Shown here in pieces: positions 1 through 31,534 of a stretch of DNA of 31,534 bases. How positions within the stretch are numbered: the first letter of the stretch is position 1; each line of letters begins with the position of its first letter. Under the pieces are notes generated by a model, which ran no database searches, had not been told where the DNA came from, and saw only the letters and a program-made list of their open reading frames with translations. The stretch is from a virus, in IMG/VR virus record IMGVR_UViG_3300037558_000527, positions 1 to 31,534 of that record. One strand, written 5' to 3'. The position numbers and the translations under genes are program-made.

Positions 1-89
1 CAAGCGTCAGCTTGAATCTGCTGTGTAGCTGCATTGATCGCATTTGCTAGCAACAACAAAAGGGTAACGCTTCTTTTGCCCTCGGTCAC
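1..89 (-). CDS. Partial small phage protein running off the left edge
   Basis: An open frame starts at a GTG (89-87) that overlaps the TGA of the preceding gene in a GTGA arrangement, and it stays open to the window edge. The visible 29 residues begin MTEGKRSVTL and continue with a run of leucines and an Ala/Gln-rich helix. Coupling to the head gene cluster suggests a head-region protein, but the family cannot be identified from this fragment. In typical phage order the scaffold/protease and capsid genes should follow beyond the edge. Confidence 0.45.
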   Translation of the reverse strand, partial: MTEGKRSVTLLLLLANAINAATQQIQADA

Positions 90-226
90 TTGCGCTTTCT
101 TTTGCCGCGCTTGCCTGCTTCTTTGAATGCAATTGCTGCCGCTTGTGACCGGCTCTTGCCTTCCTTGATCAGCTTGCGGATATTTTGCGAAATAATCTGT
201 TGGCTGCCGCCACGTTTAAGAGGCAC
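86..226 (-). CDS. Small basic phage protein (46 aa) of the 'KLxKEGKxxxQAxAIAxxxAGK' type
   Basis: This GTG-start gene overlaps the end of the head morphogenesis gene by 11 bp. The product begins MPLKRGGSQQ, has a central IRKLIKEGKSRSQAAAIAF segment, and ends in a run of Lys/Arg. The pattern (short Gly/Lys start, KLxKEGxxxxQAxAIA helix, AGK end) is a recurrent small-protein family in phages, often found near head or terminase genes; its function is not known to me. The match to that pattern and the ATGA-type coupling on both sides make it real despite its size. The basic tail suggests nucleic acid contact, which is an inference. Confidence 0.7.
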   Translation of the reverse strand: MPLKRGGSQQIISQNIRKLIKEGKSRSQAAAIAFKEAGKRGKRKRK

Positions 227-1406
227 CGTATTTTGCCTGCAAGTTTTTTAACGTTAGTTCTGACCCGTCATTGCTGACAAACTTTCGGATCGCAACATCG
301 CCTGATTCACCTTTCTTTAAAAGGCTGCGGAAGACATCACCCTTGCCCTTGCCGCCAAGAGCTTCATTCTGTTGCTGCACCGTCCTGTTCGCCAACCAAG
401 CCCCATACTTTTCATCGACAGGGACAAGGCCACCAAGTGCCGCACGCTTGCCACGCTGTTGTACGTCGCCTTCTGCTTCTGCTCTAGTAACAAATATGAT
501 TCGAGACCGACAACCGAAATGTTGTGGCGGTTCTGGTCCTTTGCCAAATTTAAAAACTTGGCCGTCAAGCGATTGGCAAATAGCGGTTGTTTTTAAATCT
601 AAAACCGCTCTGTAGCGGTACGCCGAAATTACATCTTGATTGGCGGCAAAGACCTGATTGTCTACCGTGTTACTTACCTGCGTGACAGACGTTCTGATCA
701 ATGCTCGGATCTGTGCATCAGAAAGCGTTGTCAACGTGCCACCTTTTGCTGCAGTGCGGGCAATATCTGCCGCGTCATTGAAACGCAGATCACCGCGCAA
801 ACGCTTGACCATGTCTCGCATGTTTTCACCAGTTAACATCCCGTCTTGAACAGTCACCCGAAACTTTGCGGCTGATGCTTCAGCAAGTTGACGGAATGAC
901 GTATTTAATGTTTTGCCATTAGGCATAACAAGGGCACTACCTTTTGCGGCATCAAGCCTGACAGTGCCTGGCGCTACACCTTCAATCTGCCCTTGCAAAT
1001 CTCTTTGGAATACAGCCGCGCTTAGATCTGTTGGGTCATCCATCACAATGGCCTTGGCAAAATCTGGCGTGATTTCAACGCTGCGAACACCAGGCACTAA
1101 TTCTGGCTTCACTACGTTCTTGATTTGCTGAACAATAAATTCATCTTCAAGCAAGGCAAGCCCTTGAAGCTCTTGCATTAGATAAACGTTGCTATCCCCA
1201 GCCCAAGTAGCCAAGCTTTCTTTTATTTGCAGCAGCAATGTATTAAGTCGTGCTGCTTCCCTTGGATTCAATGAACCTATGTCATTCAGCTTGCTAGCAG
1301 CATCAACAATAATGTTGTTGTAGGCCCGCATTACATTCAGCGCAACGTGGTTGCTGTAGCGGTTTAAATCAATTGCCTGCCTATAAAAGGCTTCAGGTTC
1401 GCTCAT
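216..1406 (-). CDS. Phage head morphogenesis protein (Mu gpF / SPP1 gp7-like minor head protein)
   Basis: The 396-residue product is a minor head protein probably carried near the portal during procapsid assembly. The C-terminal third carries the family signature: helix IRTSVTQVSNTVDNQVFAA (about 237-255), then YRYRAVLDLKTTAICQSLDG (263-282) and PPQHFGCRSRI (293-303). It has the conserved Cys277, Asp281-Gly282, Pro-rich loop, His296 and Cys299-Arg300-Ser301. The N-terminal two thirds is largely helical and poorly conserved, as usual for this family. It follows the portal, the standard place, and starts in an ATGA overlap with the small gene before it. Family assignment is strong; its exact role (portal-associated or DNA-ejection protein) is inferred. 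Confidence 0.9.
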   Translation of the reverse strand: MSEPEAFYRQAIDLNRYSNHVALNVMRAYNNIIVDAASKLNDIGSLNPREAARLNTLLLQIKESLATWAGDSNVYLMQELQGLALLEDEFIVQQIKNVVKPELVPGVRSVEITPDFAKAIVMDDPTDLSAAVFQRDLQGQIEGVAPGTVRLDAAKGSALVMPNGKTLNTSFRQLAEASAAKFRVTVQDGMLTGENMRDMVKRLRGDLRFNDAADIARTAAKGGTLTTLSDAQIRALIRTSVTQVSNTVDNQVFAANQDVISAYRYRAVLDLKTTAICQSLDGQVFKFGKGPEPPQHFGCRSRIIFVTRAEAEGDVQQRGKRAALGGLVPVDEKYGAWLANRTVQQQNEALGGKGKGDVFRSLLKKGESGDVAIRKFVSNDGSELTLKNLQAKYGAS

Positions 1407-1699
1407 TTTTCATAGATGCCAAGGGCTGCGGCTTCTTCAATACAAACAACAGAAGCATCAGCGCCAAGCTTTAGCGCGTTATCCAAAATTGACGTAAATT
1501 CCGCTACAACGTCTTTGTCATAAACAGCAATACTGCTTTCGGTTACGGCGCAAACCATGCCGTCCAGATACCAAGTCAGTCGGATGACAGCAAAATACTG
1601 ATTGGCAAGCCTGTCATGCGAATAGAAAAACTCTCGGCTTGATGGCTGTTCTGATGGTTGCTCTGCCTTTGGTTTGCGCAAATTATCCAGCCAACTCAT
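1403..1699 (-). CDS. Hypothetical protein between portal and head morphogenesis genes
   Basis: This is a 98-residue protein beginning MSWLDNLRKPKAEQ. It has a polar, Glu/Gln/Ser-rich N-terminal 20 residues and then a compact alternating beta/alpha region (YFAVIRLTWYLDG ... SSIAVYDKDVVAEFTSILD). No family is recognised. Its start overlaps the portal end by 17 bp and its stop overlaps the next start (ATGA), so it is co-translated with both. The position suggests a head-assembly accessory role, but nothing in the sequence shows one. Confidence 0.75.
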   Translation of the reverse strand: MSWLDNLRKPKAEQPSEQPSSREFFYSHDRLANQYFAVIRLTWYLDGMVCAVTESSIAVYDKDVVAEFTSILDNALKLGADASVVCIEEAAALGIYEK

Positions 1700-3119
1700 C
1701 GGTTACCTCCGGTTCTCCTTCAGGCATTGTGACTTCCTGCTCAGGGACTGGTTGCGGTGTTTCCATCAAACCACCGGCTTGCGTTGCCTCAAGCTCGGCT
1801 TCAACATCAAAATCATCACCAAGCACTTCGCCTGCTTCTAGCTGCAGCAACAACGTCTCTTGTGTCACCGTGCCAGCGGTGTAAAGCTGCAACAACGCTT
1901 GGATTTCTTGTGGTTCAAGTCTTGTGCCCATGAAGTCACGATTGACAAGACTGCTGCCAGCTTGTGACTCCTGCAAGTAATCAGCGTGAAACCGCAGGCA
2001 GTTGTCAATCATGTCCTGCATTTGCTGTGCCAAGACCATCATCGTGCTGTCGCCTTGAGACCGGTCTATGCGCTTAGCCTCAGCCGTCTCACCTACAAGT
2101 TTTGCGCCCACCACAGCAGCTAGGCCCAGCTCGTTGATCTGTGACTCGATTTGTTCAAGCCTGCGGAACTGCGCGTCGTAACTATTGCCAGCCGGTTCTA
2201 CATATTCGGCCCTCGCATCTGAGGGAAGTGCAAAAGCTTCCCCGGGGCCTGCGCTGATTTCCTCAGCAGATTGCGGAAAGCCAAACAACGCAAGCATCGG
2301 CACTGCGCTGATGTGCAATTGATTTCCAAGATCAGATTGAACCTGATAGTGCTGAAGGTTTAGCTCAGCAATATCAGCCAGCGGCGGGAATGACTCCAAA
2401 ACACCAACCCGGTTGGAGTAAGCAACGCTGAACGGGATTTTACTCAGGCTTGTCGTGCCTTCGTCAACAATACGGAAGTCGCCTTTTTGATTTTTTTGAA
2501 AGATCTCAAATGCGCCAGGGGTCAAGACACGCACTTGCTCGACTTGTTTTTCTCCGTACAAGCCATCGGGCACAACGATCTTTTCAGAAAGACGAAGTTG
2601 CGTCAGTTTCTGCTGCCCATTGGCCATTTCAGTGCGCCAACCAAGAATGTCCCTTGGCGTGTACGTGATCCAGTAAGGGCGGCCACTGTCACCAGCCTTA
2701 GGCGCATCAACAAGAACGCCAACATGCCCGTAGCGGATGCAAATGCGTGATGTGTTGTAAAGCCAGGTTTGTAAGTCGTTGTTTTGCAAATCAACGTCGA
2801 ATAATTGCTCGCGGATTTGATCGGTTACATCGTCAAGCCTGACTGGTTTACGAGTCAACATGCCCGCCAACATCCGCTCGATTCGAATTAAAAATGGACT
2901 AACGACACTTCTTTGCAACCTTGCGTCATAGCTGAGGTCTTGCTCCCTTGGCTCTTGTGGCAGATAACGACGGTGTTTTCTGCGCACGCTAAATGTTCCC
3001 CCCTGGAGCGCCTCTAATAGCTCCCAATGGGGCTCCATGTTTACCCAAGCTGTGTTCGGGCTATCTACCGTCGTAACGTTGCCAACACGCTGGCGACTGC
3101 CAGAAAAGCCTGAATACAC
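1683..3119 (-). CDS. Portal protein (DUF4055-like)
   Basis: The 478-residue product has the length, position (directly after large terminase) and features of DUF4055-type portal proteins, which form the dodecameric DNA gate at one capsid vertex. Recognisable segments are WELLEALQGG near 32-41, RRKHRRYLP near 46-54, a long crown/stem region with IRYGHVGVLVDAP near residues 126-138, and AKLVGETAEAKRIDRSQGD (about 342-360), the helical stem typical of this group. The last 40 residues are Pro/Glu-rich and probably disordered. The start is GTG (3119-3117), preceded by a GGCGGGA purine stretch; an internal ATG at codon 28 is the alternative. Confidence 0.9.
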   Translation of the reverse strand: MYSGFSGSRQRVGNVTTVDSPNTAWVNMEPHWELLEALQGGTFSVRRKHRRYLPQEPREQDLSYDARLQRSVVSPFLIRIERMLAGMLTRKPVRLDDVTDQIREQLFDVDLQNNDLQTWLYNTSRICIRYGHVGVLVDAPKAGDSGRPYWITYTPRDILGWRTEMANGQQKLTQLRLSEKIVVPDGLYGEKQVEQVRVLTPGAFEIFQKNQKGDFRIVDEGTTSLSKIPFSVAYSNRVGVLESFPPLADIAELNLQHYQVQSDLGNQLHISAVPMLALFGFPQSAEEISAGPGEAFALPSDARAEYVEPAGNSYDAQFRRLEQIESQINELGLAAVVGAKLVGETAEAKRIDRSQGDSTMMVLAQQMQDMIDNCLRFHADYLQESQAGSSLVNRDFMGTRLEPQEIQALLQLYTAGTVTQETLLLQLEAGEVLGDDFDVEAELEATQAGGLMETPQPVPEQEVTMPEGEPEVTDELAG

Positions 3120-3145
3120 AGTTAAATCCCGCCCGATACCACAGT

Positions 3146-4495
3146 TTAGTAGAGCCTAATGCCAGTGCCCCGTCCAGCTCGCTTATGGAGTGGGGAAAAT
3201 TCTCTTACCACCAGATACCCAAATGCGTCACAGAAATGATCGAAGCCCGCCTCTTTATCGGGCTCAGATTTTGCATTCCACGATTGCAACTCAAGGCATT
3301 CAATCAATCTTTTGCACTTATCAGAGATTTGAACTCGAACTAACCCCTGGGAATTTCCCAGGAGCACCTGAACAGCAAGTATCCGATCACGTACGGCGGG
3401 ATTGCTTTTACCTGACTGATTCGAGAACCCAAACGATTCAAGAATTGCAATATCCGTGCGCGAACTGTTGGTATGGCGGCTAGAGCCTGAGGCATCGGGG
3501 TAAACATAGATTCTTTGATCAGGGTATCGCCTTCTTATTTCTCTAGACAAACTCTCTGTATCGTGAGCCTGTGCGATTTCATCTATTATCACGAGTCGAT
3601 CGCCAATGCGGACCCCGACAACAGCATTAGTGTTTGCGACGTTGAAATCAATCCCGATCCTTAAAGGTTCATTCTCAACGTTCGGCAATTCTGTGATGAC
3701 GTGTTTAGCGCGATCAAAACGATCGTAAACCTGCCCAGTATTTAGGTTTACAAAATCACCGTTTAAATAAGACTTGATCAAATTTTCTGGATAATTCTCC
3801 AGTAGCGAATCAACAAATCCTTCAGGCAGATAGGGGTTATCAGTTGTTTTGGCGCGGATTAACGCAGTGTCTGCGCTTGCGTTCTTCTCAAACGTGTCAA
3901 ACGCCCAACCAAAACCTTCTGGCGTAGTGGCAGCGTAAAACTGCTGCACGTTGCCAGAACGAAGGCGAGCCAGTGCCATTCGCATCGCTTGGGTCGCAAC
4001 TGATTTGTTTGCTGTATCAGCCTCGTCAAATCCAACAGCACAGAGGTTTTGGCCTCGAATCCTGTTGGCCGTCTCCATGGTGCGAAGCAAGATGGTATGG
4101 CTGCCCTCTGCGAAATGCAGCGTGTATTCCGGCAAGGGACTTACACGAAAATCAAAAGGGATCTGCCACTTCATAAGCAGCTCGTCCATCGAACGCATAA
4201 GAATATCCCTGAGCATCGGGGCAATAGGTTCAAACAAGGCAGAAACGTGGCCCACGTTCAGCGCAGCCATGTGAACACTTTTGCAAATCAAGCCATATGT
4301 CTTTCCTGCTCCAAATCCGCAGACAAGCCCAAGTTTGCGGTGCTCAGTGTCCTCGCAGAATTTGACCTGATGAGACAACATTCCGTCTTGAACGCGTGCA
4401 AGAACTTCTGTTGTTGTTGGTCGCTCAAAAGTCTGTATGTCTTTAACAAACCCGAGAAGAGGCTCGTTGCCTGTGATGCCAGAAAGCAAGGGCAT
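3146..4495 (-). CDS. terL: Terminase large subunit (packaging ATPase and nuclease)
   Basis: The 449-residue motor protein couples ATP hydrolysis to DNA packaging and cuts the concatemer. The ATPase domain has Walker A GFGAGKT (60-66), Walker B with Asp157-Glu158 in AVGFDEAD, and the coupling motif AATTPEG (188-194). The RNase-H-fold nuclease domain has GIDFN (Asp283), IIDEI (Asp305), YPDAS (Asp334) and the acidic FDHFCDAFGY (419-428). Length is usual for the PBSX/Terminase_3 type. It starts in a 1-base TGATG overlap with the small terminase gene and lies 26 bp before the portal gene. All motif residues are present, so it should be active. Confidence 0.95.
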   Translation of the reverse strand: MPLLSGITGNEPLLGFVKDIQTFERPTTTEVLARVQDGMLSHQVKFCEDTEHRKLGLVCGFGAGKTYGLICKSVHMAALNVGHVSALFEPIAPMLRDILMRSMDELLMKWQIPFDFRVSPLPEYTLHFAEGSHTILLRTMETANRIRGQNLCAVGFDEADTANKSVATQAMRMALARLRSGNVQQFYAATTPEGFGWAFDTFEKNASADTALIRAKTTDNPYLPEGFVDSLLENYPENLIKSYLNGDFVNLNTGQVYDRFDRAKHVITELPNVENEPLRIGIDFNVANTNAVVGVRIGDRLVIIDEIAQAHDTESLSREIRRRYPDQRIYVYPDASGSSRHTNSSRTDIAILESFGFSNQSGKSNPAVRDRILAVQVLLGNSQGLVRVQISDKCKRLIECLELQSWNAKSEPDKEAGFDHFCDAFGYLVVREFSPLHKRAGRGTGIRLY

Positions 4496-4818
4496 CAGCT
4501 CAAGTCAAATCGAAGGAGCTTGGCCTGGATTTCAAGAGCACGAATCGCGACTTGCAATTGCTTTGAATCAACGCCTTGCCGCTCGTATTCAGCAAGCCTT
4601 GCGACTGCTGCTGCAAGCCATTGAGGCCGTTCTAACTCAGCGTCAAGTTGCATGAGTTTTCGAGCGCGGGCAATGTAATTTTCAGTTTGACGTTCTGAAA
4701 TGCCGTAATTTTCCGAACAGTGGCGAACAATTTGCGTACGACTGTGCGCCTTAAGTAATAGGTCATAGACCTCATTGATGCGACTGTCTATTTCTGTGTT
4801 GGTTGACTTTTTTGCCAT
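4495..4818 (-). CDS. terS: Terminase small subunit (DNA recognition)
   Basis: This 107-residue protein lies directly upstream of the large terminase. Its N-terminal half contains a helix-turn-helix (about 13-55: INEVYDLLLKAHSRTQIVRH, then YGISERQTENYIARAR), and the C-terminal half is a long helix suited to ring oligomerisation (AAAVARLAEYERQG ... ALEIQAKLLRFDLS). This is the usual architecture of phage small terminases, which bind the packaging site and recruit the large subunit. The TGATG junction implies translational coupling. No pac or cos site could be picked out by eye. Confidence 0.88.
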   Translation of the reverse strand: MAKKSTNTEIDSRINEVYDLLLKAHSRTQIVRHCSENYGISERQTENYIARARKLMQLDAELERPQWLAAAVARLAEYERQGVDSKQLQVAIRALEIQAKLLRFDLS

Positions 4819-4854
4819 GCCCTGAAGTTAACAGGGGAACGAGTAGATGGTAGG

Positions 4855-5067
4855 TCAAAGCTCTTGGTTTTGAGTGGCTTTTAGCCAATAGCTCTGAAGG
4901 CGGATAATCTTTTCCTCGACAAGGTGATGACTACTCACGATCGATCTGAATTGGATCGGTTGCTCGCCCACCGTGATCATGATGCGCCCGTCTGGTTCGA
5001 GGGTACGCAGCTTGGCGATAGGCAAGGCTGAGCTTGGCTTCATAGAAAAGGAAAGCGCGTAACTCAT
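4855..5067 (-). CDS. Small hypothetical protein upstream of the terminase genes
   Basis: This 70-residue frame starts at ATG 5067-5065. The C-terminal 50 residues look protein-like: IAKLRTLEPDGRIMITVGEQ followed by a helix ending in SYWLKATQNQEL. The frame continues upstream to a possible start at 5130, but that extension is Asn/Lys/Ser-rich and less convincing. A second minus-strand frame (4931-5185) overlaps it and has a good-looking N-terminal half, so the locus may hold two overlapping genes or one frame-disrupted gene. No family is recognised. Confidence 0.5.
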   Translation of the reverse strand: MSYALSFSMKPSSALPIAKLRTLEPDGRIMITVGEQPIQFRSIVSSHHLVEEKIIRLQSYWLKATQNQEL

Positions 5068-5218
5068 TTTGACGTTGTTTTGCTTTGAGTTGTTCGTCCA
5101 TGTTTGAGATCGGGGTATTGATCGGGACACCAGGCCCGCCCTGCTTTTCCCACGGGGGTGGGTGTTGTATAGCTTTCAGCCGCAACCTTTAAACGGCATC
5201 AGGCACCCCGACGCGTGG

Positions 5219-5461
5219 TTATTCAGGTGGTTGCATGTAGTTGTCCCAAAGTTCGCGGAGATCAATTAGCACGTCTTTGAAGTAATAACCGCAGGCGCTG
5301 CAGCGTTCGCCGTATTCGTGATCAGGCGGAAGCCAGTCGGCATGAACGTGAATAAACCAGCCGTCGCCGCTGCCAATCGGCAGATCAGGGCGCTCGTAGC
5401 TGTGACACCACGGCGCATCGTCTAGGTCGGCAATGGTGCGGGGAAACTTGTAGCCGTTCAT
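5219..5461 (-). CDS. Hypothetical protein with a CxxC pair (80 aa)
   Basis: The product begins MNGYKFPRTIADLDDAPWCH and contains FIHVHADWLPPDHEY followed by CSACGYYFKD. One CxxC pair plus nearby His and Cys residues may bind a metal, although a complete four-ligand zinc finger is not obvious. It starts in an ATGA overlap with the gene before it and belongs to a run of small minus-strand genes between the helicase and terminase. No family is recognised. Confidence 0.65.
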   Translation of the reverse strand: MNGYKFPRTIADLDDAPWCHSYERPDLPIGSGDGWFIHVHADWLPPDHEYGERCSACGYYFKDVLIDLRELWDNYMQPPE

Positions 5462-5712
5462 TTGACTGGCTCCACGGTGTAGGTAAAGCCAGCTTCAGTG
5501 GCGGCGTCTTTAAGTCTCTGCAACTCGTCATTGTCGTAGGCCCAGTCCTCCCACATGTGGTTTGCTCTAAAACAATCAGAGCCTCTGTAAGCATTGACGG
5601 TGTAACGGGGCTCGACACGCTCGAGCTTGAGCAGATTGTTTGCGTCTAACTGGTCCTGATAACGCTCGAAAGTTTCGAACAAGTTAAGGCTGGTGTGGTG
5701 ATGATCAAGCAT
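5458..5712 (-). CDS. Hypothetical protein (84 aa)
   Basis: The product begins MLDHHHTSLNLFETFERYQD and is acidic and mostly helical (QLDANNLLKLERV, NDELQRLKDAATEAGF). A TTG at 5745 overlapping the preceding stop (TTGA) would add 11 Cys/Ser-rich residues. The ATG at 5712 is chosen because that extension looks non-coding, but coupling through TTGA is possible. The stop overlaps the next gene's start. Function unknown. Confidence 0.6.
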   Translation of the reverse strand: MLDHHHTSLNLFETFERYQDQLDANNLLKLERVEPRYTVNAYRGSDCFRANHMWEDWAYDNDELQRLKDAATEAGFTYTVEPVK

Positions 5713-5741
5713 GGTGCTAAAACAAGAAAAAGGGCAGGATT

Positions 5742-6065
5742 TCAATCCCAGGAATTGACGTAGCAGGGTTGGCCGTTCCAGATTCGAAAAACATCAATGC
5801 GATCAAAAGCGCATTGTGAGCCGTCGTCGTTGAGCTGGATCTTCATGCGAAAAACACAATGATCAGGAGCTTGACGCAGTGGGTTTGGAACGACTGTTCC
5901 TTGGCCTTGAAACGTGTCGGTTGTGAACTTGCTGATTGAACGAAACCAAACGCTTTTGGCGGTTACTCGGTCAACAACAAAAAAGCTGACGTGGGTCATC
6001 GTGCAGCCTGACTGGCTGTAGACGATTTGACCTGGCTGGAAGGCTTGAGCAGTTGCGACGGTCAT
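5742..6065 (-). CDS. Hypothetical beta-rich protein (107 aa)
   Basis: The product begins MTVATAQAFQPGQIVYSQSG and alternates beta-strand-like stretches (HVSFFVVDRVTAKSVWFRSI, HCVFRMKIQLNDD, DVFRIWNGQPCYVNSWD). From memory, similar small proteins beginning with an FxPGQIVYSxxGCxMTH motif occur in marine cyanophages; I know no function. A TTG start at 6110 would add 15 residues. The ATG is preferred because the extra residues do not match the rest in character. Confidence 0.6.
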   Translation of the reverse strand: MTVATAQAFQPGQIVYSQSGCTMTHVSFFVVDRVTAKSVWFRSISKFTTDTFQGQGTVVPNPLRQAPDHCVFRMKIQLNDDGSQCAFDRIDVFRIWNGQPCYVNSWD

Positions 6066-6126
6066 TTGTTCTTTGGTGATGGAGTCTCCCCCGATGCACA
6101 CAACATACAACGGGGCATACCCGCTG

Positions 6127-6429
6127 TCAACGTTTTGCGTTCAAGGCGCAAATTACAGTACAGATCAATCCTTCTAGCTGAGCGTGTGGGACGTCATAGC
6201 GTCTTCTGACAGCAGCCATGCAGACGTCGATGACGTCGCGCCCTTTGGAGTAATGCACGGGCTTGATCTCAGGAACAGGGGCAGGTTGGTTTGCTTCGCT
6301 CAACACGCGAGCCCTCAGCAGCTCCTGGCGCGGAATGCCGCGTTGTATAGCTTCCCGCGAAAGAGCATCGCGCTCCTCAACGGTCAGACGAATATCCACC
6401 CTGATGGGGTATTTCCTGGATTCAGACAT
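6127..6429 (-). CDS. Putative ribbon-helix-helix-like DNA-binding protein (100 aa)
   Basis: The N-terminal half reads as one strand and two helices: KYPIRVDIRLTVEERDALSR followed by EAIQRGIPRQELLRARVLSE. This matches the ribbon-helix-helix pattern of CopG/MobC-like small DNA-binding proteins. The C-terminal half (VIDVCMAAVRRRYDVPHAQL) is helical with three cysteines overall. Its ATG overlaps the helicase stop (TAATG), so it is translated with the replication helicase and may regulate it or help at an origin. That role is inferred from context only. Confidence 0.65.
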   Translation of the reverse strand: MSESRKYPIRVDIRLTVEERDALSREAIQRGIPRQELLRARVLSEANQPAPVPEIKPVHYSKGRDVIDVCMAAVRRRYDVPHAQLEGLICTVICALNAKR

Positions 6430-8027
6430 TAGAAATCAAATAACTCAGTTGGTTCAGGCTCTTGCGAGCCAGATTGACAAGGGCGAACGTCTAAACCCCA
6501 GCGCAGATTGCTGATCAAGACGTTTGGGCTTCCGAGCTTCGCAGCGCGGATGCTGCCCATATTGCTCGCATTGGCAATGACCCAGCCATTGCACCATTCA
6601 TTGTTGCGAAACAGCTCAACAGGAGCACCGACAGCAGGTGTGTCAAACCTCGATCCCCCGTCGCTACGTGTCAAAGGTGTCAAAGGTGTCAAACCCCTTT
6701 CTATCGTGATAGAGGGTGAGGTTTGGGACGTTTGGGACGTTTGCCACCCCTCCAGGGAGGATCCTCCTGCTGGTCGATACAACGGTGATGGGCGACCGCC
6801 GAGCACACCAGGATCGGCAAGTCCTGCTTCTTCAACCAAGCCCTTGCGAACTAAGCCACGAAGGCAACGGCTCGTCTTGTTGCGCTCAAGATTGAAATGC
6901 GATGCAAGCTCTGTACCGGCAACCGTGAACTCACCCAAGAGCCAACGCTCTTTGATGTAGTCGAACACGTCGGCCTGACGGCCCTGGAGATCATCGGCGG
7001 CTTCCTGCATGGCCTCAGCAGCCAAGACATTTTCACCGTCGCCGTGATGCACCCATCCGTGGTCCTCAAGCTCAATCAGCAGGGTCGTGCCTTTTGCCCT
7101 CCCCTGCGTCTTGAGCACAACGCGATGATCACTCTGTGTCTGACCCTCAGCAGGCTGCTTAAACCAGTTCATCAGGATCGTGAGGCTGGCCGCTGCAGGC
7201 AAGGCATTGCTCCCCCGACTGGCGTTGGTTGCGTTGCCACCGCTGACGCTTTTGTTGGTATGGTGAATCATCGCCAACGTGGCCTTATGGGGCGCCAGGG
7301 CCTCGGCAAGTTGACGGGCTGGACCATCAAAGCTTGATGCGGCTTCTTCCAAGCCAAGCGGAGCACAACAGGCGTGATAGCTGTCGAGCAAAAAGAATGA
7401 GCCGGGGTTGTCTTCTGCAATTTTAGAAAGATGTTTAATCCCCTCAACTGTTAGGTGCAACGGTGCTGCCGTGTGCCATAACATTTCAACCGGGCCTGAT
7501 AACTCGCCATCGCTATTCACCAAGCCTTCGCGTTTAAACAAGGTGTTCCAATCGCTTTCCGGTTGATCTGTTCCAATGATGTAAACCTTGGGGCAAACGC
7601 CATGAAGTTTTTGGCCTAGATAAGATTCTTCGCCATGAAACCATGCGCTGATCATTCCAACCATTAAGGCAGACTTGCCGACCTTTGGTGGTGCAACCAG
7701 CAGGTTAAACGTGCCTGACATAATGACACCTTCCCACGACCATGGCGTGGTGGTTGTGTCCATCCTTTCGCCACGTTTGCGTGGCACGGATACACCGGCA
7801 ATCTGACCTTGGGCCTTGCTTAAAACAATGGCAGCAGTTTTTTCATTAATCGGACAATTAACCTCGTCGGCATAAAGACGAAGCAGTTGCGATCGGCGTA
7901 GCTCGTCTGTCTCGTTACAAAGGACGGTGCTTGCGTATTGGTCGAGCCGGTCCAGAAGGTCTTGGTGGTCCTTCAGGCTTTCGGGCAGAATCTCGGAGGG
8001 CTTTGATTCGCCCGGTGTAGTGTCCAT
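6429..8027 (-). CDS. RepA-type AAA replicative helicase/ATPase with C-terminal winged helix
   Basis: The 532-residue product is a hexameric-helicase-type ATPase of the AAA_25/RepA group, probably the phage replication initiator helicase. Walker A APPKVGKS lies at 112-119, Walker B FFLLDSYHA at 211-219, and the downstream motif MIHHTNKSVSGG at 253-264. A helical winged-helix region (about 350-405, TELASHFNLERNKTSRCL) follows. Then comes a repetitive linker (428-453, WQTSQTSQTS ... LTPLTPLTRS) and a small beta-domain (about 468-515). The ATG at 8027 is chosen; a TTG at 8075 would add 16 residues and increase overlap with the upstream gene. No polymerase or primase domain is fused. The repeat-rich linker DNA is itself notable (see 6668-6747). 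Confidence 0.85.
   Translation of the reverse strand: MDTTPGESKPSEILPESLKDHQDLLDRLDQYASTVLCNETDELRRSQLLRLYADEVNCPINEKTAAIVLSKAQGQIAGVSVPRKRGERMDTTTTPWSWEGVIMSGTFNLLVAPPKVGKSALMVGMISAWFHGEESYLGQKLHGVCPKVYIIGTDQPESDWNTLFKREGLVNSDGELSGPVEMLWHTAAPLHLTVEGIKHLSKIAEDNPGSFFLLDSYHACCAPLGLEEAASSFDGPARQLAEALAPHKATLAMIHHTNKSVSGGNATNASRGSNALPAAASLTILMNWFKQPAEGQTQSDHRVVLKTQGRAKGTTLLIELEDHGWVHHGDGENVLAAEAMQEAADDLQGRQADVFDYIKERWLLGEFTVAGTELASHFNLERNKTSRCLRGLVRKGLVEEAGLADPGVLGGRPSPLYRPAGGSSLEGWQTSQTSQTSPSITIERGLTPLTPLTRSDGGSRFDTPAVGAPVELFRNNEWCNGWVIANASNMGSIRAAKLGSPNVLISNLRWGLDVRPCQSGSQEPEPTELFDF
6668..6747. repeat. Two triplets of 9-bp repeats flanking a hairpin inside the helicase gene (candidate origin)
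   Basis: On the plus strand, three units gtgtcaaag, gtgtcaaag, gtgtcaaac occupy 6668-6694. A hairpin follows with stem tttctatc / gatagagg around a 2-base loop (about 6697-6716). Three units gtttgggac, gtttgggac, gtttgccac then occupy 6721-6747. The two triplets are related to each other by imperfect inverted symmetry. In the helicase frame they encode the QTS and LTP repeats. Iterons within an initiator gene are the lambda O/ori arrangement; that this is an origin is inference, and a simple low-complexity linker is the alternative. Confidence 0.55.
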
Positions 8028-8286
8028 CTTTGGCTTTGCTTGGTGAGTAGAAGTCAGCCTGTGTGTAGACACCAAGCCTTTCCAGTTCTTTGAACGCTTC
8101 TAGTTCGTCGCTGGATTTGTACGGATGATCAGCGTCCCATGCGTCGATGGCACGGTCTGAACGATCTTTCTGCGTCTTGCTGTAATAGCCGAGCATGGCT
8201 TGCTCTTCGTCATATTGAGACGGAAGGCAATAGGGCACCCACTGCAACAGATCAAAAGCACGTTCTTCTGCGTCGAGATTAGTCAC
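7915..8286 (-). CDS. Hypothetical protein upstream of the helicase (123 aa)
   Basis: Starting at a GTG (8286-8284) that overlaps the previous stop, the product begins MTNLDAEERAFDLLQWVPYC and is acidic and helical (EEQAMLGYYSKTQKD, DELEAFKELERLG). The C-terminal 35 residues are Arg/Pro-rich and overlap the helicase N-terminus by about 113 bp. A TTG at 8313 is an alternative start. No family is recognised. Its location suggests an accessory role in replication, such as helicase loading, but no motif supports this. Confidence 0.6.
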   Translation of the reverse strand: MTNLDAEERAFDLLQWVPYCLPSQYDEEQAMLGYYSKTQKDRSDRAIDAWDADHPYKSSDELEAFKELERLGVYTQADFYSPSKAKDGHYTGRIKALRDSARKPEGPPRPSGPARPIRKHRPL

Positions 8287-8443
8287 GGGCAAGTGGCTCA
8301 GGCTCTGATGCAATTGCCTTTTGAAGCAGCAAATTGACCCAACCGGTGCGAGTGACGCCTATGGGCCTTTTCCGATCAATTTCAGAAATAACCCTGGGGT
8401 CGATAAGCACTCTGGTGTTCGTGATTTGGTCCAGTTCAGACAT
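8279..8443 (-). CDS. Small ribbon-helix-helix-like protein, first gene of the leftward operon (54 aa)
   Basis: The product reads MSELDQITNTRVLIDPRVIS then RKRPIGVTRTGWVNLLLQKA. It is a short strand followed by two helices, compatible with a ribbon-helix-helix fold. It is the first minus-strand gene leading into the helicase and lies opposite the rightward DNA-metabolism operon, so it could be an autoregulator of the divergent region. The ATG at 8443 is chosen over an upstream TTG at 8467. No Shine-Dalgarno sequence is visible. Confidence 0.6.
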   Translation of the reverse strand: MSELDQITNTRVLIDPRVISEIDRKRPIGVTRTGWVNLLLQKAIASEPEPLARD

Positions 8444-8446
8444 ATT

Positions 8447-8475
8447 TTGGGGTTGCTTTGCTGCCAAAGTATGCC
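8447..8475 (+). promoter_or_regulatory. Putative rightward promoter before the nuclease operon
   Basis: TTGGGG (8447-8452) and TATGCC (8470-8475) are separated by 17 bp on the plus strand, overlapping the leftward promoter candidate. It would give a short leader before the ATG at 8504. The hexamers are poor matches, so this is a weak call. Confidence 0.25.
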
Positions 8476-8496
8476 CATAGTGGCCACAGAGCGCAA
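8468..8496 (-). promoter_or_regulatory. Putative leftward promoter before the helicase operon
   Basis: On the minus strand TTGCGC (8496-8491) and CATACT (8473-8468) are separated by 17 bp, placing transcription start about 18 bases before the ATG at 8443. The match to the sigma-70 consensus is moderate. The location between two divergent operons supports it. Confidence 0.35.
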
Positions 8497-8503
8497 CCCC
8501 CTA

Positions 8504-9151
8504 ATGCTTGACCCAGTTCCAGATCTTGAGTTCCACGAAAAAATTCACCGTTATCGATGGCGGGGTGAATGGCTAGCGCACAACGTTTCTGATGTGCTTG
8601 ACGTTGATATGACGCCATTCAAGCGGGCCATGATCGACAAATACAAAGACGGCCCCGATGGATGGGCCGTCAGAGGGACGGCGATCCATAAGGCACTCGA
8701 GCTGCACTTAAAAAATGAGCCTCAAGCCTGTGACGATAAATGGTCACCATGGCTCGACCCACTGCTTGACAATCCATTTTTTTTAGGCGTCGAAACCTTG
8801 GCAACTGAATACAGGGTGATGGACAGATACAAAAGCCTTGGCGGCTCCTTTGACTTTTTAATCCGGTTGAAAGAAGAAGGGCTGGAGCCCAGCAAACAAT
8901 TGGTCATCCTGGGAGACCTAAAAAGTGTCAGTTCTAAAAAAGCGATTGCGGCTCGCAAGCCAGCAACGGCCCAGCTCGGTGCCTACATGTCTTGCCTAGC
9001 CCTAAATCAGCCCAATATCACGGTTGGGATGTGCGTCACCGTTGTGAGCGGCCCCGAAAAATGTAAGGTGATCAAGCAAGACCCAGAGGAGTGTCTTGAA
9101 GCCTGGGAAGGAGCTTGGAACGCCTTCCAAACAACGCAGCCAGACTTTTGA
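8504..9151 (+). CDS. PD-(D/E)XK exonuclease (RecB/Cas4-like nuclease)
   Basis: The 215-residue product has the motif order of RecB/Cas4-type nucleases. There is an N-terminal FHEKIHRYRWRGEW strand pair, RGTAIHKALELHL with the family histidine, YKSLGGSFDFLI with the catalytic GxxD aspartate, ILGDLKSVS with the D-x-K pair, and QLGAYMSCLAL with the downstream Gln-x-x-x-Tyr. No Cas4-type four-cysteine iron-sulfur cluster is evident. Such phage exonucleases prepare single-stranded ends for annealing proteins, fitting the ERF gene further on. The ATG at 8504 matches the usual N-terminus of such proteins; in-frame ATGs at 8471 and 8321 are alternatives. Confidence 0.85.
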   Translation: MLDPVPDLEFHEKIHRYRWRGEWLAHNVSDVLDVDMTPFKRAMIDKYKDGPDGWAVRGTAIHKALELHLKNEPQACDDKWSPWLDPLLDNPFFLGVETLATEYRVMDRYKSLGGSFDFLIRLKEEGLEPSKQLVILGDLKSVSSKKAIAARKPATAQLGAYMSCLALNQPNITVGMCVTVVSGPEKCKVIKQDPEECLEAWEGAWNAFQTTQPDF

Positions 9152-9165
9152 GCAGACAAATCCGA

Positions 9166-9366
9166 ATGCAGTGTCCAAAATGCTTTTCCTATCGCGTCCA
9201 TGTTGTGACGACCAAAAGGACTGTTGATGGCCCCTATGAAATAGTGCGGCGCCGTCATTGCAATAGCTGTGATTACAGGTGGTATACAGCGCAAGAGCCA
9301 GAGGTAAATATTGGCCCATATATCTCTTGGGCCGGGACTGGCGATCAGGTCAGAGTGCTGACTTAA
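9166..9366 (+). CDS. Orphan NrdR-like zinc ribbon protein (66 aa)
   Basis: The product begins MQCPKCFSYRVHVV and has RRRHCNSCDYRWYTAQE. The two CxxC pairs form a zinc ribbon, and the spacing plus RRRxCxxCxxRWxTxE ending closely resembles the N-terminal zinc ribbon of the ribonucleotide reductase repressor NrdR. The ATP-cone domain of NrdR is absent, and the remaining 25 residues are a short tail. It is therefore either a stand-alone DNA-binding ribbon or a truncated homologue. It sits between the nuclease and HNH genes. Binding target unknown. Confidence 0.7.
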   Translation: MQCPKCFSYRVHVVTTKRTVDGPYEIVRRRHCNSCDYRWYTAQEPEVNIGPYISWAGTGDQVRVLT

Positions 9367-9428
9367 ATAGAAGTAGGATTGAGTACCTCCACGCATCGAC
9401 GTGGGGTGCCATTGAGCAACTTCAGTTC

Positions 9429-9644
9429 ATGAGACGACTAGCAACTCGCACAGAGCGTAATTTGCTGGCGATCATCCAGAACTACCAATGCGCTATCTGC
9501 AATGCAGATCTTGCAAACGGCTTTGAATGTGATCACTTGGTGCCCTGGTCGAAAGGAGGTCAAACGACCTTTGAAAACCTTCAGGCGCTATGTCTCAATT
9601 GTCATTCAAGCAAAACGCAAGAAGAGGCCAAGCGGAGGTTATAA
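9429..9644 (+). CDS. HNH endonuclease
   Basis: The 71-residue product holds a complete HNH domain. CAIC is the first metal-binding pair, FECDHLVPWSKGGQTTFENL contains the catalytic Asp-His and the conserved Gly-Gly/Asn, and ALCLNCHSSKT contains the second CxxC plus His. The same frame runs upstream to a GTG at 9279, and some of that stretch looks coding (YLHASTWGAIEQLQF), so the protein may be longer. The 3' end overlaps the helicase start by 55 bp. Stand-alone phage HNH enzymes can be packaging partners or homing-type nucleases; being far from the terminase genes here, the role is open. Confidence 0.8.
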   Translation: MRRLATRTERNLLAIIQNYQCAICNADLANGFECDHLVPWSKGGQTTFENLQALCLNCHSSKTQEEAKRRL

Positions 9645-11383
9645 ACCGAGCCGCTGAACCAGGGAGATCAAGACTCTGCGCCAAGCTTCCAACCGGTTAT
9701 GGCAAAACTTTTACGGCCGCTTGCGTTTATTCAACGTTGCAGTCTCAAGGGCTTGTCGATCGTCTTCTCTACTTAGTCCCAACAACAGCACAGCTCAATC
9801 AGTTCGTGACGGATGGTCATGCTGATCTTTACAGCGCGAGCGTAAATGGCCCTCATTATGTTTGCGACGTTGCTTTTTCTGGCGCTGCTCAAACTTTTAA
9901 GCAACACAGAACAGGAAGCCATCAGATTTTTGCTTGCACGATTCAAGGATTGAGTGCAGCGGCCACAGGTTCAACCGTCAAGTCTCTTATGGAGTCGGGC
10001 CGGTGGATGATTTGTGTTGATGAATATCACCATTATGGGATGGATAAAACTTGGGGGAAAGCTGTTCTCGATATAGAAAGACTTCCTCAATGCAAATTTT
10101 TACTTGCAATGTCGGCCACTCCTTACCGTCCTGATTTTGATAGCGCCTTTGGTGAGCCAGACGTTGAGGTTACATACCGACAAGCGGTAGCAGAAAAAGC
10201 TGTTAAACCTCTTATGTGTCATTCCTACACATACAAGATTGACGCACTAGAGGAAGGTGATGTTGTCTCTTACACAACAGGCGATTTGGTAAATAAAGCA
10301 GGGAGTGACAGTCAAGAAGCACTTGAAAACGTTTTTCGTGAAATGCGCTGGTCTCCCAAATACATCAGTCCTTTAGTGGATACGCCTATTACTCGGATGA
10401 TGCGCGACAGGCTTTCGACAGGGCTACCGCTTCAAGTGCTTATCGGGGCATTTTGTTGCAGCCACGCAAATCAGGTTTGCGATCAAGTGCAAGGAATGTT
10501 TCCTGAGTTGCGAGTTGATTGGGTTGGGACTGGCTCAAACGGAAGAAGTGACAGAGAAAACAAACGAGTTCTTGAAAACTTTTGCCCTCCTAAAAAAGAT
10601 GGAAAACGCAATCCAGCAAATATTAAGCTTGACGTTCTGGTTCATGTGGGAATGGCAGGAGAGGGCCTTGATACGGTTTACGTTTCTGAAATCATTCACT
10701 TAAATCCTGCTAACAAAAACAACAGTAACGACCAGGAAAATGGCAGAGCTGCCCGGTACTTGGAAGGTGTTTTTGGGTGCATAAACGTCGAAGATGGCAC
10801 CGACTACGCATGTCAGGAATATATCGGGCGCGGCATTGAAAAAGCTTTTGACATGAGCCCAGCGGAAGCTGCAGAGGATGACACAGAGCCCGTAAGCATT
10901 GTTGAAAGAGACTGGGAAAACTGGGAGTTGCCTGACGAACCATCAGTCCAAATTTATGACGTTGAGTGCATCAACATCAACACCGGAGAAGTCAAACGCA
11001 TGGACCAAGCCATGATCGCTTCAGGTCTTTACAACGAACTAACCGATGACCAACGGGCAGAAAAAGCTATTGAGGTTTACATGAAAATGAGACGCAAGGA
11101 GGCAGAACAATTCAATGAAAGAAGCACTGTTGAAGTGCATAAAGACGCTGTTGATAAAGCCCTTGGCGCTGTTGCAAGACGTGTTGCTCACTTAATGACA
11201 TGCAAAGGCTCCAGGGTCGAGCGAAGCCTTAACGGAGATATTCGCAGACGAATTAACACTAGAAAAAAATATAACCTTGGTGCTGTTGATCGTGATGTCG
11301 CACAGCTCAAACGCCATTACTACTGGCTGAAAGATTTAGAAACCGAACTTATTGAAGGAGGCATCCCAACGTGGCTGAAATGA
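9590..11383 (+). CDS. SF2 DEAD/DEAH-box helicase
   Basis: The 597-residue superfamily 2 helicase has motif I LPTGYGKT (33-40), motif II VDEYHH (143-148, DEYH rather than DEAD), motif III SATP (175-178), motif V VHVGMAGEGLD (351-361) and motif VI QENGRAAR (382-389). The C-terminal 200 residues are helical and basic and contain no recognised domain. The motif set resembles UvsW/RecG-like or type III restriction-like helicases used in recombination and replication restart. All catalytic motifs are intact. It sits among nuclease, resolvase and annealing genes. Confidence 0.9.
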   Translation: MSQLSFKQNARRGQAEVINRAAEPGRSRLCAKLPTGYGKTFTAACVYSTLQSQGLVDRLLYLVPTTAQLNQFVTDGHADLYSASVNGPHYVCDVAFSGAAQTFKQHRTGSHQIFACTIQGLSAAATGSTVKSLMESGRWMICVDEYHHYGMDKTWGKAVLDIERLPQCKFLLAMSATPYRPDFDSAFGEPDVEVTYRQAVAEKAVKPLMCHSYTYKIDALEEGDVVSYTTGDLVNKAGSDSQEALENVFREMRWSPKYISPLVDTPITRMMRDRLSTGLPLQVLIGAFCCSHANQVCDQVQGMFPELRVDWVGTGSNGRSDRENKRVLENFCPPKKDGKRNPANIKLDVLVHVGMAGEGLDTVYVSEIIHLNPANKNNSNDQENGRAARYLEGVFGCINVEDGTDYACQEYIGRGIEKAFDMSPAEAAEDDTEPVSIVERDWENWELPDEPSVQIYDVECININTGEVKRMDQAMIASGLYNELTDDQRAEKAIEVYMKMRRKEAEQFNERSTVEVHKDAVDKALGAVARRVAHLMTCKGSRVERSLNGDIRRRINTRKKYNLGAVDRDVAQLKRHYYWLKDLETELIEGGIPTWLK

Positions 11384-12000
11384 TGATCAACACCGGACCG
11401 ATTGATTATCGGGATTCGTTAGCAAAAATTTCCCGTGAGAAATGGGACGATCTGTTTAGCAAGCGTCGAATCTATATTCACACCGAATTTGAACACGGCT
11501 GCGAATGCGTTGTTGACTGGCTACAAGAAGCGGAGCAATTTTATTCTGACCTTGGCTACAGCTCTGCAGACGAAATGCTGCTGGAACGGCTAGAGATTCC
11601 TCCGAACTGGGTGCGGATGGCAGCGGCTGTCTTAGAAGCTACGGGCGAGAACCTAAGCAAGACAGAGCTTGACCAAGCCATTGAGCTAAAAAGCAATGGT
11701 GGCGACCGACGCTCTGATGATTTTCATCCTAACAATGTAAGCCTGAAATCTCACGGCAACAGCGCCGAATACATCAAGGCACGGCTTAAGCGCGATCATC
11801 CAGAGATCGCCGAAGAGCTTGAGCAAGGGCAGCATCGTTCGGCTCGTGCTGCTGGCATTGCTGCTGGATTCATTAAGAACGTGCCCACCGTGCGCATGGT
11901 TGAGCCAACAAAAGCAGCAGAGGCGATCGTCGAGCGTGTTGGCGTTGAGTTTGCGGCTCAGTTAGCGATTGCGCTTGCAAGCCTTACCGCTGAGGGTTGA
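11371..12000 (+). CDS. Putative DNA-binding/replication accessory protein (209 aa)
   Basis: The start is GTG at 11371 with a strong Shine-Dalgarno GGAGG nine bases upstream, overlapping the helicase end by 13 bp. The N-terminal half is acidic and helical. A polar Gly/Arg/Asp/Asn-rich linker (about 110-130) leads to YIKARLKRDHPEIAEELEQG and RAAGIAAGFIKNV, a segment I recognise from many cyanobacterial and phage proteins and which resembles a helix-turn-helix. Its function is not known to me; DNA binding is inferred from that segment. Confidence 0.7.
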   Translation: MAEMMINTGPIDYRDSLAKISREKWDDLFSKRRIYIHTEFEHGCECVVDWLQEAEQFYSDLGYSSADEMLLERLEIPPNWVRMAAAVLEATGENLSKTELDQAIELKSNGGDRRSDDFHPNNVSLKSHGNSAEYIKARLKRDHPEIAEELEQGQHRSARAAGIAAGFIKNVPTVRMVEPTKAAEAIVERVGVEFAAQLAIALASLTAEG

Positions 12001-12060
12001 CAGGTATGCCCAGGCATGCCACCATGCTTTCAGGCGAGAGCTCCACATCAACTTTTTTCC

Positions 12061-12234
12061 ATGAAGTCACGTCCCCGCTACTACAAGCCTGAAAAAACAG
12101 GCTGGCTAGTTTTTTTTATTTTTGGCACGCTTTTTGCTGGCGCAACCTGGCTTACCTTGATCAGCGTTCACAATCAAATGCAAGTCACACATTGCGAGCA
12201 AGGCTGGCAACGCGCTTGTAAAGGATTGCGCTGA
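12061..12234 (+). CDS. Small single-pass membrane protein (57 aa)
   Basis: The product begins MKSRPRYYKPEKTGWLVFFI. A basic N-terminus precedes one hydrophobic helix (about 15-34, WLVFFIFGTLFAGATWLTLI) and a polar tail with two cysteines, suggesting N-in topology in the inner membrane. Its stop overlaps the next start (TGATG). Possible roles include superinfection exclusion or a lysis accessory, but nothing specific supports either. Confidence 0.55.
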   Translation: MKSRPRYYKPEKTGWLVFFIFGTLFAGATWLTLISVHNQMQVTHCEQGWQRACKGLR

Positions 12235-12551
12235 TGCCTTTTTACAACACGAATCAAGAAGACCCCAGCGAAGCTTTTGATTCATCTGCAAAAGTTGCAA
12301 ATCAATCTCTTGTAATCTTTCGATTGCTTGAGATGGCAAAAACGCCAATGAGCCCATCAATGGTTTACAAAGCCCTTGGTCAAGAGTGGCCCATCACCTC
12401 AATTAGGCGAGCAATGACGAATTTGACTGATGATGGGAAAATCGTCAAAACACAGAAAACAACAAAAGGTATTTACGGCAAAAAAGAACATCTATGGGCT
12501 TTGCCTGAGAAACCTACAACTACTGAACAAGCCGTATTGTTTGACTTTTAA
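12234..12551 (+). CDS. Winged-helix DNA-binding protein (105 aa)
   Basis: After a 20-residue polar N-terminus the product shows a winged-helix pattern: IFRLLEMAKTPMSPSMVYKA, then ITSIRRAMTNLTDDGKIVKT and a beta-wing ending in KEHLWALPEK. This is typical of small phage transcription regulators or replication adaptors. It follows the membrane protein with a TGATG overlap. No other classical repressor is seen in the window, so this and the ribbon-helix-helix candidates are the best regulatory proteins. Confidence 0.7.
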   Translation: MPFYNTNQEDPSEAFDSSAKVANQSLVIFRLLEMAKTPMSPSMVYKALGQEWPITSIRRAMTNLTDDGKIVKTQKTTKGIYGKKEHLWALPEKPTTTEQAVLFDF

Positions 12552-12596
12552 TTTTGGGCGGCTTTTGCGTAAGTCCCGTTTTACCCCCTCAACATC

Positions 12597-12800
12597 ATGA
12601 AATCAGTCGCTATCAATCTTGACGCCGACCGCGCAGAAAAGCTTATGAAGCTTTCTGAGACCACTTCTGGCTACACCGTTGAAGTCGAAGTTGCAGGCCA
12701 AACAATTGAAGTGCAGCAACGCAAAGTCGCACCGACTACGCTTGCTTTGGCTTTGCTGAACTCTGCAATTGACACCGCCTTTGACAACCTGCCCAAGTAG
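12597..12800 (+). CDS. Small hypothetical protein (67 aa)
   Basis: The product begins MKSVAINLDADRAEKLMKLS. It has strands (YTVEVEVAGQTIEVQQRKV) followed by a C-terminal helix (LALALLNSAIDTAF). No family is recognised. It overlaps the resolvase start by 32 bp, assuming the TTG start of that gene. Confidence 0.6.
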   Translation: MKSVAINLDADRAEKLMKLSETTSGYTVEVEVAGQTIEVQQRKVAPTTLALALLNSAIDTAFDNLPK

Positions 12801-13227
12801 TTTCACGTTTACCGTCCTTGGCAAGCCAGCCCCACAAGGCAGCAAGCGTCATGTTGGCAGAGGCATTCTTTTGGAGTCTTCTAAACGTTGCAAGCCATGG
12901 AGACAAGACGTTAAATATGCTGCGCTTGAGGCTTTACCAGATGGCTGGTATGCCATGATGGATAAGCCCATTTTGGTCTCGGTCACTTTTATATTTGCCA
13001 GACCAAAAGGCCACTTCCGCACTAACGGAGAACTCAAGCCAAAAGCCCCTTCTCATTGCACCGCACGAGTTGGCGACACAGATAAATTGTGCCGCAGCAT
13101 TTTGGATGCACTTTCAAATTCAGTGTTTTCAGATGACTCGCAGGTGATTGCTCTAAATGCTCAAAAACGTTATGCCACAAGAAACGAACAACCCTCCGCA
13201 ATCATTACCATTGCAGCCATTAGTTGA
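12769..13227 (+). CDS. rusA: RusA-like Holliday junction resolvase
   Basis: The 152-residue product has the RusA family layout. There is an N-terminal strand FTFTVLGKPAPQGSKRH (12-28), a PWRQDVKYAA helix, then VTFIFARPK (72-80). The catalytic region follows: GDTDKLCRSILDALSNSVF with Asp103, Asp105, Lys106 and Asp113, then DDSQV (122-126). RusA dimers cut four-way DNA junctions; in phages they resolve recombination or packaging intermediates. No ATG lies near the N-terminus, so a TTG at 12769 or 12781 is the likely start, overlapping the previous gene. The ERF gene follows with a 56-bp overlap. Confidence 0.88.
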   Translation: MTPPLTTCPSSFTFTVLGKPAPQGSKRHVGRGILLESSKRCKPWRQDVKYAALEALPDGWYAMMDKPILVSVTFIFARPKGHFRTNGELKPKAPSHCTARVGDTDKLCRSILDALSNSVFSDDSQVIALNAQKRYATRNEQPSAIITIAAIS

Positions 13228-13852
13228 AGCTTTAGTTAACTTTCACAAGACCGTTCCAGCAATCAACAAAACAGCAAAAGCACAGTACGGCAACTTTGCT
13301 GATCTTGAGACTGTTCTTTCAACTGTCACCCCGCATCTAATTAAAAACGGGTTGGCTGTCTCTCAAGGTTTTGAGCCAAGCAGCCATGACAACAACCCTG
13401 TGCTTGTCACACAGTTGTTGCATGTCAGCGGTGGTCAACTCATCAGCCGCTTGCCCATGGTCGTCGGTGGTCGAGGGAAGAATCCACTTCATGACTTCGG
13501 TGCTAGTTGCACCTACTCCCGAAGATATAGTTTATTGGCCATCCTTGGCCTCACAGCCGACATGGATGTTGATGGTGACTTTGCCGACCCTGCAGAGTCC
13601 AAGCCAGCAAAAGCAGCGCCTAAGCCTGCAGCAAAGATTGAAGGCATTGCTGAAAACGATCAACCATTGTCAAAAGAAGATCGCGAAGATTGCCTTGGTT
13701 TAATTCAACAGCTATCACCAGAAGGCTTGCAAAGTTTCTTGGTTACATTTCGGAGCCGTTTTGGCCTCTCCGATTCTGCCAAAGTCGCACCGGCTTTAAC
13801 TTCAGTTAAGCACCGAGACTGGGTTATTGAAACCCTCAGAAATCATGTCTGA
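13172..13852 (+). CDS. erf: ERF-family single-strand DNA annealing protein
   Basis: The 226-residue product carries the ERF-family core: AQYGNFADLETVLSTVTPHL (about 37-56), and further on the signature HDFGASCTYSRRYSLLAILG followed by an acidic DMDVDGDFAD. ERF proteins anneal complementary single strands for phage recombination and circularisation. An Ala/Lys/Pro linker then leads to a small helical C-terminal domain. The upstream ATG at 13157 would add five residues. With the nuclease at 8504, the SF2 helicase and RusA, it completes a recombination set. Confidence 0.88.
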   Translation: MPQETNNPPQSLPLQPLVEALVNFHKTVPAINKTAKAQYGNFADLETVLSTVTPHLIKNGLAVSQGFEPSSHDNNPVLVTQLLHVSGGQLISRLPMVVGGRGKNPLHDFGASCTYSRRYSLLAILGLTADMDVDGDFADPAESKPAKAAPKPAAKIEGIAENDQPLSKEDREDCLGLIQQLSPEGLQSFLVTFRSRFGLSDSAKVAPALTSVKHRDWVIETLRNHV

Positions 13853-14036
13853 CGATGAAAAGACAGCACAAGCCAAGCGTGATGAAGACCGGCGTCATCT
13901 GCACTTTCAAGTTCGGCTGGACACTGATCTAGCCATGTCGGTCCGGCACTTCATGAAGTCTCGGGGCTACAACCAAAACCAGGCTTTAAGCCTCATTATC
14001 TCACAGTTTTTTCGCAACAAAAAATCTAATGGCTGA
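13845..14036 (+). CDS. Ribbon-helix-helix-like protein (63 aa)
   Basis: The product begins MSDDEKTAQAKRDEDRRHLH, then FQVRLDTDLAMSVRHFMKSR and GYNQNQALSLIISQFFRNKK. One strand followed by two helices with a basic end resembles CopG-type ribbon-helix-helix regulators. The ATG overlaps the end of the ERF gene. An upstream in-frame ATG at 13827 is possible but lies inside ERF coding sequence. Confidence 0.65.
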   Translation: MSDDEKTAQAKRDEDRRHLHFQVRLDTDLAMSVRHFMKSRGYNQNQALSLIISQFFRNKKSNG

Positions 14037-14349
14037 TTTCGTTCCCGCACTTACGCATCAAATCAAATGGTCCGTTGGTGAAAACCGCTTTGATACAGAA
14101 GGCAAGCAACCCAAGCAGTTGTCCTTGTTCGTAACCAAGCAGTCCATCCTTGAGCTTGCGTCTTATCTACAAAAGCTGGCTGGAGAAACTGATCGGGTCA
14201 AGCCTGGCAAGGTGTGGGATTTTTCTAAAAAAGCAGAAATCGAGGTCGAAGGCTTCTACTTAAACGGCAAGGGTCAGACCGGTCAATACGGCGACTTTGG
14301 CTCGATCAACCTGCAGCAAATACAGAGCAACAACACCGTTGATTTCTGA
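14029..14349 (+). CDS. Hypothetical protein (106 aa)
   Basis: The product begins MADFVPALTHQIKWSVGENR. It contains LSLFVTKQSILELASYLQKL, and KAEIEVEGFYLNGKGQTGQY toward the end. It is a mixed alpha/beta soluble protein with no recognised family. It overlaps the preceding stop by 8 bp and lies in the recombination operon downstream of ERF, a position where single-strand-binding or ERF-accessory proteins are often found, but no such motif is evident. Confidence 0.65.
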   Translation: MADFVPALTHQIKWSVGENRFDTEGKQPKQLSLFVTKQSILELASYLQKLAGETDRVKPGKVWDFSKKAEIEVEGFYLNGKGQTGQYGDFGSINLQQIQSNNTVDF

Positions 14350-14393
14350 TTGATGCAATGGGCGCGGCTTGCCACCGTGCCTATCCTTTTGAA

Positions 14394-14609
14394 ATGAAGC
14401 CAACGATCAAGCAAGTAGAAAAAGATGGAGAGCTTGTTTGGCAAATCGAGGCGGTTGGCCTCACAAAATTTCATGCGCAAAAATGGCAAGCAGAATGGCT
14501 TTACAACTACCTGACAAGCCTCTATAACTGCGACGAGACCAACCCTCAGCATTTGAGTCATGGCCCCAGTGAACATGAACTGGACGACCCGTCCTCAGGA
14601 TCAAATTGA
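14394..14609 (+). CDS. Hypothetical protein (71 aa)
   Basis: The product begins MKPTIKQVEKDGELVWQIEA. It has two strands, then a helix (KWQAEWLYNYLTSLYNCDET) and a polar disordered tail. An ATG at 14358 would add 12 residues. No family is recognised. Confidence 0.5.
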   Translation: MKPTIKQVEKDGELVWQIEAVGLTKFHAQKWQAEWLYNYLTSLYNCDETNPQHLSHGPSEHELDDPSSGSN

Positions 14610-14748
14610 TGCGGCCAAAGCAAAAGTCCGGGACACGTTGCACGAATCCAACCCAAAGCTGACTGCATTAGAAAAAGCTTTTAGGGCTTCTGCGTTGCGT
14701 CAAAAAAGACGGCCTCAAGCAAAGCAACATGACCAACGCATTGTTTGA
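14575..14748 (+). CDS. Small basic hypothetical protein (57 aa)
   Basis: The product begins MNWTTRPQDQIDAAKAKVRD, followed by a helix and a basic tail (RQKRRPQAKQ). It is the last gene of the rightward operon. Its end overlaps, tail to tail, the end of the minus-strand gene at 14681-14926 by 68 bp. An ATG at 14560 is an alternative start. Confidence 0.45.
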   Translation: MNWTTRPQDQIDAAKAKVRDTLHESNPKLTALEKAFRASALRQKRRPQAKQHDQRIV

Positions 14749-14926
14749 GAAGCTTGCTTTGGTGCGCTTGTGTACGCATTAGCGACACGCAGAGCTGTGA
14801 CAAAACGTCGATGTTTTCGCAGTCTTCAATAAATCGAATATTGCGTTCTAGCCTTAACTCTTCTTCAAGGCTCTGTTCGACCACCATCCAGTCGAAAGTG
14901 TTTGATAGCGCGTTTTTCGGAGGCAT
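14681..14926 (-). CDS. Conserved small helical protein at the end of the lysis cluster (81 aa)
   Basis: The product begins MPPKNALSNTFDWMVVEQSL, then has EEELRLERNIRFIEDCENID and LCVSLMRTQAHQSKLLKQCV. It is nearly all helical and probably coiled. From memory, a protein with the same EEELRLERNIR...LCxSLMRQ...HQxKLLxQ pattern recurs in cyanophages; its function is unknown. The ATG at 14926 is fixed by a good Shine-Dalgarno (AGAGGAG, spacing 4). The longer frame start at 14959 lacks one. Confidence 0.7.
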   Translation of the reverse strand: MPPKNALSNTFDWMVVEQSLEEELRLERNIRFIEDCENIDVLSQLCVSLMRTQAHQSKLLKQCVGHVALLEAVFFDATQKP

Positions 14927-15071
14927 AAGGCTCCTCTGTCTTGAACCGTATGTAATCACCTATAGCCGGAAACAACCAATCCTGCACCTGTAAACAAGCT
15001 TTCATGTTTACGGGTTGAATGCAGTTGAGCAGCAAAGTGCTCCATAAAGCAGATATGTAACCCCAGTTCAT
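14865..15071 (-). CDS. Small hypothetical protein coupled to the C39 peptidase gene (68 aa)
   Basis: The ATG overlaps the peptidase stop (ATGA). The C-terminal part looks coding (QDWLFPAIGDYIRFKTEEPY), while the N-terminal 25 residues are hydrophobic with cysteines. It overlaps the next gene start by 62 bp. No family is recognised. Confidence 0.45.
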   Translation of the reverse strand: MNWGYISALWSTLLLNCIQPVNMKACLQVQDWLFPAIGDYIRFKTEEPYASEKRAIKHFRLDGGRTEP

Positions 15072-15787
15072 CGATCCACAAATACAGCCCAGCCCGAAGC
15101 TTCACCTTCGATCAGAAACCGTTGGTAAAAGGCAGGCCGGGACATTTTGATTAATTTTCCAGATTTTGTCGTGTCATGGCCGCCATGCTCCATGTTTGGC
15201 TTGCCCATAGGATCCATTGCAATAAAATCATTTTTGTCATAACCAACAATGACGCTCCAATGACCACAGCCTTCGCTGTCGCAGACTGCTGGCTTGCCTT
15301 TTGTAAAATCACCTTTGTGCAACCAACCAACCATTAACGGTCTGCCAGCATCAATTTCAATTTCAATGTCTTCAACCCTGACATTTTTGCGAAACTCAGC
15401 GTTAAGGCCAAATGATTTCAACGTAGAAACGTGGGCCTCGACTTCAGTAGTGTCGCCATGTTTGCGGCGTCTTTGCCGATAAGCGTCTTGGTTTTGTACA
15501 GCTCTGTGAAAAGCTGCGACCATTGCAGCAGCAGAGTCAAAACACTCCCTATAGCCGTAGCCGGTAGGGCTGTCTAATTGGTTGTAATAGGGGACGCCAT
15601 AAACCTCCTGGTGGATGCCGCTTGTTTTCCACATGGCAAACCATTCCGCCTCATCATTGAGCAGATCCTTATCGATGGCACGTTCCAGCTCTGCAATAGC
15701 TGCTAGCTGATGGGGATCGCCTTTTTTAAAGAACTGAAAAAACGGAAGCAGTGACAACAAGCCCACGATTACGACCCAAACCCACAT
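15068..15787 (-). CDS. Membrane-anchored C39-like cysteine peptidase, putative lysis enzyme
   Basis: The 239-residue product has an N-terminal hydrophobic helix (about 2-20) followed by KKGD, so it is a signal-anchor or signal-arrest-release type. The peptidase domain spans about 60-239: VPYYNQLDSPTGYGYRECFD with Gln70 and the nucleophile Cys82, GRPLMVGWLHKG (148-159), GHWSVIVGYD with His176, and AMDPMG with Asp192. These form the C39-like/papain-fold triad. It lies in a compact minus-strand cluster with small membrane proteins, the usual setting of a lysis cassette, and no other endolysin is seen. The endolysin role is inferred. Confidence 0.78.
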   Translation of the reverse strand: MWVWVVIVGLLSLLPFFQFFKKGDPHQLAAIAELERAIDKDLLNDEAEWFAMWKTSGIHQEVYGVPYYNQLDSPTGYGYRECFDSAAAMVAAFHRAVQNQDAYRQRRRKHGDTTEVEAHVSTLKSFGLNAEFRKNVRVEDIEIEIDAGRPLMVGWLHKGDFTKGKPAVCDSEGCGHWSVIVGYDKNDFIAMDPMGKPNMEHGGHDTTKSGKLIKMSRPAFYQRFLIEGEASGWAVFVDR

Positions 15788-15961
15788 TTACTTTTCAATG
15801 CGAGCCTCGGGAAACAGTAGGTCTGCAACGTACTTACAAGCCACATCATCCAACTGATTATCAGTCTGCTTACTGACCTTGATTAGACAGTCCAATAGCA
15901 ACTGTTTTACGGCTTTGGATTTGATGAAGCCGAACAAGATTGGCTTTAGTAGTAAAACCAT
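15788..15961 (-). CDS. Small helical protein of the lysis cluster (57 aa)
   Basis: The product begins MVLLLKPILFGFIKSKAVKQ, then LLLDCLIKVSKQTDNQLDDV, and ends LLFPEARIEK. The stop TAA immediately precedes the peptidase ATG with no gap. The pattern (hydrophobic start, KQLLLDxLxK helix, TDNxxDD) is one I recall from small cyanophage proteins beside the lysis genes. The amphipathic/hydrophobic N-terminus could associate with membrane. Function unknown. Confidence 0.7.
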   Translation of the reverse strand: MVLLLKPILFGFIKSKAVKQLLLDCLIKVSKQTDNQLDDVACKYVADLLFPEARIEK

Positions 15962-15985
15962 GAGTGCACTGTATGTGCAGCAATA

Positions 15986-16240
15986 CTAGACGCGGTTTTG
16001 ATGACCCTCAAGCCGTGCAACATTCTGTTCTAGGTCTGAAATTCGTGCGAATAGCTCTTGATCTCTAACCCTTAAGTCGGCATGGAGCACATCCATACGG
16101 CTCGCTAAATTGTCGACAGCTGAGGTTAGACGCACTAAAGAGTCCCTTCCATGCTGGTTCTCACGGCTGGCTCCTTTGAGTCCAGAAGCGGCTACGCCTA
16201 TTGACGCACCAGCAACAGCAGCCCAGATTTCCACCACCAT
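15986..16240 (-). CDS. Membrane-anchored coiled-coil protein, first gene of the lysis cluster (84 aa)
   Basis: An N-terminal hydrophobic segment (about 1-21, MVVEIWAAVAGASIGVAASG) precedes SRENQHGRDSLVRLTSAVDN. A long heptad-patterned helix follows (LASRMDVLHADLRVRDQELF, ISDLEQNVARLEGHQ). A short transmembrane anchor with a coiled coil resembles spanin-like or holin-accessory proteins, but no lipobox is visible. It starts only 23 bp from the divergent gene at 16264. Confidence 0.7.
   Translation of the reverse strand: MVVEIWAAVAGASIGVAASGLKGASRENQHGRDSLVRLTSAVDNLASRMDVLHADLRVRDQELFARISDLEQNVARLEGHQNRV
16201..16229 (+). promoter_or_regulatory. Putative promoter for the secreted-protein operon
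   Basis: TTGACG (16201-16206) and CAGATT (16224-16229) lie 17 bp apart, about 35 bases before the ATG at 16264 and inside the divergent coding sequence. The -35 is a good match and the -10 is poor. Some promoter is needed here because the upstream genes are on the other strand. Confidence 0.35.
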
Positions 16241-16263
16241 TCGACCAATAGCGTTAATTCATC

Positions 16264-16527
16264 ATGGCAGAAGAACAGGTTAAGCAAGAGCAGGAGCAGG
16301 AATCAACGCCGTTGGCGGATTTCGTAAAACTTGCTGTTTTGACATGGTCAATTGTGATGCTTAGCCTCAACTACCTGGGTTACGTCAAAGCAATGGACCC
16401 AACCTTTCCTGCCTCATTGCTTACTGGAACGATGACCTCTTTTGGCGTCAACATCAAACGCGCCAATGGCAAGAAAAAAGAAGAGCCTACAATTACTGAA
16501 CAAACCCCTACGTCTAAGACCAAATGA
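16264..16527 (+). CDS. Small membrane protein, holin-like by size and context (87 aa)
   Basis: The product has a polar Glu/Gln-rich N-terminus (AEEQVKQEQEQEST). Hydrophobic segment DFVKLAVLTWSIVMLSLNYL (19-38) follows, a second weaker one around FPASLLTGTMTSFGV, and a Lys/Thr-rich tail. One or two membrane passes plus charged ends and position beside the peptidase cluster would suit a holin. It is, however, transcribed away from that cluster and coupled by ATGA to three exported-protein genes, so it may instead serve that cassette. Both readings are inference. Confidence 0.65.
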   Translation: MAEEQVKQEQEQESTPLADFVKLAVLTWSIVMLSLNYLGYVKAMDPTFPASLLTGTMTSFGVNIKRANGKKKEEPTITEQTPTSKTK

Positions 16528-17021
16528 GACGTTTTCTCTTTGTATCGTGCCTAACGTTTTTTGCGATAAGTCCTGCTTCCGCAGACATTACGCACGCTAT
16601 TAAATCTTCAATCTCGCTAACTGTTGATGGAGCGGCATCACAATCAATTCGGCAACCCAGTTCACTTGCAGTATCTGGCTCTAACGTCACTTTGGGTACT
16701 CCTCCTGTGCTCGGGACACTTACTTCCGGCACTGCTCTTGGGTATACTCCTGGTGCTTACAGTATTACTACTGCTGGTGACAGCTTTTCGTATTCAGAGT
16801 CGTACATAGAAGGTGATGACGTTCCAACCATACTTTCAACAACTGTCACCGCTGGTGTAGTTCCTGCGTTGCCAATCTTTGGAAATACAACAACAACTGC
16901 AGGCGGCGTAGCTGGTACTTTAGCTGGCACAATTGCGACTGATGGTGCGTTAACGATCGTAGCCGGTGGAGCTGGCACAAGTGCAATAGGACAAGTAATT
17001 CAGGAGTTAACTATTCGATGA
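16524..17021 (+). CDS. Exported beta-rich protein A of the secreted cassette (165 aa)
   Basis: A clear signal peptide (1-20, ending ISPASA, then DITHA) is followed by a Thr/Ser/Gly/Ala-rich body with no cysteine after the signal. Predicted features are short beta strands and Gly-rich turns, including SLAVSGSNVTLGTPP, YSITTAGDSFSYSESYIEG and a C-terminal Ala/Gly stretch. The SFSYSES segment corresponds to AFSFVET in the next gene, so the two may be distant paralogues. It is coupled on both sides by ATGA. I recall similar proteins in marine picocyanobacteria and their phages but know no function. Confidence 0.75.
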   Translation: MRRFLFVSCLTFFAISPASADITHAIKSSISLTVDGAASQSIRQPSSLAVSGSNVTLGTPPVLGTLTSGTALGYTPGAYSITTAGDSFSYSESYIEGDDVPTILSTTVTAGVVPALPIFGNTTTTAGGVAGTLAGTIATDGALTIVAGGAGTSAIGQVIQELTIR

Positions 17022-17437
17022 GAATACTGCTGTTGTTGCTTTTGGCTGCCCCAGCGTCAGCCGTACCAATCGTTCCTAACTTTCAGCAAGGAACATTATC
17101 CAGCACTACAAAAACAACGTCGAAAGTCATTGAAGTCATTAACTCTTACGAATATCGCACGGGTTATGAATACACAGCTAGCGGTACAAATATAGAGTCT
17201 TCTGCAGGTCTTGCTCCACAAAGCTTGACGACAACAACTAATACGTTGAACGGTGTTTCAAGCAAATGGACTGGACTTGACCCTGCATCAAGGCCAACCT
17301 GGAACATCGTCAACCAAGGCGCTGCATTTTCATTTGTGGAAACGCTCCAAGGGCCGGGGCTCACAAATCACACGTTGATTAATAGAGAAACTGACATCGA
17401 ATCACTTACGGAAACTACAAGTACGTTTACACAATGA
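17018..17437 (+). CDS. Exported beta-rich protein B of the secreted cassette (139 aa)
   Basis: A short Leu-rich signal peptide (1-15, ending PASA, then VPIV) precedes a cysteine-free, Thr/Ser-rich body: GTLSSTTKTTSKVIEVINSY, YEYTASGTNIESS, WNIVNQGAAFSFVETLQGPG, and many Thr residues near the end. It is probably all-beta. The (Y/W)xIxxxGxxFSxxE segment is shared with protein A. It is coupled by ATGA to both neighbours, implying equimolar co-expression. Function unknown. Confidence 0.75.
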   Translation: MRILLLLLLAAPASAVPIVPNFQQGTLSSTTKTTSKVIEVINSYEYRTGYEYTASGTNIESSAGLAPQSLTTTTNTLNGVSSKWTGLDPASRPTWNIVNQGAAFSFVETLQGPGLTNHTLINRETDIESLTETTSTFTQ

Positions 17438-18165
17438 AGCGTGTCTTAGCAGCGTTGCTGTTATTTGCTGGCCCGGTAAACGCACAAGTCAGTAGTACAG
17501 CAGCACCAGTGGCTAATAGCAGCGGATCAGTTACGAACCAGGCTGTTCAGGTGGTTCCGAGTAAAACTTTTGCATCCGTCATCAACGGTGTTCAGTGCCA
17601 GGGCGCAAGCCTGACCATTAATCCGTTTCTTAGTTCAACTACTGGCTGGTCTGATCCGTATGAACGGTTTTATAACGACCCTGTCTACGACACGCTTGAC
17701 GTTACTGGTGCGTTTGATCCAGAAGGTAACCCCGTTCCAGATGGCAGACCTGATAATCCTGGCCGGGTCTTATTCCAGAAACCAGTTAGAACAGGCCAGA
17801 AAACCAACTTCTCAGTCAATGGCGGCATCACTGCACAGATCTCGATTCCGCTAGATCGCAGTCACATCCGCACTTGTCGTAAAGCTGCAGAGAAGCAGGT
17901 CGAATTGATGACTGCAAATTTGGCGGATAAACGTTTGAATTACGAAATTGCGCGGTTGCGAAACTGCGCTGATCTTATGAAAGAAGGCGTGATGTTTCAC
18001 CCCAAGTCGCCCTACAGCAAAATCTGTGCCGATGTCGTCTTAGTCAATCCGCCTGGCGTCTTATCGCCCCACACACATTCAATACCTATTTCTTCAAAGA
18101 CCGCTGAAACTTCCGACGCTGCCAAGCAGACTCAACAACAACCTTCTTCCCAAGCCTCTCCTTAA
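17434..18165 (+). CDS. Exported protein C of the secreted cassette, cysteine-containing (243 aa)
   Basis: A signal peptide (1-17, ending GPVNA, then QVSS) precedes a Ser/Thr/Val-rich segment with a conserved look (APVANSSGSVTNQAVQV). A domain with CQGASLTINPF, WSDPYERFYND, RTGQKTNFSVNGGI and ISIPLDRSHIRTC follows. A helical stretch (KQVELMTANLADKRLNYEIA) leads to FHPKSPYSKICADVVLVNPP. The tail is Gln/Ser-rich. The four cysteines in the exported part suggest disulfides. From memory, this protein type recurs in picocyanobacterial phages. Its last 80 bp overlap the convergent gene. Confidence 0.78.
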   Translation: MKRVLAALLLFAGPVNAQVSSTAAPVANSSGSVTNQAVQVVPSKTFASVINGVQCQGASLTINPFLSSTTGWSDPYERFYNDPVYDTLDVTGAFDPEGNPVPDGRPDNPGRVLFQKPVRTGQKTNFSVNGGITAQISIPLDRSHIRTCRKAAEKQVELMTANLADKRLNYEIARLRNCADLMKEGVMFHPKSPYSKICADVVLVNPPGVLSPHTHSIPISSKTAETSDAAKQTQQQPSSQASP

Positions 18166-18841
18166 TTTTCTTGATCGTCTTTTTAACGATAGGTTTGACC
18201 GCTTTTAGCAGAATATCGCCTAACGGTTTGGCGATGATGGCTGTTGTTGTTGCCACTGCTGCGATAGTTGCGGTTGTGATTACAACAGGGCCACCAGGCA
18301 AATAATTGCCAATGATCGTTGGTACGTCCAGCGTGTCGAATTGTGTTTCACATTTTCCGTTGATCAACCGATAACCGGTGATAACCGCTGTCTGTTGCTT
18401 GTTTTTAGCTCCTATAGGTATTGCATCTGGTGGCGGGCAGGGCAGTTCTATGCCTACATTTGGAATGTCAGGCGTTGGAGGAACACCTGGCGCAGGGGAC
18501 TTAGCCGGTTGCTTGTCAGCCGGTTTTTTCTCAGGATTTACTGCTGGCGGCCTGGTTGATCCATAAGTCAACGTTCCAGGCGTAAAATCCAATGCCGCTG
18601 GAAACGATGGCATCGTTCCATCGCAAACCGTAAAGTTGCCCTTCGGATCAGTGGTGTAGGCATCTGGATTGCCGGGCTGTGTATTTCTGGTTTCAACGCA
18701 GCCAGGCATCTGCACAATTGGCAACCCAAGCCTCAACGTAATTGGTGGTTCAGACGGGATACTCTGCGGCGGAATACTTCTCCACGTTGGTATTTCTGGA
18801 ACGCCGATACGCCCCACACCAATCTCAGGTATTTCCGGCAC
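18086..18841 (-). CDS. Proline-rich membrane protein with C-terminal anchor (251 aa)
   Basis: Starting at GTG 18841, the product opens with a Pro/Ile/Gly-rich stretch (PEIPEIGVGRIGVPEIPTW). A cysteine-bearing region follows (MPGCVET, DPKGNFTVCDG), then a Lys/Pro/Ala linker, CPPPDAIPIG and a small domain (ITGYRLINGKCET). A hydrophobic segment at about 184-205 (VVITTATIAAVATTTAIIAK) precedes a strongly basic tail (KPIVKKTIKKIKERLGKK). There is no N-terminal signal, so a periplasmic N-terminus would need an unusual insertion route. It faces the secreted operon tail to tail. I recall related proteins in cyanophages; function unknown. Confidence 0.75.
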   Translation of the reverse strand: MPEIPEIGVGRIGVPEIPTWRSIPPQSIPSEPPITLRLGLPIVQMPGCVETRNTQPGNPDAYTTDPKGNFTVCDGTMPSFPAALDFTPGTLTYGSTRPPAVNPEKKPADKQPAKSPAPGVPPTPDIPNVGIELPCPPPDAIPIGAKNKQQTAVITGYRLINGKCETQFDTLDVPTIIGNYLPGGPVVITTATIAAVATTTAIIAKPLGDILLKAVKPIVKKTIKKIKERLGKKVVVESAWQRRKFQRSLKK

Positions 18842-18845
18842 CTAA

Positions 18846-19082
18846 TCAGAACGGAAGCTTAGGTGTCTCAATGGCTGGCCCTGTAGCTGATGGCAGTTCA
18901 GGCATCACGTCATCAACTGCTGGAACCATGTCGGTCACTAGCTTTGTCAGCTCTAGCTTTAGCTCGCTCATGTAGTACCGCGTCAGCGATGGGATTCGCG
19001 TGTAAAGCATTAACGATCCAACAACCATCGCTCCAGACATCAAAAATGCTGTAGCGCCAAGCAGGTTAAAGACTTTTTGCAT
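18846..19082 (-). CDS. Small single-pass membrane protein (78 aa)
   Basis: The product begins MQKVFNLLGATAFLMSGAMV with an N-terminal transmembrane helix (about 5-27). A helical segment (YYMSELKLELTKLVTDMV) and a Pro/Glu tail ending KLPF follow. Its stop lies 4 bp before the GTG of the proline-rich membrane protein, so the two are probably co-translated and may form a membrane pair. No recognised family. Confidence 0.7.
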   Translation of the reverse strand: MQKVFNLLGATAFLMSGAMVVGSLMLYTRIPSLTRYYMSELKLELTKLVTDMVPAVDDVMPELPSATGPAIETPKLPF

Positions 19083-19095
19083 GATGATTCCAGAT

Positions 19096-19126
19096 AAAAC
19101 AAAAGGCCCCCTTTCGGGAACCTCTT
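19096..19126 (-). terminator. Rho-independent terminator after the outer-membrane protein gene
   Basis: On the minus strand, AAGAGGTTCCC and GGGGGCCTTTT form an 11-bp stem (including G-T pairs) around a GAAA tetraloop, followed by TTTTGTTTT. It lies 36 bases after the stop at 19162 and before the membrane protein gene start at 19082. Confidence 0.85.
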
Positions 19127-19161
19127 GTCGGCCTGTGTGAAGAACCTGAACTAGTTATAGC

Positions 19162-19518
19162 TCAGAAGTTGTACTTCATGCCGATTTTAGACCCTACGGA
19201 AGGATCTTCGTCTGCAGTGATGAATGACAGCTCGCCATAAACGCCGAACTGGTCTGTGGCTTGAACGTTTCCGCCAATCTTGCCGGACAGTTCAAACTCA
19301 CCATCGTCGCCTTGGGGGGAAGAATAAGCTGGACCGCCTTGCACGTAATAGCTGTAAACGTCCTGAGCGCCTTCAAAACCAACGTGAAAATCTGTGGTTG
19401 CACCTAAATAGTCGCCGCCCGAATAACCGGCGTTATTTTCCACGTTTACATAAGGGCCTGCCAAGGCAGCTGATCCGGCAAGAGCGCCAGAAAAAGCTAC
19501 TGCGAGTGCTTTGATCAT
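19162..19518 (-). CDS. Outer-membrane beta-barrel protein, phage-encoded (118 aa)
   Basis: A 20-residue signal peptide (ending SAALA, then GPYV) is followed by alternating amphipathic strands: YVNVENNAGYSG, TDFHVGFEGA, YSYYVQGGPAYS, FELSGKIGGNVQA, FGVYGELSFIT and SKIGMKYNF. It ends in the C-terminal aromatic Phe typical of Bam-assembled barrels. Length fits a small 8-strand barrel of the Lom/OmpX kind. The frame opens at 19551, but that ATG would lie inside the promoter, so the ATG at 19518 is chosen. Its own promoter and terminator mark it as an independent unit. Likely roles are host-surface alteration or superinfection exclusion (inference). Confidence 0.8.
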   Translation of the reverse strand: MIKALAVAFSGALAGSAALAGPYVNVENNAGYSGGDYLGATTDFHVGFEGAQDVYSYYVQGGPAYSSPQGDDGEFELSGKIGGNVQATDQFGVYGELSFITADEDPSVGSKIGMKYNF

Positions 19519-19538
19519 TTGTGGAAAGGGCTGAGTTT

Positions 19539-19567
19539 TCTGTAAGTACATTAACTAAGCCAGTCAA
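19539..19567 (-). promoter_or_regulatory. Sigma-70-like promoter for the outer-membrane protein gene
   Basis: On the minus strand TTGACT (19567-19562) and TACAGA (19544-19539) are separated by exactly 17 bp, with transcription start expected about 15-20 bases before the ATG at 19518. The -35 matches five of six bases. It lies in one of the few free intergenic gaps of the window. Confidence 0.55.
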
Positions 19568-19589
19568 TGGACAGTTAGGAATCTGCTCC

Positions 19590-19784
19590 TTAGTTTTCGT
19601 CACTCCCAGGGAAAATTGACAAGTGTTTTTTATTCAATGACGTATATAAACCGTGTTGTGGATGCGCTGGGTCGTCCCGTTTTTCTAGCTTGTAAAGCAT
19701 GTCCATCCAAACAACGCGGTTGTTCATTGCTTCAATGTCTTCTGCCCCTGGCTTGCAAGGGATCATTGGGTCGGGTCGTTGCAT
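19590..19784 (-). CDS. Small hypothetical protein downstream of the fibre genes (64 aa)
   Basis: The product begins MQRPDPMIPCKPGAEDIEAM and has NNRVVWMDMLYKLEKRDDPA and HPQHGLYTSLNKK. The WMDMLYxLxxRxxPxHPxHxLYT pattern is one I recall from cyanophages next to fibre genes. It starts in a TGATG overlap with the previous gene. Function unknown; a structural or assembly role with the fibre is possible. Confidence 0.65.
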   Translation of the reverse strand: MQRPDPMIPCKPGAEDIEAMNNRVVWMDMLYKLEKRDDPAHPQHGLYTSLNKKHLSIFPGSDEN

Positions 19785-20107
19785 CAGGCGCCCCAGGGCA
19801 AACCAGCGCCTGTTGTTGGTGTGCGTTTTTCTGTTAGTTGATTGTCCAAAGCAGTCTGGATTTCAGTGACTTTTTCGTCACCGCCAATTGCAGCTTTTAG
19901 CCACTCAATGCAGTTCGCTTCGGTCACGCTGTCATACGCAATCATGGTGTCAGCGGCAGGGGCTTCAAGCCCAACTGAGCCATACGCGCCAGCGGAATAA
20001 ACGCCGTCATCAGTCTGTGCTGAAACGGTGTAGTGGAGCGTTGAGATTACGCCATCAGCCAAAGTGCGGTCGCACTGGCCAACTTTCCAGGTGTAGGTGT
20101 TTGCCAT
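19784..20107 (-). CDS. Fibre-associated small phage protein (107 aa)
   Basis: The product begins MANTYTWKVGQCDRTLADGV and continues with strands TLHYTVSAQTDDGVYSAGAY and a helical C-terminus (VTEANCIEWLKAAIGGDEKV). It ends in TEKRTPTTGAGLPWGA. The MANTYTWxxxxxxRxxADGxxxTxHY start with LPW end is a family common beside tail fibre genes in marine phages, I believe annotated as DUF7936. It may be a small virion or chaperone protein. Confidence 0.75.
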   Translation of the reverse strand: MANTYTWKVGQCDRTLADGVISTLHYTVSAQTDDGVYSAGAYGSVGLEAPAADTMIAYDSVTEANCIEWLKAAIGGDEKVTEIQTALDNQLTEKRTPTTGAGLPWGA

Positions 20108-20169
20108 GAAAAAGAAGCAATAGGGTCAGTGTAACTTCGAAGCTCCACGTTGCCATGGGGCGGTTACCG

Positions 20170-22221
20170 CTAGGCGATACCAGCATCAGATAGACGCTTT
20201 TCTAGGGTTTCGATCTTTGCGATTGCTTCTTGTAGAGCTGAAGTTAGCAGAGGCACAAGTTTTGCTTGGTCAATGCCTTGGTAAACAGGATTACCTTTAT
20301 CGTCAACTTCATCGTGCGTTCCAGTGACAGCTTCTGGTACGACAATCTGTGCTTCATGAGCAAGAAAGCCATCGACCGTTGTATCAGCAGCAGCAATAAA
20401 ATTAAACCGCTTAGGTTGAAGTTGTTTGATACGGGTAATTCCATTAGTAAGATCAACAACGTTTTCTTTCAAGCGGTAGTCAGAGCTTCCAACATAAGCC
20501 GTAGATGTGCCGTTATTTGTAAACGTAATGGAGCCGCCAGTCGTGCCGTTTGCTTTGAACTCTATAAGGTTACTGTTTCCGCTAAATGATGAATTGGTAT
20601 TTATAATTGCTCCTGTATGAGCAGGTGCGTATGCGAGAAATAATTTTTCATTTGAAACTCCACTTGTAGAATTTATTAACAGCCTGCCCGAGCTGTCGAT
20701 TCGTAGACGCTCGGTGCCAGCACCACCAAAAACTAAGGCATCGTCCGCATGTTTATACCCTACGTATCCACGATACTGACTAGCTGCTGCACTTCCGTCA
20801 CCAAATTGAAGGTATGACTGACCATTTGTCGGAGCAAAACACTGAAAACCGCCAGGAACGGACGATAAAGATCCCACACTTATAGTTTGTCCGCCTGCGT
20901 TTGAATCAATATCGTCACCAACACGCAAGTCAAAACCTCCTGCTGGAATTTTTATCTGTCCCGAGCTGTCGATTCGCATCCGCTCGATACTATTTGTTCC
21001 AATACGTAAGGTATTATCGCTATGACCATATTGAAATGAACCTGCATATTCTCCCACTCCTGATGTAGCATCAGAGAAAAATATGCTTGAATAATCTGAT
21101 GTGCCCGCTCTAATTGTTAATCCGCAGCTACCAGAATCTTGAAGCGTGAGATTATCGGAAGCAGGAGTACCTTCAGTTGTCGTACCAACCAACAGCCTGC
21201 CCGAGCTGTCGATTCGCATACGCTCGCTGCCTTGAATCCCAAACTTAAGAGGAAACGCACCACGAGTTTCTAGCGTTCCGGCGCCTGCGTCAGATCTAAG
21301 TTCAACAGCCTGATTATTACTACTAACACGTACTGTTGAGACTCCTGAACGGAAAACTTCTAAGCCAGTACCAACACCAAAAACAGGCGACGGCGTACCG
21401 ATGCCGACGTTTCCACTTGAGTCAACAGTGATGCGCTGCGTTCCACCCGTTGCAATCGCTAACGAATCCGCTCCAGGCTGAAACAACCCACTATTTACAT
21501 CGCCATTAAATACAAGCGCAGGCGCACCCGCTGTTCCTGCTGTAAGATTTAAAGCCTGATTAAATGTCCAGCAATCAGTGCTATCAACCCACGTAAGAGT
21601 TTTATCAGTAGCGCCTTTTAGCGTAATTCCACCGCCATCAGCCGTTGTATCTGAAGGGGTGGAGACCTTTCCGATTTCAATATTCTTGTCTTCAACAACC
21701 AAAGTGGTCGAATCGATTGTTGTTGTTGTGCCGTTGACAGTTAGATCGTTTGTAACCGTGAGGTTGTTAGCAATCGTGATGTCATTTGCAAGCTTGTCAC
21801 CGGTTACAGCATCATTTGCAAGCTTGGCAGTTGTAACCGACCCATCAGGCGGAGCAGAGGCTCCTGACGCTGCACTCGTTACCCGGCCTTGAGCATCAAC
21901 TGTAATGTTGGCTGTCGTGTAAGAACCTGCGGTAACACTTGTGTTGGCAATCTTTGCCGCAGTTACAGCATCATCTGCAATCTTTGCCGCAGTGATTGCA
22001 CTGTCTGCAATGTCCGCAGTAGCCAGCGGGTATGCACTGATTGCGAATCCAGGTACATACGCAAGAGCACTCCAAACTGCAGTGCCATTGCCGATTTTAA
22101 ACTTCTTAGTATCCGTCTCATACCCCAACTCACCATTCAAAAGCGTTGGGTTTGTGCTTGTCCAATTTGCGGCAGTGTCCCGCCGCTGCTGCATTTGGAC
22201 CCTAACGTTTGTTGCTGTCAT
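20170..22221 (-). CDS. Tail fibre/spike with C-terminal S74 self-cleaving chaperone domain
   Basis: The 683-residue product is the likely receptor-binding fibre. The N-terminal 55 residues (VRVQMQQRRDTAANWTSTNP, LLNGELGYETDTKKFKIGNG) match the attachment domain seen in Mtd-type and many phage fibres. A repeat region follows (ADSAITAAKIADDAVTAAKI), then a beta-helix-like shaft with repeated RIDSSGRLLI/V units. The last 104 residues are a peptidase S74 domain: SSDYRLKENV with candidate Ser580-Lys585 dyad, FNFIAAADTTVDGFLAHEAQ, and a terminal coiled coil (LTSALQEAIAKIETLEKRL). S74 domains trimerise the fibre and then cleave themselves off. Confidence 0.9.
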   Translation of the reverse strand: MTATNVRVQMQQRRDTAANWTSTNPTLLNGELGYETDTKKFKIGNGTAVWSALAYVPGFAISAYPLATADIADSAITAAKIADDAVTAAKIANTSVTAGSYTTANITVDAQGRVTSAASGASAPPDGSVTTAKLANDAVTGDKLANDITIANNLTVTNDLTVNGTTTTIDSTTLVVEDKNIEIGKVSTPSDTTADGGGITLKGATDKTLTWVDSTDCWTFNQALNLTAGTAGAPALVFNGDVNSGLFQPGADSLAIATGGTQRITVDSSGNVGIGTPSPVFGVGTGLEVFRSGVSTVRVSSNNQAVELRSDAGAGTLETRGAFPLKFGIQGSERMRIDSSGRLLVGTTTEGTPASDNLTLQDSGSCGLTIRAGTSDYSSIFFSDATSGVGEYAGSFQYGHSDNTLRIGTNSIERMRIDSSGQIKIPAGGFDLRVGDDIDSNAGGQTISVGSLSSVPGGFQCFAPTNGQSYLQFGDGSAAASQYRGYVGYKHADDALVFGGAGTERLRIDSSGRLLINSTSGVSNEKLFLAYAPAHTGAIINTNSSFSGNSNLIEFKANGTTGGSITFTNNGTSTAYVGSSDYRLKENVVDLTNGITRIKQLQPKRFNFIAAADTTVDGFLAHEAQIVVPEAVTGTHDEVDDKGNPVYQGIDQAKLVPLLTSALQEAIAKIETLEKRLSDAGIA
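20679..21216. repeat. Dispersed repeats encoding the fibre shaft motif RIDSSGRL
   Basis: Near-identical stretches of about 25 bp (aacagcctgcccgagctgtc, continuing gattcg) occur at about 20679-20703 and 21191-21216. A shorter copy (cccgagctgtcgattcgca) lies at about 20960-20978. They encode the repeated SSGRLL / RIDSSG units. Such repeats allow unequal recombination that changes fibre length. Confidence 0.7.
21947..22024. repeat. 30-bp period tandem repeats in the fibre N-terminal region
   Basis: Three units at a 30-bp period start near 21947, 21977 and 22007 (core gcaatctttgccgcagt, the last degenerate). They encode ADxAITAAKI-type decapeptides. A related 33-bp pair (catttgcaagcttg) lies at 21783-21840. 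This is a helical or coiled spacer segment common in long fibres. Confidence 0.65.
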
Positions 22222-22223
22222 AA

Positions 22224-22745
22224 TCAGGCACCACCTGAATCAAGTATAAGGCTGGTGGCTACTGCAGGGTCAGCATCGTCGGCGTCCAAGATGAATGGCG
22301 CAGCACCTGAAAAAACGTAGCTATCAAAAGCAGCTAAACTGCCTAGTTGAGCAGATTCACCAACTAAAATAAACTTAACAAGGACTCCTTCGATTGCACG
22401 TATAGAAATAGTAACGTTATATCGTTTAAAGCCAATATGTTCTTCAGTCGGGGTTGTTGTATAGCGATAGATGCTTGCAGAATCAACTGAATTAACACTG
22501 CCAACTACTGCAGCTGGAACAGTAAACTCGCCCGCCGTGCCACTGTTGCTTGAATAGTGAGTGCGTAGTAACTCAATTGAAGCTTGATCAAGACCTTGGT
22601 ATTTGAGGCTAAAAGTTTGACCATTTATAAAATCTGTATGTCTAAACCGAATCGGACCTATCCCAAAAGCAGAATATTCACTAATTTGTGGTGTACCAAA
22701 GTCAAAGTTGATTGAGTTTGGAATTAAACTTGGGAAGGTGCTCAT
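22224..22745 (-). CDS. Tail protein upstream of the fibre (173 aa)
   Basis: The product begins MSTFPSLIPNSINFDFGTPQ, and includes RFRHTDFINGQTFSLKYQGL, LLRTHYSSNSGTAGEFTVPA and RYNVTISIRAIEG. The pattern (xFPSLxPxxxxFxxGxP... with a Gly/Thr-rich loop) resembles small tail-tip or fibre-connector proteins in cyanophages. It lies between tail tip and fibre genes. Virion location is inferred. Confidence 0.75.
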   Translation of the reverse strand: MSTFPSLIPNSINFDFGTPQISEYSAFGIGPIRFRHTDFINGQTFSLKYQGLDQASIELLRTHYSSNSGTAGEFTVPAAVVGSVNSVDSASIYRYTTTPTEEHIGFKRYNVTISIRAIEGVLVKFILVGESAQLGSLAAFDSYVFSGAAPFILDADDADPAVATSLILDSGGA

Positions 22746-22746
22746 G

Positions 22747-23115
22747 TCAAATGTCGTATGGAGCCACGAGGAGTAACTCTACTGATACCCTGACCACACC
22801 TGGATCGTGAACAACCGTAGGAGTCTTTGCGTAAATCCACTGATACCCTGCGGGAAAAGTCAAATCAGAACCCTGCAAAACAGAACTAGGCAAATCAAAT
22901 GGCTGGAAACGATTGTGAACTGCATAATGCGAGAAAATTTGGCTCTGCTGCACTATTGATCCACTCGTAAATGTAAATCTCAACCTGTAATCAACAGCAG
23001 CATTTGTACGGCGAACGGTAACTTCCTTTCCTGAGAGTGTCTTTGAACGACGCACTGCAAAAGAACCCGGCGTGTAACTTCTGCTTTGCGGTGATAGTAA
23101 AGGAAAATCAGCCAT
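22747..23115 (-). CDS. Tail tip accessory protein (122 aa)
   Basis: The ATG at 23115 overlaps the tail-tip stop (TAATG), so the longer frame to 23193 is rejected. The product begins MADFPLLSPQSRSYTPGSFA. It has DYRLRFTFTSGSIVQQSQIF, a segment FDLPSSVLQGSDLTFPAGYQ, and a final VRVSVELLLVAPYDI. Its layout parallels that of the next gene (start xxxFPxLxPxSxxYxPG, end with a beta-strand), suggesting two related tail components. Confidence 0.75.
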   Translation of the reverse strand: MADFPLLSPQSRSYTPGSFAVRRSKTLSGKEVTVRRTNAAVDYRLRFTFTSGSIVQQSQIFSHYAVHNRFQPFDLPSSVLQGSDLTFPAGYQWIYAKTPTVVHDPGVVRVSVELLLVAPYDI

Positions 23116-25793
23116 TAGCTGCAAGTGTAAGTAGGGCTTCCAGGGTCTGCACCATTTGGCACAGTGGCAGAACCAATATCTGAACCAGCCCATTCGACCT
23201 CAATCGTACTTAGATCGTTTGAAAACTGCCACGTTCCTTGAATCCTATAAGTCTCTCTTGCAGCTGGATCGCCAGGGTTAAATTGACTGACTTGCATAAA
23301 TGGCTGTGGTGGTGATGAACTACAAGCCGAATTGGTCCTTAGCCCGCCAATCCTCGGCGTGCCGCCTATCGTTACGAAGGGCTTGCTGACAGCCCAAACA
23401 CCAGATCGCCACGGTGCATTTTCTTCACAAGGTCCGCAAATATAGGATGCACACCCTCCTTGGAATGTGTAAACATTGCCTAGCGAAAACATACAAAGAC
23501 CGTTGATCCTTGGAGCTTTTAGCTCTGCACTCCATTGGTTTCCTTGCTTGTCTAAGAAACTGGTTGTAACTGAATTTGAAAATTCTCTTGCCGGGTCATA
23601 GCTTGTCTTAACTACGGTCCCATTCCAACGCACATAACGATAAAGTGCAAAATTAGGAACTACTATCGCAGTTTCTCCAAGTTGAACAGCAGGAGCAAAG
23701 CCACTATCAGTTGAAGGATCTGGACATTCGCCTTCTACTATGATCACATGATCAATATCTGCAAATGTGATAGACATAAAAAACTTACCGTTAACAGGTT
23801 CTGTTTTACACTCAACTAACGTCTTGATGCCTGTAAGTTTGCTTAATCTGTAGAAACAGACGCGTCCATTTGCACAAGGCAAGGCAGTGTTTGAGACTTC
23901 TACTGCATTGCCGGTGGTAGCTGTAGAACCCCCGAACCCTGTGTTTGAGCCTGTAATGGTTACTGTATCTACTAAAGGCTCATCAATTGGGTCTGGTGGG
24001 TTAGAAGACCCATCCGGATATGGCGAGCCTGGTAACCCAGTGCCAGACGGATATAATGAATCTTGATCATTTGCATCTGGCGCAGGAATATCCTTTTCTG
24101 TATCACCAGACGATGGAGGATTTCCTTGCGTTGATGTAGTCGTTCCAACGGTTGATGTGCTTGTTGAGCTATTAGTGTCGCAATCGTGCGTACTCCGTCC
24201 CACGTTAATAACGTTGCCCGCTCCAACAGCATCGTTAACAGCTTTGGCTACAATGCTTCGGCCTTGGTTGTCTATTGGGAAGTGCGTTAGGTCATACTTG
24301 ATTAAGCTGCCAAAAGTTTTTTCAATTCGGGCAATTTCATACACTTTATCGTGATGCTGGATTTCCCCTTCTGAAGTTTCCCGCTGCAAACGTACGCGAA
24401 CGATGTCCCCTACTACAAGCGAACTGTTGTAGCTTCTTTCACGCACTCTTAAACGGAGGTGGTGCGTAACGTGTTTGCGGGTAGCAAGCTTATATGTTGC
24501 AGCCTTGATAGCGTGGTTCTCTGTTACGCAATAACCGCTCAAGTCCATCGAAACAAACGGGCCAGATGCTGCCTCGCCTTGATACCGAACATTTATCGTC
24601 CGCACCAAACCAAAATCAGCTTCAGGTTGTTGGCGCCACTGCGCTACAACACAAACAGGCTCTCGATCTTCCAGGCTGACAAAGTCAATCTCAAAACCAC
24701 CGCCAAGCACATGGTCTTCTGTAAAGGTAAATTCTGGCGTGATTGCTGTTGTTTTAATCGTGTAGTTTGCGTTGTAGGGCAGACGTGGCCGTAGGCCAAA
24801 CTTACCGTTAGTATTCGTTAAACGAAGCAAGAAATTGTATGAGGTCTTTTGCAGCCAATCAGACAAGTTTTCGCTTTTAGTAACTACGCCATTGAATAGA
24901 AAATTATTAGCGTGAGTAAAGTTAGCTGCAATAGTAAGCGATGGGTCATCAATAAGATCGCTTGGCAACCTTCCGCTTTGCAGCATTAAATATTTAGCAA
25001 GATCAACAAAGTTGTCAGAAGGTCCAGTACCCCCACCAACGAGCCTTGTCACCTGAAGACCTTCTCTTATAAAAGCACTAATTTGTTTGTTCCAATCCGT
25101 GGTGCCGCCAAGTGTTATTTCAAAACTTAGTGTTGTTAAACTACTGTAACTACCAGACGTTCCACAAAATGTAGGCATATTGTGTTCATGATATACCAAA
25201 TAGTAAGTGCCTGTATCCCCTGCAGCATTTCTAGTAAATACACTGTAAAGAAAGTTGCCCATCCTATACATTTTGTTTATGACTGGGTTGGCGGGCAAAG
25301 GGTAAAATCCGCCTGAATCTAGAGGAATAACTGCTTCTATGTAATCATCAATTGTGTTGCCAGGTGGCCAGCTACCCGCACGCGCACCATACCCTTGGTT
25401 GTATGTTCCACGGCGGCAATTGCCGTAGAATATATCTCTAACTTGAATTGTACCGATTTGGCCCTGACTAATAACAAGTAGCAGCTTTACATAGATTTCC
25501 TCTGCGACTGTTATGTCAGTCCACGTTCCACCAGTTTTTACCTTACTAGCAACTACATCGTTAGAAAAACCACCCTCACTTGCTTTTGGAGCGATCATTG
25601 CCCCGCCTGTTTGCACTGAATTTATTGCCCTGCGACGGCAAAAAACAATAGGTATGGGCTCACCAGTTTTTAAAACTGCTTGAGGGCCTGAAACGTCTGG
25701 GTTTCCTTCTGCTGCTTGCGCTTGCAGTTCAGCTACAGACAAGCCAGTTTGTGCTGACAGTAGAAATAGAGGTTCGGTAAATTCGAGTGTCAT
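23115..25793 (-). CDS. Tail tip / central fibre protein with cysteine-rich C-terminal domain (892 aa)
   Basis: This large protein lies in the position of the siphovirus tail-tip hub (lambda J-like role). The N-terminal half contains GTIQVRDIFYGNCRRGTYNQ, SFEITLGGTTDWNKQISAFI, a hub-like FNGVVTKSENLSDWLQKTSY and DIVRVRLQRETSEGEIQHHD. A low-complexity Ser/Thr/Gly/Pro linker spans about 535-610 (STSTSTVGTTTSTQGNPPSS). The C-terminal 270 residues are rich in cysteine (for example FQGGCASYICGPCEE), probably disulfide- or metal-stabilised surface domains. The start is the ATG overlapping the previous stop. Hub identity comes from order and general look rather than a single motif. Confidence 0.8.
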   Translation of the reverse strand: MTLEFTEPLFLLSAQTGLSVAELQAQAAEGNPDVSGPQAVLKTGEPIPIVFCRRRAINSVQTGGAMIAPKASEGGFSNDVVASKVKTGGTWTDITVAEEIYVKLLLVISQGQIGTIQVRDIFYGNCRRGTYNQGYGARAGSWPPGNTIDDYIEAVIPLDSGGFYPLPANPVINKMYRMGNFLYSVFTRNAAGDTGTYYLVYHEHNMPTFCGTSGSYSSLTTLSFEITLGGTTDWNKQISAFIREGLQVTRLVGGGTGPSDNFVDLAKYLMLQSGRLPSDLIDDPSLTIAANFTHANNFLFNGVVTKSENLSDWLQKTSYNFLLRLTNTNGKFGLRPRLPYNANYTIKTTAITPEFTFTEDHVLGGGFEIDFVSLEDREPVCVVAQWRQQPEADFGLVRTINVRYQGEAASGPFVSMDLSGYCVTENHAIKAATYKLATRKHVTHHLRLRVRERSYNSSLVVGDIVRVRLQRETSEGEIQHHDKVYEIARIEKTFGSLIKYDLTHFPIDNQGRSIVAKAVNDAVGAGNVINVGRSTHDCDTNSSTSTSTVGTTTSTQGNPPSSGDTEKDIPAPDANDQDSLYPSGTGLPGSPYPDGSSNPPDPIDEPLVDTVTITGSNTGFGGSTATTGNAVEVSNTALPCANGRVCFYRLSKLTGIKTLVECKTEPVNGKFFMSITFADIDHVIIVEGECPDPSTDSGFAPAVQLGETAIVVPNFALYRYVRWNGTVVKTSYDPAREFSNSVTTSFLDKQGNQWSAELKAPRINGLCMFSLGNVYTFQGGCASYICGPCEENAPWRSGVWAVSKPFVTIGGTPRIGGLRTNSACSSSPPQPFMQVSQFNPGDPAARETYRIQGTWQFSNDLSTIEVEWAGSDIGSATVPNGADPGSPTYTCS

Positions 25794-26257
25794 ATCTGGA
25801 GGGGAACTCCAACCAATGCGTTACTTGCCGTTAGTGGCGGGATCTGCGCTCCAATGGGCGCAAGCGTAGAGCCAAGCTCTACTCTAAGCGCAGTGAACGA
25901 ACCATTCATTCGGGATATGTAGCCCAAAAAGTTTGCAATCAGAATTTGTGTTGACTGAGGGCTGGCAACACCTAAGCGAGTGTCAAACTCATAAACGCTT
26001 AATTCGCACAGATACTTCAGCCTTGACGCTTCTTGGAATGCGTTGACAGCTAAAGAAGTTGCAGGAAATTTTACCTGTATTGATCGCCCGCCTAATGCAG
26101 AAGTCTCTGTAATCCCGTCACAAGCGAAAGGAAAAAAGGTATATGCCTTGGCTGACACAGTGACGGTCTGATTTACATAGAAGTTTTGAAACAACTGGTA
26201 GTCCGCTCCACCTGGAGCGTAAATCCTTAAGTATTGAGCCTGGCCCCTAAAACTCAT
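25790..26257 (-). CDS. Minor tail protein following the tape measure (155 aa)
   Basis: The product begins MSFRGQAQYLRIYAPGGADY and has strands FYVNQTVTVSAKAYTFFPFA and FPATSLAVNAFQEASRLKYL. Then YLCELSVYEFDTRLGVASPQ and a short Pro-rich end follow. It overlaps the tape measure stop (TAATG) and the tail-tip start (ATGA). Position corresponds to distal tail or DUF1833-like proteins in other siphoviruses. The assignment is by context. Confidence 0.72.
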   Translation of the reverse strand: MSFRGQAQYLRIYAPGGADYQLFQNFYVNQTVTVSAKAYTFFPFACDGITETSALGGRSIQVKFPATSLAVNAFQEASRLKYLCELSVYEFDTRLGVASPQSTQILIANFLGYISRMNGSFTALRVELGSTLAPIGAQIPPLTASNALVGVPLQI

Positions 26258-28050
26258 TACGAGACTCCCTGGAATTGACGTGAGCCATAACTACGACCAC
26301 CACGCGCAAGGGATTCTGTTAATTCTCGCATCCCTTCTTCGAATTGGCCCATTGTTAGATACGTCTCATTGTCTTGCTGCATTACAGGGCCGGTTTGAAT
26401 GTTGATAGGCCCAACAAATCCGCCATCTGCAAACTGTGGGATTGCAGCACTGCCGCGACTGCCTGACAGAAAGTTATTAGCAAACCCAGCAGCCTTGCTT
26501 TGCGGAATAATGTATTCAGGCTCACCGCCTTCTCCGACCATTGCAAGAGTCGGACCATTAACAACACCACCTTTTGCAAACTGCGGGACAGTCATCTGCG
26601 GAATTAATGGAATACTCTGAAATAAGCGAATTGGTGCTGGTAATCGATTAAAACCAGAAATTAAACGGTTAACCATGCCGATTGCGCCGTTAACGCCCTT
26701 GCCAATTGCTGAAAGAACATTGTTAAAGATCCCTTTAATGAAGTTAACAACCGTTAAGAATGGAGCTTTTACAACGTCTGCAATTTTAGTGAATAAACCA
26801 ACAAATCCATCAAATAATTTTTGCCCAAACCCAAGCACAGGCTTTACATAAGAGTCCATGTAGAACTGCGCGGCTTTCGTTAAAACATTGCCTACGATAT
26901 TAAACGCTGCCATGAAGAAATCACCAATTGGTTTAAGCGCTTCTGCTATTTGATCTCTGAAAGCATAAATAGCGGCCCCAGCGGCTACAAGCAGTAAAAC
27001 AATCCCTACCGGGCCAGAAAGCACCCCAGCCACAGCAATTCCAAATGCTTTTACTACTGCTATAACCGGCCCAATAGCACCTAACCATCCAGCAATTGTT
27101 GCACCTAACCCCAACGCCTTTATCGCAACCAACGCAGGCCCAATGGCAGCAATCGCAGGTGCAAGCAAAACAAATACCGCTGCTAAAGCACCAACGCCAA
27201 CAATAATCGCCTGAACAGGGCCAGGAAGAGCAGTAAAAGCATTGATAAGAGTTGTCAAAGCTTTTAAGAAAGGCGGCAACGCTTTATTAACAACGCCTCC
27301 AATTGCTTTTTGTAAATCATACATTGCTTCGCCAAATGTATCTTGAACACCTGCCGCCCCTCCTGCCGCGGCAGCGGCTGTACCCCCGTATTGTTTTTCA
27401 AGCTCTTTTAAAATCATTGCTTGAGCCTTTGCTGCTTGACCGGTTTCAACCAAGCTTTTGATTGTCGCTTTTTGCTGGTCAGTAAACTGAATGCCGGACC
27501 TGCTCAAGGCCGACAAATTCGTAACCGGGTCATTTATTGCTTTTGCTAATTGCATAAAGGCGCTCGACACATCAGTGCCGCTAACTTGCGCAACGTTTGC
27601 CGCTGCCATAGCAACAGAGTCATAGGTGCTAACACCGATATTTCCAAAAGAAGTTAGAAGGCCAAATCCTTTTCGAAAATCGTCTTCATTGAACAAGGTT
27701 TCTTTGCCAAGCCTGTCGGCTGACTGCTGCAATTTATCTAATTCCCCAGCACCGGCTCCAACATTTTTAAGACCCTGTTGCAGCAATAACGTTTCAGACT
27801 CAAAACTTGCAGCTGCATTTGCTGCGCCTTTTAAAAATCCAACTAACGCAATCCCAGCTACGCCTCTTAAAACTGTTCCAAGCTGCGAAGCTGTTCCTTT
27901 TAACGAACCTAATTTTTTTTGTGCAACGACAGCCGACTTGCCTAGGCTGTCAACTTTTTGTTTTCCGGTCGTCGCGGCCTTGCTTACTGCATTTAAAGGC
28001 TTGACCGCTTGTCTAGCGTCAACCTTAACAACCAGAATAGACTCAGCCAC
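26257..28050 (-). CDS. Tail tape measure protein (597 aa)
   Basis: The product sets tail length. The N-terminal 110 residues are helical with many Lys/Ala (KAATTGKQKVDSLGKSAVVA). The centre has glutamine/alanine-rich helices and then long hydrophobic segments (about 275-365, AIIVGVGALAAVFVLLAPAI and LSGPVGIVLLLVAAGAAIYA). The C-terminus has repeated FAKGGVV/FADGGFVGP and GEGGEPEYIIP motifs typical of tape measures. The start is GTG at 28050 after a GGCAGG purine stretch. At the usual 1.5 angstrom per residue the tail would be around 90 nm, short for a siphovirus. Confidence 0.92.
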   Translation of the reverse strand: MAESILVVKVDARQAVKPLNAVSKAATTGKQKVDSLGKSAVVAQKKLGSLKGTASQLGTVLRGVAGIALVGFLKGAANAAASFESETLLLQQGLKNVGAGAGELDKLQQSADRLGKETLFNEDDFRKGFGLLTSFGNIGVSTYDSVAMAAANVAQVSGTDVSSAFMQLAKAINDPVTNLSALSRSGIQFTDQQKATIKSLVETGQAAKAQAMILKELEKQYGGTAAAAAGGAAGVQDTFGEAMYDLQKAIGGVVNKALPPFLKALTTLINAFTALPGPVQAIIVGVGALAAVFVLLAPAIAAIGPALVAIKALGLGATIAGWLGAIGPVIAVVKAFGIAVAGVLSGPVGIVLLLVAAGAAIYAFRDQIAEALKPIGDFFMAAFNIVGNVLTKAAQFYMDSYVKPVLGFGQKLFDGFVGLFTKIADVVKAPFLTVVNFIKGIFNNVLSAIGKGVNGAIGMVNRLISGFNRLPAPIRLFQSIPLIPQMTVPQFAKGGVVNGPTLAMVGEGGEPEYIIPQSKAAGFANNFLSGSRGSAAIPQFADGGFVGPINIQTGPVMQQDNETYLTMGQFEEGMRELTESLARGGRSYGSRQFQGVS

Positions 28051-28075
28051 GAAACCTGCCTACAGTGCCTTAAGT

Positions 28076-28608
28076 CTAACGCCGCTTGGCTTTACGCCTA
28101 AGCTCTTCTTCCTCTTTGTACTCCACTTCATAAAGCACGCTCCAAAGCTGCAATTCTTCACGAGACATGCGTTTTGTAAGTTCTGAAAGCGTATAACCCA
28201 AATCGCGGGCTATACGCATCAAGAGTCTTAAGGGATAGTCATTCTTAAGGCACTGAGTTAGTTTTTTGCTTCAGCCTCGGTGACATTGCCTTCTCCAGTA
28301 AGAAGAGCAAGCATCATCCCTTGCAGATCTTCGTCTCTGACTTCGTTTTTAAGTTCAGAAATCTCACCAGCCATAAACATGCGTTGCCCATTTTCATCTA
28401 AAGCTTTCGCAACCAAAAGTTGCAGCGCCATAAGGTTTACGTCGTCGGTTTTTGCTGCTTTTTGAGCTTTTTCGCGTTCTGCCATTGTCAGCGGAGTGCT
28501 CCAAAATTCAAACTCTTCGCCACTGCATAAAGTGACAATACGCTTGATGGGAACAAGGTTTGCGGCTTTTTTGAGACGCTCAAGTGCACGCGATGAAGAC
28601 GAAGACAT
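28076..28608 (-). CDS. Tail assembly chaperone fusion (gpGT-like) made by -1 frameshift, 177 aa
   Basis: The 116-residue upstream frame ends EAEAKN then TAA. A -1 slip on A AAA AAC (28267-28261) reads on as LTQCLKNDYPLRLLMRIARD, then LGYTLSELTKRMSREELQLW and a Glu/Lys-rich end, stopping at TAG 28078-28076. The second part matches T-domain features of tail chaperones (LARxLGxTLxELxxxMSxxEL). In lambda and most siphoviruses gpG and gpGT made in a fixed ratio chaperone the tape measure. This region would otherwise look like a 200-bp gap before the tape measure. The GT join rereads base 28261. Confidence 0.85.
28258..28608 (-). CDS. Tail assembly chaperone, unshifted product (gpG-like, 116 aa)
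   Basis: The product begins MSSSSSRALERLKKAANLVP and has a small beta part (RIVTLCSGEEFEFWSTPLTM). Helices follow (EREKAQKAAKTDDVNLMALQ, LLVAKALDENGQRMF) and an acidic end. This is the usual fold pattern of gpG-like chaperones, which coat the tape measure during assembly. It lies between the major tail protein and the tape measure, the standard position. A strong terminator lies just upstream, so it may be expressed at a lower level than the major tail protein. Confidence 0.88.
   Translation of the reverse strand: MSSSSSRALERLKKAANLVPIKRIVTLCSGEEFEFWSTPLTMAEREKAQKAAKTDDVNLMALQLLVAKALDENGQRMFMAGEISELKNEVRDEDLQGMMLALLTGEGNVTEAEAKN
28261..28267 (-). promoter_or_regulatory. Programmed -1 ribosomal frameshift site A AAA AAC
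   Basis: The heptamer lies in the correct phase: GCA AAA AAC TAA in frame 0, with the stop immediately after. Two CTTAAG copies 11-34 bases downstream (28249-28244 and 28232-28227) could form a weak stimulatory stem. The X XXY YYZ heptamer is the classic -1 slip sequence. Confidence 0.85.
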
Positions 28609-28640
28609 ACAGATTTTCTATCCGGTGGAATTGTAGACAC

Positions 28641-28668
28641 AAAAAAACCCCCAGCGCAAGCTAGGGGT
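28641..28668 (-). terminator. Strong rho-independent terminator between major tail protein and chaperone genes
   Basis: On the minus strand ACCCCTAGC and GCTGGGGGT form a 9-bp stem (one G-T pair) around TTGC, followed by a run of seven T. It lies 20 bases after the major tail protein stop at 28688 and 33 bases before the chaperone start at 28608. Confidence 0.9.
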
Positions 28669-28687
28669 ATTTTGACCAAACCGATTA

Positions 28688-29431
28688 TCAGCTCTTGCTG
28701 AAATCAAAAGTAGGTACAGCAGATGGGCGAAATGCAACCTCAATCGATTGCGCATCGTCAGGTGTGACTGAAAAACTTGCAGAAGTCAATACGGCCTCTA
28801 AAGAAATCGATCGACTTGCTGATTCATCAACAGTCCCAGAAGTTACAACACGATCGATGTAAAGCCTGAATTGCACACCTGATTGTTGACGCTGAATCAC
28901 GTCTTCAACCAAACGTGAGGCAATCGTGGTGTCATCATCTGTTGTGTAAACAGTGGCATTGCCTGAACCATCAGCAAAACCAGTTATGTAAGTTTTGAAT
29001 GGTGCAAACTGACCAAGTGTTTGCCCAATTGTTGTTACGTCATATTCGTCTCTTGTAATTTCAAAACTCCATTCTCGAACATCGCCAACCGCTTCAAAAT
29101 CAGTGTATTTAATCGTAAAAGGCGTTGTCCCATCAGTGCCGTCATTAGAGAGGGCTAGTTCAGAACCCCCAGCAGTCGCAGCAAAAGTTACTAAACCGGT
29201 TGATGCAACATAAGTTCGAACAAAAACAGGAGTGGCAGCAGCTAAACCACCAGGCAAAGTGCCGCCTGTACCGGTTCCTAAAGAAACCTTGTCGTTGACT
29301 TTAAAATTTAAAAAACTGCCAACAGCGATCGTGTTGTTGGCGTTGGTGACGTTTGCGGCTTTAAACGTGCTGTCAGTGCCAGCAGGCTTGTAATAAAGAG
29401 CGCCGGACGTACCGGATAACGTGGTTGCCAT
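28688..29431 (-). CDS. Major tail protein (247 aa)
   Basis: The product begins MATTLSGTSGALYYKPAGTD, has long beta-rich stretches (FLNFKVNDKVSLGTGTGGTL, VGDVREWSFEITRDEYDVTT) and IGQTLGQFAPFKTYITGFAD. That EWSxxxxRDxxDVTTxGxxxxxFxxxxxGxxD-type segment is typical of siphovirus tail tube proteins. It ends with SASFSVTPDDAQSIEVAFRP. The tube protein is needed in more than a hundred copies, and the terminator right after it fits high expression. It follows the tail terminator gene, as expected. Confidence 0.88.
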   Translation of the reverse strand: MATTLSGTSGALYYKPAGTDSTFKAANVTNANNTIAVGSFLNFKVNDKVSLGTGTGGTLPGGLAAATPVFVRTYVASTGLVTFAATAGGSELALSNDGTDGTTPFTIKYTDFEAVGDVREWSFEITRDEYDVTTIGQTLGQFAPFKTYITGFADGSGNATVYTTDDDTTIASRLVEDVIQRQQSGVQFRLYIDRVVTSGTVDESASRSISLEAVLTSASFSVTPDDAQSIEVAFRPSAVPTFDFSKS

Positions 29432-29458
29432 GGCGGGTTAGCGGTAGTTGGCTTCGTT

Positions 29459-29878
29459 TCATTGTACGAAGGCATCGAATGTTATGGCTAGTTCTGTTTG
29501 AAAAAAAGATGCAGGCGCTGCAGCTTCAACAAAAACAGGGCCATCAGCAGCTTCAAAAATGATTTGACTGACAGTTTTACGGTCAAACAAATCTTTGAGC
29601 CTTTCGGCAACCGTCAAGTTATCGCCAGTGCCTACGCCAATAGGGCTAAAAACATTAATTACTAAAATGCCTGCTTGGCGGTTGCTGCCAGTGGCAGGAC
29701 CGAGCAACGTCGCGTAGTTGCTAGCCCCGAAACGGATTTGTGCTTTGACCCAAGTGCTGTTGTTGGGCGGCGTAAACGGCACGTTTTCAAAGCTGACCTG
29801 ATACGCAGGAGCTGACGCCATTTCAGTTGAAATGCGTGCTTCGATCGCTTGCCTGATGTCGTTGTAAGTGCTGGTCAT
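29459..29878 (-). CDS. Tail terminator protein (139 aa)
   Basis: The ATG at 29878 overlaps the previous stop (ATGA); the frame extends to 29902 but the extra residues are discarded. The product begins MTSTYNDIRQAIEARISTEM, then VSFENVPFTPPNNSTWVKAQ, and VINVFSPIGVGTGDNLTVAE with KDLFDRKTV. This matches DUF4128/tail-terminator (lambda U-like) proteins, which cap the tail tube and join it to the neck. Order (after gp10-like, before the tail tube gene) supports it. Confidence 0.82.
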   Translation of the reverse strand: MTSTYNDIRQAIEARISTEMASAPAYQVSFENVPFTPPNNSTWVKAQIRFGASNYATLLGPATGSNRQAGILVINVFSPIGVGTGDNLTVAERLKDLFDRKTVSQIIFEAADGPVFVEAAAPASFFQTELAITFDAFVQ

Positions 29879-30258
29879 CCGCGCCTCACGATGCTGGCCC
29901 AAAGACCAGGGATTTGATCCCTAGTGTCCTTTCCTGCAAGCTTTTCAGGCCAGCCAGCCATTAAGCCAAAACGTGACCTGAACTTTGGCGGTTTGCCCCA
30001 GGAAGGCGGCATGTTTTTGCCAAAGGTGATTGCTTCGCCATAATTCTGAGTGTTGTTAACGATTCTTGCCGTCAACCCTTTGTCTGCGTAAACAGGCGGT
30101 TGCCAGTTTGATTTAAAAGTTCCTCCGTTGACTTCGCCTGTTGGGCTGTATTCAATCAATTTGTTTCGCAGCACTACAGAAGCTTCACGCACAAGTTTTT
30201 GCACTTTGGCTTCGCAGTAGCCAGGGAACTGAGGCAAAGTGATTCTTACTTGTGCCAT
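29875..30258 (-). CDS. HK97 gp10-like neck/tail completion protein (127 aa)
   Basis: The product begins MAQVRITLPQFPGYCEAKVQ, has a helix KLVREASVVLRNKLIEYSPT, then the typical P(T)G..GG.FKSNWQPP segment with a loop, and ends GLWASIVRRG. The (x)SPxGxxxGxxxxNW pattern following a helix of this kind defines HK97 gp10-like proteins at the head-tail junction. It overlaps both neighbours by one to four bases. Confidence 0.82.
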   Translation of the reverse strand: MAQVRITLPQFPGYCEAKVQKLVREASVVLRNKLIEYSPTGEVNGGTFKSNWQPPVYADKGLTARIVNNTQNYGEAITFGKNMPPSWGKPPKFRSRFGLMAGWPEKLAGKDTRDQIPGLWASIVRRG

Positions 30259-30614
30259 TAGCCCCTCAAGATAAGTTCAAAAGTAATCGCTACACCCTCT
30301 TGCTCCACTGTGTTGACTGTAATAATTTGATACACAACTGTGCTGATCACGACCCTGTCTTTTGTGCCGGGCGCAGACGGTAGGTCAGTAGCTGCAACAA
30401 CAAGGCGCTTATCCTCTGCCTGGATCAAGCCACTTACTTCGCCTTTGCTGACGCCTTCAAGCACTCCTTTAACAGCGCTGTCGCTTGTCGTTTCAGTTGA
30501 AGCACCTGTTGCTGTGTTGTAAGTGCCTGCGGTGACATACCGAACAATCACATCACCGCCAAACTTTGAAATGACAGTGCCAGCTACTTTTTCAAGGGAT
30601 TGAGCGAGTCCCAT
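30258..30614 (-). CDS. Head-tail joining/stopper-like protein (118 aa)
   Basis: The product begins MGLAQSLEKVAGTVISKFGG and has DVIVRYVTAGTYNTATGAST, then SAVKGVLEGVSKGEVSGLIQ, EDKRLVVAATDLPS and a final VVYQIITVNTVEQEG strand pair. This is the layout of stopper/head-completion proteins (SPP1 gp16-like), which plug the portal after packaging. Its start overlaps the previous stop by one base. Confidence 0.78.
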   Translation of the reverse strand: MGLAQSLEKVAGTVISKFGGDVIVRYVTAGTYNTATGASTETTSDSAVKGVLEGVSKGEVSGLIQAEDKRLVVAATDLPSAPGTKDRVVISTVVYQIITVNTVEQEGVAITFELILRG

Positions 30615-30859
30615 CAGACGCTATAAACAACGACATGACCAGAGGTCAAAGTAATCGAAGTAAAAATTACGCCTTCAATGCAAGCGCCATGGTGAAGGTC
30701 AATTGCAGACGGGGCACCTGATCCGTTTTCAGTAATGCCTTCAGAAGTCATCGCAGCAATAACTGCATTCTTCAAAGCTTCGACTTTGTAAAACCTGCCA
30801 GTATGCGCAGCTTGATTAGTAATGATTGTTGCCTTTGAAGGCGAGTAACCCATACCCAT
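30614..30859 (-). CDS. Small protein between connector and stopper genes (81 aa)
   Basis: The product begins MGMGYSPSKATIITNQAAHT, then GRFYKVEALKNAVIAAMTSE and CIEGVIFTSITLTSGHVVVY. The small beta-rich body with a FTSITLTSGxVxxY end resembles proteins that trim or decorate the head-tail region in marine phages. It begins two bases after the connector stop; a second ATG two codons later is possible. Role unknown. Confidence 0.7.
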   Translation of the reverse strand: MGMGYSPSKATIITNQAAHTGRFYKVEALKNAVIAAMTSEGITENGSGAPSAIDLHHGACIEGVIFTSITLTSGHVVVYSV

Positions 30860-30861
30860 GA

Positions 30862-31422
30862 TCAGCTCCGTTTGATTGCGATGTTGCCTGGTCCGCTAAT
30901 TCTAAGCCCTGTCAGATAGCGCTCGACCATGGGCGGAATGCGATCTGCACCAACAGCTCCGGTCTTGTCAGGCGTGACGCTAATGCTGCCAACTGAAACT
31001 GATTTAAAATCTTCAAGACCGCCAAGGCTGATTCCATCAACGTTGTTTTTCAGGTAGACGGCAAGCTCGATTTGAGCACGCTTGACCTGATTAGGAACTT
31101 CGGTGTCGGTGAAGTAATCGTCGGATATGCGGAACGGAAAGCCCGAGCTGTAAGTGTTTATGTATGTGTCTGGCTTTCGCACGCCAGTACGCGGCCATTG
31201 CAATGCTTGTGTGTCGGTGGCGCGTGCGCCTAAAAATCTTTCGCGGTCAAGCCGCTGTGTTGCTGCTGTTAAAGCACGATTGCGCGTGTCTGCGTTGCCT
31301 GTTGTCCACTTGGCAGCGTCAGTGCTTTCAACCATCGCCTCAACAAAAGCGTCAGCCTCAGCCAGCGTTATGTAGCTGTTCGCGCTTGCGTCGCCCGCTG
31401 TTGCGTTGATTGTTACTGCCAT
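30862..31422 (-). CDS. Head-tail connector/adaptor (DnaT-like family, 186 aa)
   Basis: The product begins MAVTINATAGDASANSYITL and has AEADAFVEAMVESTDAAKWT, RALTAATQRLDRERFLGARA and ALQWPRTGV, then VPNQVKRAQIELAVYLKNNV. The SYITLAEADAxxxxR...W...ALxxATxxLD...LxWPRxG signature is that of phage adaptor proteins often labelled DnaT-like. The adaptor sits under the portal. It starts within the end of the small upstream gene (overlap 65 bp). Confidence 0.88.
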   Translation of the reverse strand: MAVTINATAGDASANSYITLAEADAFVEAMVESTDAAKWTTGNADTRNRALTAATQRLDRERFLGARATDTQALQWPRTGVRKPDTYINTYSSGFPFRISDDYFTDTEVPNQVKRAQIELAVYLKNNVDGISLGGLEDFKSVSVGSISVTPDKTGAVGADRIPPMVERYLTGLRISGPGNIAIKRS

Positions 31423-31528
31423 TGGGCTTCACGTCAGAAGTCTTTGATTTTGGCTTTTCAGGGGCGGAGGCCACCGCTTGCGCAGCAGCCTCGCGTTCCT
31501 TCATTCGCCTAAAAGCGAATAAACCCAT
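31358..31528 (-). CDS. Small phage protein of the MGLFAFRR type (56 aa)
   Basis: The ATG at 31528-31526 opens a 56-residue frame: MGLFAFRRMKEREAAAQAVA, then SAPEKPKSKTSDVKPNGSNN, then a basic NSGRRKRE end. The start MGLFAFRRxxE with a Lys/Pro middle and PNGSNN element is a pattern I recall in small phage proteins just after the major capsid gene. It overlaps the connector start by 65 bp in a different frame. Its upstream ribosome site lies outside the window. It marks where the capsid gene would end. Confidence 0.68.
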   Translation of the reverse strand: MGLFAFRRMKEREAAAQAVASAPEKPKSKTSDVKPNGSNNQRNSGRRKREQLHNAG

Positions 31529-31534
31529 CAGGAG

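Follow-up and report, generated by a model that had tools for sequence, protein, structure and literature searches.

Six genes at positions 16264 to 19082 of the window, which is the whole 31534 nt stretch of viral DNA analysed here, constitute one inherited module of marine picocyanophages. The module encodes a small membrane protein (M1), three secreted proteins (A, B and C) and two further membrane proteins (D and M2), and we tentatively infer that these may form a lipoprotein-free complex that disrupts the outer membrane at lysis. Support of lysis was among several roles listed in the initial annotation, and it is favoured by the adjacency of an endolysin gene in window-type phages, by a position equivalent to that of the T7 holin gene in P-SSP7-type podoviruses and by late promoter motifs in Kyanoviridae. 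Such a role would name specific genes for the outer membrane break in phages of Prochlorococcus and marine Synechococcus, allowing a gene-by-gene test, and several of the 'hypothetical' families that are commonest in ocean viruses would gain a common role open to testing.

Organisation and distribution of the module

M1 (16264..16527, 87 aa), A (16524..17021, 165 aa), B (17018..17437, 139 aa) and C (17434..18165, 243 aa) are located on the forward strand, and D (18086..18841, 251 aa, GTG start) and M2 (18846..19082, 78 aa) are convergent on the reverse strand, with the M2 stop just 5' of the D start codon. These ORF positions and strands agree with the initial annotation. All six products match PHROG families with E-values from 3e-11 to 1e-81 (M1, phrog_721/21865/2714; A, phrog_564; B, phrog_650; C, phrog_848, with phrog_1755 and the name 'gp165'; D, phrog_570; M2, phrog_568), and M1 and B match Pfam families PF20048 (DUF6450) and PF19847 (DUF6322), respectively, above the cut-off. 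Hence, the six ORFs are genes and not chance ORFs. The ATGA coupling described previously was found in the window at the M1/A, A/B and B/C junctions and is widely kept in relatives, where the M1/A junction is ATGA in 73/73 window-type loci, the B/C junction is ATGA in 77 of 80 loci, and the A/B junction is either ATGA or GTGA in 65 of 77. C and D overlap in antisense at their 3' ends, by 80 nt (18086..18165); this overlap is conserved and evolves mainly under the D frame. Neither the overlap nor the adjoining endolysin cassette had been remarked on in the initial annotation.

The module was found in siphoviruses, Kyanoviridae, Autographiviridae and TIM5-type myoviruses, consistent with the earlier statement that the six types recur in marine picocyanobacterial phages. 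In loci with enough flank, A-B lies upstream of C in 119/119 siphovirus-type and 118/118 Kyanoviridae loci, and D is convergent in 120/120 and 113/113, respectively. All intact loci show full co-occurrence, and the homologues are therefore not scattered. P-SSP7-type podoviruses carry a reduced set, D'-M1-B-C-h57 (h57 being a 57 aa protein), which retains B and C and has no A. A is dispensable, therefore A-B-C is not an obligate trio, and the core that is shared consists of M1-B-C and a D-type protein. The suggestion in the initial annotation that these proteins are produced in set ratios as a complex finds no support here. The six types had also been thought to recur in the hosts, but one genome scan, which covered close relatives only, gave no host copy; its single match was a Crocinitomicaceae MAG contig with a typical phage layout.

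A cluster of T4-GC 218/219/234/235/237 with a 'plasmid stability' gene was reported, without function, in T4-like cyanophages by Sullivan 2010 (PMC3037559). It covers most of the module, again with A-B-C convergent with D, and GenBank labels on syntenic homologues equate M1 with T4-GC 218, A with 237, B with 236, C with 235, D with 234, and M2 with 414/1367. Whereas that cluster was described only for T4-like cyanophages (PMC3037559), its presence in siphoviruses, Autographiviridae and TIM5-type myoviruses, the late motifs, the A/B paralogy, the predicted D topology and the conserved antisense overlap are new here. Sullivan 2010 also suggested a mobile cassette that owes its mobility to the plasmid stability gene. 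M2 homologues are indeed annotated in this way, and the genome position of the module varies in some phages. However, in several phage families the parts occur together and keep the same internal order, and M2 has an N-terminal transmembrane (TM) segment, a single TM segment being present in 92/92 Kyanoviridae copies, and no match in Pfam or NCBIfam. This explanation is thus highly improbable. For its TM segment and its lack of family matches M2 was rejected as a plasmid stability protein, understood as a soluble DNA-binding or toxin-antitoxin domain, which corrects an unsupported but propagated label.

Predicted properties of the module proteins

Signal peptides, previously noted for three consecutive proteins, are clear by inspection in A (MRRFLFVSCLTFFAISPASA-D), B (MRILLLLLLAAPASA-V) and C (MKRVLAALLLFAGPVNA-Q). 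Hydropathy gives one clear hydrophobic segment each for M1, D and M2. A second segment of M1 (DPTFIASVFTGVLATFG) is weaker and visible in the alignment, and the GenBank note for the M1 of P-SSP7 (P-SSP7_043) records two TM segments by TMHMM.

Comparison by hhalign identifies A and B as paralogs (96.6%, E 5e-10). The AlphaFold model of B (pLDDT 86) includes two Thr/Ser-rich strands of 23-24 residues and predicts a long, polar beta-hairpin. The top PDB matches of this model are ring- or pore-forming proteins but are non-significant (best E 2.3e-3, TM-scores <=0.27). Profile searches of A, B and C against PDB sequences likewise returned no significant match, and neither did searches of the structure models against the PDB, so that the possibility that each is an unrelated protein of known fold found no support. 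Both paralogs are rich in Thr, Ser and Gly and have long strands, features that would suit a late cell-surface or extracellular structure, in which A and B would assemble as a polymeric fibre or coat around dying cells and C and D would aid export, with consequences for aggregation, for the retention of virions or for transfer to new cells. Weak matches of the B model to spore-appendage subunits and of the A profile to a pilin chain point the same way. Given the lack of a significant fold match, and the absence of A from P-SSP7-type podoviruses that keep B and C, we consider such a structure unlikely.

C has four invariant Cys residues and a predicted long helix (142-183), though its model is poor (pLDDT 58) and the PDB matches of that model are meaningless. 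A TolC-like arrangement of C, with a beta-hairpin followed by a long helix, is not claimed, as only one OEP match was obtained among 66 members (E 0.25).

The N-terminal part of D is 19.5% Pro and includes four Cys, and is followed by a TM segment at about 186-204 and a basic tail. The Pro content of this part ranges from 11-20% by clade, against a background of 5%, and the four Cys are found in all but the podovirus D'. As judged by the positive-inside argument (net charge of +7 after and -2 before the TM segment), D is predicted to have an N-out/C-in topology. D has no signal peptide that would account for the export of its ~185 N-terminal residues, a point against the proposed outer membrane disruption.

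Association with lysis genes

In most sufficiently long loci, the window-type module directly adjoins an endolysin cassette encoding the lysin, a 57 aa protein and an 84 aa protein. In the window, these lie on the reverse strand and are an endolysin-type C39-like peptidase with an N-terminal membrane anchor (15068..15787; phrog_10051), the 57 aa protein (15788..15961; phrog_2738), which accompanies the module both in siphoviruses and in P-SSP7-type podoviruses, and a TM and coiled-coil protein of 84 aa (15986..16240), which is divergent from M1 across a 23 nt gap. No endolysin is annotated beside the module in Kyanoviridae. Adjoining the module on the M2 side in window-type phages and S37C6 is a gene for a small outer membrane beta-barrel protein (Phage_OMP, PF24653; 19162..19551, reverse strand); in other phages this gene does not regularly belong to the module.

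In P-SSP7, D'(042)-M1(043)-B(044)-C(045)-h57(046) is flanked by the fibre genes on one side and by TerS (047; phrog_891, E 7e-24) on the other. The T7 order at the same place is fibre (17), holin (17.5) and TerS (18), and the reduced module of P-SSP7-type podoviruses occupies the holin position. Like the gene 17.5 holin, the M1 of P-SSP7 is a small membrane protein encoded between fibre and terS. T7-type class II holins have two TM segments, and M1 shows one strong segment by hydropathy beside the weaker second one. M1 was rejected as a homologue of T7 gp17.5 (hhalign probability of 0.1%).

Late promoter motifs

In Kyanoviridae, 69/114 loci have the T4-type late promoter motif [ACG]TAAATA <=100 nt before A, against ~11 expected in shuffles, and mostly at -10 to -40. 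It was also present upstream of M1 in 38/62 loci and upstream of D in 2/107. The motif was absent from this interval before A in 45/114 loci, and also before A in S-SM1 and Syn33. The S-SM1 genes that it does precede include gp8, gp9, gp18 and a YadA-like gene, whereas it is absent before gp43, gp44 and gp45. The late promoter of S-PM2 has been published as NATAAATA (PMC2984593). As judged by the motifs in Kyanoviridae, the module appears to be switched on late in infection. A sigma-70 promoter scan of the window gave no excess over shuffles, so that late timing is indicated for Kyanoviridae and not for the window phage itself. Passages located in experimental-evolution and transcriptome papers make no mention of the module genes.

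The motifs also bear on two other explanations. Superinfection exclusion or envelope remodelling, also proposed in the initial annotation, would alter the outer surface and block adsorption or injection by other phages. The secreted and membrane proteins, the adjoining outer membrane protein in window-type phages, and carriage by phages of different families with common hosts fit this proposal. Exclusion genes are usually early, as are imm and sp of T4, and an early role is less likely because of the late promoter motifs before A and M1 in Kyanoviridae, leaving exclusion improbable overall. Late motifs would instead be expected of virion components, such as decoration, tail or membrane-penetration proteins used for entry; in the window, D and M2 share their strand with the structural genes, and B has weak matches to phage collar proteins. 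However, the signal peptides of A, B and C are unfit for cytoplasmic assembly and, as indirect evidence, A-D are called hypothetical in the S-TIM5 record, where numerous other products bear the label 'virion structural protein and packaging'. There is thus little likelihood of a virion role. Two hypothetical virion proteins of S-CREM2 (ORF174/176) were checked and are not module proteins, and none of M1, A-D or M2 was found in the part of the S-CREM2 genome searched (120-169 kb).

Relationship to spanins

No spanins were found in 22 marine or estuarine picocyanophages by Kongari 2018 (PMC6139136), who suggested that the outer membrane of these hosts might simply be fragile, and proposed a type I inner membrane protein or an outer membrane protein partner as a possible unseen spanin. 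Of these 22 phages, 17 have the module (11 from this analysis and 6 per Sullivan 2010). C, B, D and M1 were not found in S-PM2, Syn5, P60, S-CBS4 and P-SS2, which are also listed as spanin-less; the module is therefore not the sole answer to the absence of spanins.

By sequence, the module fails the definition of a spanin. An o-spanin is a lipoprotein of the outer membrane and bears a lipobox. A lipobox signal was found in 0/315 A, 0/422 B and 0/406 C proteins, and a lipobox search of the window gave only chance-looking ORFs while recovering the positive control, T7 gp18.7. An i-spanin is type II with an N-terminal TM segment, whereas D has a C-terminal TM segment and a basic C-tail. The module proteins match families of unknown function, or carry the 'plasmid stability' label, and have no known spanin or holin homology; the single spanin match was to the neighbouring 84 aa protein (E 0.23).

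Nevertheless, the module resembles two-component spanins (Rz/Rz1; T7 gp18.5/gp18.7) in that D would be an inner membrane anchor whose Pro-rich part is predicted to be periplasmic, its partners would reach the outer envelope, and the genes appear to be late and, in genomes of the window type and of podoviruses, are associated with lysis genes. It differs in the absence of a lipoprotein and of sequence similarity, in having more components, and in the opposite predicted topology of D.

For outer membrane disruption, Sec would export A, B and C late in infection, either into the periplasm or as far as the outer membrane. D would reside in the inner membrane, its basic tail facing the cytoplasm and its Cys-bearing, Pro-rich domain the periplasm, and this membrane would also be the site of action of M1, M2 and probably the neighbouring 57 aa protein. 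After opening of the peptidoglycan by the endolysin, D and an assembly of B and C, perhaps with A, could link or rupture the outer membrane from opposite sides and allow virions to leave, performing the task of spanins in other phages without lipoproteins. A broader and more doubtful proposal is that D as a type I anchor, the beta-proteins A and B, and the helix-bearing C represent a third kind of outer membrane disruption, a lipoprotein-free multi-protein complex that moves among myo-, sipho- and podoviruses infecting the dominant phototrophs of the ocean and replaces spanins.

Genomic setting of the six-gene module

The 31.5 kb virus record carries siphovirus-like genes, including those for the portal (1683-3119), TerL (3146-4495) and tape measure (26257-28050) proteins, all on the minus strand. 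A major capsid gene was not seen among the annotated genes of the window; it would span the contig ends (1-216 and 31422-31534), and the record therefore looks incomplete. Adjacent genes at 22224-22745 and 22747-23193 both match the minor tail protein family phrog_15525 and are likely a tandem duplication.

All six genes that the initial annotation described at 16264-19082 were found. M1 (small membrane protein) and A, B and C (predicted signal-peptide proteins) lie on the plus strand, followed by the convergent D and M2 (membrane proteins, M2 small). ATGA is common to the M1/A, A/B and B/C junctions, and on the minus strand the GTG start of D is directly downstream of the M2 stop. All six products match established phage families, for none of which a function is known; the sole functional label is 'plasmid stability protein' (phrog_568, GenBank), applied to the 78 aa single-TM M2 (18846-19082) and its homologues. 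This label, from which published papers have drawn conclusions on gene mobility, is not supported.

Left of M1 and divergent from it are genes for an 84 aa TM/coiled-coil protein (23 nt gap), a 57 aa protein (15788-15961) and an endolysin-type C39 peptidase (15068-15787), and a small outer-membrane barrel (Phage_OMP) is encoded right of the module. A hydrophobic anchor is present at the N terminus of the peptidase but missing from a related C39 peptidase of S-CREM2, which lies beside two lysozymes (L254:15440-15970). The 57 aa family, which has a TDNxLDD motif and no known function, adjoins the module in siphoviruses; in P-SSP7-type podoviruses it is flanked by C and terS. It also occurs in S-CREM2, whose searched stretch shows no module genes.

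Distribution and gene order

The gene cluster is the one noted in 2010 (Sullivan 2010, PMC3037559), extended here to other phage families. A tblastn search of 50,697 phage records gave matches to C (461 records), B (412), D (344) and A (335), and every matching record is named as a cyanophage or a marine/uncultured virus. Approximately 400 IMG/VR loci, gathered by four queries for C and one for A, were scanned with our own profiles, so that the counts give how often the other genes accompany C or A; order was counted only where the flank suffices. A and B precede C on its own strand in 64/64 window-type loci, 55/55 loci of the MED4-184 type and 118/118 Kyanoviridae-query loci. For the same three groups in turn, a convergent D is placed downstream of C in 49/49, 71/71 and 113/113, and M2 comes after D in 49/49, 71/71 and 86/113.

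The order M1-A-B-C> <D-M2 also occurs in podovirus S37C6 and Prochlorococcus siphovirus MED4-184, and A-B-C> <D in Syn9, Syn33, S-SM1, P-SSM2 and P-TIM68; the TIM5-type myovirus S-TIM5 has the latter arrangement reversed. P-SSP7-type podoviruses have M1-B-C followed by the 57 aa family, with A absent and a short D-like protein (D') in front. P-SSP7_042, the D' of P-SSP7, matches phrog_9426 at 1e-49 and the window D matches it weakly; D and D' are alignable (hhalign 95%, E 4e-8) in the region of the TM segment and the basic tail. In trees of both C and A, the S37C6 copy groups with the window siphoviruses, and in the C tree it stands apart from other podoviruses with starred support, on a long branch. 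The trees fit, without proving, a history in which the module passed from one phage family to another.

Several window-type loci (L052, L060, L079 and similar) have two successive B-type profile matches between A and C; B may be duplicated there, or its reading frame split. A contig of a Crocinitomicaceae MAG (PACT01000025.1) carries C-D-M2-OMP in phage order, and a second C copy is on another contig of this MAG; cyanophage contamination is the likely source.

Predicted protein features

A and B are paralogous (hhalign 96.6%, E 5e-10), the aligned stretch including the signal peptide. The B model (pLDDT 86, pTM 0.46) has good local confidence and predicts two polar strands of 23-24 residues with shorter strands between them. 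Its nearest PDB structures were phage collar proteins and beta-pore rings, with no significant match, so that B can be called only probably oligomeric. The four cysteines of C are invariant; in its low-confidence model the N-half is rich in beta structure and one helix spans 42 residues. D comprises a 185-residue N-part (19.5% proline, four Cys) and one C-terminal TM segment, with a charge of -2 before and +7 after it, a pattern kept in every clade.

Expression timing

The motif [ACG]TAAATA occurs upstream of A in 69/114 Kyanoviridae-query loci, versus ~11 in shuffles, and upstream of M1 in 38/62, with most of these motifs between -10 and -40; the figures are 2/107 for D and 12/75 for M2. Several late genes of S-SM1 have it upstream, and none of the S-SM1 replication genes checked do. 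The published late promoter of S-PM2 is NATAAATA (PMC2984593), and CTAAATA serves as one late-promoter motif of another T4-like phage (PMC1524935). Motif placement and these promoters together suggest that the module would be expressed late in Kyanoviridae. A scan of the window found no promoter support for this phage itself.

Proposed role at lysis

The module genes would be expressed late in infection, the secreted proteins would be exported by Sec, and D would reside in the inner membrane with its Pro-rich, Cys-containing domain predicted to be periplasmic. In window-type phages the module adjoins the endolysin cassette, and in P-SSP7 it occupies the position of the T7 holin. Taken together, these features point to action at the end of infection.

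No spanin was identifiable in 22 marine or estuarine picocyanophages, and the authors of that survey suggested that a type I inner-membrane protein and an OMP could be unseen spanins (Kongari 2018, PMC6139136). The module is present in 17 of the 22. It was seen here in Syn1, Syn9, Syn33, S-SM1, S-SSM5, S-SSM7, P-SSM2, P-SSM4, P-SSM7, P-SSP7 and S-RSM4, and is counted in P-HM1, P-HM2, P-RSM4, S-ShM2, S-SM2 and Syn19 because most of the cluster was reported in all 16 cyanophages except S-PM2 (Sullivan 2010, PMC3037559). Judged by the families of C, B, D and M1, the module is absent from the other five, S-PM2, Syn5, P60, S-CBS4 and P-SS2; these spanin-less phages show that it is not universally needed. 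Given the spanin gap, the 17 phages and the end-of-infection features, we tentatively propose that the module disrupts the outer membrane at lysis, each functional step being inferred. It would thus act like a spanin, yet it does not belong to the spanin families, as neither a lipoprotein nor a type II anchor was found when the module was tested for these features.

Antisense overlap of C and D

At their 3' ends, C and D share 53-80 nt in 80/80 window-type and 62-314 nt in 128/135 Kyanoviridae-query loci. Every one of these overlaps is 2 modulo 3, and so is that of S37C6 (29 nt). In most MED4-184-type loci there is a gap or a few-base overlap. Between window-type pairs, 34-38% of C third codon positions are changed outside the overlap and 8% inside, where change instead peaks at C position 2, the third codon position of D (rates are descriptive, the sequence pairs being non-independent). 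This shift indicates that the shared stretch truly codes for protein and is shaped chiefly by the D frame. Third positions of D in the overlap show no slowing in Kyanoviridae; in window-type phages they are slowed, at 17% versus 29% in the remainder of D, suggesting that C constrains them.
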